From NCBI GenBank assembly GCA_015491815.1, contig WFVC01000161.1:1-55862 (forward strand): DNA of 55,862 nt, given 5' to 3'. The translations under genes and the position numbers were made by a program. Within the stretch, counting starts at the first letter, position 1; the number at the start of each line of letters is the position of its first letter. This document shows, in pieces, positions 1 to 55,862 of this stretch. This DNA comes from Gammaproteobacteria bacterium. Its GTDB lineage: Bacteria > Pseudomonadota > Gammaproteobacteria > UBA6429 > Thiohalophilaceae. Below the pieces are notes generated by a model that ran no database searches, was not told the origin of the DNA, and worked only from the letters and a program-made list of their open reading frames with translations.

Positions 1-79
1 ATCTTAACCGAATAATTACCAAATATTAACAACCTTTTAAATCAGTGAATAAAAAAAAGTAGCGTTCATTCCAACCTGT

Positions 80-307
80 CTATTTAAAATCATTTTCATC
101 GGCATCCGGCCAATTACGTTGCTCTTTATTTTTAGTCTGCTTTTTCTGATTTTCCGGCAACAAGGGATCATCATCATCCATAAGAATTCGGTTGGCGTCG
201 CCATCCAGATCTTCATATTGGCCTTTTTTTACCGCCCAGATCAGAACACCAACCATAATCAGGCCAAAAAAAATCATGCCGGGGATCAGAGTATAAATAA
301 CATCCAT
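80..307 (-). CDS. ccoS: cbb3 oxidase maturation protein CcoS
   Basis: Small inner-membrane protein of 75 residues, last gene of ccoGHIS. The family is needed for cofactor (heme and copper) insertion into the cbb3 catalytic subunit. Residues 1-25 start MDVIYTLIPG and form one membrane helix. The rest is charged, with the run DDDDPLLPEN after the helix, as in CcoS. The reading frame is open further upstream, but ATG at 307 has an AAGGTAA ribosome site at the right distance and the CcoS-type N-terminus. The start lies 4 bases after the ccoI stop, so translational coupling is likely. Family assignment is firm from sequence and position. Confidence 0.9.
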   Translation of the reverse strand: MDVIYTLIPGMIFFGLIMVGVLIWAVKKGQYEDLDGDANRILMDDDDPLLPENQKKQTKNKEQRNWPDADENDFK

Positions 308-311
308 AAAT

Positions 312-2777
312 TTACCTTTTATCTTCTTTGAATATGCGGCGAATACGCGCAGCATTGCCAATCACCAGCAGAGAGCTAACAGGCATTGAAACAGCGGCTA
401 TCAGTGGAGTTATGAAGCTCATCATCGCCAATGGCACCATAATGATATTATAGGCAAAGGAAATGCCGATATTTTGATGAATAGTTTTCAAGCTGCGCTT
501 CGACAATTTCAGAGCCAAATTTATTTTTTCCAGATCATCCTGAATCAGGACAATATCCGCGCTTTCCATTGAGACGTCGGCGCCAGTGCCTATCGCCATG
601 CCAACGTCGGCGCGAATCAGTGCAGGCGCATCATTAATCCCATCTCCCACCATCACGACCCGTTCTCCCTGTTCCTGCAGCGATTGAATCACGGCATCCT
701 TATCCTGTGGCAATACTTCGGCGATTACCTGCATACCATCCAGTTCTTTTGCAATAGCTTCAGCCACTCTTCTCCGATCACCGGTTAACAGTGTCAATTT
801 CATGCCCTGTTCACGCAGGTCGTTAATTAACGATTTTGTCTGCGCACGCAGGCGATCAGCAATCACGATAATAGCAAGATGTTTGTCATTACGCGCAACA
901 TGCACACAACTTTTCCCCAGTGCTTCATAATTCTGTGTTATTTCCAGCAAATGGCGATCAAGGACAATCGACCTCTTCTCCAGCCATATCTGCGTACCAC
1001 AATCCAGTGCAACCCCATCCACTTCTCCGGAAACGCCATAACCCGGCTCATTTTCAAAATGCGTCAACCGCAACAGATCCTGTTTTAACCCAAGTTTATT
1101 TGCTTCAAAAATGATCGCCTGGGCAATACTATGCTCTGAACAGCTTTCCAGAATCGCAACCTCCGTAAGCAATTCATTTTTATCAAAACCTTGCACAGTC
1201 TCTATCTGACTGACGCGCATGCGCCCCTCTGTCAGCGTCCCGGTTTTGTCAAAAACAAAATGTGTGACAGAAGCCAGGGTTTCTAATGCCTCGCCGTTTT
1301 TTACCAGAATACCGTTTCGCGCACCCAGTCCGGAGGCGACCGCTATCGCCATTGGCGTCGCCAGACCAAAGGCGCAGGGACAGGTTATAATTAATACCGA
1401 AGTTGCGGTCATCAAGGCCAGTTCAAAATCCTGTTGTGACCAGTAAATAAAGCTTAACGCCGCCAATAGCAGGGTAACGCCAACAAACCACGGTACAATA
1501 CGATCCGCAGTACATTGAATCGGCGCTTTTGAAGCCTGCGCCTCTTCCACCAGACTAATGATACGCCCCAGCGCGGTATTACGTAAGATTCCCTGCACCT
1601 CAACTGTTAATGCGCCCTGTCTATTTATCGTTCCCGCCGAAACCTGATCGCCGGGCTGTTTTTTCACCGGTTCTGATTCACCGCTCAACATACTTTCATC
1701 AACTGCACTGTGCCCCGCCAGCACACAGCCATCAACGGGGATACTGGCGCCGGGTTTAATCAACACATGTTCCCCTGTGTTGATTGAACGCACAGGAACA
1801 ATCTGCTCTTCGCCATTACGCAAGACGCTGGCGACCCGTGGTTGCAGATCCACCAGACGCTGTGTCGCCGAGACAGCATGACGTTTTGATAATGATTCAA
1901 GATGCCGACCAATTAGAATCACAAACAGAAAATTAACTACGGTGTCATAGTACACTTCACCACCCGAATCCGGATTTAATGTGACATATACCGAATATGC
2001 CCAGGTTGACGTGGCGCCAATAGCGATTGGTAAATCCATACTCAGCCGTAAATGGCGAAGCCCACTCCATGCGCCTTTTAAAAAGGGCCAGCCTGAATAA
2101 AACAGCGTGGGCGTCGCCAGTGAAAAACCTACCCAGTAAAACAAATCTCGAAACTCACCCTTATCAGCGCCGCTATAAAGCGCAATAGAAACCCAAAGTA
2201 GATTCATCATTGCAAAACCGGCAAAGGCTAGACGAAACAACAGTGCGCGATTTTGTTTTTTCAGCGAACCTTCCGCCGCTTCTGGATCATAAGGAATTGC
2301 GCGATAACCGATATCTGCAAGACGTTGCAGAATCTGAGAGAGTGAAATACGTCGATTGTCCCAGCGTAAATGCAGGCGGCGACCACTCAAATTAACATTA
2401 GCAGCAAGCACACCGTCTATGGGGATCAGACTGCGCTCGATTAACCAGACACAGGCGGCGCAGTGAATACCTTCAACCAGCAGATGTATGTCGCGCTGCT
2501 CGGCAAGTTCTGAAACAAACTCGGCCTGCACTTCATCAATGTCATAAAGTGTTAAATCATTTGGAGGTTCAGGGGGAGGGGCAAGTAAACTGCCTTCGGG
2601 AGTGCGCTGATAGAATCCCTCAAGGCCGGCAGCATAAATTGCTGTACAAACAGACTCACAACCCGGACAACAAAAATATCGATCATCGCCATCAATTTTC
2701 GCAACGAAACTATTGTTGTCCGGCAATGGCAGACCGCAATGAAAACAGTCTGAAGCCGCCTGCGTTTCATCACTCAT
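312..2777 (-). CDS. ccoI: Copper-translocating P1B-type ATPase CcoI (FixI)
   Basis: Inner-membrane ATPase of 821 residues that supplies copper for assembly of the cbb3 oxidase. Cysteine pairs at the N-terminus (C11/C14, then C36, C37, C40) precede a heavy-metal-associated domain with CAAC at 106-109. The core carries the membrane metal site TCPCAFG, the phosphorylation motif DKTGT, the SEHS histidine of the nucleotide domain and GDGINDAP. Order and length fit CcoI/FixI rather than a general CopA exporter, and the neighbours are ccoH and ccoS. The ATG at 2777 follows an AGGC-type weak ribosome site. A repeat element fills the space between ccoH and this start, so expression may differ from ordinary operon coupling. 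Confidence 0.95.
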   Translation of the reverse strand: MSDETQAASDCFHCGLPLPDNNSFVAKIDGDDRYFCCPGCESVCTAIYAAGLEGFYQRTPEGSLLAPPPEPPNDLTLYDIDEVQAEFVSELAEQRDIHLLVEGIHCAACVWLIERSLIPIDGVLAANVNLSGRRLHLRWDNRRISLSQILQRLADIGYRAIPYDPEAAEGSLKKQNRALLFRLAFAGFAMMNLLWVSIALYSGADKGEFRDLFYWVGFSLATPTLFYSGWPFLKGAWSGLRHLRLSMDLPIAIGATSTWAYSVYVTLNPDSGGEVYYDTVVNFLFVILIGRHLESLSKRHAVSATQRLVDLQPRVASVLRNGEEQIVPVRSINTGEHVLIKPGASIPVDGCVLAGHSAVDESMLSGESEPVKKQPGDQVSAGTINRQGALTVEVQGILRNTALGRIISLVEEAQASKAPIQCTADRIVPWFVGVTLLLAALSFIYWSQQDFELALMTATSVLIITCPCAFGLATPMAIAVASGLGARNGILVKNGEALETLASVTHFVFDKTGTLTEGRMRVSQIETVQGFDKNELLTEVAILESCSEHSIAQAIIFEANKLGLKQDLLRLTHFENEPGYGVSGEVDGVALDCGTQIWLEKRSIVLDRHLLEITQNYEALGKSCVHVARNDKHLAIIVIADRLRAQTKSLINDLREQGMKLTLLTGDRRRVAEAIAKELDGMQVIAEVLPQDKDAVIQSLQEQGERVVMVGDGINDAPALIRADVGMAIGTGADVSMESADIVLIQDDLEKINLALKLSKRSLKTIHQNIGISFAYNIIMVPLAMMSFITPLIAAVSMPVSSLLVIGNAARIRRIFKEDKR

Positions 2778-2789
2778 GGCGAAGCCTGT

Positions 2790-2972
2790 CTAAATAGCTG
2801 TTCCAAATACCTGCCCGGTTAGAGCCGTTCGTCCTGAGCCTGTCGAAGGATGAATAGCTTTAAACATTGGAATTTTAGTCTTTACGTTCATGGTTCAACC
2901 CTTCGTCAGGCTCAGGACTTCACCACGAACGTAATACTTTGTAGTGGACGGGAATTTGGAACACTTATTTAG
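2790..2972. repeat. Repeat element B1 (hybrid: B termini, A core)
   Basis: A 183-bp element between ccoI and ccoH. Its ends are inverted copies: left CTAAATAGCTGTTCCAAATA, right (reverse complement) CTAAATAAGTGTTCCAAATT. The interior (about 2825-2931) instead matches the core of the A elements at 14482 and 27025, with arms CCTGAGCCTGTCGAAGGA and CTTCGTCAGGCTCAGGA. The ccoH stop codon (2969-2971) is inside the right terminus. No coding potential. The transcript can fold into a long hairpin within the ccoGHIS message. Confidence 0.75.
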
Positions 2973-3508
2973 TTGGCTTTGACCGATATGCGCTGCTCAG
3001 TCAGTTCATAAGTTTCACCCGCCTGCGTAACCTTAAGTTTCAACTCCCAGACGCCTTTGAGAGGAAACCTTCCGGATGCCTGGTATTGCCCCGGTGCAAA
3101 TCTCTGCATTTCCAGGTTGAAATCCGCCTCGGCGTCAGACGGTCGATAAGCCAGCACTTCAACATCAAGTCCATCTACTGCAACACCCTGTCTATCTACA
3201 ATATTAAATCGCAGCGTATGTGTCTGCCCAAGAATAATATCTTCCGGCACATCGAGTTTAAAATTCCAGCCCAGCGCATGCCGCGCTGCCTGATTTTTTA
3301 GAAAGTTCAGCTCGTGATCGCGACCCTTTTCATAATAATTCTCTTCCACCAGACCTGAGTTTGTCACCACCGCCATGCTTATCATCGTGACATTAACCAG
3401 TAACACAATTATCACTAATGATATCCAGCCCAGAACCCAGGGGTTACGCATAGCCTGTTTATTCGATTGCGATATAAACTTGCTGTTCATCGTCTTTGCA
3501 TCTGTCAT
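2969..3508 (-). CDS. ccoH: cbb3 oxidase assembly protein CcoH (FixH)
   Basis: Membrane-anchored assembly factor of 179 residues for cbb3 oxidase; the family interacts with CcoI and the oxidase. One membrane helix near residues 25-48 (WVLGWISLVIIVLLVNVTMI) is followed by YYEKGRDHE and a periplasmic beta-rich domain, as in FixH. The frame is open to 3541, inside ccoG, but the ATG at 3508 has a GGAAGG ribosome site and leaves 19 bases after the ccoG stop. The stop codon TAA lies inside the terminal repeat of element B1, so the last residues may have been changed by the insertion. Confidence 0.88.
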   Translation of the reverse strand: MTDAKTMNSKFISQSNKQAMRNPWVLGWISLVIIVLLVNVTMISMAVVTNSGLVEENYYEKGRDHELNFLKNQAARHALGWNFKLDVPEDIILGQTHTLRFNIVDRQGVAVDGLDVEVLAYRPSDAEADFNLEMQRFAPGQYQASGRFPLKGVWELKLKVTQAGETYELTEQRISVKAN

Positions 3509-3527
3509 TATTACCTTCCCACCCGCT

Positions 3528-4931
3528 TTATTCCGGGCCAAAAAACATACTTTCGTATTTTGCTACTGCAGCTTTATCCGACATTTTTGCGGTAAAAATT
3601 ATCGGTATACGTGACTCTTTTAAGCTTTCTTTTGGAATCTTGATGTAAACAGTGTGTGGCGTCACTCCGCCCTTGTGTAAAATCAGAGGTTTATCTATCC
3701 CTTTCACTTGCATATCCTTCGGGCCCTGCACAGATAAACTAACTTCTGCGTCTCTATCCGTCTTGTTCAACAGCTTGAGAACATACTTGTTCTGAATGGT
3801 ATTATCACTTTGCAAAACAAACAAAGGCTGCCGTTCATGTAATACTTTGAGTTCCAGTGAACCAAGATGGGTCAGACCATAAAGTATGCCTGAAATTGCT
3901 ATCAACATGATAGCGAAATAAACCAGCACCCGGGGACGTTTATACAACGGAATTTCAGGCTTACCCAGCATATCATCCAGAGATGCATAGCGAATCAACC
4001 CACGCGGCTTGCCAATTTTATCCATCACCGTATCACAGGCATCCAGACAAAGACCACAGGTAATACATCCCTCCTGCTGGCCTTCACGAATATCCACTCC
4101 GGTCGGGCAAACTGCGACGCACTGATTGCACATGATGCAGTCGCCTTGATCATCCGGCACGCCGCCCTTTTTCAAACGACCGCGCGGTTCACCCCGTTTG
4201 AAATCATAGGTTGGTAAAATGGTTTCGCTGTCATACATGACGCCTTGAATACGCGCATAAGGACAAAGCCAGAAACACACTTGCTCGCGCATGAAACCGG
4301 CAAGAATAAAGGTGCCCGCTGTAAACAGAGCAATCGCCACCAGCTCAACAGTCGATATCTGCAGACTGAACAAATCCAGCCATAGTTGTCGGGCATCGGT
4401 AAACCAGGCGACAAAGCTGATGCCGGTAAACATTGAAATAAGCAACCAGAAAAACCATTTACTTAAGCGCAGACGTAATTTTTTCAGCGTCCAGGGCGCC
4501 TTATCCAGTTTGTGCCGCGCGGCAGGTTTGCCTTCCAGTTTTTCTTCAATCCAGGTAAACGCATCGGTCCAGATTGTCTGGAAACAGAAATAACCGCAGA
4601 ACGCGCGGCCAATCGTTGACGTTACCGCCGCCAGCAAAATTGCAAAAAACAGCAACACCAGAGATAGAATCCAGACATCCTGAGGTAAAATCGTAATATC
4701 AAAAAAGTGGAACTGGCGATGAGGGATATCAAACAAAATCGCCTGGCGATCGCCATAGCGTAAATAAGGGCCGAAAAAATAAACCAGCCAGACCAGTGAG
4801 GTGAAATATTTGAGGGTGCGAAAGCGCCCCGGCATACGCTTGGCGTGGATAGTCTCCTCGCCGGTATTAACATGCCATGCGCCAAGTTCTTCATAGATGG
4901 TGCTTTCTGCACCGCGCTCTTCTTTACTCAA
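3528..4931 (-). CDS. ccoG: cbb3 oxidase accessory protein CcoG (FixG-type polyferredoxin)
   Basis: Integral membrane iron-sulfur protein of 467 residues; CcoG homologues reduce copper for cbb3 assembly. Membrane helices near residues 40-55, 86-105, 158-175 and 195-215 flank cysteine pairs FCGYFC (112-116) and CFWLC (219-223). Two 4Fe-4S motifs follow: C265/C268/C271/C275 and C289/C292/C295/C299. Another helix near 335-355 and an IgG-like C-terminal domain complete the protein. The start codon is TTG at 4931, supported by the ribosome site AGGGGAG five bases upstream. First gene of ccoGHIS, separated from the structural genes by a terminator-like hairpin. Confidence 0.93.
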   Translation of the reverse strand: MSKEERGAESTIYEELGAWHVNTGEETIHAKRMPGRFRTLKYFTSLVWLVYFFGPYLRYGDRQAILFDIPHRQFHFFDITILPQDVWILSLVLLFFAILLAAVTSTIGRAFCGYFCFQTIWTDAFTWIEEKLEGKPAARHKLDKAPWTLKKLRLRLSKWFFWLLISMFTGISFVAWFTDARQLWLDLFSLQISTVELVAIALFTAGTFILAGFMREQVCFWLCPYARIQGVMYDSETILPTYDFKRGEPRGRLKKGGVPDDQGDCIMCNQCVAVCPTGVDIREGQQEGCITCGLCLDACDTVMDKIGKPRGLIRYASLDDMLGKPEIPLYKRPRVLVYFAIMLIAISGILYGLTHLGSLELKVLHERQPLFVLQSDNTIQNKYVLKLLNKTDRDAEVSLSVQGPKDMQVKGIDKPLILHKGGVTPHTVYIKIPKESLKESRIPIIFTAKMSDKAAVAKYESMFFGPE

Positions 4932-5088
4932 AATTGCTCCCCTACGCGCGCCAAATATGGCAAGCCAGAATCACGAAAAAAAACGGGTGAATTTTTCAAC
5001 CAGTCAAATGGCATTGCGCTGATGTTTCTGCAGGTGACGACCCCTGAATGAAGGGGTGTGCGAATATGGAGTTTACCACAGTCCGATT

Positions 5089-5117
5089 AAAAGGCAGAGA
5101 TGACGTTTCTGCCTTTT
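5089..5117 (-). terminator. Perfect hairpin between the CcoM-like gene and ccoG
   Basis: Perfect 10-bp stem AAAAGGCAGA / TCTGCCTTTT with a 9-base loop, 14 bases past the stop of the CcoM-like gene. Read on the minus strand it ends in TTTT, like an intrinsic terminator, though the stem is only moderately GC-rich. The symmetry allows action on either strand. It probably separates ccoNOQP-small gene from ccoGHIS. Confidence 0.6.
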
Positions 5118-5130
5118 ATTGCTCATACGC

Positions 5131-5244
5131 CTAATTTTCGGACTTGTCTGAATTAATCAACTTCAGAATGCGAATAGCTAAAAAAATGATAATAAGTACG
5201 GCGCCGCTAACCGCCAATATAGCGCCAATTGCAACTGCATCCAT
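5131..5244 (-). CDS. CcoM-like 37-residue single-helix membrane peptide
   Basis: Unannotated-size reading frame of 37 codons directly downstream of ccoP. It begins MDAVAIGAILAVSGAV, continues as one hydrophobic helix to about residue 24, then has a basic stretch RILK and a polar tail ending SDKSEN. A very strong ribosome site, GGAGGGT, lies 7 bases before the ATG. Length, single helix and position in a cbb3 operon resemble CcoM, the small helical subunit described for the Pseudomonas stutzeri cbb3 oxidase. That identity is inference; it could also be another stabilising peptide. A hairpin precedes it (5311-5338) and a terminator-like hairpin follows it. Confidence 0.7.
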   Translation of the reverse strand: MDAVAIGAILAVSGAVLIIIFLAIRILKLINSDKSEN

Positions 5245-5310
5245 TTTTATACCCTCCAAAAAATAAGACTATGGGTAATTAAGCCTGTTCACTCTAAAAG
5301 GGGATCAGAA

Positions 5311-5338
5311 GACCGCATGAACATTTGCCCATGCGGTC
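5311..5338 (-). other. Perfect stem-loop just downstream of ccoP
   Basis: Nine-bp perfect stem GACCGCATG / CATGCGGTC with a 10-base loop, 13 bases after the ccoP stop. No U-run follows on the minus strand, so it looks more like an mRNA-stabilising or processing hairpin than a full terminator. It would protect the ccoNOQP message and lower expression of the small gene downstream. Confidence 0.5.
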
Positions 5339-5351
5339 AACATGGCCTTAA

Positions 5352-6197
5352 TTATTGACCACCACCCAGCTTGTACACATAGACCGCCAGTTTCTTAATA
5401 TCAGTATCAGACAGTTTACCGCCACCAAACTTGGGCATCTCGGCATCACGGGTCTTTGGATCAGACGGATCGTTGACGCCGTGCTTGATGGTATAGGCCA
5501 CACTTTCCTTGCTGCCCGGCGCGAAACGCCAGATACCGTCCATCAGGTTGGCTGAACCCAGCGCCTGCATGCCGGTGCCGGTCGGGGTGTGACAACCCAC
5601 GCAACCCTTCTCCATGTACAGAGGCTCTTCAATAACCTTGCCGGCGACAATCGCACTGGCCAGCTTATCGATTTCCACATCAGTGAGCTGGGAGCCGCCC
5701 ATTTTCGGCATCATACCGCGGCGACCGTTGGTAATTGTTTGCTCGATAGTTTCGATACTGCCGCCATAAAGCCAGTCATCATCGGCCAGCACCGGAAAAC
5801 CCGGGTTGCCGGAACCACCGGCGCCATGACAGGCCGCACAGTTGTCACCGAACAGCACCTTGGCGGAACGCACTGCGTATTCACTCAGCTCGTCATCAGC
5901 CAGAATCGCGGCCACCGACATACCCGGCAGCTTGCTTTCATATTTGGCGCGCACGGATTCAATTTCCTTCATATCCTGTTTATATTCCTTAATTGCCGTC
6001 CAGCCGGTCAAACCTTTGAAATGGCTGTTAAGCAAAGGCCAGGATGGATAAATCAGGGTATAAACGACAACAAAGATCCAGCTTGCATGAAAGCCGATCC
6101 ACCACCATTTCGGTGGCTGGTTTAATAACTCACCCAGTGTCTCATCCCACACATGCCCAGTTGTCTGCACATCGTATGGATTATTCTTTTCACTCAT
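5352..6197 (-). CDS. ccoP: cbb3 oxidase diheme cytochrome c subunit CcoP
   Basis: Membrane-anchored diheme cytochrome c of 281 residues that feeds electrons into the CcoO/CcoN path. The N-terminal segment has GHVWDETLGELLNQPPKWW, characteristic of CcoP, then a membrane helix at about 33-52. Two heme motifs follow: CAACH at 120-124 and CVGCH at 199-203, with Met-containing segments downstream as distal ligands. The ATG at 6197 overlaps the ccoQ stop by 4 bases (ATGA) and has a near-perfect GGAGGT ribosome site inside ccoQ. Confidence 0.96.
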   Translation of the reverse strand: MSEKNNPYDVQTTGHVWDETLGELLNQPPKWWWIGFHASWIFVVVYTLIYPSWPLLNSHFKGLTGWTAIKEYKQDMKEIESVRAKYESKLPGMSVAAILADDELSEYAVRSAKVLFGDNCAACHGAGGSGNPGFPVLADDDWLYGGSIETIEQTITNGRRGMMPKMGGSQLTDVEIDKLASAIVAGKVIEEPLYMEKGCVGCHTPTGTGMQALGSANLMDGIWRFAPGSKESVAYTIKHGVNDPSDPKTRDAEMPKFGGGKLSDTDIKKLAVYVYKLGGGQ

Positions 6198-6400
6198 TTC
6201 TTTACCTCCGCATCAAAACGGTCATCATCATTGAGGATATGGCGTTGTGCTTCCAGCCGCTCCTTATTTTTAGGATGGAAAACCAGTACATAGGCGACAA
6301 GCATCAGCACAAATATACTCACCGTCATGATCATGCCGATCCAGTCGTGCAGGGTCATGGCCGCCCAGTCCGTACTAAAATATTCCTTCAGGCTATTCAC
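6194..6400 (-). CDS. ccoQ: cbb3 oxidase subunit CcoQ
   Basis: Small membrane subunit of 68 residues; the family stabilises the cbb3 complex. A helix spans about residues 23-42, then comes the typical [14 protein letters not shown] cytoplasmic segment. The start is not certain. GTG at 6400 gives the N-terminus [15 protein letters not shown] and overlaps the ccoO stop in GTGAATAG. TTG at 6421 and ATG at 6358 are alternatives; ATG 6358 would drop the EYFSTDW stretch, which looks family-like. No strong ribosome site marks any of them, so coupling to ccoO is probable. Confidence 0.85.
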
Positions 6401-7106
6401 GATAGTCAACGCTGTTATCAAAGCGAACCATGGTGCCCAATACCTGTAGATAGGCGACTACCGCTTCCATTTCGGTTTTGCCGTTGACGCTGGCGGCGGC
6501 GCTGGCAAAATCTTCATCGGTATAAGGCACACCCACCATCTTCATGGCTTTCATGGTGGCGACCGTTTCATCTGCATCAACCGTGTTTTTATCCAGCCAG
6601 GGATAGTTCGGCATAACCGACTCAGGCACGACTGAACGCGGTGCGCGCAGATGACGCACATGCCAGGCATCGGAGTATTTTCCGCCAACACGCGCCAGAT
6701 CCGGCCCGGTGCGTTTGGAACCCCACTGGAAGGGGTGATCATACATCGACTCAGAAGCCAATGAATAATGCCCATAACGTTCCTTCTCATCACGGAAAGG
6801 ACGAATCATCTGCGAGTGGCACAGATAACAGCCTTCACGAATGAAAACCATGCGCCCCATCAGCTCCAGTGGCTTGTAAGGACGCACGCCGTCACCGGCT
6901 TTCCAGTCATCCAGACTCTGACCCGCCTTGCGCTGCCAGAGAATTTCCGGGTGTTTGTTATGCTCCATCGTATCGTCAAGATAGAACAGGGGAACAATTT
7001 CCACCAGCCCACCCACAGACAACAGAACCATGAGCATGAGCAACATGACAATGCCGCTGCGCTCGACCTTGTCCTGCAGTTTTGTTGAATAAATTTTATC
7101 TGCCAT
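6393..7106 (-). CDS. ccoO: cbb3 oxidase monoheme cytochrome c subunit CcoO
   Basis: Membrane-anchored monoheme cytochrome c of 237 residues, electron relay between CcoP and CcoN. A helix lies at about 18-42; the heme motif CYLCH is at 93-97 inside the conserved [15 protein letters not shown] stretch. The segment [18 protein letters not shown] is typical of CcoO/FixO. ATG 7106 is preceded by AGGAG with a 9-base gap. It follows ccoN after 17 bases. Confidence 0.97.
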
Positions 7107-7123
7107 TGTTCTTGACTCCTTAA

Positions 7124-8551
7124 TCAGGCGTTAGCCGTTGCTGCAGTAACAGCGGGCCGTGAGCTTGCAGTGCGAATGGTCATGACTACGTTATAAAGCA
7201 TAACTGCGCCACCCGCCCAGTAGATCAATCCACCAATTGCACGCATCGCATAATAAGGATGCATAGCGGCAACCGATTCTGCGAAGGTGTAGGTCAGCGT
7301 GCCGAAGGCGTCATAGTCACGCCACATCAGACCCTGCATGATGCCGGATACCCACATGGCGGTGATGTAGATCACGGTGCCGATGGTCGCCATCCAGAAG
7401 TGCATATTTACCAGACTGGAAGAATACATGCGTGTATTCCACAGACGCTCGACCATATGATAGAGCCCGCCGGCGGCAACCATCGCCACCCAGCCCAATG
7501 CGCCGGAGTGCACATGCCCAATCGTCCAGTCGGTGTAATGAGACAGGGCATTCACGGTCTTCACTGACATGACCGGACCTTCAAATACAGACATGGCGTA
7601 GAAAGCCAGTGACATGATCAGGAAGCGTAAAATGTAATCGGTGCGCAACTTATCCCATGCGCCGGAGAGGGTCATCATACCGTTGACCGCGCCGCCCCAG
7701 GAAGGAATGATCATGGCCAGCGATACCGCCGCACCCAGTGAACCGGTCCAGTCCGGCAGTGCGGTGTATTGCAGATGGTGAGCGCCCAGCCAGACGTAAC
7801 CGAACATCAGCGCCCAGAAGTGGATCACCGACAGGCGGTAGGAGAACACCGGGCGGTTGGCCTGCTTGGGCACGAAGTAGTACATGATGCCGAGGAAGCC
7901 CGCCGTCAGGTAGAAGCCCACTGCATTATGTCCCCACCACCATTGAATCATGGCGTCCTGCACTCCGGAGAACACCGAGTAGGACTTGAACAGACCCACC
8001 GGAATCGCCAGACTGTTCACTACGTGCAGGTAGGTGATCATCACCATCATGCCGAGGAAGAACCAGTTGGACACATAGATATGGGAGGTCTTGCGCTTCA
8101 TCATGGTCATGAAGAAGTTAATTGAATAGGCCAACCAGACCACGGCAATGGCCAGATCGATAGGCCATTCCAGCTCGGCGTATTCCTTCCCCTGGGTAAT
8201 ACCCAGCGGCAGAGTAATCACCGCAGCCACAATGATCAGGTTCCAGCCCCAGAATGTAAACCAGGCCAGACCATTGCTCCACAGTGGCACACCGCAAGTG
8301 CGCTGCACTGAATAAAATGCCGTCGCCATGAGCGTACACCCGCCAAAAGCGAAAATAACGGCGTTGGTGTGCAGGGGACGAAGTCGACCAAAGGTGAGTT
8401 CGGCAATATCAAAGTTCAAAACCGGCCAGGCCAGTTCTGATGCGATATAAACCCCAACCAGGGTGCCGACCACCAGATAGATCACCGCAGCAACGGTAAA
8501 CCACCGAACGACCTCAAAATTATATTTCTCTTCTACTTGTGCTGTTGCCAC
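7124..8551 (-). CDS. ccoN: cbb3 oxidase catalytic subunit CcoN
   Basis: Heme-copper oxidase subunit I, C-type, 475 residues and about 12 membrane helices. It reduces oxygen to water and pumps protons at the inner membrane, usually under low oxygen. Visible marks are the low-spin heme region [13 protein letters not shown], the CuB-site histidines in [15 protein letters not shown] and GAHHLQYT, and [10 protein letters not shown] near residue 345. The start is GTG at 8551, supported by GAGGAG 7-8 bases upstream. First gene of ccoNOQP. I looked for an FNR/ANR box upstream and found none that fits. Confidence 0.97.
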
Positions 8552-8931
8552 GAGTAGTCTCCTCTATGTGTTGACAAAATTAATGTCGTTGCTAACGAAT
8601 AAATATGCTGGAATAAACCGCGTTGACTGTGTTAGCAATAATCCGGTGAAACACCAAGACATTGACATACTTGTTCAGCTATATGATTTACGGTTTATTA
8701 TTATTTGAAAAACAGATTTATTTGCAGCAACAGGCCACCCTCTGGCCTTTATGAATCCTCGACAAGGAATTCCTTTACAGTATACCCGAATTTTGGAGCC
8801 TGTCCAAAAAGTACAGATAAATAATGGAGGTAAATTATGTCTGGTCTAGTTCCAGAACTGCAGACTGACACCACATAAATACCAGAGCATCTGTATCAGT
8901 CATTAATGCGCAAATACCCTACTATACTAGT
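8552..8931. other. Intergenic region upstream of ccoN
   Basis: 380 bases between bioD and ccoN. It should hold the ccoN promoter on the minus strand, but no clear -35/-10 or TTGAT-N4-ATCAA box could be assigned. It contains a small hairpin (AGGCCA/TGGCCT, 8732-8748) and a 13-codon plus-strand frame with a strong ribosome site, listed separately. Otherwise AT-rich with no gene. Confidence 0.6.
8837..8878 (+). other. 13-codon frame with strong ribosome site
   Basis: ATG at 8837 follows GGAGG with a 6-base gap, but the frame (MSGLVPELQTDTT) stops after 13 codons. It could be a leader peptide, the stump of a lost gene, or chance. No hairpin or downstream plus-strand gene supports an attenuator. 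Function unknown. Confidence 0.3.
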
Positions 8932-9609
8932 CTATAATTGAGTTCCCGCCAGGGTGATATCCAGCGCTGTCTCTATTCCCGCTGCCTGCTCCAGCGTCGC
9001 CAGCAAAGGCGCTTCGATATGCTGCTGAAGGGTTTCGATATTCTCATTCACACAGGGATAGTTTCCCTGCAACTTGTTGGCGATCCAGCCCTGTAAATGC
9101 AGTCCGCTCTGTTCGATTGCCGCGACGCTTAAAAGCGCATGATTAATGCAACCCAGACGCATGCCCACCACCAGTAAAACCGGCAGCGCCAACATCGTTG
9201 CCAGATCGGCCAGGGTTTGTTGCGCATTCAGGGGAACCAGCCAGCCGCCTACGCCTTCGACCAGCACAAAGTCTGACAATTCTGACAGTGATTGATATGA
9301 CTGCCGTATAATTTCAAAATCAATTTCGACTCCCGCGCGTTCGGCGGCGATATGCGGCGCGATGGCCTCGGCAAAAACATAGGGATTAACCTGCGCATAA
9401 GACGCATCCACACTTGCGGCCTGCTGCAGGCGCAGGGCGTCGTCATTGACATAGCGACCCTTTATTTTTTCCGCGCCGCTGGCGACCGGCTTCATTGCCG
9501 TCGTCCTCAAACCCTGCCGCCTGAGCATTTCAAGCAAGCGGCAACTGACATAGGTTTTACCCACTTCAGTGTCGGTGCCGGTAACGAAAACCCCCCTGGT
9601 TATTTGCAT
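8932..9609 (-). CDS. bioD: Dethiobiotin synthetase BioD
   Basis: Cytosolic ATP-dependent carboxylase of 225 residues that closes the ureido ring on 7,8-diaminopelargonate to give dethiobiotin. The P-loop GTDTEVGKT is at 11-19, MKPVASG at about 39-45 contributes substrate binding, and VEGVGGWLVPL (about 119-129) is the second phosphate/metal motif. Last gene of bioBFHCD; it is separated from bioC by 157 bases that hold repeat C1. No bioA is present in this locus. Confidence 0.95.
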   Translation of the reverse strand: MQITRGVFVTGTDTEVGKTYVSCRLLEMLRRQGLRTTAMKPVASGAEKIKGRYVNDDALRLQQAASVDASYAQVNPYVFAEAIAPHIAAERAGVEIDFEIIRQSYQSLSELSDFVLVEGVGGWLVPLNAQQTLADLATMLALPVLLVVGMRLGCINHALLSVAAIEQSGLHLQGWIANKLQGNYPCVNENIETLQQHIEAPLLATLEQAAGIETALDITLAGTQL

Positions 9610-9638
9610 CTGTTACTTCCCCTTTGCATATTTCATAT

Positions 9639-9772
9639 AAACACAGAGAACACTGAGGCGAAAAGATATGTGTTGAATTTCTGCTTCCTGTGATCTTGTA
9701 TAAGAAAAAGGCAGAATAATGCCTGACATAAAAACTCCGCGTCTTTGCGCCTCAGCGTTCTCTGCGTTATTT
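9639..9772. repeat. Repeat element C1 between bioC and bioD
   Basis: Imperfect inverted repeat with left arm ACAGAGAACACTGAGGCG (9642-9659) and right arm GTCTTTGCGCCTCAGCGTTC and following bases (about 9735-9770). The same motif forms perfect 24-bp arms at 41357-41489. The bioC stop codon (9767-9769) is inside the right arm. Non-coding. Confidence 0.6.
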
Positions 9773-10654
9773 AATCTCATCCGGAGAAATGTACATCTCA
9801 ATCACCTGATTATTTTTGCCCGGTGCGTTTTCACTGCGCCATGCCAGTCCGTAAATCACTTCATGACTAACCGGTAAACGACCCTGTTGCCGATAATCCT
9901 CATAAGCCTGTTGCAACTGTTGCAGGCGTCCCTTACCGGTCAGACCCCGGGCGCGGCCACGCGTGACATTGTGCGCGCCGATTTGTTTTAGATCCTGCAT
10001 GATGCTGCGCACATCGTCATAAGTCACGGTAATCATTTCCATGTCCACAACCGGATCAGAAAAACCCGACTGCAACAGCGCATCCCCTACATCATGCATA
10101 TCCACAAACTGATTGACATGGGTATGAGCATCGACCTTTGCCCAGCAGTGTCGCAATTCTTTTAAGGTATCGGGACCAAAATTGGTGAACAGCAACATGC
10201 CGCCCGGTTTTAACAGCCGCTGGCATTCACTGAACACCGCCAGCAGATCCGGACACCATTGCAGCGTAAGGTTGGAGACGATCATATCCATACTCTCACT
10301 GGCGTAAGGCAGGGCGTTTACGTCCGCACAGACAAAATGATCGCGCCGTTTCAGGCGTCGCAACCAGCCGATTTTTTTTCGCGCCTGTTGCAACATCCCC
10401 TCGGCAAGATCCAGCGCATGAACCTCCGCATCCGGGTATCGTTGAATCAGCGCCTGCTGGCAATAACCGGTGCCCGCGCCCAGATCAAGAATACGCTTCG
10501 GACTAAAGCGAATATAATCCAGTCGTTCGAGTAAGCGATCCCCGACCTCCCGTTGCAACACCGCCGCTTCATCATAAGCGCCGGCCGCCTGTTCAAAACT
10601 GCGGCGCACCTGTGCGCTGTCCAGCGCGGTTTCATCTTGCAGCTTTTCAGGCAT
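9767..10654 (-). CDS. bioC: Malonyl-ACP O-methyltransferase BioC
   Basis: SAM-dependent methyltransferase of 295 residues that methylates malonyl-ACP, disguising it so that fatty-acid synthesis can build the pimeloyl chain. Motif I is ILDLGAGTGYCQQAL (about 50-64); VSNLTLQWCPDL is the typical BioC motif IV. ATG at 10654 overlaps the bioH stop in ATGCCTGA (8 bases); a TTG one codon upstream is also open. The C-terminus runs into repeat C1, which supplies the stop. Confidence 0.93.
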   Translation of the reverse strand: MPEKLQDETALDSAQVRRSFEQAAGAYDEAAVLQREVGDRLLERLDYIRFSPKRILDLGAGTGYCQQALIQRYPDAEVHALDLAEGMLQQARKKIGWLRRLKRRDHFVCADVNALPYASESMDMIVSNLTLQWCPDLLAVFSECQRLLKPGGMLLFTNFGPDTLKELRHCWAKVDAHTHVNQFVDMHDVGDALLQSGFSDPVVDMEMITVTYDDVRSIMQDLKQIGAHNVTRGRARGLTGKGRLQQLQQAYEDYRQQGRLPVSHEVIYGLAWRSENAPGKNNQVIEMYISPDEIK

Positions 10655-11435
10655 CAAGAAAGCCTGTTAATATTTTTTGAAAGGACTCGGCATGCGAAAT
10701 AAACGGCGCATGGCCCGCGCCTTTTATAATCGCGACCTGCGCCTGTGCAAATTCACCGGCAATGCGCTGCAGCGCCGCAGCCGGGGTCAGACTGTCATAC
10801 TCCCCGCCAATCAATTGAACCGGACAGCTTATCCGCCCGGCCTGCCCGCGAAGATCATCGTTTAACAAAATTTTCAATCCTTCATTCAGGCTTGTTATGT
10901 CCGCTTCACCACGCGCGAATAGCTGTTCACGCAAGGCGCGCAGGCCTTCCCGCGCATGAGCGTCGCCCTTAAACTGCAGGGCAAGAAAACGCGATAAGGT
11001 GCTGCGGTAATCTTTGCGCAACTGCGCCGCAAATAATGTCAGCACATCGGCCTCCATGGCATACGGCCAGTCTTCCGCTTTACAAAAACGCAGACTCGAT
11101 GACACCAGCACCAGTTTATCCCGCCTGTGCGGATGCAGGGCAGCCAGATTGGCCGCCAGCATCCCGCCCAGTGACCAGCCCAGCCAGCAGGCGGGTCCAT
11201 GCAGATGCGTATCGGCATAACGGGAAAGCGCCCCGGTGACGCTCGCGAGAGTAAATCCTTCGGCCAATGCCGCGCTGTGTCCATGCCCTGGCAAATCGAC
11301 AATGTGCAGGCGAAAGTTTTGTTCCAGTGCGCGTAACAACGATGCCGGCCAGATACCGCCATGCATGGCCCAGCCGTGCACCAGCACGAGATCGGTTCCC
11401 TGCCCTCGCTGTTCGACATACAGGGAATCAGTCAT
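10647..11435 (-). CDS. bioH: Pimeloyl-ACP methyl ester carboxylesterase BioH
   Basis: Alpha/beta hydrolase of 262 residues that removes the methyl group from pimeloyl-ACP methyl ester, ending the BioC-started cycle. The oxyanion region VHGWAMHGG is at 19-27, the nucleophile is S88 in GWSLGG, and D214 and H242 (GAGHAPF) complete the triad. The start overlaps the bioF stop in ATGACTGA, giving the same 8-base overlap as bioH-bioC. Position inside the bio operon separates it from other esterases. Confidence 0.94.
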   Translation of the reverse strand: MTDSLYVEQRGQGTDLVLVHGWAMHGGIWPASLLRALEQNFRLHIVDLPGHGHSAALAEGFTLASVTGALSRYADTHLHGPACWLGWSLGGMLAANLAALHPHRRDKLVLVSSSLRFCKAEDWPYAMEADVLTLFAAQLRKDYRSTLSRFLALQFKGDAHAREGLRALREQLFARGEADITSLNEGLKILLNDDLRGQAGRISCPVQLIGGEYDSLTPAAALQRIAGEFAQAQVAIIKGAGHAPFISHAESFQKILTGFLDA

Positions 11436-12603
11436 CGAGCGAATTCCTGTTGACTAATTTATCCAGCGCCTCCAGCAGACGATCGAGATCCGCCTGTTCA
11501 TGCTCGGCGCAAAGCGTGATCCGCAATCGCGCCTGATCTTTGGGCACGGTTGGCGGACGGATCGCGCTGATCAAAAAACCCTGTTCATCCAGTTTCTGAC
11601 TCAGACGCACCGCCTTCTCACTGCCGCCCAGCAACAGAGGTTGAATGGCCGTATCGGAAGGCATAAGAGGTAGTTGTAATTGCGCCGCCGCCTGCTTCCA
11701 GTAAGCCACCCGTTTGGCCAGCGTCTCCCGTCGCCAGCTTTCTGTTTGCAACAACTGCAAACTGCTTCGCGTCGCCGCCGCGACCGCCGGTGGCAGGGCG
11801 GTGGTATACACATAACTGCGCGCCTGATTGATCAGCGCTTCAATCAACAGCTCATCGCCTGCGACAAAAGCGCCAAAGGTTCCCAGCGCCTTGCCCAGCG
11901 TGCCCATCAATACCGGCGCCGCCTGCGCATCCAGTCCGGCCTGCTCCAAGGTACCGGCGCCGTGTTGACCCAGCACTCCCAGTCCATGCGCATCGTCAAT
12001 CATCAATAGCGCATCATATTTATCTGCGAGTTGCGCCATCTCGACGACGGGCGCAAGATCGCCATCCATGCTGAACACGCCGTCACTGACGATCAGTTTT
12101 TCTCCTTTGCTACATTGCCCCAGTTTTTCCGCTAATGCGGTCATATCACTATGCGCATAACGCTGCATACGCGCGCGCGATAAAATTCCGGCATCGATTA
12201 AGGACGCATGATTAAGCCTGTCAGCAAACAAGGTATCGCCGCGTTCAAGCAGGGTGGCGATCACGCCAAGGTTGGCCATGTAGCCGGTCGAAAATAACAG
12301 CGCCCGCTGCCTGCCGGTAAACGCCGCCAGTTCTTCTTCCAGCGCATGATGCTCAAAAGAATGACCGTTGATCAAATGCGCCGAACCGCTGCCGACGCCA
12401 TAACGATCCACCGCCTGCTGAAAACTTTTTTTCAGCGCGGGATGACTGGCCAGCCCAAGATAATCATTGCTGCAAAAATTCAGATAGTCACGTCCATTAA
12501 TGGAAACTTTGACGCCCTGTGGCGAGGACATGATTCGACGGCGGCGATAACAATGCGCCTGTTCGCGTTCAGCTAATTGTTGTTTGAGTCGTTCGAATAA
12601 CAC
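11428..12603 (-). CDS. bioF: 8-amino-7-oxononanoate synthase BioF
   Basis: PLP enzyme of 391 residues that condenses pimeloyl-ACP with L-alanine. The PLP lysine is K238 in GTLGKALGTFG; DDAHGLGVLG (203-212) holds the aspartate and histidine that contact the cofactor. The N-terminus LFERLKQQLAERE is family-like, so the GTG at 12603 is the likely start although its ribosome site is weak. Lies 67 bases after bioB in the same operon. Confidence 0.96.
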   Translation of the reverse strand: MLFERLKQQLAEREQAHCYRRRRIMSSPQGVKVSINGRDYLNFCSNDYLGLASHPALKKSFQQAVDRYGVGSGSAHLINGHSFEHHALEEELAAFTGRQRALLFSTGYMANLGVIATLLERGDTLFADRLNHASLIDAGILSRARMQRYAHSDMTALAEKLGQCSKGEKLIVSDGVFSMDGDLAPVVEMAQLADKYDALLMIDDAHGLGVLGQHGAGTLEQAGLDAQAAPVLMGTLGKALGTFGAFVAGDELLIEALINQARSYVYTTALPPAVAAATRSSLQLLQTESWRRETLAKRVAYWKQAAAQLQLPLMPSDTAIQPLLLGGSEKAVRLSQKLDEQGFLISAIRPPTVPKDQARLRITLCAEHEQADLDRLLEALDKLVNRNSLDD

Positions 12604-12670
12604 GGTTTGATTTTTTACCGTTATGCCGTGCGGATGAATCCGCAGCGACAGGAAATCTGATCTGCAATCA

Positions 12671-13645
12671 TTAAACCGCGCGAATGCCGAGACGTTCGAA
12701 TAATTGCATATCAGTATCCGCCGCAGGATTTGAGGTGGTCAGCAATTTTTCACCATAAAAAATGGAATTCGCGCCGGCAAGAAAACACAGCGCCTGCATC
12801 TCATCGCTCATGGACTCCCGACCGGCGGACAGGCGCACCTGTGAACGCGGCATCAGAATGCGCGCCACCGCAATACTGCGCACAAATTCAAGATGATCCA
12901 GATCCGGCGCATTTTCCAGCGGCGTGCCTTCAACCTTGATCAATAAATTGATCGGTACGCTCTCAGGATGCGTTTCCTGATTCGCCAGTTGTTGCAACAG
13001 GCGCACCCGATCGCGGCGGGACTCTCCCATGCCCAGAATCCCGCCGCTGCAAACTTTGATGTTGGCGTCACGCACATGCTGCAGGGTATCGAGCCGATCC
13101 TGATAGGTGCGGGTGCTAATGACTTCACCATAGTATTCCGGCGAGGTATCAAGATTGTGGTTGTAATAATCCAGACCCGCCTGCTTCAGCTCATGGGTCT
13201 GCTCGGGCGTAAGCATGCCCAGGGTCATACAGGTGTCCATGTCCAGCGCTTTCACCGCCCTGACCATTTCCAGCACCGGTTGCAGATCCCGATCTTTTGG
13301 GGAGCGCCAGGCCGCGCCCATGCAGAATCGGCTCGCGCCTTTGGCTTTGGCGGCTTTCGCCGCCTCAATCACCTCATCCAGCGGCAACAGGGGTTCGGAT
13401 TCCAGCTCCGCATCGTGGTGGGCGCTTTGCGGGCAATAACCACAGTCCTCGGAACAACGTCCAGTCTTGATGCTCAATAGCGAGCTGATCTGCACCTCGT
13501 TGGGATTAAAATGCCGGCGATGAATGGTTTGCGCCTGAAACAGGAGATCGTTGAAAGGCAGCGTGAACAGGGTCGCGATTTCCTTTTCCCGCCAGTCATG
13601 GCGCAATTCATCGGGGATTGAAAGGTGAGAGATGCTGGATTCCAT
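12671..13645 (-). CDS. bioB: Biotin synthase BioB
   Basis: Radical SAM enzyme of 324 residues that inserts sulfur into dethiobiotin. The 4Fe-4S ligands are C64, C68 and C71 (CSEDCGYC); the 2Fe-2S ligands by alignment to the E. coli enzyme are C108, C139, C199 and R271. The C-terminus is ordinary. First gene of bioBFHCD, with a clear sigma-70 promoter upstream and ATG at 13645 after GGTAAA. No BirA-type operator could be recognised near the promoter. Confidence 0.97.
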
Positions 13646-13684
13646 TATGATTTACCGGGTTATATACTGAAACGGGAAACGCGA

Positions 13685-13712
13685 ATTCTAGACACTCGCG
13701 CCCATGTGTCAA
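13685..13712 (-). promoter_or_regulatory. Sigma-70 promoter of the bio operon
   Basis: On the minus strand, -35 TTGACA (13712-13707) and -10 TAGAAT (13690-13685) are 16 bases apart. The predicted transcript start is near 13678, about 33 bases before the bioB ATG. The -35 is part of a 12-base palindrome, TGTCAACTGACA, which could be an operator; no regulator is known for it. Confidence 0.7.
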
Positions 13713-13730
13713 CTGACAGGGAGGTCAGAA

Positions 13731-14447
13731 GTGAACAAATGGATAAACTTTAACCGATACTCTATTTTTCCCTGCCTGCTCTGTGGCATGGCGGAATCAA
13801 ACCATCTCGGCATCTGCAATGCCTGCGAACAGGCCTTGCCGCACAACCTTTCCGCCTGCCGGCGCTGCGCCCTGCCGATTCCGGCCGGCAGTCATGTCCG
13901 GCTCTGCGGACAGTGTCTGGATTCAGCGCCCCCCGGCCATCGCGCCTGTGTGCCTTATCTGTATGCCGCCCCGCTTGATGCCCTGCTCACCGGCCTGAAA
14001 TTCCGCCAGCAATTGTACTACGCCCGTTTGCTCGGCGGCCTGCTTGCCCGGCATCTGCAGGAAAATTTAACGCCGTATCCCGAATGCATCGTGCCCGTGC
14101 CCCTGCACCCTTCCCGCCTGCGTCAACGGGGCTATAATCAGGCGCTGGAACTGGCCCGCCCAGTAGCCCGCATTCTCGGCATTAAACTGGAAAAAAATCT
14201 GGTGCGGCGGATTCGCCGGACTCGACCGCAAACCGAATTGAAACAGGCCGCCCGGGCGGCGAATCTACGTCATGCCTTTCAAATTAGCCGTCCCCCGGAC
14301 TACCGCCATATTGCAATTATCGATGATGTGATCACCAGTGGACACACGGTCAACACACTGGCGCAGGCATTTCACAAGGTGGGGGTAAAGAAGGTCGAGG
14401 TCTGGGCGATTGCCCGCGCCGGCCTGCATCTGCCTGCTCAGACATAA
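13731..14447 (+). CDS. comF: ComF family phosphoribosyltransferase-like protein
   Basis: 238 residues. An N-terminal zinc-binding region has CLLCG, CNAC, CRRCALPI and CGQC; the C-terminal phosphoribosyltransferase-type domain has the PRPP-loop signature IIDDVITSGHTVN. The family takes part in DNA uptake in competent bacteria, and GntX in E. coli is a relative; the exact biochemical role is unclear. The frame is open from 13704, but GTG at 13731 has GGGAGGT six bases upstream and is preferred. Divergent from bioB, the common arrangement in gammaproteobacteria. Confidence 0.88.
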   Translation: MNKWINFNRYSIFPCLLCGMAESNHLGICNACEQALPHNLSACRRCALPIPAGSHVRLCGQCLDSAPPGHRACVPYLYAAPLDALLTGLKFRQQLYYARLLGGLLARHLQENLTPYPECIVPVPLHPSRLRQRGYNQALELARPVARILGIKLEKNLVRRIRRTRPQTELKQAARAANLRHAFQISRPPDYRHIAIIDDVITSGHTVNTLAQAFHKVGVKKVEVWAIARAGLHLPAQT

Positions 14448-14481
14448 TCCGGGCCGACGCCGGTATTACAAAAAGCAATAT

Positions 14482-14635
14482 TTAAGGAAGCTCTGATTAA
14501 TTCCGCCGTTCGTGGTGAAGTCCTGAGCCTGACGAAAGGTCGAACCATGAACGCTAAGCATTGTAAAATCATAATGTTAGCTGGTTCACCCTTCGACAGG
14601 CTCAGGGCGAACGGAATTAATCAGAGCTTCCTTAA
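14482..14635. repeat. Repeat element A1 (154 bp)
   Basis: Ends are perfect 24-bp inverted repeats starting TTAAGGAAGCTCTGATTAAT. Internal arms CCTGAGCCTGACGAAAGG and CCTTCGACAGGCTCAGG pair again. The copy at 27025-27178 has the same length and nearly the same sequence in opposite orientation. The right terminus contains the stop codon of the adjacent barrel protein gene (14632-14634). Looks like a MITE: short, non-coding, terminal inverted repeats. Confidence 0.85.
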
Positions 14636-15288
14636 AACCTCAGGCGCAGATCCAGAAATAATCCCTTTGAATCCGGCGCGCGTTGGAGCTGGTTCAGTTG
14701 ATCGTTGGCATATTGCTGATGCTGCCAGCCACCTTCCAGTCCCAGACCACCCGCCCACTCATAAGAGAGCCGGGCTTTGTAATCAAAGCTGGGATTGATC
14801 AGGGAATCAGAGTGACGCCCGATAAAGCCGGCGGACAATCCCTTGAAGGGCAGATCAAACAGAGCCGCAGCATAAAACATGGGCACCGCTTCGCGGAAAT
14901 TATGCCGCTGTTGCGAACCTGCCGTGTAGGACACCGCCTGACCATCGATAACCCGAATATTAAGGCCTAAATTGAAATTCATGCCTTTTTTCACTACCGG
15001 ATATAACAACGCCGCATCGTACTGGCGCAGGCCTGTTGCTTCCGCCGCCAAACTGCTTTCCGCATTCATACTGTCAAAATGAGGCTGCAGTAAGTCATCA
15101 CTCACATTCCATCGACCACCAACATGACCGCTGCTCAGTTGAAAGCGCAGAGGCAATGTCTGACTGTCATCCGCCGATGTTTTCGCGCCCCCCGACACAG
15201 ACGAATAGCTTATCCCGGATAAGGGATCCGCTATTACCGTCACATTGGCAAACAACGCAATAAGCGCAATCGTCAACAAGCGAAACAT
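14632..15288 (-). CDS. Outer-membrane beta-barrel protein (TIGR04219-like)
   Basis: 218 residues with a signal peptide MFRLLTIALIALFANVTVIA and a body of alternating amphipathic strands. It ends LFLDLRLRF with a terminal phenylalanine, as expected for an outer-membrane barrel. The segments MNFNLGLNIRVIDG and MFYAAALFDLPFKGLSAG resemble the TIGR04219 outer-membrane family; role unknown. An upstream in-frame extension to 15408 is unlikely because the ATG at 15288 begins the signal peptide and follows AGGTAG. Its stop codon lies within repeat A1, so the repeat inserted at the very end of the gene. Confidence 0.65.
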   Translation of the reverse strand: MFRLLTIALIALFANVTVIADPLSGISYSSVSGGAKTSADDSQTLPLRFQLSSGHVGGRWNVSDDLLQPHFDSMNAESSLAAEATGLRQYDAALLYPVVKKGMNFNLGLNIRVIDGQAVSYTAGSQQRHNFREAVPMFYAAALFDLPFKGLSAGFIGRHSDSLINPSFDYKARLSYEWAGGLGLEGGWQHQQYANDQLNQLQRAPDSKGLFLDLRLRF

Positions 15289-15546
15289 TATTTTTTCTAC
15301 CTGGCTCACATTCACTTTTTGTTTTTCTGCTGAAAGCATCCCCGACGAGTACGAGGGACAGGAATTATAGTCCAGCCTGTTATAGACAGCTATGTACTGA
15401 GTCAACAATTTTACATTTATATGCTGTTCAGCAAGCTGAATCTATGCAATTAGTCATAATTTTAATAATTTGTGCTATGCATCGTGGATTACTCCGCATA
15501 AAATCCTCAACATAAGATTTTGATTATGTACCAGGGGGAACAAATA

Positions 15547-16452
15547 ATGAATAAATATGGACTACTACTCACCGGCGTATTGGGACTGGCAAGTTATCAG
15601 GCCAGCGCTATCAGCATCGTTTTCGATTACAGCTACGACAGCAGTGGCTTCTTCGCTGATGCGCAGCGCCGCAGTCTGCTGGAAGCCGCCGGTACGGCGT
15701 TAGGCTCCCGTCTGCAGGATAATCTGGGCGCCATTACCTCTGATAGCGTCAACAGTTTTGACGTCAGCTTCAGTAATCCGGGAACAGGCGCCAGCACCTC
15801 CATCAACAATTACAGCATCGTTGAAAATACACTGGTGATTTATACCGGCGGCCGGGATCTGGGTTCAACACTGGGCGTTGGCGGCTATGGCGGTTATTCC
15901 GCCAGCGGCTATTCCAGCTTCTTTGATACGCTTAATCGCGGTCAGACGGGCGTTGACGCCACCCCGCCTACCGACTTTGCCCCCTGGGGAGGCAGCATCA
16001 GTTTTAACACCACCGCCAACTGGTATTTTGATTCAGATCTGTCCACCGATGCGGATATCGTCGGCAATGATTTCTACTCGGTTGCCCTGCATGAGCTGGG
16101 ACATGTACTGGGACTGGGCACGGCCGACTCATGGAATACCTGGGTGAACAATACCGATGGCAGCTTTATCGGCAATAACAGCCTGCTGGCATTCGGCGGC
16201 GCCGTTCCGTTAAACAGCGGCCTGAGTCACTGGGCTGAAAACACCATGAGCACGGTCAATGGGGTTGCGCAGGAAGCCGCCATGGATCCCAACCTGACTA
16301 CCGGCACGCGCAAGTTCTTCACCGAACTGGATTATGCCGCATTACGCGATACCGGCTGGGAAGTCTCCGCGGTGCCGGTTCCGGCGGCGGTCTGGTTATT
16401 TGCCAGCGGTCTGCTTGGCCTGCTGCATTTTGGACGCAGCAAGCGCAAATAA
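15547..16452 (+). CDS. Secreted matrixin-like metalloprotease with VPxPA-CTERM tail
   Basis: 301 residues. The signal peptide ends near residue 21 (ASYQASA). The zinc motif HELGH is at 182-186 followed by VLGLGT; the usual third ligand of the metzincin motif HExxHxxGxxH is replaced by T192. Downstream AMDPN and FTELDYAALRDTGWEV resemble the Met-turn region of PEP-CTERM-associated metalloproteases. The C-terminus VPVPAAVWLFASGLLGL plus basic residues is a VPxPA-CTERM sorting signal for exosortase. ATG 15547 has AGGGGGAA upstream. Followed by a terminator, so a single-gene unit. The exosortase is not in this window. Confidence 0.75.
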   Translation: MNKYGLLLTGVLGLASYQASAISIVFDYSYDSSGFFADAQRRSLLEAAGTALGSRLQDNLGAITSDSVNSFDVSFSNPGTGASTSINNYSIVENTLVIYTGGRDLGSTLGVGGYGGYSASGYSSFFDTLNRGQTGVDATPPTDFAPWGGSISFNTTANWYFDSDLSTDADIVGNDFYSVALHELGHVLGLGTADSWNTWVNNTDGSFIGNNSLLAFGGAVPLNSGLSHWAENTMSTVNGVAQEAAMDPNLTTGTRKFFTELDYAALRDTGWEVSAVPVPAAVWLFASGLLGLLHFGRSKRK

Positions 16453-16473
16453 ACGTCCACTGAAAAATACGAG

Positions 16474-16505
16474 AAAAACCGGCAGCGCTTCCGCCGGTTT
16501 TTTTT
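16474..16505 (+). terminator. Intrinsic terminator after the metalloprotease
   Basis: Stem CCGGC (16479-16483) / GCCGG (16493-16497), 9-base loop, preceded by AAAAA and followed by eight T. Typical rho-independent form; A-U extension lengthens the stem. Confidence 0.85.
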
Positions 16506-16566
16506 CGCCTGTTGCTTTTCAATATCAAGCATGCCGATATCTTCAAGAAACCCGCAGTGAATGCGT

Positions 16567-16572
16567 TATAAT
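16567..16572 (+). promoter_or_regulatory. Possible -10 box for the MscS gene
   Basis: TATAAT 31 bases before the ATG at 16603. No good -35 at 16-18 bases upstream, so only the -10 is supported. Confidence 0.35.
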
Positions 16573-16602
16573 CAAAGCTCTTAACGCCGCCGGTAAAACT
16601 TG

Positions 16603-17700
16603 ATGGAACAACTTGCAACACTCGACTCAAAGCTCAAACCTTTTCTGCATCTGTTCAGTGGAAACCATTATCTTCAGGCATTGATTATTCTTATCTGCGG
16701 CTATCTTGTCGCCCGCGTTTTCAGATGGAGCCTTACCTCCATCATTTATAAATTAACCCACCGTTCACGCACCACTCTCGATGATCAATTCATTGAGCTT
16801 GTCCGTAATCCGGTGTTCTACAGTATTCTGATTATTGCGGCTTCCATCGCCGCCAGTCTTGTATTAGAAGGTCATCCTGAAACAATTATTCTGTCTTTAT
16901 TGAAAACCGCTACGATCATTATCTGGTCGATGTTTATTTTACGTCTGACCCGCATGTTGCTGCGGGCCGCCAGTCAGACAGATGAGCGCTTTCATGTGAT
17001 CAGTGGTCAGACTCTGCCGCTGTTTGAAAATCTGGCCATCATTATCATTGTCGCAATCGCCGTTTATTTTATGTTCGGCGCCTGGAATATCGACATGACC
17101 GCCTGGCTGGCCTCAGCGGGTATCGTCGGCATCGCCATCGGTTTTGCCTCAAAAGATACGCTGGCCAATTTATTTTCCGGGGTTTTTATTCTTGCCGATG
17201 CGCCCTATAAAATCGGCGACTACATCGTGCTGGAAAGTGGCGAGCGCGGCGAAGTTACTCACATTGGCATTCGCAGCACCCGCATTCTTACCCGCGACGA
17301 TGTTGAAATCACCATTCCCAATTCCATCATGGGCAACACCCGCATCATTAATGAATCCGGCGGTCCCTATACCAAATACCGTATACGCCTAAAGGTTGGT
17401 GTCGCCTATGGCTCGGATATCGAGAAGGTAAAAACCGTTTTAATGAAAATTGCGCTGGAGAATGAAAATGTCTGTGAGATTCCCGAGCCACGGGTTCGCT
17501 TTCGCAGCTTTGGCGCATCGAGTCTGGATTTTGAACTGTTAAGCTGGGTGGATGAACCCATGCTGCGCGGACGCGTGCTGGATGCATTGAATACTGAAGT
17601 GTATCTACAGTTTCAGCAAAATGATATCGAGATACCCTTTAGTCAACAGGATATTTATATTAAATCATGGCCGCAGAAAACTGAGGCAAAGGAGGAATAA
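16603..17700 (+). CDS. MscS-family mechanosensitive ion channel
   Basis: 365 residues, inner membrane; the family opens under membrane tension and releases solutes after osmotic downshock. Helices lie near 20-40, 68-88, 95-115 and 140-162, and the pore helix is GIVGIAIGFASKDTLANLFS (about 173-192), followed by the MscS cytoplasmic domain with GDYIVLESGERGEVTHIGIR. It is larger than E. coli MscS (286 residues), with one or two extra helices at the N-terminus. ATG 16603 is preferred to TTG 16600. Convergent with mshN, 19 bases apart. Confidence 0.85.
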   Translation: MEQLATLDSKLKPFLHLFSGNHYLQALIILICGYLVARVFRWSLTSIIYKLTHRSRTTLDDQFIELVRNPVFYSILIIAASIAASLVLEGHPETIILSLLKTATIIIWSMFILRLTRMLLRAASQTDERFHVISGQTLPLFENLAIIIIVAIAVYFMFGAWNIDMTAWLASAGIVGIAIGFASKDTLANLFSGVFILADAPYKIGDYIVLESGERGEVTHIGIRSTRILTRDDVEITIPNSIMGNTRIINESGGPYTKYRIRLKVGVAYGSDIEKVKTVLMKIALENENVCEIPEPRVRFRSFGASSLDFELLSWVDEPMLRGRVLDALNTEVYLQFQQNDIEIPFSQQDIYIKSWPQKTEAKEE

Positions 17701-17719
17701 ACAGAAGAAGCCCAACACC

Positions 17720-18844
17720 CTACTCATCCGGATAACCAATTTCTTTTAATGCCGCCAACCGGTTATCCGTGTACTGAATCATTTGCGCGGCGAGCGTGCC
17801 ACTGGCGCGGGCTTTTTCATAGGCCTGACGCGCCGCTTCAGTGTCGCCCAGTTTTTCCAGTGAAATTCCCATGCCAATCCACCAGATCCCGACCATCGAA
17901 TTTTGTTTGAGCATATTCTGATATAACGCGACCGCATTTTCATGCCGTCCCTGACGCTGATATAACGCCGCCAGCAGGGCATAATAATCCACATCCTGAT
18001 TAATTTGCGGCAGGTTGCGCTCCAACACCGCAACAGCCTGATCCAGCGCGTCCTGCTCCAGCAATACCCGCGCATATAATTTTCGGAACAGACTGTAAGC
18101 GGGATTCAGCGCCACGCCCTGCTTCAGCAATTGCCCGGCCTCGACATAACGTCCGCTTTTGATATACAGCCCGGCCAGCATTTCTCTTGATTTAACATGC
18201 CCCGGCATTATCGCCAAAGCCTGACGGAAAAACTGTTCGCTCTGCTGCAGCTGTCCCTTGCGTAAAGCGCTATAAGCTTTTCGAAAAAACCTGTCGGTTC
18301 GCTGTTGTGGCGTCAGTGGCCGTCGCTGCTTTTCCATGCTGCCTGCATGGCTCGTTTCTGTTTCATCGGTCTCAACTGTTTTCGGCGCAGGCGCTGTCTT
18401 TTTTGCTGTTGCAGTTTTTTCAGGCGCAGAGCGCGTTTGCGCAGTCGGCTCATGTTCCACTTTCTTTTTCGATGCCGCATTATCAACGCCATCGTCTGCT
18501 CCCGGTTTCACCAGACCGACAATGGCGTTCTCCGCCGGCGGCGCGCTTGACGGCGATGCCGGCGGCGCATCCGATGGCCTGAAAGTCACGGTCGGCGCTG
18601 GCGCCGGTCGCCCGCCTATTGTCATAACCATCGGCCCGCCTCTTTCGATGATCCGATCCCAGACCAGAAAACCGATCAACAGAGAAAGAATGATCAACAC
18701 CACGGCGAAGACATAAAGCACGAACGGGCTGCTTCCCCGGGCAACGGTATAACGCGGCGTGGTTAATATCGTCCCATCCGCTGAAGAAACCGGCCCTTCG
18801 CGCCGCTGTTCCAGATCTTTAAGCACCTGATTAATCAAACTCAT
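17720..18844 (-). CDS. mshN: MSHA biogenesis TPR protein MshN
   Basis: 374 residues. The N-terminus MSLINQVLKDLEQRR is typical of MshN/GspB-like proteins; one membrane helix at about 40-64 is followed by a proline/alanine-rich linker with charged lysine runs (to about 180). From about 190 to 360 there are tandem TPR units (for example AYSALRKGQLQQSEQFFRQA). The family works with MshM on pilus assembly at the cell envelope. Last gene of the msh block here. The next msh genes in Vibrio order (E, G, pilins) are not downstream. Confidence 0.82.
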   Translation of the reverse strand: MSLINQVLKDLEQRREGPVSSADGTILTTPRYTVARGSSPFVLYVFAVVLIILSLLIGFLVWDRIIERGGPMVMTIGGRPAPAPTVTFRPSDAPPASPSSAPPAENAIVGLVKPGADDGVDNAASKKKVEHEPTAQTRSAPEKTATAKKTAPAPKTVETDETETSHAGSMEKQRRPLTPQQRTDRFFRKAYSALRKGQLQQSEQFFRQALAIMPGHVKSREMLAGLYIKSGRYVEAGQLLKQGVALNPAYSLFRKLYARVLLEQDALDQAVAVLERNLPQINQDVDYYALLAALYQRQGRHENAVALYQNMLKQNSMVGIWWIGMGISLEKLGDTEAARQAYEKARASGTLAAQMIQYTDNRLAALKEIGYPDE

Positions 18845-18856
18845 CCTGCAATACCC

Positions 18857-19780
18857 TCAGGCGCTCTGCACCAGCGCGCCGGCCAGCGCCGCCAGCGTCA
18901 AACTCAATGCAACCCAGATCCCGCCCTGCATCAGATCTTTTAACTTTAACGGCTGCAGGTGCGGACGCAATTGCGCGTCTTCGGTGTCTTTTACCGCTAC
19001 CTGCACATGCGCCGGCGTTACCATATGCTCGCCTTTGCCATAGCCTACCAGCATGGCTTTATGCGACAGAATATTGATCAGCCGGGGGATGCCGCGACTG
19101 GCTTTATAGAGATCATGCAGAGCAGGCGTGCTAAATAATTCGCCCCCCTGATAACCTGCCGTCATCAGGCGATGAGAAACATAGGAACTCATGCCCGTTT
19201 TATCGATCGGCGCCAATGTGTAGGAAAAAGTAATGCGCTGTTTCAGTTGCCGTATTTCCTCGCGATTGAGTTTGTCGTTTAGTTCCGGCTGGGCAAACAG
19301 CACCACCTGCAATAATTTACTTTTTTCTGTCTCCAGATTGGTCAGCAAGCGCAGGGACTCCAGTGTTTCAATCGGCATGGCCTGCGCCTCATCCATGCAC
19401 AGCACGACCCGCTTGCCTTCCGCCATCGATTGAATCAGACGACCGCTAATCATTTTTAACAACTGGTGATGACCATAATGCCGATCAATATTGATACCCA
19501 GTTCTTCCGCAACTGCGGTTAACAGACCGTAAGGGGTGACCATCGGATTAGGAATATAGGCGGTAACAAAACCATCGTCTAAAATATTAAGTAATTTACG
19601 GCATAGCAGGGTTTTACCTGTTCCCACTTCCCCGGTGACCTTGATAAACCCTTCGCCGGTTTTTAACGCCACTAACAGGGTGTTCAGCGCATCGGCATAA
19701 TGACCGTAAGAAAAAAAATAACCTGTGTCCGGCGTCAATGAAAACGGTGGCTCGGTTAAACCAAAATGTTCAAGATACAT
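18857..19780 (-). CDS. mshM: MSHA biogenesis ATPase MshM (ExeA/GspA-like AAA protein)
   Basis: 307 residues. N-terminus MYLEHFGLTEPPFSLTPDT is the family signature. Walker A GEVGTGKT is at 50-57, Walker B VVLCMDE at 125-131. A C-terminal membrane helix (about 285-305) anchors it. By analogy to ExeA it may help place the secretin in the cell wall. The ATG at 19780 follows GCAGGA; the frame is open to a TTG at 19795. Sits between mshL and mshN. Confidence 0.85.
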   Translation of the reverse strand: MYLEHFGLTEPPFSLTPDTGYFFSYGHYADALNTLLVALKTGEGFIKVTGEVGTGKTLLCRKLLNILDDGFVTAYIPNPMVTPYGLLTAVAEELGINIDRHYGHHQLLKMISGRLIQSMAEGKRVVLCMDEAQAMPIETLESLRLLTNLETEKSKLLQVVLFAQPELNDKLNREEIRQLKQRITFSYTLAPIDKTGMSSYVSHRLMTAGYQGGELFSTPALHDLYKASRGIPRLINILSHKAMLVGYGKGEHMVTPAHVQVAVKDTEDAQLRPHLQPLKLKDLMQGGIWVALSLTLAALAGALVQSA

Positions 19781-19800
19781 ACTCGTGTCCTGCAAAATTG

Positions 19801-21549
19801 TTAGCGGCCATAGATGCTATTGAACCTCTGCTCAGAACGATCGATGGCGTCGGCCCATTGATCGTTGTTTTTAACCACAGTGGGTTTCAACAGGATGACC
19901 AGTTCGCTTTTCTTCTTCACCTTGCGCACATGTTTGAACAGACTGCCAATCAGGGGCAGATCGCTTAAAAAAGGCACCGAAGCATCTTCGTCTTTCAGAC
20001 CATCCTGCATCAGTCCGCCAATCACCACCACCTGTCCGCTTTTTGCGCGAATGATGCTGTCCGATTCGCGAATCGTGCTTAAGGCCAGCGGCACGCTGAG
20101 GCTGGTGCTGCTGGAAAGGCCGATGTCTTTTACTTTTTCCACCACCTTGCTGACCGAGGGGTGGATATGCAGAATAATCTCATCGTCATTACTTATCTGT
20201 GGAACCACGTCCAGCGCCACCCCGGAAAAGAACGGGGTTAATTCGACATTGCTGGTCGTGCTGGAGGTGCCGGTGGCGATATTGGTATTGGACTGCACAT
20301 CGGTAATGAAGAACTCGTCCTGACCGACCTTGATTACCGCTTTCTGGTTATTGATAGTCGACACCTTGGGACTGGACAACACCTGGGTATCACCCTGGGT
20401 CTGCAGCAGTTCAACGAAGGCGGAAAAATCACTGCCGATGTTCAGCGCAATGGAGAACATCCCACCCAACGCTTCGGTGGTCGAGCCCACCACCTGCGAT
20501 AAACTATCCGGATTCAGATCACCCGTATTGCCCGCCGTTGAGGTCAGACCGTTACCGTCAAAAATACTGCCGCCACCAACCTGGTTTATCTGATAACGGT
20601 TTTTTGCCGTGGTCTTTAATGCTGACCAGTTGATCCCGGCCTGAAAGGCGTCACTGAGTTCCACTTCGACAATCTTGGCTTCGATGATGACCTGTCGTTG
20701 CACCACCTTCTGAGTCTTACTGAGAAATTTTTCCACCATGCGTAGCTCGCCCGGCATGCCACGCACCACCACAATGCCGGATTGCGGACTTACCACCGCG
20801 CTGCGACCTTCCTTGCCCCCCAGTAATACTTCGATGGTTTGTTGCAACTCTTTCCAGAAAGTCGATTCCGAACGGGTTTCAATTTCACTGCCTGATACCA
20901 GTGAACGATTGCGGCTGCTGGAATTTGATAAACCTGAACTGCTGAAACTGCCGCTTTGACTGGAACCACTGGTTCCCCGCCCGACATTGGGCGATTCAGT
21001 GACCTGACCGGAACTGACCCGCATCTGTGACTTGCCTTTGCGCTTGATATCCAGATAGTTGACGTTGAAGACCCGGGTGCTCAGGGTATTGGGGAAAACC
21101 TGATAGCCGGTTCTGGTTTTCTCAAAATCATAGCCATAAACGCTGCGCACCACATTCATCACTTCCGGCACGGTGACATTCTTCAAGTCAAGGGTGATGC
21201 GACCGCTGACTTTGGGATGCACAACCATATTATAAGGCGTGCCTTCCACCAGCCCCATGAAGAACTGTTTGACCCGCGCCCGGTTTACCTTGATATCAAA
21301 ACGCGGTTCGGTATCCACCGGTTGATTACCCGGCATATCGAGATTGATGGCGGGCAATAAAGCATTTGCGATATTTTCATCAGATACCGGCGCTATTGGC
21401 ATCTGTGCATTTTCAGCTGTACGCGCTTCGGCAAAGGTATCATTAATAATACTCATGGGTTTGGGCCGCTGCGCAGGCGTATTTGTCGCACAGGCCGTCA
21501 GCAGCATCGACGCCAGCAATGAAATAATAAAAGTGCCAATCCTGTTCAT
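19801..21549 (-). CDS. mshL: MSHA-type secretin MshL
   Basis: Outer-membrane secretin of 582 residues through which the pilus leaves the cell. A lipoprotein signal ends LLTAC (C20). An STN/N0-like domain covers about 80-165, a serine-rich linker about 195-230, N1/N3-type KH repeats follow (SAVVSPQSGIVVVRGMPGEL), and the secretin core runs to the C-terminus with VPFLSDLPLIGSLFKH. The order mshI-I2-J-K-L-M-N matches the assembly half of a Vibrio MSHA locus. Confidence 0.9.
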   Translation of the reverse strand: MNRIGTFIISLLASMLLTACATNTPAQRPKPMSIINDTFAEARTAENAQMPIAPVSDENIANALLPAINLDMPGNQPVDTEPRFDIKVNRARVKQFFMGLVEGTPYNMVVHPKVSGRITLDLKNVTVPEVMNVVRSVYGYDFEKTRTGYQVFPNTLSTRVFNVNYLDIKRKGKSQMRVSSGQVTESPNVGRGTSGSSQSGSFSSSGLSNSSSRNRSLVSGSEIETRSESTFWKELQQTIEVLLGGKEGRSAVVSPQSGIVVVRGMPGELRMVEKFLSKTQKVVQRQVIIEAKIVEVELSDAFQAGINWSALKTTAKNRYQINQVGGGSIFDGNGLTSTAGNTGDLNPDSLSQVVGSTTEALGGMFSIALNIGSDFSAFVELLQTQGDTQVLSSPKVSTINNQKAVIKVGQDEFFITDVQSNTNIATGTSSTTSNVELTPFFSGVALDVVPQISNDDEIILHIHPSVSKVVEKVKDIGLSSSTSLSVPLALSTIRESDSIIRAKSGQVVVIGGLMQDGLKDEDASVPFLSDLPLIGSLFKHVRKVKKKSELVILLKPTVVKNNDQWADAIDRSEQRFNSIYGR

Positions 21550-21602
21550 ATCGTTTTACATGGCTCGCCATGTTTCTCCATCAATTTCGATCTGTTTAAC
21601 AA

Positions 21603-21935
21603 TCACTTTAACGCGCTGCTCTGCTTTTTTATCCGCGCCCTGAGCAGTCTTACGGAAAACACGCCATCAGCCCCCCGTAACTTCACCTGTTGCGGCAAAA
21701 TCTCGACGACTTGCGCCCGGTTAATCCAGTCGCCCTTCTCCAGTCTGCGCCCATTGATAATCGCCAGACGCTGATCGGCATCGATACGGATCGCGCTCAA
21801 ACGCCAGCCTTTTTTTGCTTTGGCGCTGACCCCGGGCGGCGCAAATTCCGGTGGGCGCATAGGATCATCAAGATTTTCCGCCTGTACACTGCCATGTGCG
21901 CTTAACAGTAATAAAATTAAAACCCACATGCGCAT
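21603..21935 (-). CDS. mshK: MSHA biogenesis protein MshK
   Basis: 110 residues; a signal or anchor helix MWVLILLLLSAHGSVQA, then DDPMRPP and a small domain with LSAIRIDADQRLAIINGRRL, the MshK/GspC-like pattern. ATG 21935 follows the mshJ stop by one base (TTTGATATG). Probably a periplasmic protein tied to the secretin; the detailed role is not established. Confidence 0.75.
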   Translation of the reverse strand: MRMWVLILLLLSAHGSVQAENLDDPMRPPEFAPPGVSAKAKKGWRLSAIRIDADQRLAIINGRRLEKGDWINRAQVVEILPQQVKLRGADGVFSVRLLRARIKKQSSALK

Positions 21936-21936
21936 A

Positions 21937-22608
21937 TCAAACGCCAATCCAGCCGGGCTTGAAACTCAGAGTATGTATCGTCATAACAATCTGCGCCTGC
22001 GGATATTTATCGATATTGACTTCAATGCTGTCCCAGTAAAAATTCCAGGGCAGGGTTTTCAGCAGCTTGAGATAGTTCAACATCTGTAAATAACTGCCGC
22101 GAAATTCAATTTGCAGGCCGTGCCGATACACCCCGACATCCATCGGTGCGGCTTCATTTTCGTTCTGCTCATCTTCTATTAACGGACGCACGGGTAAATT
22201 ATTCAGTTTTTCCAGTTTCAGACGAGTGCTCTGGGTCAGCACCGCTTCCAGCACTTGCGCCATTTGCGCCGGCGCGACCAGTCCCTGCATTCGGGTTTGA
22301 AGTTGATCCTCTATCTGTCGTTTCTGTATTTTTAGGCGTTTAAGCAATTCCCGGTTTGCCGCATTGGGATCCTGCGCCAGCCGTTTTTGCAACAGACTAA
22401 TTTGCTGTTCGCCGGCGCGCATCTGCATTTGCAGGCTGTCGCGCTGTTCGTTCAGGGTTTTGACCCTCAGCATCTGCGGTTCGAGCAAAAACAGATAAAA
22501 GACCGTGATCAGCGCCACCAGCAACAGCCCGCTCACCGCCACCTGTTCCCGGGGCGCGAGCGCATCGAAACGCGCCAGATAGGGTTTTATCCATGCGCCG
22601 TTCATCAT
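21937..22608 (-). CDS. mshJ: MSHA biogenesis protein MshJ (PilO-like)
   Basis: 223 residues. Inner-membrane helix at about 25-43, then a coiled coil (about 48-100) with many Q/R/L residues, then a ferredoxin-like periplasmic domain, as in PilO/GspM proteins of the pilus alignment complex. The start ATGA overlaps the mshI2 stop. Assigned mainly from order and architecture. Confidence 0.75.
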   Translation of the reverse strand: MMNGAWIKPYLARFDALAPREQVAVSGLLLVALITVFYLFLLEPQMLRVKTLNEQRDSLQMQMRAGEQQISLLQKRLAQDPNAANRELLKRLKIQKRQIEDQLQTRMQGLVAPAQMAQVLEAVLTQSTRLKLEKLNNLPVRPLIEDEQNENEAAPMDVGVYRHGLQIEFRGSYLQMLNYLKLLKTLPWNFYWDSIEVNIDKYPQAQIVMTIHTLSFKPGWIGV

Positions 22609-23255
22609 CCGCCTCCATTGGATGCATACGTCTGCCGCGTTTTCGAATGGCTGATGTCCTCGCCGACGCCCTGCAGTTCGAACACCATTCGCCCCGCCCG
22701 CTTCTCATCCCGCGACATCGACAGTGTTTCAAATACCTTGCCGGTGAAAATATGTTCGCTGGACAGACGCTGCAAATAGCGAGGTAATAATTCCGCCTTT
22801 AGCATCCCACCCTTCATACCTAACGTCTCACCACCATGACTGATCCTGATTTGCGTCAGCCACAGACCATCAATACGCTGGCGCGCCAGCCCGCTTATAT
22901 GTTCGGAAAAGCCATCTATGTTGCCGAAGCGCTGCTGCCCCAGCACTTTCATGACTTTCTGCCGGTTGCTGATATCAAGCATCAGGGCATCCACCTGCAT
23001 CTGTAATGTCTCGTCTTTCTTGCGCGCCTGAATCTGCTGCTGCAGGTTTTCAAGCTGCGCCATTTTTTGTTTCTGCTCGGCCTGCACCGCTTCCAGTTGT
23101 TCTTTTGCTCGCCCCGCCTGCAGGCCATATATCAGGCTCAATACCAGCATCACGCCGGCGACGCCCGCCAGACTCACAAGCAACTTCTGCGCCGACCAAC
23201 GCGTCTTCGGTTTGCGCAGGCTCGAACAATAAAGATTGATCTGTTGCATCGCCAT
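22605..23255 (-). CDS. MSHA biogenesis protein MshI2 (PilN-like)
   Basis: 216 residues. The start MAMQQINLYCSSLRKP resembles the INLL-type N-terminus of PilN, which binds PilM. Membrane helix at about 24-44, coiled coil at about 50-80, periplasmic domain behind it. Overlaps mshI (TAATG) and mshJ (ATGA). Together with mshI and mshJ it forms the PilMNO-like alignment complex. Confidence 0.78.
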   Translation of the reverse strand: MAMQQINLYCSSLRKPKTRWSAQKLLVSLAGVAGVMLVLSLIYGLQAGRAKEQLEAVQAEQKQKMAQLENLQQQIQARKKDETLQMQVDALMLDISNRQKVMKVLGQQRFGNIDGFSEHISGLARQRIDGLWLTQIRISHGGETLGMKGGMLKAELLPRYLQRLSSEHIFTGKVFETLSMSRDEKRAGRMVFELQGVGEDISHSKTRQTYASNGGG

Positions 23256-24205
23256 TATTCCGAACGCAGCGCCGCGCCTATCGCATAAAAAGCCCGCGCC
23301 TGCATAGCGGCATCCATCGGCTCTGGCATCTCAATCACTTCAGCCAGATCCAGCATCCTGACTTTCAGTCCCAGGCTGCTGTGAATATGTTCCAGCAATT
23401 CGGGGATCGGCTGCGCCAGTGGTGCGATGACCAAATGTTTGATCGGGGGTTTGCCAAAGTGGCTTTCGTAATAATCCAGAGACCGCTGGATTTCCAGCGC
23501 CACCGATTCCAGCGCCTCGCCCGGCAACGCGCTTAATGACATCGCATTATCATTCACTGTCATCGCCGAGTTTGCCACGCTCGCCAGCGCCTGCACGCCA
23601 CTGTCCAGTTCGCGCGCCAGATACAGAACAGACTGATGGGTCAGGGTCAACAATCCACGTTGTTCCTGCAAACAGAGCAGGGCCACCCCTGACTCATCTT
23701 CCGGCAAATAATGGGCGATATTGCGCTGCACCAGTTCAGGAATATCGATATAGCGCAGATTCATACCCGCCGGCTCAACCTGCTCAATGCACTGCCGCAC
23801 CCGATCCTCATGGGCGCTTACCGCATACACCTGGGGCATGCGTCCCTGTTCCTTCAGGCCGGGGATCTCAAACACATCAACAACGGCCTGCTCAACGTCA
23901 TAATCCAGTGAATCTTTTATTTTCCAGCGCACCGCGTCCCGCATTTCCTCCTCGGGCACCTGCGGCGCTTCCAGCAACTGCAGGCTAAATTCTCCCGGCG
24001 CCATCACTTCAGAGAGCGGTTGATCATCCAGTTTATGCGCCTCACACACCGCCACCAGCTCATCCGCCGCCACCGGCTTCAGCAGTTTCAATACCGGTTT
24101 GGCTGCATCATTGTGCTGAATCTGCGCCAGCATGAAACCCTCGCTGCCGCAGCTCATGCCGAGCAGGCTATTGGCTTTCGCTTTCTTTTTTAAAAATGAA
24201 AACAG
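23255..24205 (-). CDS. mshI: MSHA biogenesis protein MshI (PilM-like), probable CTG start
   Basis: 316 residues if started at the CTG at 24205. The first ATG (24157) would remove the N-terminus LFSFLKKKAKANSLLG, a lysine-rich segment typical of MshI (FSFLKKK). Between the upstream in-frame TAG and that ATG there is no ATG, GTG or TTG; the CTG has GGGAGAG five bases upstream. The body is an actin-like PilM/GspL fold, with ALLCLQEQRGLLTLTHQ and a terminal region GAALRSE. It acts at the inner face of the membrane with MshI2/MshJ. First gene of the msh operon, behind a sigma-54-like promoter. Confidence 0.78.
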   Translation of the reverse strand: MFSFLKKKAKANSLLGMSCGSEGFMLAQIQHNDAAKPVLKLLKPVAADELVAVCEAHKLDDQPLSEVMAPGEFSLQLLEAPQVPEEEMRDAVRWKIKDSLDYDVEQAVVDVFEIPGLKEQGRMPQVYAVSAHEDRVRQCIEQVEPAGMNLRYIDIPELVQRNIAHYLPEDESGVALLCLQEQRGLLTLTHQSVLYLARELDSGVQALASVANSAMTVNDNAMSLSALPGEALESVALEIQRSLDYYESHFGKPPIKHLVIAPLAQPIPELLEHIHSSLGLKVRMLDLAEVIEMPEPMDAAMQARAFYAIGAALRSE

Positions 24206-24252
24206 GGTTGCTCTCCCGATAACGAGATTGACTTTATGGGCAATGCAAAACT

Positions 24253-24268
24253 AGCAATCCCCATACCA
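24253..24268 (-). promoter_or_regulatory. Sigma-54-type promoter of the msh operon
   Basis: On the minus strand TGGTATGGGGATTGCT matches the -24/-12 consensus TGGCACGNNNNTTGCW at 10 of 12 defined positions, with GG and GC separated by exactly 10 bases. The predicted start, near 24241, leaves about 36 bases before the CTG start and places GGGAGAG in the leader. An activator site was not identified. Confidence 0.6.
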
Positions 24269-24427
24269 GCAAAGGAGTTATCGGCGGCTTATCAGAAAAG
24301 GTTTACAAATATCTCGTAAAAGATTGAAATATATGTTTAAAAAATAACCATTATTAGAAGCGGGGGAAGAAAAATCGCGCGCAGGATGCCCGGATCGGCA
24401 ATCACAGATCCCCATCTGCGGCAAGGT

Positions 24428-25315
24428 TTAGTAGTAACTCAGGAAAAAACCGGCAAATACGGCAAATCCCAGCCAGTTGTTATTCAGAAAGGCTTTGAAA
24501 CAGGCCGCCGGTTCGCGGTCGCGGATCAGGTATTGCTGGTATGCGGACAAACCAAGCACCACAACCAGCGCCATAAAATAGACGCCCGGCAATTCAAGTT
24601 GCCGACCCAGCAGCACCAGCGCCAGCAGCATCAGCCCCTGCAGAATGCCGATAATGATCCGATCGGCATCGGCAAACAGCACCGCCGTTGATTTGACCCC
24701 GGCCTTAAGATCATCCTCCCGATCCACCATTGCGTACATGGTGTCGTAAATCACCGACCAGAGCACATTGATCACATAAAGCAACCAGGCGACGCGCGGC
24801 ACCTCGCCGGTCTGCGCGGCAAAGGCCATCGGGATCGACCAGCCAAACGCCATCCCCAGCACCACTTGCGGCAGATGGGTATAACGTTTCATAAAGGGAT
24901 ACACCGCCGCCAGCGCCAGCGCGCCAAAGGCCAGATAAATGGTCAGGCGGTTCATCGTCAGCACCAGCAGAAAGGCCAGCAGGCATAATGCCGAAAATAA
25001 CAACAGGGCTTCTTTGGGACTCACCTTGCCACTGGCAATGGGGCGATCCCGGGTGCGGCTGACCTGTGGGTCGAAATGGCGATCGGCAAAATCATTAATC
25101 ACGCAGCCGGCCGAGCGCATCAGCACTACGCCCAGCACAAACACCAGCAGCACCGGCCAGTCCGGCCAGCCCTGCGCCGCCACCCACAGCGCCCAGCCGG
25201 TCGGCCAGAGCAGGAGTAAAATGCCAATCGGACGATGCAGGCGGGTGAGATAGTAATACTGGATCGCGCGTTCGCGCACATGCGCCCAGTCGATAGCCTG
25301 CCAGAGTTCTTTCAT
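24428..25315 (-). CDS. ubiA: 4-hydroxybenzoate octaprenyltransferase UbiA
   Basis: Integral membrane prenyltransferase of 295 residues, second step of ubiquinone synthesis: it joins 4-hydroxybenzoate to the polyprenyl chain. The first aspartate motif is NDFADRHFD (74-82); the second is [13 protein letters not shown] (around 200). About eight to nine helices. The ATG at 25315 overlaps the ubiC stop (ATGA); upstream frame extension is inside ubiC and is discounted. Confidence 0.95.
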
Positions 25316-25908
25316 GCAGCGAATTCTGCTACCTCGCCCGGCGCATTGCAATCACTGATCCCAGGCAGGAATACTTCATTCACCAGCAAGGGCTTGGCCG
25401 ACAGATAAAACACCGAGCGCCGTCCCCAGATCGCCGCTGGTTTTGAATCCAGCGCCTGAATCGCAGAGCGAAAAATGCGCTGACCGGGGCGAATACAGGC
25501 CACTTCCACTTCGTCGCGGGACATATTCGGATCGGCAAACAGAACCGCGCCCAAAGGCCGGTTGCCAAGACAGGCCAGATGACGTTCAGCGCCGCTGAGG
25601 GTGGAAATCGGGATCACGGTGCGCGCATAGACCAGCGGACGATCCTGACAAAACAGATACACCTGACGCACCAGCGCCAACCGATCCGGCGACACGCCCA
25701 GACGCATGGCCTCGTTCAGCATCGGTCGCTGCCAGCCCTGCTCCAGCAATTTAACATGAAAGTGATGCGGACAGGCTCGTTGCAAACGACGCGTCAATGA
25801 GCCGCGATCGAATAGCCAGCCCGCCATCTCAGCAGGCACCGCCTGCGCAAACAGCCGCGCGCGCACCCGCCATACCGGTTCATAAAGATGACGACCAAAT
25901 CGATTCAA
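25312..25908 (-). CDS. ubiC: Chorismate lyase UbiC
   Basis: 198 residues; converts chorismate to 4-hydroxybenzoate and pyruvate, first committed step of ubiquinone synthesis in this group. Recognised from [27 protein letters not shown]-like text ([15 protein letters not shown]), LGAVLFADP and WGRRSVFYL. The start is TTG at 25908; no ATG or GTG is in frame near the N-terminus and the ribosome site is weak, so the start is uncertain. Coupled to ubiA. Confidence 0.92.
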
Positions 25909-26151
25909 GGCTGATTCCAGATTTAATAAAAGAAAATAAATTTTACACTGAAGCCGGAGAGGACAGAAGCATAAACAAAATTAATCCTCAACATATCAGC
26001 AGGACAGTCGCGATAAAACTTATGACTTTAGTTGGATGGCATGTTTTGCAGAGCATACTAAACTTTAAATCCATTTCACTACCAAAGGAGAAAAACAAAC
26101 TTTTTACATTTCTTAAAGTTTTATATGCATACGTTAAATGGAGAAAACATT

Positions 26152-26838
26152 ATGTTATTAAACTCAAACAAAACCGGCATGGCATTTACTGGACTTATCT
26201 GCCTGCTGGTATCGCAAATCAGCCATGCTGTACTCGTCAACCCCGGTTCAACCGTCAATCTAACGGGAACGACTTATCTCGCTAACCCTGATCTTGGCGG
26301 AACCGTTATTCGCGATCAGCTGATTCCTTTTCAAATCACCGATAATCTGGGAAATGTTATTTTAACCGGCAATGTTCAGGATCGCGTTGTCAGAACGACC
26401 AATACGGGTGATTTAATCTTCGCCCCCCGTCTGCGTGATCTGAGCAATCCAACCAGCGTCGCCTGGATCATGGGTTTCCAGATGAATGGCTTTAATGGTT
26501 ATTCAACCGATATCGACTATCGCACCGACAGTCTGGGCAATATTGGGCCAAACGATGTCACTCGTGATATCACCGGCGACAATCTGGATTTCCGTTATGA
26601 TCCGGCGCTGATTGTACCACCGGATGACGCGCTCTTTCTTTCGGTTTTCACCGATGCAACGGACTATGATCTTTCCGGCAGTTTTACCATCAAGGCGCAG
26701 AATGATTTTGGCGCAAGCGTCTTCACCACGGTGCTCAACAACGTTTCCGCTCCCAGCGCAGTGCCTATGCCGGCGGCGATCTGGTTGTTTGGCTCAGGAC
26801 TGCTTGCTCTGCTGGGACTGAGTCGCCGTAAAAATTAA
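26152..26838 (+). CDS. Secreted VPxPA-CTERM protein of unknown function
   Basis: 228 residues. Signal peptide to about residue 26 (SQISHA), a beta-rich body with FTDATDYDLSGSFTIKAQND, and a sorting tail VPMPAAIWLFGSGLLALLGL followed by SRRKN. Presumably processed by an exosortase and anchored to or released at the surface, like the metalloprotease at 15547. ATG 26152 has GGAG 8 bases upstream. No homologue recognised for the body. A hairpin follows 60 bases downstream. Confidence 0.75.
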   Translation: MLLNSNKTGMAFTGLICLLVSQISHAVLVNPGSTVNLTGTTYLANPDLGGTVIRDQLIPFQITDNLGNVILTGNVQDRVVRTTNTGDLIFAPRLRDLSNPTSVAWIMGFQMNGFNGYSTDIDYRTDSLGNIGPNDVTRDITGDNLDFRYDPALIVPPDDALFLSVFTDATDYDLSGSFTIKAQNDFGASVFTTVLNNVSAPSAVPMPAAIWLFGSGLLALLGLSRRKN

Positions 26839-26899
26839 TCTCAATATGAGATCGGGCTTTCGATGAACATGACAGTATGGTACACGCTCATCGATTCCA

Positions 26900-26934
26900 G
26901 GTATCAGAGTCAATGATTCACTGACTCTGATACC
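26900..26934 (+). terminator. Long hairpin after the VPxPA-CTERM gene
   Basis: Perfect 13-bp stem GGTATCAGAGTCA / TGACTCTGATACC with a 9-base loop. The tail is TTACTT, a poor U-run, so termination efficiency is uncertain; it may also be the remnant of a repeat. Confidence 0.5.
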
Positions 26935-26956
26935 TTACTTCCCGCCAATAGAGAAA

Positions 26957-27026
26957 GTACGACTGAAGTCGTACCTACAGCAGTCTCCGGTAATACAGAG
27001 TGTACTGGAATTAGAAACACTTATTT
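26957..27026. repeat. Repeat B3, right half only
   Basis: Starts GTACGACTGAAGTCGTACCT, includes AGTGTACTGGAATTAGAAAC and ends in ACTTATTTA; matches the right half of B2 (30726-30870). Its end merges with the TTAA of element A2, so A2 may have inserted at the edge of B3. Confidence 0.65.
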
Positions 27027-27178
27027 AAGGAACCTATGATTAATTCCGTTCGCCCTGAGCTTGTCGAAGGGTGAACCATATAACATTATGATTTTACAAT
27101 GCTTAGCGTTCATGGTTCGACCCTTCGTCAGGCTCAGGACTTCACCACGAACGGCGGAATTAATCAGAGCTTCCTTAA
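27025..27178. repeat. Repeat element A2 (154 bp, inverse of A1)
   Basis: Same length as A1 and nearly its reverse complement. The right end is AGAGCTTCCTTAA as in A1; the left end (TTAAGGAACCTATGATTAAT) has a few changes. Internal arms CCTGAGCTTGTCGAAGGG and CCTTCGTCAGGCTCAGGA. No coding potential. Confidence 0.85.
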
Positions 27179-27217
27179 CTCGTTATTCGGGTACTTCATA
27201 ATATCTGGACAACCGGC

Positions 27218-27643
27218 TTAGTTGTATAACGTATTCAGGTTATCCAGAAATATGATCTGATTAATTTGCCATTCATTTACCGGCCGGTAAAAATCAATCT
27301 GCCAATAGATCGCATGATTTTCAAATTTGTGTAAATAAACATAACGAATAAAAGACTTTCCTATTCGTTTTGTTTGCACCAACTCCTTACCGGTTGTTTT
27401 TCCAAACCGTTGTTTCACTAGCGGCCATTGCTGATTTATTTTATTCAGCATGCCATCAATTTCTATAGCCGGCAACGGCCAGTATACTTTGGCTTTATTT
27501 AATGCGCCGGCAAAGTCACCTTTTATAAACTGCGTCATAAGCGAATCGGCAAACACCTTCGTCTCGCTCTCTTTTTTGAACCCCCTTGCACTGGCATTTA
27601 AACATATGGCCAATAGCAACATAATTAATCCGAATTTTCTCAT
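27218..27643 (-). CDS. Small secreted protein of unknown function
   Basis: 141 residues. Signal peptide MRKFGLIMLLLAICLNASA, then a soluble domain with KGDFAGALNKAKVYWPLPA and INQQWPLVKQRFGK, ending FLDNLNTLYN. The pattern (residues counted per charge, GALNKA) suggests a helical NTF2/DUF-type periplasmic protein, but no family is recognised. ATG 27643 has AAAGGATGG upstream; the in-frame ATG at 27652 lies on top of the AAAGG. Only 37 bases separate it from the gene upstream (27681), same strand, so they probably share a transcript. Confidence 0.7.
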   Translation of the reverse strand: MRKFGLIMLLLAICLNASARGFKKESETKVFADSLMTQFIKGDFAGALNKAKVYWPLPAIEIDGMLNKINQQWPLVKQRFGKTTGKELVQTKRIGKSFIRYVYLHKFENHAIYWQIDFYRPVNEWQINQIIFLDNLNTLYN

Positions 27644-27680
27644 TTTTACCATCCTTTGTATTTTATTAACGAATTAATGA

Positions 27681-29027
27681 TCAGAACGCGGCATCCAGTC
27701 CAACCAATGCATAGTTCTCACCAGTAAGATGTCCGGTGTAATACGTCCCCGTCTGCGCAACTTTACTCTGAAAATCGGCATTCACTTCCAGCACCGCCTT
27801 GATGTTGCGCATGAAATAATAGGATGCCGTTGCCGTGAGGCTGTTCATATTGATGCCTTCATAAACGGTATCGGTATTATCCAGATCCCCGGCATCGGCA
27901 AAATTATAGAGCAGGGAATACGTCCAGCGATCACTGTACACATAGTCCACCCCGGCAAAGGCGCCGAACCAGCGGTAATTCTGATCCGCATTGATAAAAC
28001 CCCGCCAGTCATTCCAGATGGCCTGCGCAAACCAGTAGGCCTTATTACCCAGCTTGCCGGACATATCCGCCCCCCAGGCCACCTTGTCCGTATCCCGTGT
28101 ACCGCTGACCGTTCCCGCCGCGCCGCTAGCGTTTTTCTGGGAACCGGCGTAATAAAACAGTCCCATATCAATCCCGCCGGGACTCACTCCCAGCCGAGTA
28201 AAGAGCGCCTTGCCGGTATCATTATCAAACATGTGATCCGGGCGTTTATAGCCGGGACTGTTGATGCTCAGATTTTGCTCAATACCATTGCCATTAACCA
28301 TACCCAGATCCAGCCCCACCGGCCCCAGCTCATAGTTAAATAGCAAACCTCGATCATACGTCAGCCCGGCCATGCGATAGACCATGAAGTCCTGAAAACT
28401 CAGCCGGGTTTCTCGCGGAAACATCAGATCCGAAACCTGAAACTGGCCCAGCATCATACTCACCTCACTGCCGAATAAATCATCGTGGGAAAACCAGGCG
28501 TCTTCGATGATCACCGTGCCATTATCGCCCTTCTCTGCAAAAATGCCGTAGAAATAATAACTTATATGCTCCGATAAGGGCGCACTGGATAACAGTTTAA
28601 TCAGGTAGGGTCCCTGAATATCCGTCTTCGCCTGTTCGCTGTCCCCGCTATCAACTGAAATCGAACTCGCCTCCCGCTGCTGCACATAGGCCTGAGCGCG
28701 AATCGCCAGTGGCACCGAATCCGGCAGCGCCAGCATATCGTCCCCGGTCTTCACCGTCGTCTCTTTCCAGTTGGGCAGGCGGTAATTACTATCCACAAAC
28801 TGCTGACCAAACTCATTCAAACGCGGAAAAGCCGCATGGCAGGCATTGCAACTGAGTTTATATTTTCGCGCAAATACCGGAATGGCCTCGGCATCCGCAG
28901 GCAGCAGAACTATTAGCAATGACGACAACAACAGGCTGAACAGGAACAGGATATTCAGCAACCGATGAAATGGAAGCTGTTCAGAGAAAAAAGAGGGGCT
29001 AATTGCAACTGGATTCTGACCATTCAT
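27681..29027 (-). CDS. Cyc2-like cytochrome c-outer-membrane porin fusion
   Basis: 448 residues. A long signal/anchor region ends near residue 48 (PADAEA). Directly after it lies one heme motif, CNACH at 60-64, in the context FARKYKLSCNACHAAFPRLN, then a 360-residue outer-membrane barrel with alternating strands and the terminal YALVGLDAAF. A single heme plugging the N-terminus of a porin is the architecture of Cyc2, the iron oxidase of neutrophilic iron oxidisers; the sequence context is related but not the classic Cyc2 motif. So outer-membrane electron transfer is likely in kind, the substrate unknown. ATG 29027 follows GGGA. Confidence 0.7.
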   Translation of the reverse strand: MNGQNPVAISPSFFSEQLPFHRLLNILFLFSLLLSSLLIVLLPADAEAIPVFARKYKLSCNACHAAFPRLNEFGQQFVDSNYRLPNWKETTVKTGDDMLALPDSVPLAIRAQAYVQQREASSISVDSGDSEQAKTDIQGPYLIKLLSSAPLSEHISYYFYGIFAEKGDNGTVIIEDAWFSHDDLFGSEVSMMLGQFQVSDLMFPRETRLSFQDFMVYRMAGLTYDRGLLFNYELGPVGLDLGMVNGNGIEQNLSINSPGYKRPDHMFDNDTGKALFTRLGVSPGGIDMGLFYYAGSQKNASGAAGTVSGTRDTDKVAWGADMSGKLGNKAYWFAQAIWNDWRGFINADQNYRWFGAFAGVDYVYSDRWTYSLLYNFADAGDLDNTDTVYEGINMNSLTATASYYFMRNIKAVLEVNADFQSKVAQTGTYYTGHLTGENYALVGLDAAF

Positions 29028-29217
29028 CGTTATATTCCCAATGATTACAAAGATAGAAAGAATTTAGCATTCGATGCTTAAATGAAGATTAACTGATTAT
29101 TTTTTTCTCAGAAAGCGGCCTACTCGGTCAGTTCCTTACAAGTTGAATAGACTCATTGTAAATAAACTGTTAATAATAGCTATACTCAATAATAATTAAT
29201 TAACTGCTTATTTACTT

Positions 29218-30729
29218 ATGCCTGAAACTGAATCACAGTTTGAGCTGGATGATGTTGAAGAACTCAAACGCTTTCTTGAGTTCAATGAAACAGATATTCA
29301 TATTCTGTTAAATCTGCATCAATATCTAAAAGAAGATCCTGCTTTTTTCGTCGATCAGTTCTATCATCACCTGCTCAACTTTGAATTCTCCAAATCACTG
29401 ATTCCAGATCAGGCAACCCTGACTCGGCTTAAGAAATCCCAGAGCCATTATTTCACCTCCCTGACCGCCGGTGACTATGACGAAGCTTATTTGCGTGAAC
29501 GTTTCTGCATCGGTCGCGCTCATCAGCAGGTGGGACTGGAACCCCGTTGGTATATTGGCGCCTATCGGAAATATCTGTCGCTGCTGATTCCACATCTTTT
29601 TGAACTCAGCAAGACGGGGGAAGATGACTTCCTGCAAGCCATAGAATCGATTTTAAAAGTTGTGTTTCTCGATATCGCCATCGCCATGGAAACCTATGTC
29701 GATAAAAACCGTGAAGCGATGGTGCGCCGTGCGGCACAGCTTGCCGCACTCAATGAAGTCGCGGTTACTGTCAACGCCACCCTTGGCGTCAATGAAACTC
29801 TGAACGAAGTCATGAAATGCGCGATGAATATTGTTAATGCGCAGGCTTCCGCCATCGTATTGTTTGACGCCGAATCACGCAGCTTCACCGAAAAATACAG
29901 TATGGGACTCTCACCCCACTTTGTTAAAAACATGTCTTTCCGTCGCGGCGGGCTGGCCGACGAAGTCTTTAATGAAAACCACTATATTGTCAGCAACGAT
30001 CTGGAAGGCACCAAACACCAGCTTAGTAAACTGGCGCGGGATGAAGGTATCGTCTCCTTCGTCTGTCTGCCGCTGGTCAGCCACAAACGTCGACTGGGCG
30101 TACAGTACCTTTATTTTCATCAGCGTCAGGAACTTTTCGAGGATGAATACGCCCTGCTCGGCACCCTGTCGCATATCGCAACCGGTGCGATCGGCAATGC
30201 CCATCTGCACACCCGCGCCGTCACCCTGTCCATGACTGACGAGCTGACCAACCTGTTTAACCGGCGTGAGTTCATGGTTCGTCTGGAACAGGAAATGCTG
30301 CGCAGCCGCCGCAGCCACAAACCTCTATCCCTCATCATGGCGGATATTGATCATTTTAAAAATATTAATGACAGCTATGGACATCCCACAGGGGATCTGG
30401 TGCTGACTGAACTGGCGCAGATTTTCATGAACATTACCCGCGACATTGACATCGTCGCCCGCTTTGGCGGTGAAGAATTTATCTTCCTGTTGCCCGGTAT
30501 TGATAAACAGGTCGCTTACCGGGTGGCGGAACGCATTCGTCAATCTGTCGAACAACTACAGTTACGCAGTAATAATAAAGAACCTATTCATGTCAGCATC
30601 AGCATGGGGATTTCCTGCTTTCCAAAATGCGCGCAGGATGAAGACAGCCTGATTAAAAATGCGGACAACGCCCTGTACCGTGCAAAAAATCAGGGCCGAA
30701 ATCAGACCGTTATTTTTTCTGAAAGCTAA
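29218..30729 (+). CDS. Globin-coupled sensor diguanylate cyclase (globin-GAF-GGDEF)
   Basis: 503 residues. Residues 1-165 are a sensor globin, with proximal heme histidine H102 in IGRAHQQVGLEPRWYIGAYR. A GAF domain covers about 175-330, and a GGDEF domain about 335-500 with active site GGEEF (417-421) and an inhibitory RxxD site at 408-411 exactly five residues before it. So it should make cyclic di-GMP in response to oxygen (or NO/CO) with product feedback. The GAF between globin and cyclase is not the usual short linker. Ribosome site weak; TATACT at 29181-29186 is a possible -10. The stop codon lies in repeat B2. Confidence 0.9.
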   Translation: MPETESQFELDDVEELKRFLEFNETDIHILLNLHQYLKEDPAFFVDQFYHHLLNFEFSKSLIPDQATLTRLKKSQSHYFTSLTAGDYDEAYLRERFCIGRAHQQVGLEPRWYIGAYRKYLSLLIPHLFELSKTGEDDFLQAIESILKVVFLDIAIAMETYVDKNREAMVRRAAQLAALNEVAVTVNATLGVNETLNEVMKCAMNIVNAQASAIVLFDAESRSFTEKYSMGLSPHFVKNMSFRRGGLADEVFNENHYIVSNDLEGTKHQLSKLARDEGIVSFVCLPLVSHKRRLGVQYLYFHQRQELFEDEYALLGTLSHIATGAIGNAHLHTRAVTLSMTDELTNLFNRREFMVRLEQEMLRSRRSHKPLSLIMADIDHFKNINDSYGHPTGDLVLTELAQIFMNITRDIDIVARFGGEEFIFLLPGIDKQVAYRVAERIRQSVEQLQLRSNNKEPIHVSISMGISCFPKCAQDEDSLIKNADNALYRAKNQGRNQTVIFSES

Positions 30730-30870
30730 ATAGCTGTTCCAAATACCAGTACACCTGTGGAACAGCGGTGTAACTGTAGGTAAGGCTTCAGCCGTACAGG
30801 TACGATTGAAATCGTACCTACAACAGGCTCCGATAATGATAGTGTACTGGAATTAGGAACAGCTATTTAG
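30726..30870. repeat. Repeat element B2 (145 bp)
   Basis: Ends are 29-bp inverted repeats with few mismatches, starting CTAAATAGCTGTTCCAAATA. Inside are GTACGATTGAAATCGTAC (an 8-bp hairpin) and AGGCTTCAGCCGTAC. The stop codon of the globin sensor (30727-30729) is in the left terminus. Best preserved B copy. Non-coding. Confidence 0.8.
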
Positions 30871-30889
30871 GGAAAATTAGCAAACTCGA

Positions 30890-32962
30890 TCAGACATCGG
30901 CAAAGCGGGAAGCCGCTCCCGTCCAGCGCGCAATCAGAGCCTCGGCGCAGGCGCGATCATTTTCCAGTAATTTATCGGCGACCATTGCCACCTCTTCAAG
31001 CAGTAATTGATCCCGTTGCAAATCGGCAATCTTTAACTGCAACAGGCCGGTTTGTTTTGTTCCCAGTATTTCACCTGGCCCCCGCAGGGCGAGATCACGA
31101 CGCGCAATCTCAAAGCCGTCACTGGTTTCCCGCATCACGCTCAAACGCTCGCGCGCCAGTTGCGAGAGTTTTTTATACATCAGCACGCAGGCGCTGGCCT
31201 GATCACCGCGTCCCACCCGCCCGCGCAGCTGATGCAGCTGCGCCAGTCCCAGCCGTTCGGCATTCTCGATGATCATCAGGCTGGCGTTCAGCACGTCCAC
31301 CCCGACTTCGATCACGGTGGTCGCCACCAATAGATCAATCTCTCCCTGTTTGAACGCCTGCATCACCGCTTCTTTTTCCGCCGGTTTCATGCGCCCGTGC
31401 ACCAGCGCGATTTTCACATCCACCAGCGCCGCCGCTAATTTTTCCGCAGTGTCCTCCGCCGCCTGACATTGCAGGGCTTCGGATTCTTCAATCAAGGTGC
31501 AAACCCAGTACACCTGCCTGCCTTCCTGACAGGCGCGATGCACGCGCTGCACGATTTCATCACGGCGCGATTCAGGCACCACCACGGTTTCAACCGGCTT
31601 GCGGCCCGGCGGCAACTCGTCGATGACGGAAATATCCAGATCCGCATAAGCCGCCATGCTCAGGGTGCGGGGAATCGGCGTGGCGGTCATGATCAACTGA
31701 TGCGGATAGCGATTTCCCTGCCGCCCCTTTTCCCGCAGCGCCAGCCGCTGATGTACACCGAAACGATGTTGCTCATCCACCACCACCAATCCTAAACGTG
31801 AGAATTCCACATCGGTTTGAAACAGCGCATGGGTGCCCACCGCGATCCGGCACTGTCCCTCGGCCAGCGCCGCCAACGCCTCTCTGCGTTGACTCGCCTT
31901 GAGCTTGCCGGATAACCAGGTCACTCGAATATCCAGCGCCTTCATCCATGTTTCGATATTTTTAAAATGCTGCTCGGCCAGTATTTCCGTTGGCGCCATG
32001 ATTACCGCCTGATATCCCTGCTCCACTGCGGCAAGCGCCGCCAGCACCGCAATCACTGTTTTGCCCGATCCCACATCGCCCTGCACCAGTCGTTGCATGG
32101 GACAGGCCTGTTGCATGTCGTTTTGTATTTCCTGATAGACCCGTTGTTGCGCCCCCGTCAGGGTGAACGGCAGGCTCTCGATAAATTGCTGCGCATAAGC
32201 ACCGCTCTTTAAAACCGGCGCAGTGTGCGCATGCATGCGATGACGCAACTGACGCAAGCTCAGGTAATGCGCCAGCAGTTCTTCAAAGATCAGATGTTGA
32301 TAGACCGGATGCCGCGCATCCTGTAATTCACCGGACTCGATATCGGCGGGGGGCTGGTGAATAAATAATAATGCTTCTCTTAAGCTCGGCATCTGTTTTT
32401 TATCCAAAAGATCCGCCGGTAACAGTTCGGCCAGTTCAAACGTATTTTGCTGAAGCCGCTCGACTGCCTGCGCCATCAATTTACGCATGCCGATCTGATG
32501 CAGGCCTTCGGTGACCGGATAAACCGGCGTGAGTGAATCCGGCCGATCCTGTCCGGATAATTCCGCACCCAGTTGATATTCGGGGTGCACCATTTCCAGT
32601 CCGGACGGGCTGCGCCGGACTTCAGAGAAACAACGAATCGACACGCCGGGCGCCAACTGGGCTTTTTGCTGATTGGAAAAATGAAAGAAACGTAAAAGAA
32701 GCGAACCGGTGCCATCGCTGATCCGGCACAGCAACATCCGCCGCCGGCCAAATTTTATTTCGCTGAGATCCACCCGCCCTTCCACCAGCACTTCCTCGCC
32801 GGGACGCAGACTGCCGAGTGGCCGCGCACGAGTGCGATCCTGATAACGCAGCGGAAGATGAAACAGAAGATCGGTAAGGCTGAAAATATTCAGCTTCGCC
32901 AGCCGTTCGAGCATGCGGGGGCCAACACCTCTGAGAGAAACTAGGGCGTTTTCTTCTGTCAT
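30890..32962 (-). CDS. recG: ATP-dependent DNA helicase RecG
   Basis: 690 residues; remodels stalled replication forks and branch-migrates Holliday junctions. Wedge/OB domain in the first 200 residues (LRGVGPRMLERLAKL at the start), then GDVGSGKT (295-302) and DEQH (396-399) of superfamily 2 and RVGRGDQASACVL near 575-590. ATG 32962 has AAAGGG 11 bases upstream. Repeat A3 lies 14 bases upstream, so the promoter must be inside or beyond it. Confidence 0.96.
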   Translation of the reverse strand: MTEENALVSLRGVGPRMLERLAKLNIFSLTDLLFHLPLRYQDRTRARPLGSLRPGEEVLVEGRVDLSEIKFGRRRMLLCRISDGTGSLLLRFFHFSNQQKAQLAPGVSIRCFSEVRRSPSGLEMVHPEYQLGAELSGQDRPDSLTPVYPVTEGLHQIGMRKLMAQAVERLQQNTFELAELLPADLLDKKQMPSLREALLFIHQPPADIESGELQDARHPVYQHLIFEELLAHYLSLRQLRHRMHAHTAPVLKSGAYAQQFIESLPFTLTGAQQRVYQEIQNDMQQACPMQRLVQGDVGSGKTVIAVLAALAAVEQGYQAVIMAPTEILAEQHFKNIETWMKALDIRVTWLSGKLKASQRREALAALAEGQCRIAVGTHALFQTDVEFSRLGLVVVDEQHRFGVHQRLALREKGRQGNRYPHQLIMTATPIPRTLSMAAYADLDISVIDELPPGRKPVETVVVPESRRDEIVQRVHRACQEGRQVYWVCTLIEESEALQCQAAEDTAEKLAAALVDVKIALVHGRMKPAEKEAVMQAFKQGEIDLLVATTVIEVGVDVLNASLMIIENAERLGLAQLHQLRGRVGRGDQASACVLMYKKLSQLARERLSVMRETSDGFEIARRDLALRGPGEILGTKQTGLLQLKIADLQRDQLLLEEVAMVADKLLENDRACAEALIARWTGAASRFADV

Positions 32963-32976
32963 GGCATCAAATCCCT

Positions 32977-33051
32977 TTAAGGAAGCTCTGATTAATTCCG
33001 TTCACCCTTCGACAAGCTCAGGGCGAACGGAATTAATCAGAGCTTCTTTAA
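32977..33051. repeat. Repeat element A3 (75-bp derivative)
   Basis: TTAAGGAAGCTCTGATTAAT at the left and its near-exact inverse at the right (AGAGCTTCTTTAA), enclosing a short inverted core ACCCTTCGACAAGCTCAGGG. It corresponds to A1/A2 with one internal arm and the spacer lost, giving one nearly perfect 75-bp palindrome. It lies directly before recG. Confidence 0.8.
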
Positions 33052-33121
33052 TACTTAAGCGACAAAACCCGGAGCGGGCGCGCATGAAATTATTTTTAAC
33101 CGCAGAGAACAATTGCCCGAA

Positions 33122-33208
33122 GGGTAAGCCGTACGGGTACGATTGAAATCGTACCTGCAAAAGGCTCTGGTAACACATAGTGTACTGAAATCAGGAACGC
33201 TTATTTAG
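33122..33208. repeat. Repeat B4, right half
   Basis: GGTACGATTGAAATCGTACC, AGTGTACTGAAATCAGGAAC and the terminus CTTATTTAG match B2 and B3. As at B3, an A-like left end (AACCTCTATGATTAA) follows directly. Left half missing. Confidence 0.65.
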
Positions 33209-33253
33209 AACCTCTATGATTAAATTTTCAGTCCCTCACGACAGAACCGCAAA

Positions 33254-33637
33254 TCAGGGCAGCACCATCACCGCATCCATTTCCACCTGCGCGCCCTTGG
33301 GCAAGGCCGCCACGCCGACGGCGGCGCGCGCCGGATAAGGCTCATCAAAATAGGATGCCATGATTTCATTGACCAGTGGAAAATGATTCAGATCGATCAG
33401 AAACACATTGAGTTTGACGATATTATTTAACTCGCCGCCGGCGGCATGGCAGACCGCCTGAAGGTTATCGAACACGCGATGAATCTGCATGCTCATATCG
33501 CCTTCGACCAGTTCCATCGTTTCCGGCACCAACGGAATCTGCCCGGAAAGATACACCGTGTTATCCACCTTCACCGCCTGCGAGTACGTGCCTATCGCCT
33601 GCGGCGCATTATCTGTCTGAATAATGTCTCGCTTCAT
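33254..33637 (-). CDS. ridA: RidA family reactive intermediate deaminase
   Basis: 127 residues, YjgF/YER057c/UK114 family. It hydrolyses enamine/imine intermediates released by PLP enzymes. Recognised by [37 protein letters not shown] and the C-terminal motif [23 protein letters not shown] with its ligand-binding arginine. ATG 33637 follows AAAGGTAAA. Follows spoT by 23 bases, as often in gammaproteobacteria. Confidence 0.94.
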
Positions 33638-33660
33638 ATCGTTTACCTTTTGTATCTTAT

Positions 33661-35790
33661 TTACCTTTTGACCCTGTAGATGCGCACCACATATTCGAGG
33701 CTGCGCAGGCGGCGCATGATTCTGGCCAGATGTTCTCTGTTCTGCACCGCTACCGTGAAACTCAGAATGGAATGCATGCCATCCCGTTCTTCAATGCTGA
33801 CGTTTTCGATGTTTGCTTCCATCTCGGCCAGACTGGCGGCGACCTTGGCCAGCACCCCGCGATGATTTTCCACCAGCGTCTGAATATCAATGGGGAAGTC
33901 ACCGCTGGTTTCCTTCTCCCATTCAACGTCGATCCATTTTTCCGGCCGATTGCGATACTCGGCGACATTCTTGCAATCTTTGGTGTGGATCACAATCCCG
34001 CGTCCCGAGGTCACAAAGCCGATAATAGAATCACCGGGGATCGGACGACAACATTTGGCGAAGGTCACCACCGCGCCCTCGGTGCCCTTGATCGCCAGCG
34101 GTCGGGGCTTGTCCTGTTCCGTGGTTTCGCTATCCGTTTCATGGTCCGCCTGCAACAGGGCGCGGGCAATCACCATTGGCATGTGACTGCCAAGTCCGAT
34201 GGTGCTATACATGATTTCCATAGAATCAAATCCATACTCATCCAGCACCCGCTGGATCTGTTCATCGGTTAATTGATCCAGGCCGCTGTTATGCGCCGCC
34301 AGACTTTTATTCAACAGGCGAATGCCCAGCGTAATAGACTCATTGCGGCGCAGATTTTTGAGGAAGTGACGAATATTGGAGCGCGCCTTGGCCGTGTGCA
34401 CGAAATCCAGCCAGGCCGGGTTCGGCTGCGCGCCCTTGGAGGTAATAATCTCTACTGTCTGTCCGCTGGACAGTTCGGTGCGCAGCGGCATCAAACGCCG
34501 ATCAATTTTCACCGCCACGCATTGATTGCCCACATCCGAGTGCACGGCGTAGGCGAAGTCCACGGCGGTTGCGCCATGCGGCAATTCCATGATCTCACCC
34601 TTGGGCGTGAACACATAAACCTCATGCGGGAATAGATCGATTTTAACGTTTTCCAGAAATTCCTGTGAGTTGCCTGCATTCTGCTGCATTTCCAGCAAGT
34701 TGTGCAGCCAGCGACGCGCGCGAACCTGTGTATTATTACTCACCGCTTCGCTGGTCTTGTAAACCCAGTGAGCGGCAATCCCCGCTTCCGCCACCTTGTC
34801 CATTTCTTCCGTGCGGATCTGCACCTCGATCGCCACCCCGTAGGGGCTGAACAATACCGTATGCAATGACTGGTAGCCGTTGGTCTTGGGAATCGCGATG
34901 TAATCCTTGAAACGTCCCGGCATGGGCGTGTAAAGACTGTGCATCACTCCCAGCATCCGGTAACAGTTATCCACCGAATCGACAATAATGCGAAATGCGT
35001 AGACATCCATGATTTCTGAAAACGGCAGATGCTTCTGTTTCATTTTCAGATAGATGCTGTAGAGATGTTTTTCACGGCCCTGCACCCGTCCGGGCGGACC
35101 TTCCTGCCCCAGCCGGTTGACGATGGTCTCTTCGATCTTGCTGACGATTTCCTTGCGGTTGCCGCGCGCTTTTTTCAGGCGTTCTTCAAGAATGCGGCTA
35201 CGCATGGGATACATGGCCTTGAAGCCCAGATCCTCCAGTTCCAGACGCAAATGATTCATGCCCAGACGGTTAGCGATGGGGGCGTAGATTTCCAGAGTTT
35301 CACGAGCAATGCGTCGACGCTTGTCGGGACGCATCACGCCGAGCGTGCGCATATTGTGCAGCCGATCCGCCAGCTTGATCAGAATTACGCGGATATCGCG
35401 CACCATCGCCAGCATCATCTTGCGGAAGTTTTCCGCCTGCGCCTCGGCCTTGCTCTCGAAGTGAATGTGAGTCAGCTTGCTGACCCCGTCGACGAGCTCC
35501 GCCACGTCCTCGCCAAAGCGCATCTTGATCTGATCCTTGACGGTTTCCGTATCTTCAATCACATCATGGAGAATCGCCGCCATCAGGCTCTGATGATCCA
35601 GACGCAACTCGGCAAGAATGCGAGCCACGGCAATAGGGTGGGTAATATAAGGTTCGCCACTCAGGCGACGCTGGCCTTCGTGGGCTTCGGCGCCGAACAG
35701 GTAGGCGCGATAAACATCGGAAACCTGCCCCGGCTCCAGATATTCTTCAAGGATTTTGCAGAGATGGCGGATGCGAAACGGCTCCGGCAC
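33661..35790 (-). CDS. spoT: Bifunctional (p)ppGpp synthetase/hydrolase SpoT
   Basis: 709 residues; makes and degrades the stringent-response alarmone. The HD hydrolase domain has HDVIEDT with H75/D76 and the synthetase has [24 protein letters not shown] domain lies at about 385-445 ([20 protein letters not shown]), a zinc-finger-like region around CCRPIPGD, and an ACT domain at the end. The start GTG at 35790 lies 36 bases after the rpoZ stop. Both catalytic halves look intact. Confidence 0.95.
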
Positions 35791-35825
35791 CCCCGGTGTA
35801 TCTTTGTGCTTATCTGAGTGGGCGA

Positions 35826-36260
35826 TTACTCGCCTCCTTCACTCGTATCAGTATCAGCCGCAGCGTCATGGCTTTCCGCTTCATCAGCGCCGGTTCCCGC
35901 CAGTTCGCCACCCATACCACCCCCTATACCACCAAGCGCGGCCTTGATCGCGGCCGCCACGTCAATGCCGGCGGCATCATCCGCGTCGGCGTCAACGGCG
36001 ATGCTGACAGTTTCTTCTTCGGCTTCTTCTTCAGTCACTACTTCTTCGACTTCCGGCTCCGGCGCTTCATCAAGAATTTCCGGGCCGATCAGCCCTTCGG
36101 CAATCTCACGCAGTGCAATCACCGTCGGCTTGTCGTTTTCCTCTTCGACCAGCGGTTCCTTGCCCATCGCCAGCTGACGGGCGCGTTTGGACGCCACCAG
36201 CACAAGTTCAAAACGGTTGTCTACATTTTCAAGACAGTCTTCAACGGTCACACGCGCCAT
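35826..36260 (-). CDS. rpoZ: RNA polymerase omega subunit RpoZ with long acidic tail
   Basis: 144 residues. The first 70 are omega: [24 protein letters not shown] and [12 protein letters not shown]. The usual length is about 70-95; here an extra acidic tail ([16 protein letters not shown] around 80-95) and a glycine-rich stretch ([12 protein letters not shown] near 118-129) follow. Omega helps assemble RNA polymerase and contributes to the ppGpp site, which suits the spoT neighbour. ATG 36260 follows GGAG. Confidence 0.92.
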
Positions 36261-36391
36261 AATTTACTCCGGTTTCCGCCCGGGCCACCGGTGAATTACC
36301 AATGACCCGCGCACTAAATTCAAAAATATTCACCACCATCTGACGGCCCAACGCACGACAGCCCCGGCGGACCGCACAGTATAACGCAATC

Positions 36392-36418
36392 GGCCGGACT
36401 TACGCCACCGGCCTTTTT

Positions 36419-36420
<2 letters not shown>
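36392..36420 (+). terminator. Intrinsic terminator structure facing gmk
   Basis: Stem GGCCGG / CCGGCC with a 10-base loop and seven T on the plus strand. On the minus strand, the coding direction of gmk and rpoZ, there is no U-run. It would stop antisense transcription into gmk; no plus-strand gene precedes it. Confidence 0.5.
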
Positions 36421-37081
<661 letters not shown>

Positions 37082-37948
37082 TTATTCAATATTCTGCACC
37101 TGTTCGCGCATTTGTTCGATTAACACTTTCATATCCACCGAGGCGCGAGTGCTGTCGATGTGAACGGACTTGGATCCCAGAGTATTGGCTTCGCGATTGA
37201 GTTCCTGCATGAGAAAGTCCAGTCGCCGGCCGACAGGCTGTTTGTCGGTAAGCACCCGGCGGACTTCGTCGAGGTGCAAACTCAAACGATCCAGCTCTTC
37301 ATCCACGTCGGTCTTGTTGGCGAGCAGCACGATTTCCTGCTCCAGCCGCTCGGCGTCCAGTTCAAGGCCGGCCTGCTGCAGACGCGCCTGCAGCTTCTCG
37401 CGCCAGGCCTGCATGATTTCCGGCATTTTCGCCCGCATCTGCGCGACGATCTCGCGCATGGCCGTACAACGTTGCTCGATCACGGCGGCCAGTTTCTCGC
37501 CTTCGCGTTCGCGGGCGGCAATGAGATCGCTCAACCCGGTATCGAGTAGCTCAGTCACGGCGGCGAACAGGTGCTCCTGATCCACGCTACGGGTTTGCAG
37601 CACGCCGGGCCAGCGCAGGATTTCCAGTGAATTGACCGGCGCACTGTCGTAAAGAATGTGATCGATTTCACGGCTGGCGTCGGAGATGCGCTTCACCATC
37701 GCCAGATCCAGTTGCAGTTCGTCCCCGGCCGCTTCGGGCGACTGGTAACGCAGGTTGCATTCGAGCTTGCCCCGACTCAGACGCCCGGAAATCGCGGCGC
37801 GCAGTTGCGGTTCCAGAGCGCGCAGTTCTTCCGGCAGGCGAAAACTCATATCGAGAAAACGCTGGTTGACGCTGCGGAGCTCCAGCACCAGATTGCCAAA
37901 ATCCCCCGCTGATTCCTGACGGGAAAATGCTGTCATACTGCGAACCAT
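37082..37948 (-). CDS. YicC family endoribonuclease
   Basis: 288 residues. N-terminal MVRSMTAFSRQES and the C-terminal KTDVDEELDRLSLHLDEV and LDFLMQELNREANTLGSKS are the two conserved YicC blocks. E. coli YicC is an endoribonuclease involved in small-RNA turnover. ATG 37948 follows GAGGAG. Divergent from the kinase gene at 38140. Confidence 0.93.
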   Translation of the reverse strand: MVRSMTAFSRQESAGDFGNLVLELRSVNQRFLDMSFRLPEELRALEPQLRAAISGRLSRGKLECNLRYQSPEAAGDELQLDLAMVKRISDASREIDHILYDSAPVNSLEILRWPGVLQTRSVDQEHLFAAVTELLDTGLSDLIAAREREGEKLAAVIEQRCTAMREIVAQMRAKMPEIMQAWREKLQARLQQAGLELDAERLEQEIVLLANKTDVDEELDRLSLHLDEVRRVLTDKQPVGRRLDFLMQELNREANTLGSKSVHIDSTRASVDMKVLIEQMREQVQNIE

Positions 37949-38139
37949 AAAATACTCCTCTTGCCAATCAATAATAATCCTTTTGATAACACCGATTTGC
38001 GAGCCAGCGCGCGAACCCTGCCGAAGGTCGTACTATATCAGGCGGGAATTTCGTGGCATCCTTCGCTCACCATTTAACCAGCATTTTCTGAATATGCTAA
38101 TCTTGAATGTAATCAGGGCGTTGAGCAAGACAAATAAAT

Positions 38140-39042
38140 ATGGCAAAAATTGAAAACGAATTACCCGCCGGCACTCGCGTTGACGAGTACACCATTGTAC
38201 AGACGCTGGGCGGCGGCGGTTTCAGTATTGTCTATCTGGCCAGCGACAGCCGGGGTGAACAGGTGGTGCTCAAGGAGTACATGCCCGCCAAGATCGCCAA
38301 TCGGGATGATTCACACAGCGTCATCGCCAGCAAGGAATCCTACGCCGACCGTTTCGCGCACGGCCAGCGGCTGTTTTTTCAGGAAGCCGGCGCGCTGGGC
38401 AACCTCAAGCATCCCAACATCGTCAACGTAATCAATTTTTTCCGCGCCAATGGCACGGTGTATATGGTGATGGAATACGAGGAAGGCTATAACCTGCAGA
38501 ATTACATCGTTCGTCATAAGGGCAAGCTCAGCGAAACCTTCATTCTCACCGTGTTTCTGCCCCTGCTCGACGGCCTCAAAACCATCCACGAAAACGGCCT
38601 GCTGCATCTGGACATCAAGCCGGGCAATATCCATCTGCGCCAGGGCGCCAGCCCCCTGCTGCTGGACTTTGGCGCAGTGCATGAAATGATGCACACTCGT
38701 CAGTTTCAGCCGAATCAGGTGGTCACCCCCGGCTATTCGCCCATCGAACAGCTCGATCCCGGCGGCTATGTCGGCCCCTGGACCGATATTTACGCCATCG
38801 GCGCGACCATGCGCACCTGCATGGCCGGCAGCCCGCCGCCGCCCTCGACCAAACGCCGGGAGCGCGACACCATGAAAACCGCGCTCAGCGCGTTCAAGAA
38901 AAATTATTCCGCCTCCCTGCTCGAAGCGGTGGACTGGGCCATGGAAGTCGATCCCATCCTGCGCCCGCAGAACCTCGAACAGTTGATCGAAGTCCTGAAT
39001 CTCAGCGCCGCTAAACTGCAGCAGGCCAGCGAGGCGTCCTGA
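38140..39042 (+). CDS. Ser/Thr protein kinase (Hanks type)
   Basis: 300 residues, no membrane helix, so cytosolic. Glycine loop GGGGFS (24-29), ATP lysine K45 in VVLKEY, catalytic loop HLDIKPGN (156-163, D158), DFG 176-178 and the activation segment TPGYSPIEQ. The arginine of the usual HRD is a leucine, so it is a non-RD kinase. It overlaps the phosphatase gene in TGATG, and both likely share substrates. Targets unknown. Confidence 0.93.
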   Translation: MAKIENELPAGTRVDEYTIVQTLGGGGFSIVYLASDSRGEQVVLKEYMPAKIANRDDSHSVIASKESYADRFAHGQRLFFQEAGALGNLKHPNIVNVINFFRANGTVYMVMEYEEGYNLQNYIVRHKGKLSETFILTVFLPLLDGLKTIHENGLLHLDIKPGNIHLRQGASPLLLDFGAVHEMMHTRQFQPNQVVTPGYSPIEQLDPGGYVGPWTDIYAIGATMRTCMAGSPPPPSTKRRERDTMKTALSAFKKNYSASLLEAVDWAMEVDPILRPQNLEQLIEVLNLSAAKLQQASEAS

Positions 39043-39938
39043 TGCAAATTGAAATCGGCCGCACCAGCCGACTCGGCAACCGCCGCGTCAATCAGGACCG
39101 GATCGAGATCATCGAGACCCCGGCCGGTGTGGTGCTGGTGCTGGGTGACGGGCTCGGCGGCAAGCCCGGTGGCGATCTGGCCGCGCAAACTCTGGTGGAT
39201 ACAGTCAGCGAGGAGCTGGCTCTGAACCCCCTGCCGGCGGAAAATCCCGAAGCCTTCCTGCGCGAACTGCTGCGCCGCGCGCATCATAAAATTCTGATCA
39301 CCGGGCAGGAACAGCACCCGCCCATGCAACCGGGCACCACCGCCGTGATCTGTCTGATTCAAAACGGCAAGGTCTGGTGGGCGCATGCCGGTGACAGCCG
39401 CCTTTACCTGTTCCGTAATGGTCTGCCCCTGTATCGCACCACCGATCATTCCTATGTGGAGCAGCTTTATCAGGAAGGCCGGATTTCCCTGAAAAAACTG
39501 CAAAGCCACCCGATGCGCAACTACGTTACCCAGTGTCTCGGACTTTCAAGCCACACCCCCGAGATTACGACGAACAAGGGCGTGGCCATCAAGGAAGGTG
39601 ATGTACTGCTGCTCTGCTCGGACGGCTTCTGGGATCCGCTGGACGAGGCGCAGATGGGGCCGATACTGGCGGAGGAAAAACTGAATCTGGCGCTGAACAG
39701 TCTGGCCGAACGCGCCGAGGCCGCCAGCTATCCGAAAAGTGACAACGCCACCGCCGTAGCCATGCGGATTATCTCCCTGCAGCAGATCCAGCCGTCCCCG
39801 GCGCCACGACAGCGGGCGACGGCGAAACCACGGCCAAACAACGCGGAGTCGGATTCACCGCTGGATACTGCGATCGATGAAATCCAGCGCGCGATTCGTG
39901 AATATGACTACGAAATGAAACAGGATAACAATAAATAA
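39042..39938 (+). CDS. PP2C-family protein phosphatase
   Basis: 298 residues. Metal-binding motifs NRRVNQDR (13-20), LGDGLGGKPGGD (34-45), GTTAVICL, AHAGDSRLYLF, LCSDGFWD and KSDNATAV are all present, so an active Mn/Mg phosphatase is expected. The C-terminal 45 residues are charged and low complexity. It should reverse the work of the adjacent kinase. Confidence 0.93.
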   Translation: MQIEIGRTSRLGNRRVNQDRIEIIETPAGVVLVLGDGLGGKPGGDLAAQTLVDTVSEELALNPLPAENPEAFLRELLRRAHHKILITGQEQHPPMQPGTTAVICLIQNGKVWWAHAGDSRLYLFRNGLPLYRTTDHSYVEQLYQEGRISLKKLQSHPMRNYVTQCLGLSSHTPEITTNKGVAIKEGDVLLLCSDGFWDPLDEAQMGPILAEEKLNLALNSLAERAEAASYPKSDNATAVAMRIISLQQIQPSPAPRQRATAKPRPNNAESDSPLDTAIDEIQRAIREYDYEMKQDNNK

Positions 39939-39949
39939 GGCCGGCGCTC

Positions 39950-39977
39950 TTTATCGCTGCGGCGGACGCGCTATAAT
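39950..39977 (+). promoter_or_regulatory. Possible promoter of rph-rdgB
   Basis: TATAAT at 39972-39977, 35 bases before the rph ATG; a weak TTTATC at 39950 serves as -35 with a 16-base gap. Only the -10 is convincing. Confidence 0.35.
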
Positions 39978-40012
39978 CGCCCGCTTTACTTTGTCCCACA
40001 GGAATTCCCGTC

Positions 40013-40732
40013 ATGTCCAATCGTCCCAGCGGCCGCGCCAATAATGAACTGCGTCCGGTTACCCTCACCCGCCACTACACCAAACACGCCGAAGGTTCGG
40101 TGCTGGTTGAATGCGGCGATACCAAGGTACTTTGCACCGCCAGCGTCAGCACCCGGGTGCCCAGCTTTTTACGCGGCAAGGAACAGGGCTGGGTAACCGC
40201 CGAATACGGCATGCTGCCGCGCTCCACCGGCGAACGTATGAGCCGGGAAGCGGCGCGCGGCAAACAGGGTGGACGCACCATGGAAATCCAGCGTCTGATT
40301 GGCCGTTCGCTGCGCGCGGCGGTGGATCTTAAGGCGCTGGGTGAAAACAGCATCGCGCTGGACTGCGATGTAATTCAGGCCGATGGCGGCACCCGCACCG
40401 CCTCCATTACCGGCGCCTGGGTGGCGCTGGTCGATGCGCTTCGTTATATGCAGGAAAATAAAATCATTAAAACCGATCCACTGGTCGCGCAAATCGCCGC
40501 CATCTCGGTCGGCATTTACAAAGGCGAGCCGGTGATGGATCTGGATTATCCGGAAGACTGCGACTGCGAAACGGATATGAATCTGGTCATGAATGACAAG
40601 GGCGGATTCATCGAAGTGCAGGGCACCGCCGAAGGCGCGGCCTTTGACAGCGACGAACTCAACGCCATGCTCGGGCTGGGTAAGGACGCCATCACCCGGC
40701 TCATGGAAATACAGCGTAAGGCTCTGGGGTAA
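40013..40732 (+). CDS. rph: Ribonuclease PH
   Basis: 239 residues; phosphorolytic 3'-to-5' exoribonuclease that trims tRNA 3' ends. [20 protein letters not shown] at the start, [31 protein letters not shown] and [18 protein letters not shown] are the phosphate and catalytic blocks. Full length with the C-terminal [10 protein letters not shown] region, so unlike the frameshifted E. coli K-12 gene. AGGAA precedes the ATG. Confidence 0.96.
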
Positions 40733-40737
40733 ACAGC

Positions 40738-41337
40738 ATGAAAAAAATCGTACTGGCCAGCAATAACAAAGGCAAGGTGCGCGAGATCAACCAGATCCTC
40801 GCCGATCTGGATATCAGCGTTCTGCCTCAGTCAGAATTCAATATTGATGAGGTAGAGGAAACCGGCCTGACCTTTGTTGAAAATGCGATTCTCAAGGCGC
40901 GCAACGCCGCCGAGCAATCCGGCCTGCCGGCGATTGCCGATGATTCGGGTATCGAAGTCGACGCCCTCAATGGCGAACCCGGAATTTATTCCGCCCGCTA
41001 TGCCGGCGTCGGCGCCTCAGATGAAGACAACCTGCAAAAATTACTGAACGCCCTGCAGGATGTGCCCGACGAAAAACGCACGGCGCGTTTTCAATGTCTG
41101 ATGGTTTACATGCGCCATGCCAACGATCCCACCCCGCTCATTTGTCAGGGCGTCTGGGAGGGCATCATTACCCGTGAACCACAGGGCGAAAACGGCTTTG
41201 GCTATGATCCGGTTTTTTATGTTCCGGATCACAACTGTACCTCGGCGCAGTTATCAGCCGAGGTAAAAAATGCATTGAGCCATCGCGGGCAGGCGCTACG
41301 GTTGCTGGTGGAACAGCTTGGGCGCACGCATCACTGA
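40738..41337 (+). CDS. rdgB: XTP/dITP diphosphatase RdgB
   Basis: 199 residues; removes non-canonical purine nucleotides such as dITP and [15 protein letters not shown] (7-18), [13 protein letters not shown] and [12 protein letters not shown] are conserved; [10 protein letters not shown] closes the fold. Five bases after rph in one operon. Confidence 0.95.
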
Positions 41338-41356
41338 TACAGAAACCGGGTTTTAT

Positions 41357-41489
41357 CGCGGAGAACGCAGAGGCGCAAAGAATCAGAAAAGCGGTTGATT
41401 GATGCTATTCATGCCGGTTTATAAATGGGCTGCGCCTGTTTTCAAAAATTATTTTACCTCTGCGTCTTTGCGCCTCTGCGTTCTCCGCG
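41357..41489. repeat. Repeat element C2 (133 bp)
   Basis: Perfect 24-bp inverted arms: CGCGGAGAACGCAGAGGCGC onward (41357-41380) and the exact inverse at 41466-41489, enclosing an 85-bp spacer. A related imperfect pair is at 9639-9772, and a single stretch CCGCAGAGAAC at about 33100. Non-coding, between rdgB and hemW. Confidence 0.75.
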
Positions 41490-41515
41490 TTTAATTCATA
41501 CCCTTTACTATTACT

Positions 41516-42673
41516 ATGTTTCATTTTTCTTCTCTGCCCCCACTGTCACTCTACATCCATTTCCCCTGGTGCGTACGCAAGTGTCCCTACTGCGATTTCA
41601 ATTCTCATGCCGTCAAAGATCACATTCCCGAAACAGAATATATCAATGCCCTGATTGCCGATCTGGAACAGGAACTGCCATTGGTCTGGGGTCGTCCCCT
41701 CAGTAGTATTTTTCTCGGCGGCGGCACCCCCAGTCTGTTTTCGCCTGAGGCGCTGGATACCTTGTTCAGCGCCCTGCGCGCGCGTCTGGCTTTTACCCCC
41801 GATATCGAAATCACCTTGGAAGCCAATCCCGGAACCACTGAACGATCACGTTTTCATGAGTACCGGCGCATCGGCATCAACCGCCTGTCGATTGGCGTAC
41901 AAAGTTTTAATGATGATCAGCTGCGCACGCTCGGGCGCATTCATAATCGCCGCGATGCCTGCGATGCCGCCGAAGCCGCCCACGCCGCCGGACTGGATAA
42001 TTTCAATCTGGATCTCATGTTCGCCCTGCCGCAACAAACGCCGGCGCAGGCGCTGGCCGATATTGATGAGGCGCTGGCGCTGGAACCCGCTCATATTTCC
42101 TGGTATCAACTCACCATCGAACCCAATACCCTGTTTCATCAGCAACCGCCGACACTACCGGATGATGAACACAGCTGGGAGATGCAGCAACAGGGGAAGG
42201 AAAAACTGGCGGCGGCAGGCTATACTCAATATGAGGTTTCCGCCTATGCGCGAGAAGCGCAGTGCCGACATAATCTTAACTACTGGCGTTTCGGCGACTA
42301 CCTCGGGATCGGCGCGGGCGCACATGGAAAAATAACCCGCGCGGATACACAGACTATTCAACGGCGCTGGAAAATAAAACAACCGGCAGCCTATTTACAA
42401 CATGCAGGCGGTGAAAAACAGTGGGGTGGAATGCAGGTACTTTCAGAAAATGATGCCGTGCTTGAATTTATGATGAATGCACTACGTCTGCCACAGGGTT
42501 TCTCCTCTGAGCTGTTTACACAACACACCGGCTTGCCTTTTGATATTCTTCAACAAGCCTTAAACCGGGCGAAAGAATCCGGCTGGATTCAACAGAATAA
42601 TAACCACCTTAGTCCCACCCACGACGGACAGCGTTTTTTAAATAATTTACTTGGACTGTTTTTAACAGACTGA
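41516..42673 (+). CDS. hemW: HemW, radical SAM heme chaperone
   Basis: 385 residues. It is related to coproporphyrinogen III oxidase HemN but binds heme and delivers it. Radical SAM cysteines C19, C23 and C26 (CVRKCPYCDF), GGGTPSLF and GVQSFNDDQL are visible. The HemN-type extra N-terminal residues are missing, so HemW rather than HemN. Heme delivery fits the cbb3 and cytochrome content of the window. No clear ribosome site. Confidence 0.9.
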   Translation: MFHFSSLPPLSLYIHFPWCVRKCPYCDFNSHAVKDHIPETEYINALIADLEQELPLVWGRPLSSIFLGGGTPSLFSPEALDTLFSALRARLAFTPDIEITLEANPGTTERSRFHEYRRIGINRLSIGVQSFNDDQLRTLGRIHNRRDACDAAEAAHAAGLDNFNLDLMFALPQQTPAQALADIDEALALEPAHISWYQLTIEPNTLFHQQPPTLPDDEHSWEMQQQGKEKLAAAGYTQYEVSAYAREAQCRHNLNYWRFGDYLGIGAGAHGKITRADTQTIQRRWKIKQPAAYLQHAGGEKQWGGMQVLSENDAVLEFMMNALRLPQGFSSELFTQHTGLPFDILQQALNRAKESGWIQQNNNHLSPTHDGQRFLNNLLGLFLTD

Positions 42674-42687
42674 CGCCGAGGTACGCT

Positions 42688-42948
42688 ATGAATAAAAGCG
42701 AAACGCCCTACCACCCCATTCCCTGTGCAGAATATTCACGCTATGAATGTGCAATTGTGCAAAATCAGCGCTTACGACTGGCATGGGATGACGGCTCAAA
42801 TCTATTACAATTACATCGCGTCAAACCACTGGATCTTTTTACCCGCGCCAGTGAAGAGTTTATTGTTATCCTTGACGAAGAAAACCGGCAACATCAGGTT
42901 CGACTGGATTATATTATTCATTGCACCGTACTCGACGAGTTCGGTTAA
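42688..42948 (+). CDS. rof: Rho-binding antiterminator Rof (YaeO family)
   Basis: 86 residues; E. coli Rof binds Rho and blocks its RNA loading. The pattern YHPIPCAEYSRYECA, then LAWDDG, KPLDLFTRASEEFIVIL and a final beta segment VRLDYI is the family layout. GAGGT six bases upstream of the ATG. Confidence 0.82.
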   Translation: MNKSETPYHPIPCAEYSRYECAIVQNQRLRLAWDDGSNLLQLHRVKPLDLFTRASEEFIVILDEENRQHQVRLDYIIHCTVLDEFG

Positions 42949-42974
42949 GAAAAATAATCTGTATTCGTGCAGGC

Positions 42975-43346
42975 ATGTCGGTCGATAGCAAACTAAAAAA
43001 TATCACTCCCTATATCACCCGCGATCACTCTGAAATCCGCGAGCTGATTCATCCCGGCATACATGGCAACCGGGCGCAAAGCCTTGCCGAGGCCGTGGTT
43101 AAACCCGGCGCAACCACCCGACTGCATCGACACCGGCAAAGCGAAGAAATTTATCACATCACTCAGGGGCAGGGCCGAATGCGGCTCGCGAATGAAATTT
43201 TCAATGTCAGCCCCGGCGACAGCATTTGCATCCCGCCCGGGGTTGCGCACTGTATTGAAAACATCGGCGGCACAAATTTACGTTTACTCTGCATGTGTTC
43301 GCCCGCCTATTCACACGATGATACTGAACTGCTGGAAGTGGAATAA
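42975..43346 (+). CDS. Cupin-domain protein
   Basis: 123 residues. The cupin barrel has metal ligands HRHRQSEE and GDSICIPPGVAHCIEN. The substrate cannot be named. ATG 42975 is chosen over an upstream start within rof. Followed by the ROK gene after 5 bases, so co-transcribed. Confidence 0.8.
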   Translation: MSVDSKLKNITPYITRDHSEIRELIHPGIHGNRAQSLAEAVVKPGATTRLHRHRQSEEIYHITQGQGRMRLANEIFNVSPGDSICIPPGVAHCIENIGGTNLRLLCMCSPAYSHDDTELLEVE

Positions 43347-43351
43347 ACGCC

Positions 43352-44260
43352 ATGCGCATCGGTATTGATCTGGGCGGCACAAAAATAGAAGGCATCGCAC
43401 TCGATAATGCCGGCGGGGAATTATTTCGCCAACGCATTCCCACGCCGCAACATGATTATGCCGCAACCCTTCAGGCGATAAGCAGGCTTGTTCAGCAGAT
43501 TGAAAAACAATGCCGACAAACCGGCAGCGTTGGTATTGGCATTCCCGGCGCGGTGTCACCGGCAAGCGGCAATATCAAAAACGCCAATTCCACCTGGCTG
43601 ATTGGCCGGCCCATGCAACAGGATCTGGAAACACAGTTGGCGCGCCCGGTGCGCATCGCCAACGATGCCAACTGCTTTGCCGTTTCGGAAGCCTCCGATG
43701 GTGCGGGAGCGGATGCGCGCATCGTCTTTGGCGTGATTATCGGCACCGGCGCCGGTGCGGGGATCTGCATTGATAGGAAGCCACTGACAGGCTGCAATGC
43801 AATCAGCGGCGAATGGGGACACAACCCCCTGCCCTGGCCAGCGACAGCAGAATTACCCGGCCGGCCATGTTACTGCGGCAAACAGGGCTGCATCGAAACC
43901 TGGCTCTCCGGCCCCGGTTTTACCCGCGCATATCAGGAAGCGGGCGGAGAGGCGCAAAATCCACAGGTGATTCTTAAACAAGCGGAACAGGGAAATGAGC
44001 GGGCGGAAAAAGCTTTGCAGGATTATGAAGACCGGCTCGCGCGTTCACTGGCAAGCGTGATTAATATTCTTGATCCCGAGGTTATTATCCTCGGTGGCGG
44101 CATGAGCAACATCCAGCGCCTGTATGAAAATGTTCCCCGTCAATGGGCGCAATACGTTTTTTCTGATCGGGTCGATACCCGGCTATTGCCGCCGATACAC
44201 GGAGATTCCAGCGGCGTACGCGGCGCCGCCTGGCTGTGGCCGAAGAAGGGTTCATCATGA
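43352..44260 (+). CDS. ROK-family sugar kinase (fructokinase-like)
   Basis: 302 residues. ATP site GIDLGGTKIEG (4-14), GIPGAVSPASG, catalytic region NDANCFAVSEA, and the zinc motif CYCGKQGC, all as in ROK kinases. GEWGHNPLPW resembles fructokinase Mak. Fructose or N-acetylglucosamine are both plausible substrates; the exact one is not set by sequence here. Confidence 0.85.
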   Translation: MRIGIDLGGTKIEGIALDNAGGELFRQRIPTPQHDYAATLQAISRLVQQIEKQCRQTGSVGIGIPGAVSPASGNIKNANSTWLIGRPMQQDLETQLARPVRIANDANCFAVSEASDGAGADARIVFGVIIGTGAGAGICIDRKPLTGCNAISGEWGHNPLPWPATAELPGRPCYCGKQGCIETWLSGPGFTRAYQEAGGEAQNPQVILKQAEQGNERAEKALQDYEDRLARSLASVINILDPEVIILGGGMSNIQRLYENVPRQWAQYVFSDRVDTRLLPPIHGDSSGVRGAAWLWPKKGSS

Positions 44261-44299
44261 ACCCTAAATACAACGACCGATGCACCATTTAAGTCAACT

Positions 44300-44491
44300 T
44301 TAGTCCTTACATTTTTTACAAGTATTTAATCCGATAAGAGGATACAGGGGACAAAAATTAAAGAGTCCTGTTAATAAGGGCACCAAACCAACCCAGCCCC
44401 ATGCCGTCTTTGGCCCGACAAAAACCAGACTAATCAGCACCAGCCCAACGATGATCCTTAAAACTTTGTCTATTCCACCTACGTTTTTCAT
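44300..44491 (-). CDS. DUF2892 membrane protein (YgaP-like)
   Basis: 63 residues with two hydrophobic helices (about 10-25 and 29-50) and the motif CPLYPLIGLNTC near the end, typical of the DUF2892 domain that is also fused to rhodanese in YgaP. ATG 44491 has AAGGTGG; GTG 44500 is in frame. Function unknown. Confidence 0.8.
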   Translation of the reverse strand: MKNVGGIDKVLRIIVGLVLISLVFVGPKTAWGWVGLVPLLTGLFNFCPLYPLIGLNTCKKCKD

Positions 44492-44648
44492 CTGCTCCAC
44501 CTTAAATTCAATTAATAATTGCTAATAACAATATCCCGTTTGGCTCACATCTTCAGTGACAAAGTCACATTCAAAACCTGTAAAATAATAGTAGCAAAGG
44601 TTCCTATTGTCCTTATCTGCGCATTAATGCTATCGCATTAAATCAATG

Positions 44649-45683
44649 TCAGCCTGTTTCACGCTCCTCTTTCGCAATCATCCTCCTGTAAAACATACTT
44701 TGTTTCCACGCCCCTCGTATAAATATAAGACCGGGTCTTTCCACGGTTTTATACATTACAGTTGCGATAAACATTGATACCAAAACAGGCGTCAATATTA
44801 TCACCGACGGCATACTGATATTTGCTTCGTACAAGCCCCTAATTATCACATACCCAATATTTTGGTGAATAAGATACAAACTGTATGAAATAGATCCCAG
44901 AAAAATTAATGGGCGCTTTGCAATAAAACCAAGCTTGCCTTTAACAAACAACATAAATACTAGAAAATAAACGCTCACAAGAAATGCAAGCTGTCCATGC
45001 CACAAATATTCTAAAAACAATGCATAAAAAATTATCAGATAATGATAAATTTTTTCATTTTTTGTTATTTTGTAAAAAATAATACCTGCTATAAATAAAT
45101 TCCCATACTCAAGCAATAATGTCATTTTCACAAGATTTGGAATATGAATGCCAAATATATTTTCAACACTCCATGCGGCCGTCATCAATCCAAGCCAAAC
45201 CACACAAACCAGCTCGATTCGCTTTATTATTCCTGTAGCAAAAAGAACAACCATTATCGAATAAAATGATAATTCATATGCCAGTGTCCAATATACACCA
45301 TCAACATTTTTCACATAAAACCATTTTTGCAACATAGTTAAATTAAGCAGCATTTCACTTGCTTCTGTTTCTCTTCCCGGCAAACTAAAAATACTAACTA
45401 TTGTAAACGTAAGTAATATTGCAACCCAATAAGCAGGGAACAACCGGGAGAACCTTGATGCTATAAAGTCTTGCGTGTATTTTGTTTTATTCAGCGTTAA
45501 GAAAATAACAAACCCGCTAATCATAAAAAACAACTGCACCCCGTATTTCCCAATATCGAATGTAAATGGTAATTCCACCTGATGTGTATATAACTCATTA
45601 TACCTTGTTGTATAGTGGTAAAGTACGACCATCATTGCCGCTATTCCTCGCAACGCGTCTAATTCAAACAGTCTGCTCTTCAT
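44649..45683 (-). CDS. Acyltransferase-3 family membrane protein (OafA/NodX-like)
   Basis: 344 residues with about ten membrane helices. LDALRGIAAMMVVLYHYTTR at the start holds the conserved R/H pair; FFMISGFVIFL, RFSRLFPAYW and SISYSLYLIHQNIG are the other family blocks. Such proteins add acetyl or other acyl groups to surface polysaccharides. AT-rich compared with genes before 44300. Likely the start of the polysaccharide island. Confidence 0.88.
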   Translation of the reverse strand: MKSRLFELDALRGIAAMMVVLYHYTTRYNELYTHQVELPFTFDIGKYGVQLFFMISGFVIFLTLNKTKYTQDFIASRFSRLFPAYWVAILLTFTIVSIFSLPGRETEASEMLLNLTMLQKWFYVKNVDGVYWTLAYELSFYSIMVVLFATGIIKRIELVCVVWLGLMTAAWSVENIFGIHIPNLVKMTLLLEYGNLFIAGIIFYKITKNEKIYHYLIIFYALFLEYLWHGQLAFLVSVYFLVFMLFVKGKLGFIAKRPLIFLGSISYSLYLIHQNIGYVIIRGLYEANISMPSVIILTPVLVSMFIATVMYKTVERPGLIFIRGAWKQSMFYRRMIAKEERETG

Positions 45684-46326
45684 CGCTTATAACTCTTTCA
45701 GTCTTTATACTTGAAATTCAGCATTGCACAGTTATCCCGGCACATCCATAACAAACAATTTGCACTTTTCTGGCCGAACTTATTCAATTTATCAGAATTC
45801 TAAATATTTTATATCTGGGGTTCTAACTTATTTTTATATTTCAGACAATGACTCTGAAACTTTTATCTATCTTTCATCTCAAAGAACAACCACTTAAATC
45901 TGCCTGCAAGGCCCTACAACCTTACTCCATCATTTATATTGTTCTTTCCCAAAAAATGAACACATTCCAATTTTGCATAAACACACAGGAAATCATGGCA
46001 TTACGGAAACTTTATCAGGCACGATATCCTATTAAAGGTTAAACAATATCATATTTAACATATGATCAGCTTCCAGATAAACATTCCTGAAATTCAGTTA
46101 ATTTTCGGAATAATTATTAACCAGTATAATCGGAAACTGTTATGTAGATGAAGATTTCAAGTAACAATTACAACTGTGAGAAATCGTTTTTGAAGGTGCG
46201 ATTGGTACTAAGAAATTTATAATTTATACGATTTCACACTTATTAGTTCTGGTGGGATATGAAGCCAAGTGTTTTTTAGGAGGGGCTAACTCTCCTCGGA
46301 TATTACCCGAGGAGAGTCACGGCTAA
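45684..46326. other. AT-rich gap downstream of the PKD lipoprotein
   Basis: 643 bases between the acyltransferase start and the stop of the PKD lipoprotein. It holds the acyltransferase promoter region and one strong hairpin (46289-46317). The longest plus-strand frame (45848-46042) has no ribosome site and looks random. Nothing else recognised. Confidence 0.6.
46289..46317 (-). terminator. Hairpin downstream of the PKD lipoprotein
   Basis: Perfect 11-bp stem ACTCTCCTCGG / CCGAGGAGAGT with a 7-base loop, ten bases past the stop codon. Strong GC stem, but no U-run follows on the minus strand. Confidence 0.55.
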
Positions 46327-47748
46327 TTAATAGGGATATTGCGGTAAGGTATCTTCTGAATTTGAGATTGCAAAATCATCCATATAAATCCAGAAGTCAC
46401 ATGACAGACTTCGATCACGGCATGGATTGATTGTTGTTGGCATACGAATCATCTTGTGGCCACCAACTTCGTTAGCTGGAATCTGCCAGCTTAGATTAGG
46501 CGTGACACCATTAATCCATTCTGCTGTTTTTGTCCACTGTCCGCCCATAGGCTTTATCCACTGCTCATATGAAGGACTAACTGTTGAAGTATCAATATGT
46601 AATTTTACCAGCAACCAACGATTCGGCGTCATTTTTTCAGCAAGGCTGGTCTGACCTAATTTCCAGGTAGAATCGTCCGTTGGCCCAGTGTATCGCAGGT
46701 ATTCATAATCCGCCAAATGCATATACATCCCACTTGCTGCATCGCCTAACTCCTGCGAAAAGGGTTGATAACTGGCGGTACAACAGCCAAACAACCATAA
46801 CCCATCATGGCTTGGGTATGCGGATTTAGTCGGGTAAATAAATTTACCAGTGCGTCCAAACCCACTAATTTGGTCATTAATGTCATTGGGATCATCATAG
46901 TTGTTAATGTACATCCAGAACTGGAACCATACATTTCCCGGGATCTGACCAACACTACCACTTTCATCACCATACTGAAGATAAAAATCAGTCTGGGTAT
47001 CAAATGTCGAAGGCCGTCCTTCTATTGCTAACACATAGTCTGAGTTTCGTCCGGGGAAGGGACCAGAGTATCCTGGTATTTGATTCACAGTGTACATGTA
47101 ACCCGCATAGCTGCCGGTCAAATTAATTGCTTTCGCATTCGACCAACCATTAGCAAGAAATTTCTCACGTTCACCTAATCCATCATTTGAATCCCGCCGA
47201 ACTGAGTAGTTAAAATCATCGTAAAACAGGACACCATTGGGAACAATTACCTGACTATTATCCACTGACGAGCCAAATACATATATAGACCGGGTTGCTG
47301 TTTTAACTTCTCCATCACTACCCGTTGAAGTTAGCGTCACCGTAAATGTTCCAGCCTGACTATAGACATGTGACACGCTCTGGCCTGAAGCTGTTGCACC
47401 ATCGCCAAAATTCCATTGGTACCCATTATTGCCGCCACTGGCGCTTAGGCTTACTGTTAGTGAGGCCGGCCCACTGGTAGGATCTGCTGAAATAGAAATA
47501 GTGGTATTTGAAGGCGCAGGCACCGGCTCAGGTTCGGTATTCGCATCATCTGTGCTCGCTGCCGCCGCAGCGGGAACATTTTGACTATCTTCTGTATTGG
47601 TTTCTGCGCTGGTGGTGGTTAAAGAGGCAAACTGAGCATTTGCGCCAGTATCTGCTGATTCACCTCCACCGCAACCGGTTACCAGTACAGCAAATATCAC
47701 ACTCAAGCTTAATACTTTAGTATCTCTAATATATTGAAAATATTTCAT
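46327..47748 (-). CDS. Secreted PKD lipoprotein with unknown C-terminal domain
   Basis: 473 residues. Signal peptide with lipobox LVTGC (C26), an alanine/proline/threonine linker to about 80, a PKD domain at about 83-158 (YQWNFGDGATASG), then a C-terminal domain from about 172 to the end. The latter is shared almost completely with the protein at 48452, by eye about two thirds identical, including DFYLQYGD, GNVWFQFW, GCCTASYQP, LADYEY and LSCDFW. The fold could be a concanavalin-like carbohydrate-active one, but that is inference. ATG 47748. Divergent from its paralogue across a 703-base gap. Confidence 0.8.
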   Translation of the reverse strand: MKYFQYIRDTKVLSLSVIFAVLVTGCGGGESADTGANAQFASLTTTSAETNTEDSQNVPAAAAASTDDANTEPEPVPAPSNTTISISADPTSGPASLTVSLSASGGNNGYQWNFGDGATASGQSVSHVYSQAGTFTVTLTSTGSDGEVKTATRSIYVFGSSVDNSQVIVPNGVLFYDDFNYSVRRDSNDGLGEREKFLANGWSNAKAINLTGSYAGYMYTVNQIPGYSGPFPGRNSDYVLAIEGRPSTFDTQTDFYLQYGDESGSVGQIPGNVWFQFWMYINNYDDPNDINDQISGFGRTGKFIYPTKSAYPSHDGLWLFGCCTASYQPFSQELGDAASGMYMHLADYEYLRYTGPTDDSTWKLGQTSLAEKMTPNRWLLVKLHIDTSTVSPSYEQWIKPMGGQWTKTAEWINGVTPNLSWQIPANEVGGHKMIRMPTTINPCRDRSLSCDFWIYMDDFAISNSEDTLPQYPY

Positions 47749-48451
47749 TGTTTGTCTCTGCCTCAAAATGCTTGATTCGTGCGATTATTGTCGTATATTT
47801 GCGCCCACTTGATTAGCAGCGCTTAACCGAAACGTGATCCAGTTCCCACCCCACCAGAAATAGTGTGACGATATTGACAATGAACGGGAAAACACCGGTA
47901 TTAAACGGCTATAAAATAAGAATATACTTATATAGGATTTACTTATTATTCAGACTTATTAGTTTTCGCCTCAAATCCTCTTTCATTCGCTAATTGAGCC
48001 ATAAACACGCGACCTCAGAATCAACTTTTTATACGTTGGTATCCATATTATGAGCAGTAGTCCATCGATATATCGTATAACCGCCACTATTATATCCAAC
48101 CATTGAATCTCTTGCACCTCATCCAGACAATACAAAGAGACACAGATTCAATCTCTCGTTACCCCCCCCACCTAAACTATATGCTGAATCAGGCTCGGTG
48201 GATAAACAGGATCATAACATCAGGCGCCCTGCGCCTATGTATAATTTCTGGAACATACCTAAGCAGTAATATCCAAACAAATTTACACAATACAGTGTTA
48301 TTTCTGCTGGAGTTTAAGATTTGCTACTTCACAGGCTTTGAGTCGTTTCTATCACCTGCGATGGAATATGATAAAATGTAATACTGAAATACACAGACAT
48401 CTACACATACGATAATAATTGTTACCATGTGTCTCTGGTGAGGAGAAACAA
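47749..48451. other. Gap between the divergent paralogues
   Basis: 703 bases, AT-rich. It must contain divergent promoters for both secreted paralogues, but no convincing -35/-10 pair or sigma-54 element could be assigned. A short poly-C stretch lies near 48168. No gene recognised; the 48103 frame lacks a ribosome site. Confidence 0.55.
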
Positions 48452-49456
48452 ATGCAATTCAAAATTATTAAACCATTATTGAGCATAATATTATACTGCG
48501 GCATTCTAACCACAGAAGCATCAGAAACGATGTATAAACAGGGGTTCAAAAAGAAGCCAATTTTTTTTGATGACTTTGAATATATTGTTACTCGAGATGG
48601 AACAAAAGGTAAACATAATTTTATTGACAAGGGCGGCTGGTCTAAAGTTAAGGCAATAAATATAATGGGCCGACATGCCGGTTATTTATATACAACAACA
48701 AAAATACCTGGATATACCGGGAACTTCCCGGGGAAACACTCCAAACATGTATTGGCTATCGAAAGCAAATCGTCTTCCTTAAATACACAAACCGATTTTT
48801 ATTTACAATACGGCGATAGTCATTCAAATACCGAACAGGTTCCTGGTAATGTATGGTTCCAATTCTGGCTCTATATTAACAATTATAATGATCCCAAAAA
48901 TCTAAATTCACAAATAAGTCATTTTCCAAGAAAAGGGAAATTTATATATCCATCAAAAAGTAAGTATCCCAGTCATGATTCATTATGGTTATTAGGTTGT
49001 TGCACCGCCAGCTACCAACCCTATTCAGATGAACTTGGTGATGCCGCTTCCAGGATATACTTTCATCTTGCGGATTACGAATATATAAAATACACCGGTA
49101 AAACCAGAGACACGATATGGAAGCTAGGTCAAACAAATTTGAATGAATACTTAAAACCAAATGAATGGACGCTGGTAAAAATACACATCGACACCTCAAC
49201 TGAGTCAGGTAAATTTGAGCAATGGTTAAAACCCGAAGGTAAAAAATGGACAAAAGTTGCAGAATGGATAGATGGAAAAACACCTAATTTCAAGTGGAGA
49301 ATTCCACCGTCTGAAGTTGGCGGACATAAAATGTTTCGTATGCCAACTACACTAAATCCTTGCATGGATCGTAGTTTAAGTTGTGATTTCTGGTTGTACA
49401 TGGATGACTTCGTTATGGCGGATTCAGAAGAGGCACTACCCGATTATCCCCAATAG
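48452..49456 (+). CDS. Secreted paralogue of the PKD lipoprotein C-terminal domain
   Basis: 334 residues: signal peptide (about 1-23), short linker, then only the domain shared with 46327-47748. Conserved cysteines sit in GCCTASYQP and NPCMDRSLSCDFW. No PKD domain and no lipobox, so likely soluble and secreted. Strong GAGGAG precedes the ATG. The coding sequence is more AT-rich than the lipoprotein gene. I do not recognise the domain; a polysaccharide-binding or -cleaving role is inferred only from neighbours. Confidence 0.8.
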   Translation: MQFKIIKPLLSIILYCGILTTEASETMYKQGFKKKPIFFDDFEYIVTRDGTKGKHNFIDKGGWSKVKAINIMGRHAGYLYTTTKIPGYTGNFPGKHSKHVLAIESKSSSLNTQTDFYLQYGDSHSNTEQVPGNVWFQFWLYINNYNDPKNLNSQISHFPRKGKFIYPSKSKYPSHDSLWLLGCCTASYQPYSDELGDAASRIYFHLADYEYIKYTGKTRDTIWKLGQTNLNEYLKPNEWTLVKIHIDTSTESGKFEQWLKPEGKKWTKVAEWIDGKTPNFKWRIPPSEVGGHKMFRMPTTLNPCMDRSLSCDFWLYMDDFVMADSEEALPDYPQ

Positions 49457-49620
49457 ATTGCCTTAATTAAAAATCTCCAATGGCATAACCATGATGATGT
49501 CTTTTTTGCTACGAAGCTCAAGATGATAGCAACTATGACTAGTGTCAGATATTACCCAAGCTCCATTTCAACTATAATGATAGTGATAAAACTGTATTTT
49601 AAGCCTGAGGAAATGGATAA

Positions 49621-50859
49621 ATGAATATCCTGTGGATTTCACATAATGTCCCATACCCGCCAAAAACGGGTGTATTACAACGTAACTATAATCTTTTGCG
49701 CGAAGCTTCTAAAGCTGGAAATATATATTTGCTAGCAATCCTTCAGGAAGGAATTTTACCCGTTGACTATGATTTAGATGAGGCGAGAAATGAGCTTGGT
49801 AAATTATGCAAACATATTGATGTCATAACATTAACTTCAGAAACATCACGACTCGCACTATATTTTCTGGCGCTGAAAAGCCTTTTTACTCAGGATCCTT
49901 TAAGTGTCAACTGTGTAAAATCATCACAGTTAAGAAGTAAATTAAGGGAGATTTCCTCTGAGGTGAATTTTGATATTGCTCACTTTGATACAATTGGACT
50001 TGCAACCTATTTTAACGATGTCAATTCTACTTTTAAAATACTTAATCACCATAATATTGAATCACATTTACTTCAAAGAAGAACAGACATTGAAACCAAT
50101 ATAATAAAAAGATTTTATTATGGACAGGAAGCAAGCAAATTAAAAAAATATGAAACAAATATCGCCTCTAAATTTGACATTAATTTTACAGTTTCTGACA
50201 TTGACAAAGACAGGCTTCTTGATATAGCGCCTGATTCTAGAGTTGAGATAATTGCCAATGGCGTGGATATAAACTATTTCACCCCTGATACGTCTGATAT
50301 TGTTCAAGGAAGCCTAATAATGGTTAGTGGAATGAACTGGTATCCAAACAGGGATGCAGTAATTTATATGCAGGAAAAAATCTGGCCCTTATTGATAAAA
50401 AGACACCCCGATGTTTCCTGGGTGGTAGTTGGCGCATCGCCACCACAGCAGCTACTGGATCTTGCAAATGAAGATAAACGCATAACCGTTACCGGGTTCG
50501 TTGATGATGTGCGCCCATATCTTAAAAAAGCGCACATTTATCTTTGTCCTATGCGAGATGGAGGGGGAACTCGCCTTAAAATTTTAGATGCATTATCTAT
50601 GGCAAAGCCAATTGTATCAACAACGATCGGATATGAAGGTATTGATGTGACTGCAGAGGAAAATGCACTATTTGCAAATACCCCTGAAGAATTTGTAAAT
50701 CAAATTGGCAGACTTTTAGAAGATAGAAATTTGTGCGCTCAAATTGGCAATAATGGACGAAAATTCGTAATTGAAAAATTCTCCTGGGATGTAATTGGAA
50801 AAAAACTTTCCCATATATATAACAATTTATTAGATAAATCTGGAAAAAATGATGAGTAG
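49621..50859 (+). CDS. GT4-type glycosyltransferase
   Basis: 412 residues, GT-B fold. N-terminal MNILWISHNVPYPPKTGVLQ, then ANGVDINYF in the hinge and the donor-site block RDGGGTRLKILDALSMAKPI with EGIDV downstream. It transfers a nucleotide-activated sugar during surface polysaccharide assembly. GAGGAAA upstream; overlaps the CapA-like gene by 11 bases. Sugar specificity unknown. Confidence 0.88.
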   Translation: MNILWISHNVPYPPKTGVLQRNYNLLREASKAGNIYLLAILQEGILPVDYDLDEARNELGKLCKHIDVITLTSETSRLALYFLALKSLFTQDPLSVNCVKSSQLRSKLREISSEVNFDIAHFDTIGLATYFNDVNSTFKILNHHNIESHLLQRRTDIETNIIKRFYYGQEASKLKKYETNIASKFDINFTVSDIDKDRLLDIAPDSRVEIIANGVDINYFTPDTSDIVQGSLIMVSGMNWYPNRDAVIYMQEKIWPLLIKRHPDVSWVVVGASPPQQLLDLANEDKRITVTGFVDDVRPYLKKAHIYLCPMRDGGGTRLKILDALSMAKPIVSTTIGYEGIDVTAEENALFANTPEEFVNQIGRLLEDRNLCAQIGNNGRKFVIEKFSWDVIGKKLSHIYNNLLDKSGKNDE

Positions 50860-51973
50860 TCCCAGCATCCAATTTTCTGCCGTAGGTGATATATCATTAG
50901 GTGACCATCCTTTATGTGCTGGGATTGGTACGCAAAGCAAAATAAACAATAAAACACCCGATTATCCGTTTAATAAAATACGAAACGAACTTCACAAAGC
51001 GGAAATTCTTTTTGGGAATTTAGAATGCACATTAAGTGAAGCTGGAAAAAATCCCCTTGATTACCATTCCGTACAAATGCGGGGATCACCATCCAATTTA
51101 TCAGGCCTGATTAACGCAGGCTTTAATATTATGAACATGGCTAACAACCATTCAATGCAACATGGGGAAACTCCGTTCATTGAAACCGTCAAAATGCTGG
51201 AAAAAAATAATATAAAACCATGTGGAGTAAATTTTAAAAATTTTAGAAAAGGGATCCCTGTAACTCTAACTGTTAATGAAATTACGGTTTCATTTATCGG
51301 TTATTCACTACGACCTCGCCAATATTTCGAATCACATCCTCTGTATTCCGAAGGATATATTGACGAGATCACAAAAGATATCCAAAACATACGTGATAAA
51401 ACTGATGTTTTGATTATTTCACTTCATTGGGGCGATGAATTTATTGAACGCCCTTCTCCAGAAGAAATAATGCTCGCAAGAAACATAATTGATGCAGGCG
51501 CAGATTTAATTCTTGGCCATCATCCACATGTTGTGAGAGGCATCGAAAAATATAATAATGGTTATATTGTTTACAGCCTTGGTAATTTTGTATGTGACAT
51601 GCTCTGGGATGATTCCCTTAGGGAAAGTTTTATTTTCTCTTGCTCTCTATCAAAGGATGGCATTAAGAATATCCAAATAACACCTGTTTTTATTAATAAA
51701 AACTTCCAGCCAGAGGTGCTTACAGGGAAAGCAGCAGATCTGCTGATTAAAAAAATCAACAAGCTTTCACACGAGTTGCAAAATAATGAATTAAAGGATT
51801 TCGACATCCAATCTAAAATATATAAACAAGATGCTGATAGTGTTTTAAAATTGATAAGAAGAAAATCTCAATTATTCTTTCTTAGTCGAATATGGAGCTA
51901 TCCTAAATTTATTCTTTTCCAACAAATAAAAAATTACCTACGAAACAGATTGATGGAAATTCAGGAAAAATAG
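50849..51973 (+). CDS. CapA-family (PGA_cap) metallophosphatase-like protein
   Basis: 374 residues. Metallophosphatase-type motifs: SAVGDISLGDH, FGNLECTL, NMANNHSMQHG, SLHWGDEF, GHHPHVVRG and YSLGNFVCD. CapA was first known in poly-gamma-glutamate capsule synthesis, but family members accompany many polysaccharide clusters. The C-terminal 80 residues are basic and helical. No signal peptide seen, so probably inner-face or unanchored. Confidence 0.85.
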   Translation: MMSSPSIQFSAVGDISLGDHPLCAGIGTQSKINNKTPDYPFNKIRNELHKAEILFGNLECTLSEAGKNPLDYHSVQMRGSPSNLSGLINAGFNIMNMANNHSMQHGETPFIETVKMLEKNNIKPCGVNFKNFRKGIPVTLTVNEITVSFIGYSLRPRQYFESHPLYSEGYIDEITKDIQNIRDKTDVLIISLHWGDEFIERPSPEEIMLARNIIDAGADLILGHHPHVVRGIEKYNNGYIVYSLGNFVCDMLWDDSLRESFIFSCSLSKDGIKNIQITPVFINKNFQPEVLTGKAADLLIKKINKLSHELQNNELKDFDIQSKIYKQDADSVLKLIRRKSQLFFLSRIWSYPKFILFQQIKNYLRNRLMEIQEK

Positions 51974-52023
51974 GGATTCCATATTTAATCACCTTAAACT
52001 CACCAACATATACAGATTGAAAA

Positions 52024-52722
52024 ATGACAACCATTAAATTTTTTATAACATTAATAACAATGATTACTGTTTTTATATCTAATTGCTATGCAAGCAATGA
52101 AAATATTCATCAAAATAAAAATGATAGCATTATTATAGTTGGCGCATCATATGCGCACGGATGGAAGATAAAAAGCATCGCTGGTTTAAAAGTTATTAAC
52201 GTAAGCATAGGTGGTGCAGAGACAAATGAGATGCTATCACGTTTCAATAAAGATGTGATTGAACGAAAACCGAAAGCTGTAATTATATGGGGGTTTATTA
52301 ATGACATATTTCGATCAAAGCCTGATCAGGTTCAGTCAAAACTTACAACTACCAAAAATAATATACTAATGATGATTGATCGCGCTCAAAACGCCGGAAT
52401 TATTCCAATACTGGCAACGGAACTTACAATTACATCAAGAGATTCATTTACCGAATATATTGCAGGTTTTCTAGGAAAAATACTGGGGAAAAAAAGCTAC
52501 CAGAATTATGTAAATAATTTGGTTATGGAAACTGATAACTGGTTGGAAAATATCGCCCGAAAACGAGGCCTTCTTCTCCTCGACTTTCAAGCTGAACTCT
52601 CTGATGACAATGGTATACGTTTGCGCAAGTATGCAACAAGTGATGGTAGCCATGTTTCACAAGAAGCATATCAAGTGTTATCAGATTATGTCGCTAACCT
52701 TAAGTTATCACGGACAAAATAA
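52024..52722 (+). CDS. Secreted SGNH/GDSL-family hydrolase
   Basis: 232 residues with a signal peptide (VFISNCYAS near 17-24). Block I is GAS (S42 nucleophile), block II glycine in SIGGAE, block III asparagine in GFIND (N93), and block V DGSH with D207 and H210. All catalytic positions are kept. Such enzymes often remove or add acetyl groups on exported polysaccharide. Between CapA-like and pectate-lyase-like genes. Confidence 0.85.
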   Translation: MTTIKFFITLITMITVFISNCYASNENIHQNKNDSIIIVGASYAHGWKIKSIAGLKVINVSIGGAETNEMLSRFNKDVIERKPKAVIIWGFINDIFRSKPDQVQSKLTTTKNNILMMIDRAQNAGIIPILATELTITSRDSFTEYIAGFLGKILGKKSYQNYVNNLVMETDNWLENIARKRGLLLLDFQAELSDDNGIRLRKYATSDGSHVSQEAYQVLSDYVANLKLSRTK

Positions 52723-52733
52723 TAATACTGTTA

Positions 52734-54086
52734 ATGTTTATAATATCTTCTATTAGATTTTTACTGCTAATTACTCTGATTATTTTATGTAATCCTGCGG
52801 CTAATGCTTCACTTATTTCTTTTCCTGGAGCCGAAGGTTTCGGTGCAATTTCAATTGGTGGGCGTGGTGGTCGCATTATCAGGGTATCTAACCTCAATCC
52901 GGATGGTCCGGGAAGTTTTCAGGCCGCCTGCGAAGCCTCTGGCCCACGGATAGTCATATTTGAAGTATCGGGAGTAATTAGGGGAAATATTTCTATTAGA
53001 GATTCGAATATAACGATTGCCGGCCAGACTGCACCGTCACCGGGGATCACACTGGAAGGTCGTCTTTTTTCATGGCCCAAAAACGATGTTGATCGCCTTC
53101 ATGATATAATAATTCGTTTTTTAAGAATACGACCAGCGCCTAGCACTGGGCACAATGGTGATGCGCTGCAATTACCGAATACAGAACGGGTCATGCTCGA
53201 TCACCTCTCATTGTCCTGGGCTAATGATGAGGTCATTGATATTATTTACTCATCCGAGGTCACCTTGCAGTGGTCTACAATTGAGGAATCAGATCCGAGA
53301 GGACATGGAAAAGGCGTTCCTCATAATTACGCAGTTTTAAGCGCATATCCAGGTAGTGGTAATATTACCTTCCATCACAATTTATTTGCCAATCATTCAA
53401 GGCGGATACCTTCATTGACACCAGAAACACCAGGTAAATATGACGATTTTCGTAATAATCTAATTTACAATTTTCGAGAAGGACTGGGACATGATGGACA
53501 CAAACCTGTCGCCGGAATTAATCTAATTGGTAATTATTATAAACGTGGTTCGGAATCCTGGACAGTGACGCCTTTTAGTTTTTCAGAGGATGGACATTAT
53601 TATCTGCATGATAACTACCTTGAGGGTTATGGATCTCTTGGACAGCCTGAGCATAAATATAAAATTTGGCCTCTTTGGTTAAAGTTTCGACGAAATGGCG
53701 CGTTTCATAACAAGCCATTTCCTGTCGCAAAAGTTAATACAGAAACTGCAAAAAATTCATACCATAGTATATTAAAACTTGCAGGTGTATTCCCTCGAGA
53801 CCGTGTAACCAAAAGGACTATTAATGAAATAGAAACTGGAAAAGGAAGCTGGAGACGCAACGCACCAGATAATCCAGATGATGCCTGGTATCTAAAAGGT
53901 CTACCTGTAGAAAAATTAGCAATTGATAGTGACAAAGATGGTATTCCCGATGTATGGGAAACAAGCAACCATCTGGACAAGAATGATCCTAACGATTATG
54001 GAAGAATTATGAAATCAGGGTATACTGCTATTGAAGAATATATCAATGATCGTGCACTTGAGTTAATAAACAGATATAGTAATTAA
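52734..54086 (+). CDS. Pectate-lyase-like secreted beta-helix protein
   Basis: 450 residues. Signal peptide ends PAANA (about 25). FPGAEGFGAISIGGRGG and GSFQAACEASGPRIVIFEVS are typical of bacterial pectate-lyase-like right-handed helices, followed by NITIAGQTAPSPGITLEG and several beta-helix coils. Near residues 400-425 is a calcium-binding TSP3-like stretch (DSDKDGIPDVWE). Likely a lyase acting on an acidic polysaccharide outside the cell; whether on the own product or a foreign one is unknown. Its stop overlaps that of the convergent sulfotransferase in a shared TTAA. Confidence 0.85.
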   Translation: MFIISSIRFLLLITLIILCNPAANASLISFPGAEGFGAISIGGRGGRIIRVSNLNPDGPGSFQAACEASGPRIVIFEVSGVIRGNISIRDSNITIAGQTAPSPGITLEGRLFSWPKNDVDRLHDIIIRFLRIRPAPSTGHNGDALQLPNTERVMLDHLSLSWANDEVIDIIYSSEVTLQWSTIEESDPRGHGKGVPHNYAVLSAYPGSGNITFHHNLFANHSRRIPSLTPETPGKYDDFRNNLIYNFREGLGHDGHKPVAGINLIGNYYKRGSESWTVTPFSFSEDGHYYLHDNYLEGYGSLGQPEHKYKIWPLWLKFRRNGAFHNKPFPVAKVNTETAKNSYHSILKLAGVFPRDRVTKRTINEIETGKGSWRRNAPDNPDDAWYLKGLPVEKLAIDSDKDGIPDVWETSNHLDKNDPNDYGRIMKSGYTAIEEYINDRALELINRYSN

Positions 54087-55084
54087 TAATTTTGATCCCA
54101 TTTTAGGGTTGTATCGTCATGAAGATAACGGGCATTTGCAAAATAATTATTATATGTGTATGCATCAATCTTAAATAAATCCATTATCTCAAAACACCGC
54201 TCTTCTTCTCCATCGTTTATTGTATTTTTCCATTTTGTAAACATCTTTATTCTACGTCTTTCTGTGTCCCTGTCCTGAAGGATTTTTTTAGTATGAGTTC
54301 CTGACATATCTATATTTACAGATGGAACGTCAACTGCTTTTAACATTAAATCTTCGCGTTCAAGCTCAAGTTTATCAGCCATAACATGGCAAACAGTATA
54401 AGGTTTTAACAACAGCTCTTCATATGTTACAAACAACCAATCGGTTGTATCCGAATACTTTAGTGGAAGTATATTTTCCAAACACCACGCAATTACCCCT
54501 TGCTCTAATTTGCTACCGGTCTCACATATATTTTTAATTTTAATAATTTTCTCCGGCGTTAGATATTTTTTAGTATAAAAATCAGAATTCAAATACAGAT
54601 CAAGACGTGGTAGAACATTCCGAGACAAAGAAGTAGGTATTGGGTGCCTTAATAAGTACAATATCTGACCATTACATTTCTCTTTTATCGGATTAATTAA
54701 GTGTTCCAACTCATGTATTTTAAATACAATACGTTTAGTGTAAAAATTCCAATATTTTCTAAAAGGTGTTGGATTCATCACTCCTATTTTATTATTTGAA
54801 AGTTCTCGCAAATACTGGATTATATCTTCTTCACGTTCAGCCTCTGGCATCAAGTCTTCCCATTTTTTAAACCTTGAAACCTTTTGCACATTAGGTCGCC
54901 TGACACTGAATGGTTCATCATAGTATTTCATGCCAGGTTGTGAAGATAATATTTCCATGACCCATGTAGATCCCCCTCGCGGTGTTGCGAACAAAAATAT
55001 ATTTTTTTTATCACCTTGATGATGAATGTTTGAAAAAGCTCTTATTAAGCCTTTGAAACTTTCACCAAAATTTGACGTCGACAT
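54083..55084 (-). CDS. Sulfotransferase family protein
   Basis: 333 residues from ATG 55084 (GGAAGG upstream); ATG 55111 overlapping the flippase stop (ATGACTAA) is an alternative. The PAPS 5'-phosphosulfate loop TPRGGSTW (34-41) and the 3'-phosphate motif YLLRHPIPTSLSR are present. It would transfer sulfate from PAPS to a sugar, probably of the exported polysaccharide. AT-rich. Downstream of the flippase. Confidence 0.85.
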   Translation of the reverse strand: MSTSNFGESFKGLIRAFSNIHHQGDKKNIFLFATPRGGSTWVMEILSSQPGMKYYDEPFSVRRPNVQKVSRFKKWEDLMPEAEREEDIIQYLRELSNNKIGVMNPTPFRKYWNFYTKRIVFKIHELEHLINPIKEKCNGQILYLLRHPIPTSLSRNVLPRLDLYLNSDFYTKKYLTPEKIIKIKNICETGSKLEQGVIAWCLENILPLKYSDTTDWLFVTYEELLLKPYTVCHVMADKLELEREDLMLKAVDVPSVNIDMSGTHTKKILQDRDTERRRIKMFTKWKNTINDGEEERCFEIMDLFKIDAYTYNNYFANARYLHDDTTLKWDQNY

Positions 55085-55103
55085 AAATCCTTCCAGATAA
55101 TTA

Positions 55104-55862
55104 TTAGTCATTTGCATGTAACAACCGAATAACAACACTATAATTTAATACTGCATAAACTATCATCGCTAATAAAATAGTTGCCGATAAAATAAGGGGA
55201 TTAGTTAAATCAAAATAATATTTTCCAACTATAACAACCGCAGCCATTAAACCCGTCTTTGCAACAATCTGTATCAATACCAATGCGAATTTTCGTAATT
55301 CTAATGAAATAAACTTTCGCAAAACTAAAAAACCAATTATACACTGAAGCGTCATTGGTATGGTAATCGACCACGCAGCCCCATCAAGACCATACTCGAC
55401 CGTCATAGGATATATTAAAATCAAAATTAGGATTGTTCGGCCAATGGCAAGATAAAAATCGTATTGTGGCTTTCCTAATCCATTCATCAAATATCCAATC
55501 AAAGAAACTACAGATCTGGCCACGCCAAATATACATAATATTTTTAGCGGTTCAGCAGATGGCAACCATTTTTCACCATAGACTAACGGCATAACTTCAA
55601 CTGCAAGTAAAGCTAGCCCTGTCGCCATTGGCAATACTATCAAAATAATTAATTCAAATATTTGGAGAAATATATTACGTACTTTTTCTACATCGTCTTG
55701 AATTTTGCTATATACGGGAAAAAGTATGCGAGAGGATAATTTTGAAATATATGTCGTTGCATAATTTGCAGTTGTAAATGCAAGCACATAATAACCAAGC
55801 TGCTCTACTCCAAGGATTTTACCAATAAAAGCATTATCGAGTTGTGAAGAAAAATATAATAC
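55104..55862 (-). CDS. Polysaccharide flippase (Wzx/MOP type), partial
   Basis: The frame is open to the window edge, so the N-terminus is missing; 252 residues are visible. Helices, KILGVEQLGYY, MPLVYGEKWLPSAEPLKIL and GLGKPQYD are characteristic of MOP-superfamily lipopolysaccharide/O-antigen flippases. It moves lipid-linked sugar units across the inner membrane. Coupled to the sulfotransferase. Confidence 0.85.
   Translation of the reverse strand, partial: VLYFSSQLDNAFIGKILGVEQLGYYVLAFTTANYATTYISKLSSRILFPVYSKIQDDVEKVRNIFLQIFELIILIVLPMATGLALLAVEVMPLVYGEKWLPSAEPLKILCIFGVARSVVSLIGYLMNGLGKPQYDFYLAIGRTILILILIYPMTVEYGLDGAAWSITIPMTLQCIIGFLVLRKFISLELRKFALVLIQIVAKTGLMAAVVIVGKYYFDLTNPLILSATILLAMIVYAVLNYSVVIRLLHAND

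Follow-up and report, generated by a model that had tools for sequence, protein, structure and literature searches.

Exported paralogues of a gammaproteobacterium share a rare domain with a predicted concanavalin A-like fold

Two divergent genes of a gammaproteobacterial genome encode exported paralogues, here called proteins A and B, with a common domain that structural models place confidently in the concanavalin A-like (ConA-like) lectin/glucanase superfamily. Judged by its sequence, the family appears undescribed in the libraries that we searched (Pfam, NCBIfam and PDB sequences), and the predicted fold is an ordinary one. On the strength of that fold, the pair probably grips or cuts polysaccharide at the cell surface.

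The gene pair and its surroundings

We analyzed a stretch of 55,862 nucleotides, referred to as the window, and its features are listed in Table 1. The initial annotation had described two exported, divergent paralogues with a common domain of about 300 residues. Both reading frames proved real, and the shared domains are 65% identical across 300 residues (E 2e-157), well past anything that chance would give. The genes point outward from a shared gap, in which promoter-like matches were no commoner than chance. Given the GGAG ahead of it, the ATG is probably the best start of protein B, and the listed TTG at 48419 is probably wrong. The difference in architecture between the two copies was also borne out. 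Protein A carries a lipobox, as read from the sequence, together with a PKD domain (Pfam E 1.5e-14), and is the only one of the two with both marks of a PKD-bearing surface lipoprotein, whereas the N-terminus of protein B reads as an ordinary signal peptide.

To the right of ~44 kb, the GC content of the window drops from 52–58% to 35–42%, and positions 44000–55862 are probably an acquired surface-glycan island that reaches the contig edge. The sulfotransferase, glycosyltransferase and lyase-like neighbours named in the initial annotation are real, with the sulfotransferase-like and pectate-lyase-like genes only just over their Pfam cut-offs. The stp1-like GT4 glycosyltransferase raised the XrtA/PEP-CTERM system as a candidate, which we rejected since exosortase A was not found in this genome.

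Table 1. Coordinates of the gene pair and of its neighbours in the window
Feature	Coordinates	Strand	Details
Membrane acyltransferase (Acyl_transf_3)	44649..45683	-	E 1.1e-26; inside the low-GC island
Protein A	46327..47748	-	ATG 47748 to 46327; 473 aa; predicted lipoprotein
Layout of protein A			Lipobox LVTGC, Ser/Thr/Ala-rich linker, PKD domain, predicted ConA-like domain
Shared domain of protein A (predicted ConA-like)	46330..47235	-	Residues 172-473
Divergent intergenic region	47749..48451	.	~700 bp
Protein B	48452..49456	+	ATG 48452 behind GGAG; 334 aa; signal peptide and bare predicted ConA-like domain
Shared domain of protein B (predicted ConA-like)	48557..49453	+	
GT4 glycosyltransferase	49621..50859	+	Nearest TIGR03087 (XrtA-associated stp1), 242.8 bits, below cut-off 316.65
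PGA_cap (CapA-like) protein	50849..51973	+	E 7.5e-60
SGNH/GDSL esterase, exported	52024..52722	+	E 5.9e-13
Pectate-lyase-superfamily secreted protein	52734..54086	+	PF00544, 24.5 bits vs cut-off 24; PelZ model, N-terminal part
Sulfotransferase-like protein	54083..55138	-	PF00685, 23.3 bits vs cut-off 22
Polysaccharide flippase (Wzx-like)	55104..55862	-	PF13440, E 1.5e-25; cut by contig end

A rare and patchy family

Members of the family occur in gammaproteobacteria, a planctomycete, myxobacteria, one further bacterium and one tailed phage. Four copies, including proteins A and B, are found in this 2.6 Mb genome. Others lie in two further genomes of the genus, in one of the taxonomic family (the same contig as L010, labelled Ectothiorhodospiraceae) and in other gammaproteobacteria. 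The more distant members come from a Pirellulaceae planctomycete, two myxobacterial MAGs and one viral contig. The family is rare and patchy: we detected the domain in 4 out of 40 genomes of the taxonomic family and 2 out of 369 of the class (present genome counted), and in single genomes, each already known to us, of the myxobacterial (1 out of 284) and planctomycete (1 out of 392) phyla. Searches of plasmid and phage record collections gave no match to the domain.

Proteins A and B are mutual nearest relatives in the tree (support 92/94, just under the strict level of the tool), which is consistent with local duplication. The two remaining copies of the genome cluster with the genus copies near adk. 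These two, L026 (G000:C150) and L027 (G000:C125), are 97% identical over 738 bp, each is broken by a contig end, and they may have arisen by recent duplication or represent strain variants within the assembly. An N-terminus with a PKD domain and a lipobox-like motif was also read in the sequences of L004, L005, L007, the first L009 copy and L024, and a domain search confirmed the PKD domain of L024. Because PKD-bearing copies recur, both architectures are a habit of the family.

The surroundings of the homologues favour a role on the cell's own glycan for some copies only. The L009 copies lie among GT2, GtrA, methyltransferase and asparagine synthase genes and the L010 copy among methyltransferase, carbamoyltransferase and SxtJ genes, settings similar in kind to the island of the window. 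L009 also has an acyltransferase beside its two copies. We rejected conserved synteny with the window, as the acyltransferases do not align and the arrangement may be a coincidence. In L011 the homologue adjoins a GH43/GH32-like beta-propeller (5636-7828), and in L012 it adjoins a homologue of that propeller (4879-6207, E 1e-5). The genus copy adjoins adk (adenylate kinase), MOSC and DUF3581 genes, and glycan-assembly genes are absent nearby. The C150 copy is next to pirin and GST-like genes, and the L024 copy is next to asparaginase, nucleotidyltransferase, fumarase and dehydrogenase genes.

The viral member, L015 (IMGVR_UViG_3300003312_000008), is encoded at 7749-8876 of a tailed-phage contig, downstream of the head genes; the contig encodes a portal, a head morphogenesis protein and a head maturation protease. 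The homologue has 375 aa and starts with a short N-terminal part, followed by a proline-rich linker and then the domain. It had no PHROG match, and a second viral scan seeded with this copy returned only the L015 contig. From its position, we infer that it is a virion protein, which possibly binds or cuts a host glycan.

Predicted fold, profile comparisons and conserved residues

AlphaFold2 models of the domain are nearly all-beta for both proteins (A, 15 alignment rows, pLDDT 90.9, pTM 0.90; B, 13 rows, pLDDT 87.2, pTM 0.90). Foldseek searches against the PDB placed the PL36 alginate lyase Aly36B, GH131 beta-glucanases and legume lectins on top, and the matches shown were mainly ConA-like (E 1e-6 to 1e-4), with a small number of other beta folds. 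Among many unnamed phage proteins, the viral library also returned alginate lyases and ConA-like lectin/glucanase proteins. The initial annotation would have taken a new fold or a carbohydrate-active match for residues 172-473 as support; the ConA-like matches rule out the former and supply the latter. TM-scores of ~0.5 or lower fix the superfamily of the modelled domain, not its family.

The best enzyme match in both searches was the beta-jelly roll of Aly36B (PDB 6kcw, 6kzk; E about 1e-5, TM up to 0.55), for which one comparison gave E 6.3e-6 and the wild-type entry 6kcw gave TM 0.46/0.55. The structural alignment nevertheless has only 11-12% identity and an rmsd of 6.7 or more, and Aly36B was not listed, even at E 10, when PDB sequences were searched with phmmer or with a profile. 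GH131 beta-glucanases share the ConA-like fold (TM up to 0.53) and resemble the domain by fold alone, with no match to a GH131 or GH16 profile in Pfam. Legume lectins and laminin-G belong to the same fold superfamily but reach TM-scores of only about 0.25-0.45.

The initial annotation had recognized no family for the domain, and our searches of Pfam, NCBIfam and PDB sequences, the last including a profile search, likewise returned none. Matches to PF25706 and phrog_35456 (E about 0.3-0.5) and to the PDB sequences of PqsC and CFAM166B (E above 0.4) were discarded as noise. One profile link points weakly to the jelly-roll lyases of PF14099 (Polysacc_lyase). For that family only L012 was listed, with 17.2 bits against a gathering cut-off of 29.9. 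Profile-profile comparison (hhalign) of the domain family with ten gammaproteobacterial PF14099 proteins gave a score of 36.2 and a probability of 36% over the C-terminal 78 columns only, where a W..V..H.D.S..G..E.W hairpin and a final Y.DDF strand are alike. None of 40 column shuffles exceeded 16.7, and the reversed control scored 21.6; laminin-G, at 19.1 with the same query, did no better than the latter. Without L012, the PF14099 link drops to a probability of 19% (score 32.7). The catalytic His/Tyr motifs of the jelly-roll lyases are not recognizable: with the register set by eye, the Q.H position seems to be KFIYP and the K.GIY position RMPTT. We take this local link as a hint and not as membership. 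A PL7 profile yardstick was sought, but no PL7 was found in 143 genomes.

Residue conservation was assessed in an alignment of proteins A and B with 13 further members, and residues are numbered within the domain of protein A (full-length numbers are higher by 171). Four motifs had been proposed as kept. DFYLQYGD stands as a family signature in the form QTDFYLQ, with DFYLQ at 87–100% per position, whereas the other three are mostly specific to A and B. Outside the pair, GCCTASYQP keeps only the closing P and a half-conserved S, and LADYEY and LSCDFW retain chiefly their D and D.W, respectively. The strict positions fall in QTDFYLQ, VWFQFW, KFIYP, N.W..V..H.D and W.Y.DDF. Invariant across three phyla and the phage are Q81, W103, Q105, W107, K131, Y134, W207, H213 and D215, and 14 out of 15 members keep E72 and E224, both of which are Gln in L014. 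Strand alternation (101-110, 207-215, 222-229) sets W103/Q105/W107, H213/D215 and E224/W226 opposite hydrophobic residues. From this pattern, we infer that E72, Y85, Q87, W103, Q105, W107, Y109, H213, D215, E224 and W226 face away from the hydrophobic core, and K131 probably does likewise. The strictly kept Q105, K131, Y134, H213 and D215 suggest a working cleft. Such invariant Lys, His, Tyr, Gln and Asp residues among tryptophans would resemble a polysaccharide cleft; a lectin would look much alike at this resolution.

Binding or cleavage of polysaccharide

Our leading reading, held tentatively, is that the domain binds a polysaccharide, most likely cleaves it as a lyase-type depolymerase, and acts on the cell's own glycan. 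The polysaccharide would be held in the cleft of the concave sheet of the beta-sandwich and cleaved by beta-elimination. Protein A would be lipid-anchored at the outer membrane and spaced from it by the PKD domain, and protein B would be released from the cell. Together they would trim, free or remodel an acidic exopolysaccharide of the cell, assembled by the products of neighbouring genes. The parts of this reading differ in strength. Ligand binding is strongly indicated, and catalysis is moderately so. Lyase rather than hydrolase chemistry is weakly suggested by the invariant acid/base candidates K131, H213, Y134 and D215. An own-glycan substrate is likewise weakly suggested, by location only. 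Because there is no family match, catalytic residues were not assigned by homology. Catalysis in jelly-roll alginate lyases takes place in a concave cleft, where most families use Tyr or His as acid and base and Aly36B has a Lys instead of Tyr (PMC8618178); the invariant K131 of the present family is a putative counterpart. The proposed role is analogous, with no homology claimed, to those of the glycanases ExoK and ExsH, which cleave succinoglycan made by the same cell (PMC4916376), and of AlgL, a degrading enzyme encoded within the alginate biosynthesis cluster (PMC5099689).

A close rival to the lyase-like depolymerase, and a quite plausible one, is a non-catalytic lectin that binds the cell's own exopolysaccharide, with protein A tethering it to the outer membrane and protein B cross-linking the matrix as a matrix adhesin. 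Legume lectins rank among the best Foldseek matches at E-values similar to those of the enzymes, a lipid anchor with a PKD spacer is apt for tethering, host recognition would be a fitting role for the phage homologue, and the lyase motif is unrecognizable. However, the legume-lectin TM-scores are below those of the enzymes, the weak profile link is clearly stronger for lyases than for laminin-G, and K131, H213 and D215 (E72 and E224 nearly) are strictly kept across phyla. Most lectins keep fewer charged residues across phyla than this family does. An endo-glycosidase of the GH16/GH131 type, which would cut a neutral glucan or similar via two carboxylates, is improbable. GH131 catalytic domains do stand beside PL36 among the enzyme matches, and only one member lacks the candidate carboxylates E72 and E224. 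It is their replacement in L014, where K131 and H213 remain, that slightly favours lyase chemistry, and Pfam searches gave no sequence signature of either glycosidase family.

The substrate, rather than the chemistry, is at issue in a further alternative that we consider rather unlikely, in which a secreted enzyme or binder scavenges foreign (algal or detrital) polysaccharide. The propellers beside L011 and L012 and the genus copy outside glycan-assembly loci are in its favour, whereas glycan-assembly genes surround the copies in the window, L009 and L010, and no uptake system was seen beside those copies. Those three settings, the propellers and the phage copy all count for the leading reading; the modest TM-scores (about 0.5), the lectin matches and the genus copy by adk count against it. 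The interpretation in the initial annotation gained partial support. Its suggestion that the domain may bind or cut an acidic polysaccharide is backed by the fold and by the weak PF14099 link. A specific link to a sulfated substrate gained no support, as the sulfotransferase is linked by proximity only and the genus copy beside adenylate kinase has no glycan-assembly genes around it. A bolder proposal, which we regard as unlikely, is that the domain represents a new family of ConA-like polysaccharide lyases whose chemistry is of an unusual Lys/His type, common to glycan-producing bacteria and to a phage that turns it on the surface polysaccharide of a host.

The family appears new in the libraries searched, and the kind of protein, a member of a carbohydrate-active superfamily, is already known. 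If the domain is only a lectin, it would be one more ConA-like family without a database profile, useful for annotation. As an enzyme, it would be the first of a new carbohydrate-active family and provide a tool for an uncharacterized bacterial polysaccharide, and the phage copy would then point to a fold that bacteria and a phage both apply to such glycans.
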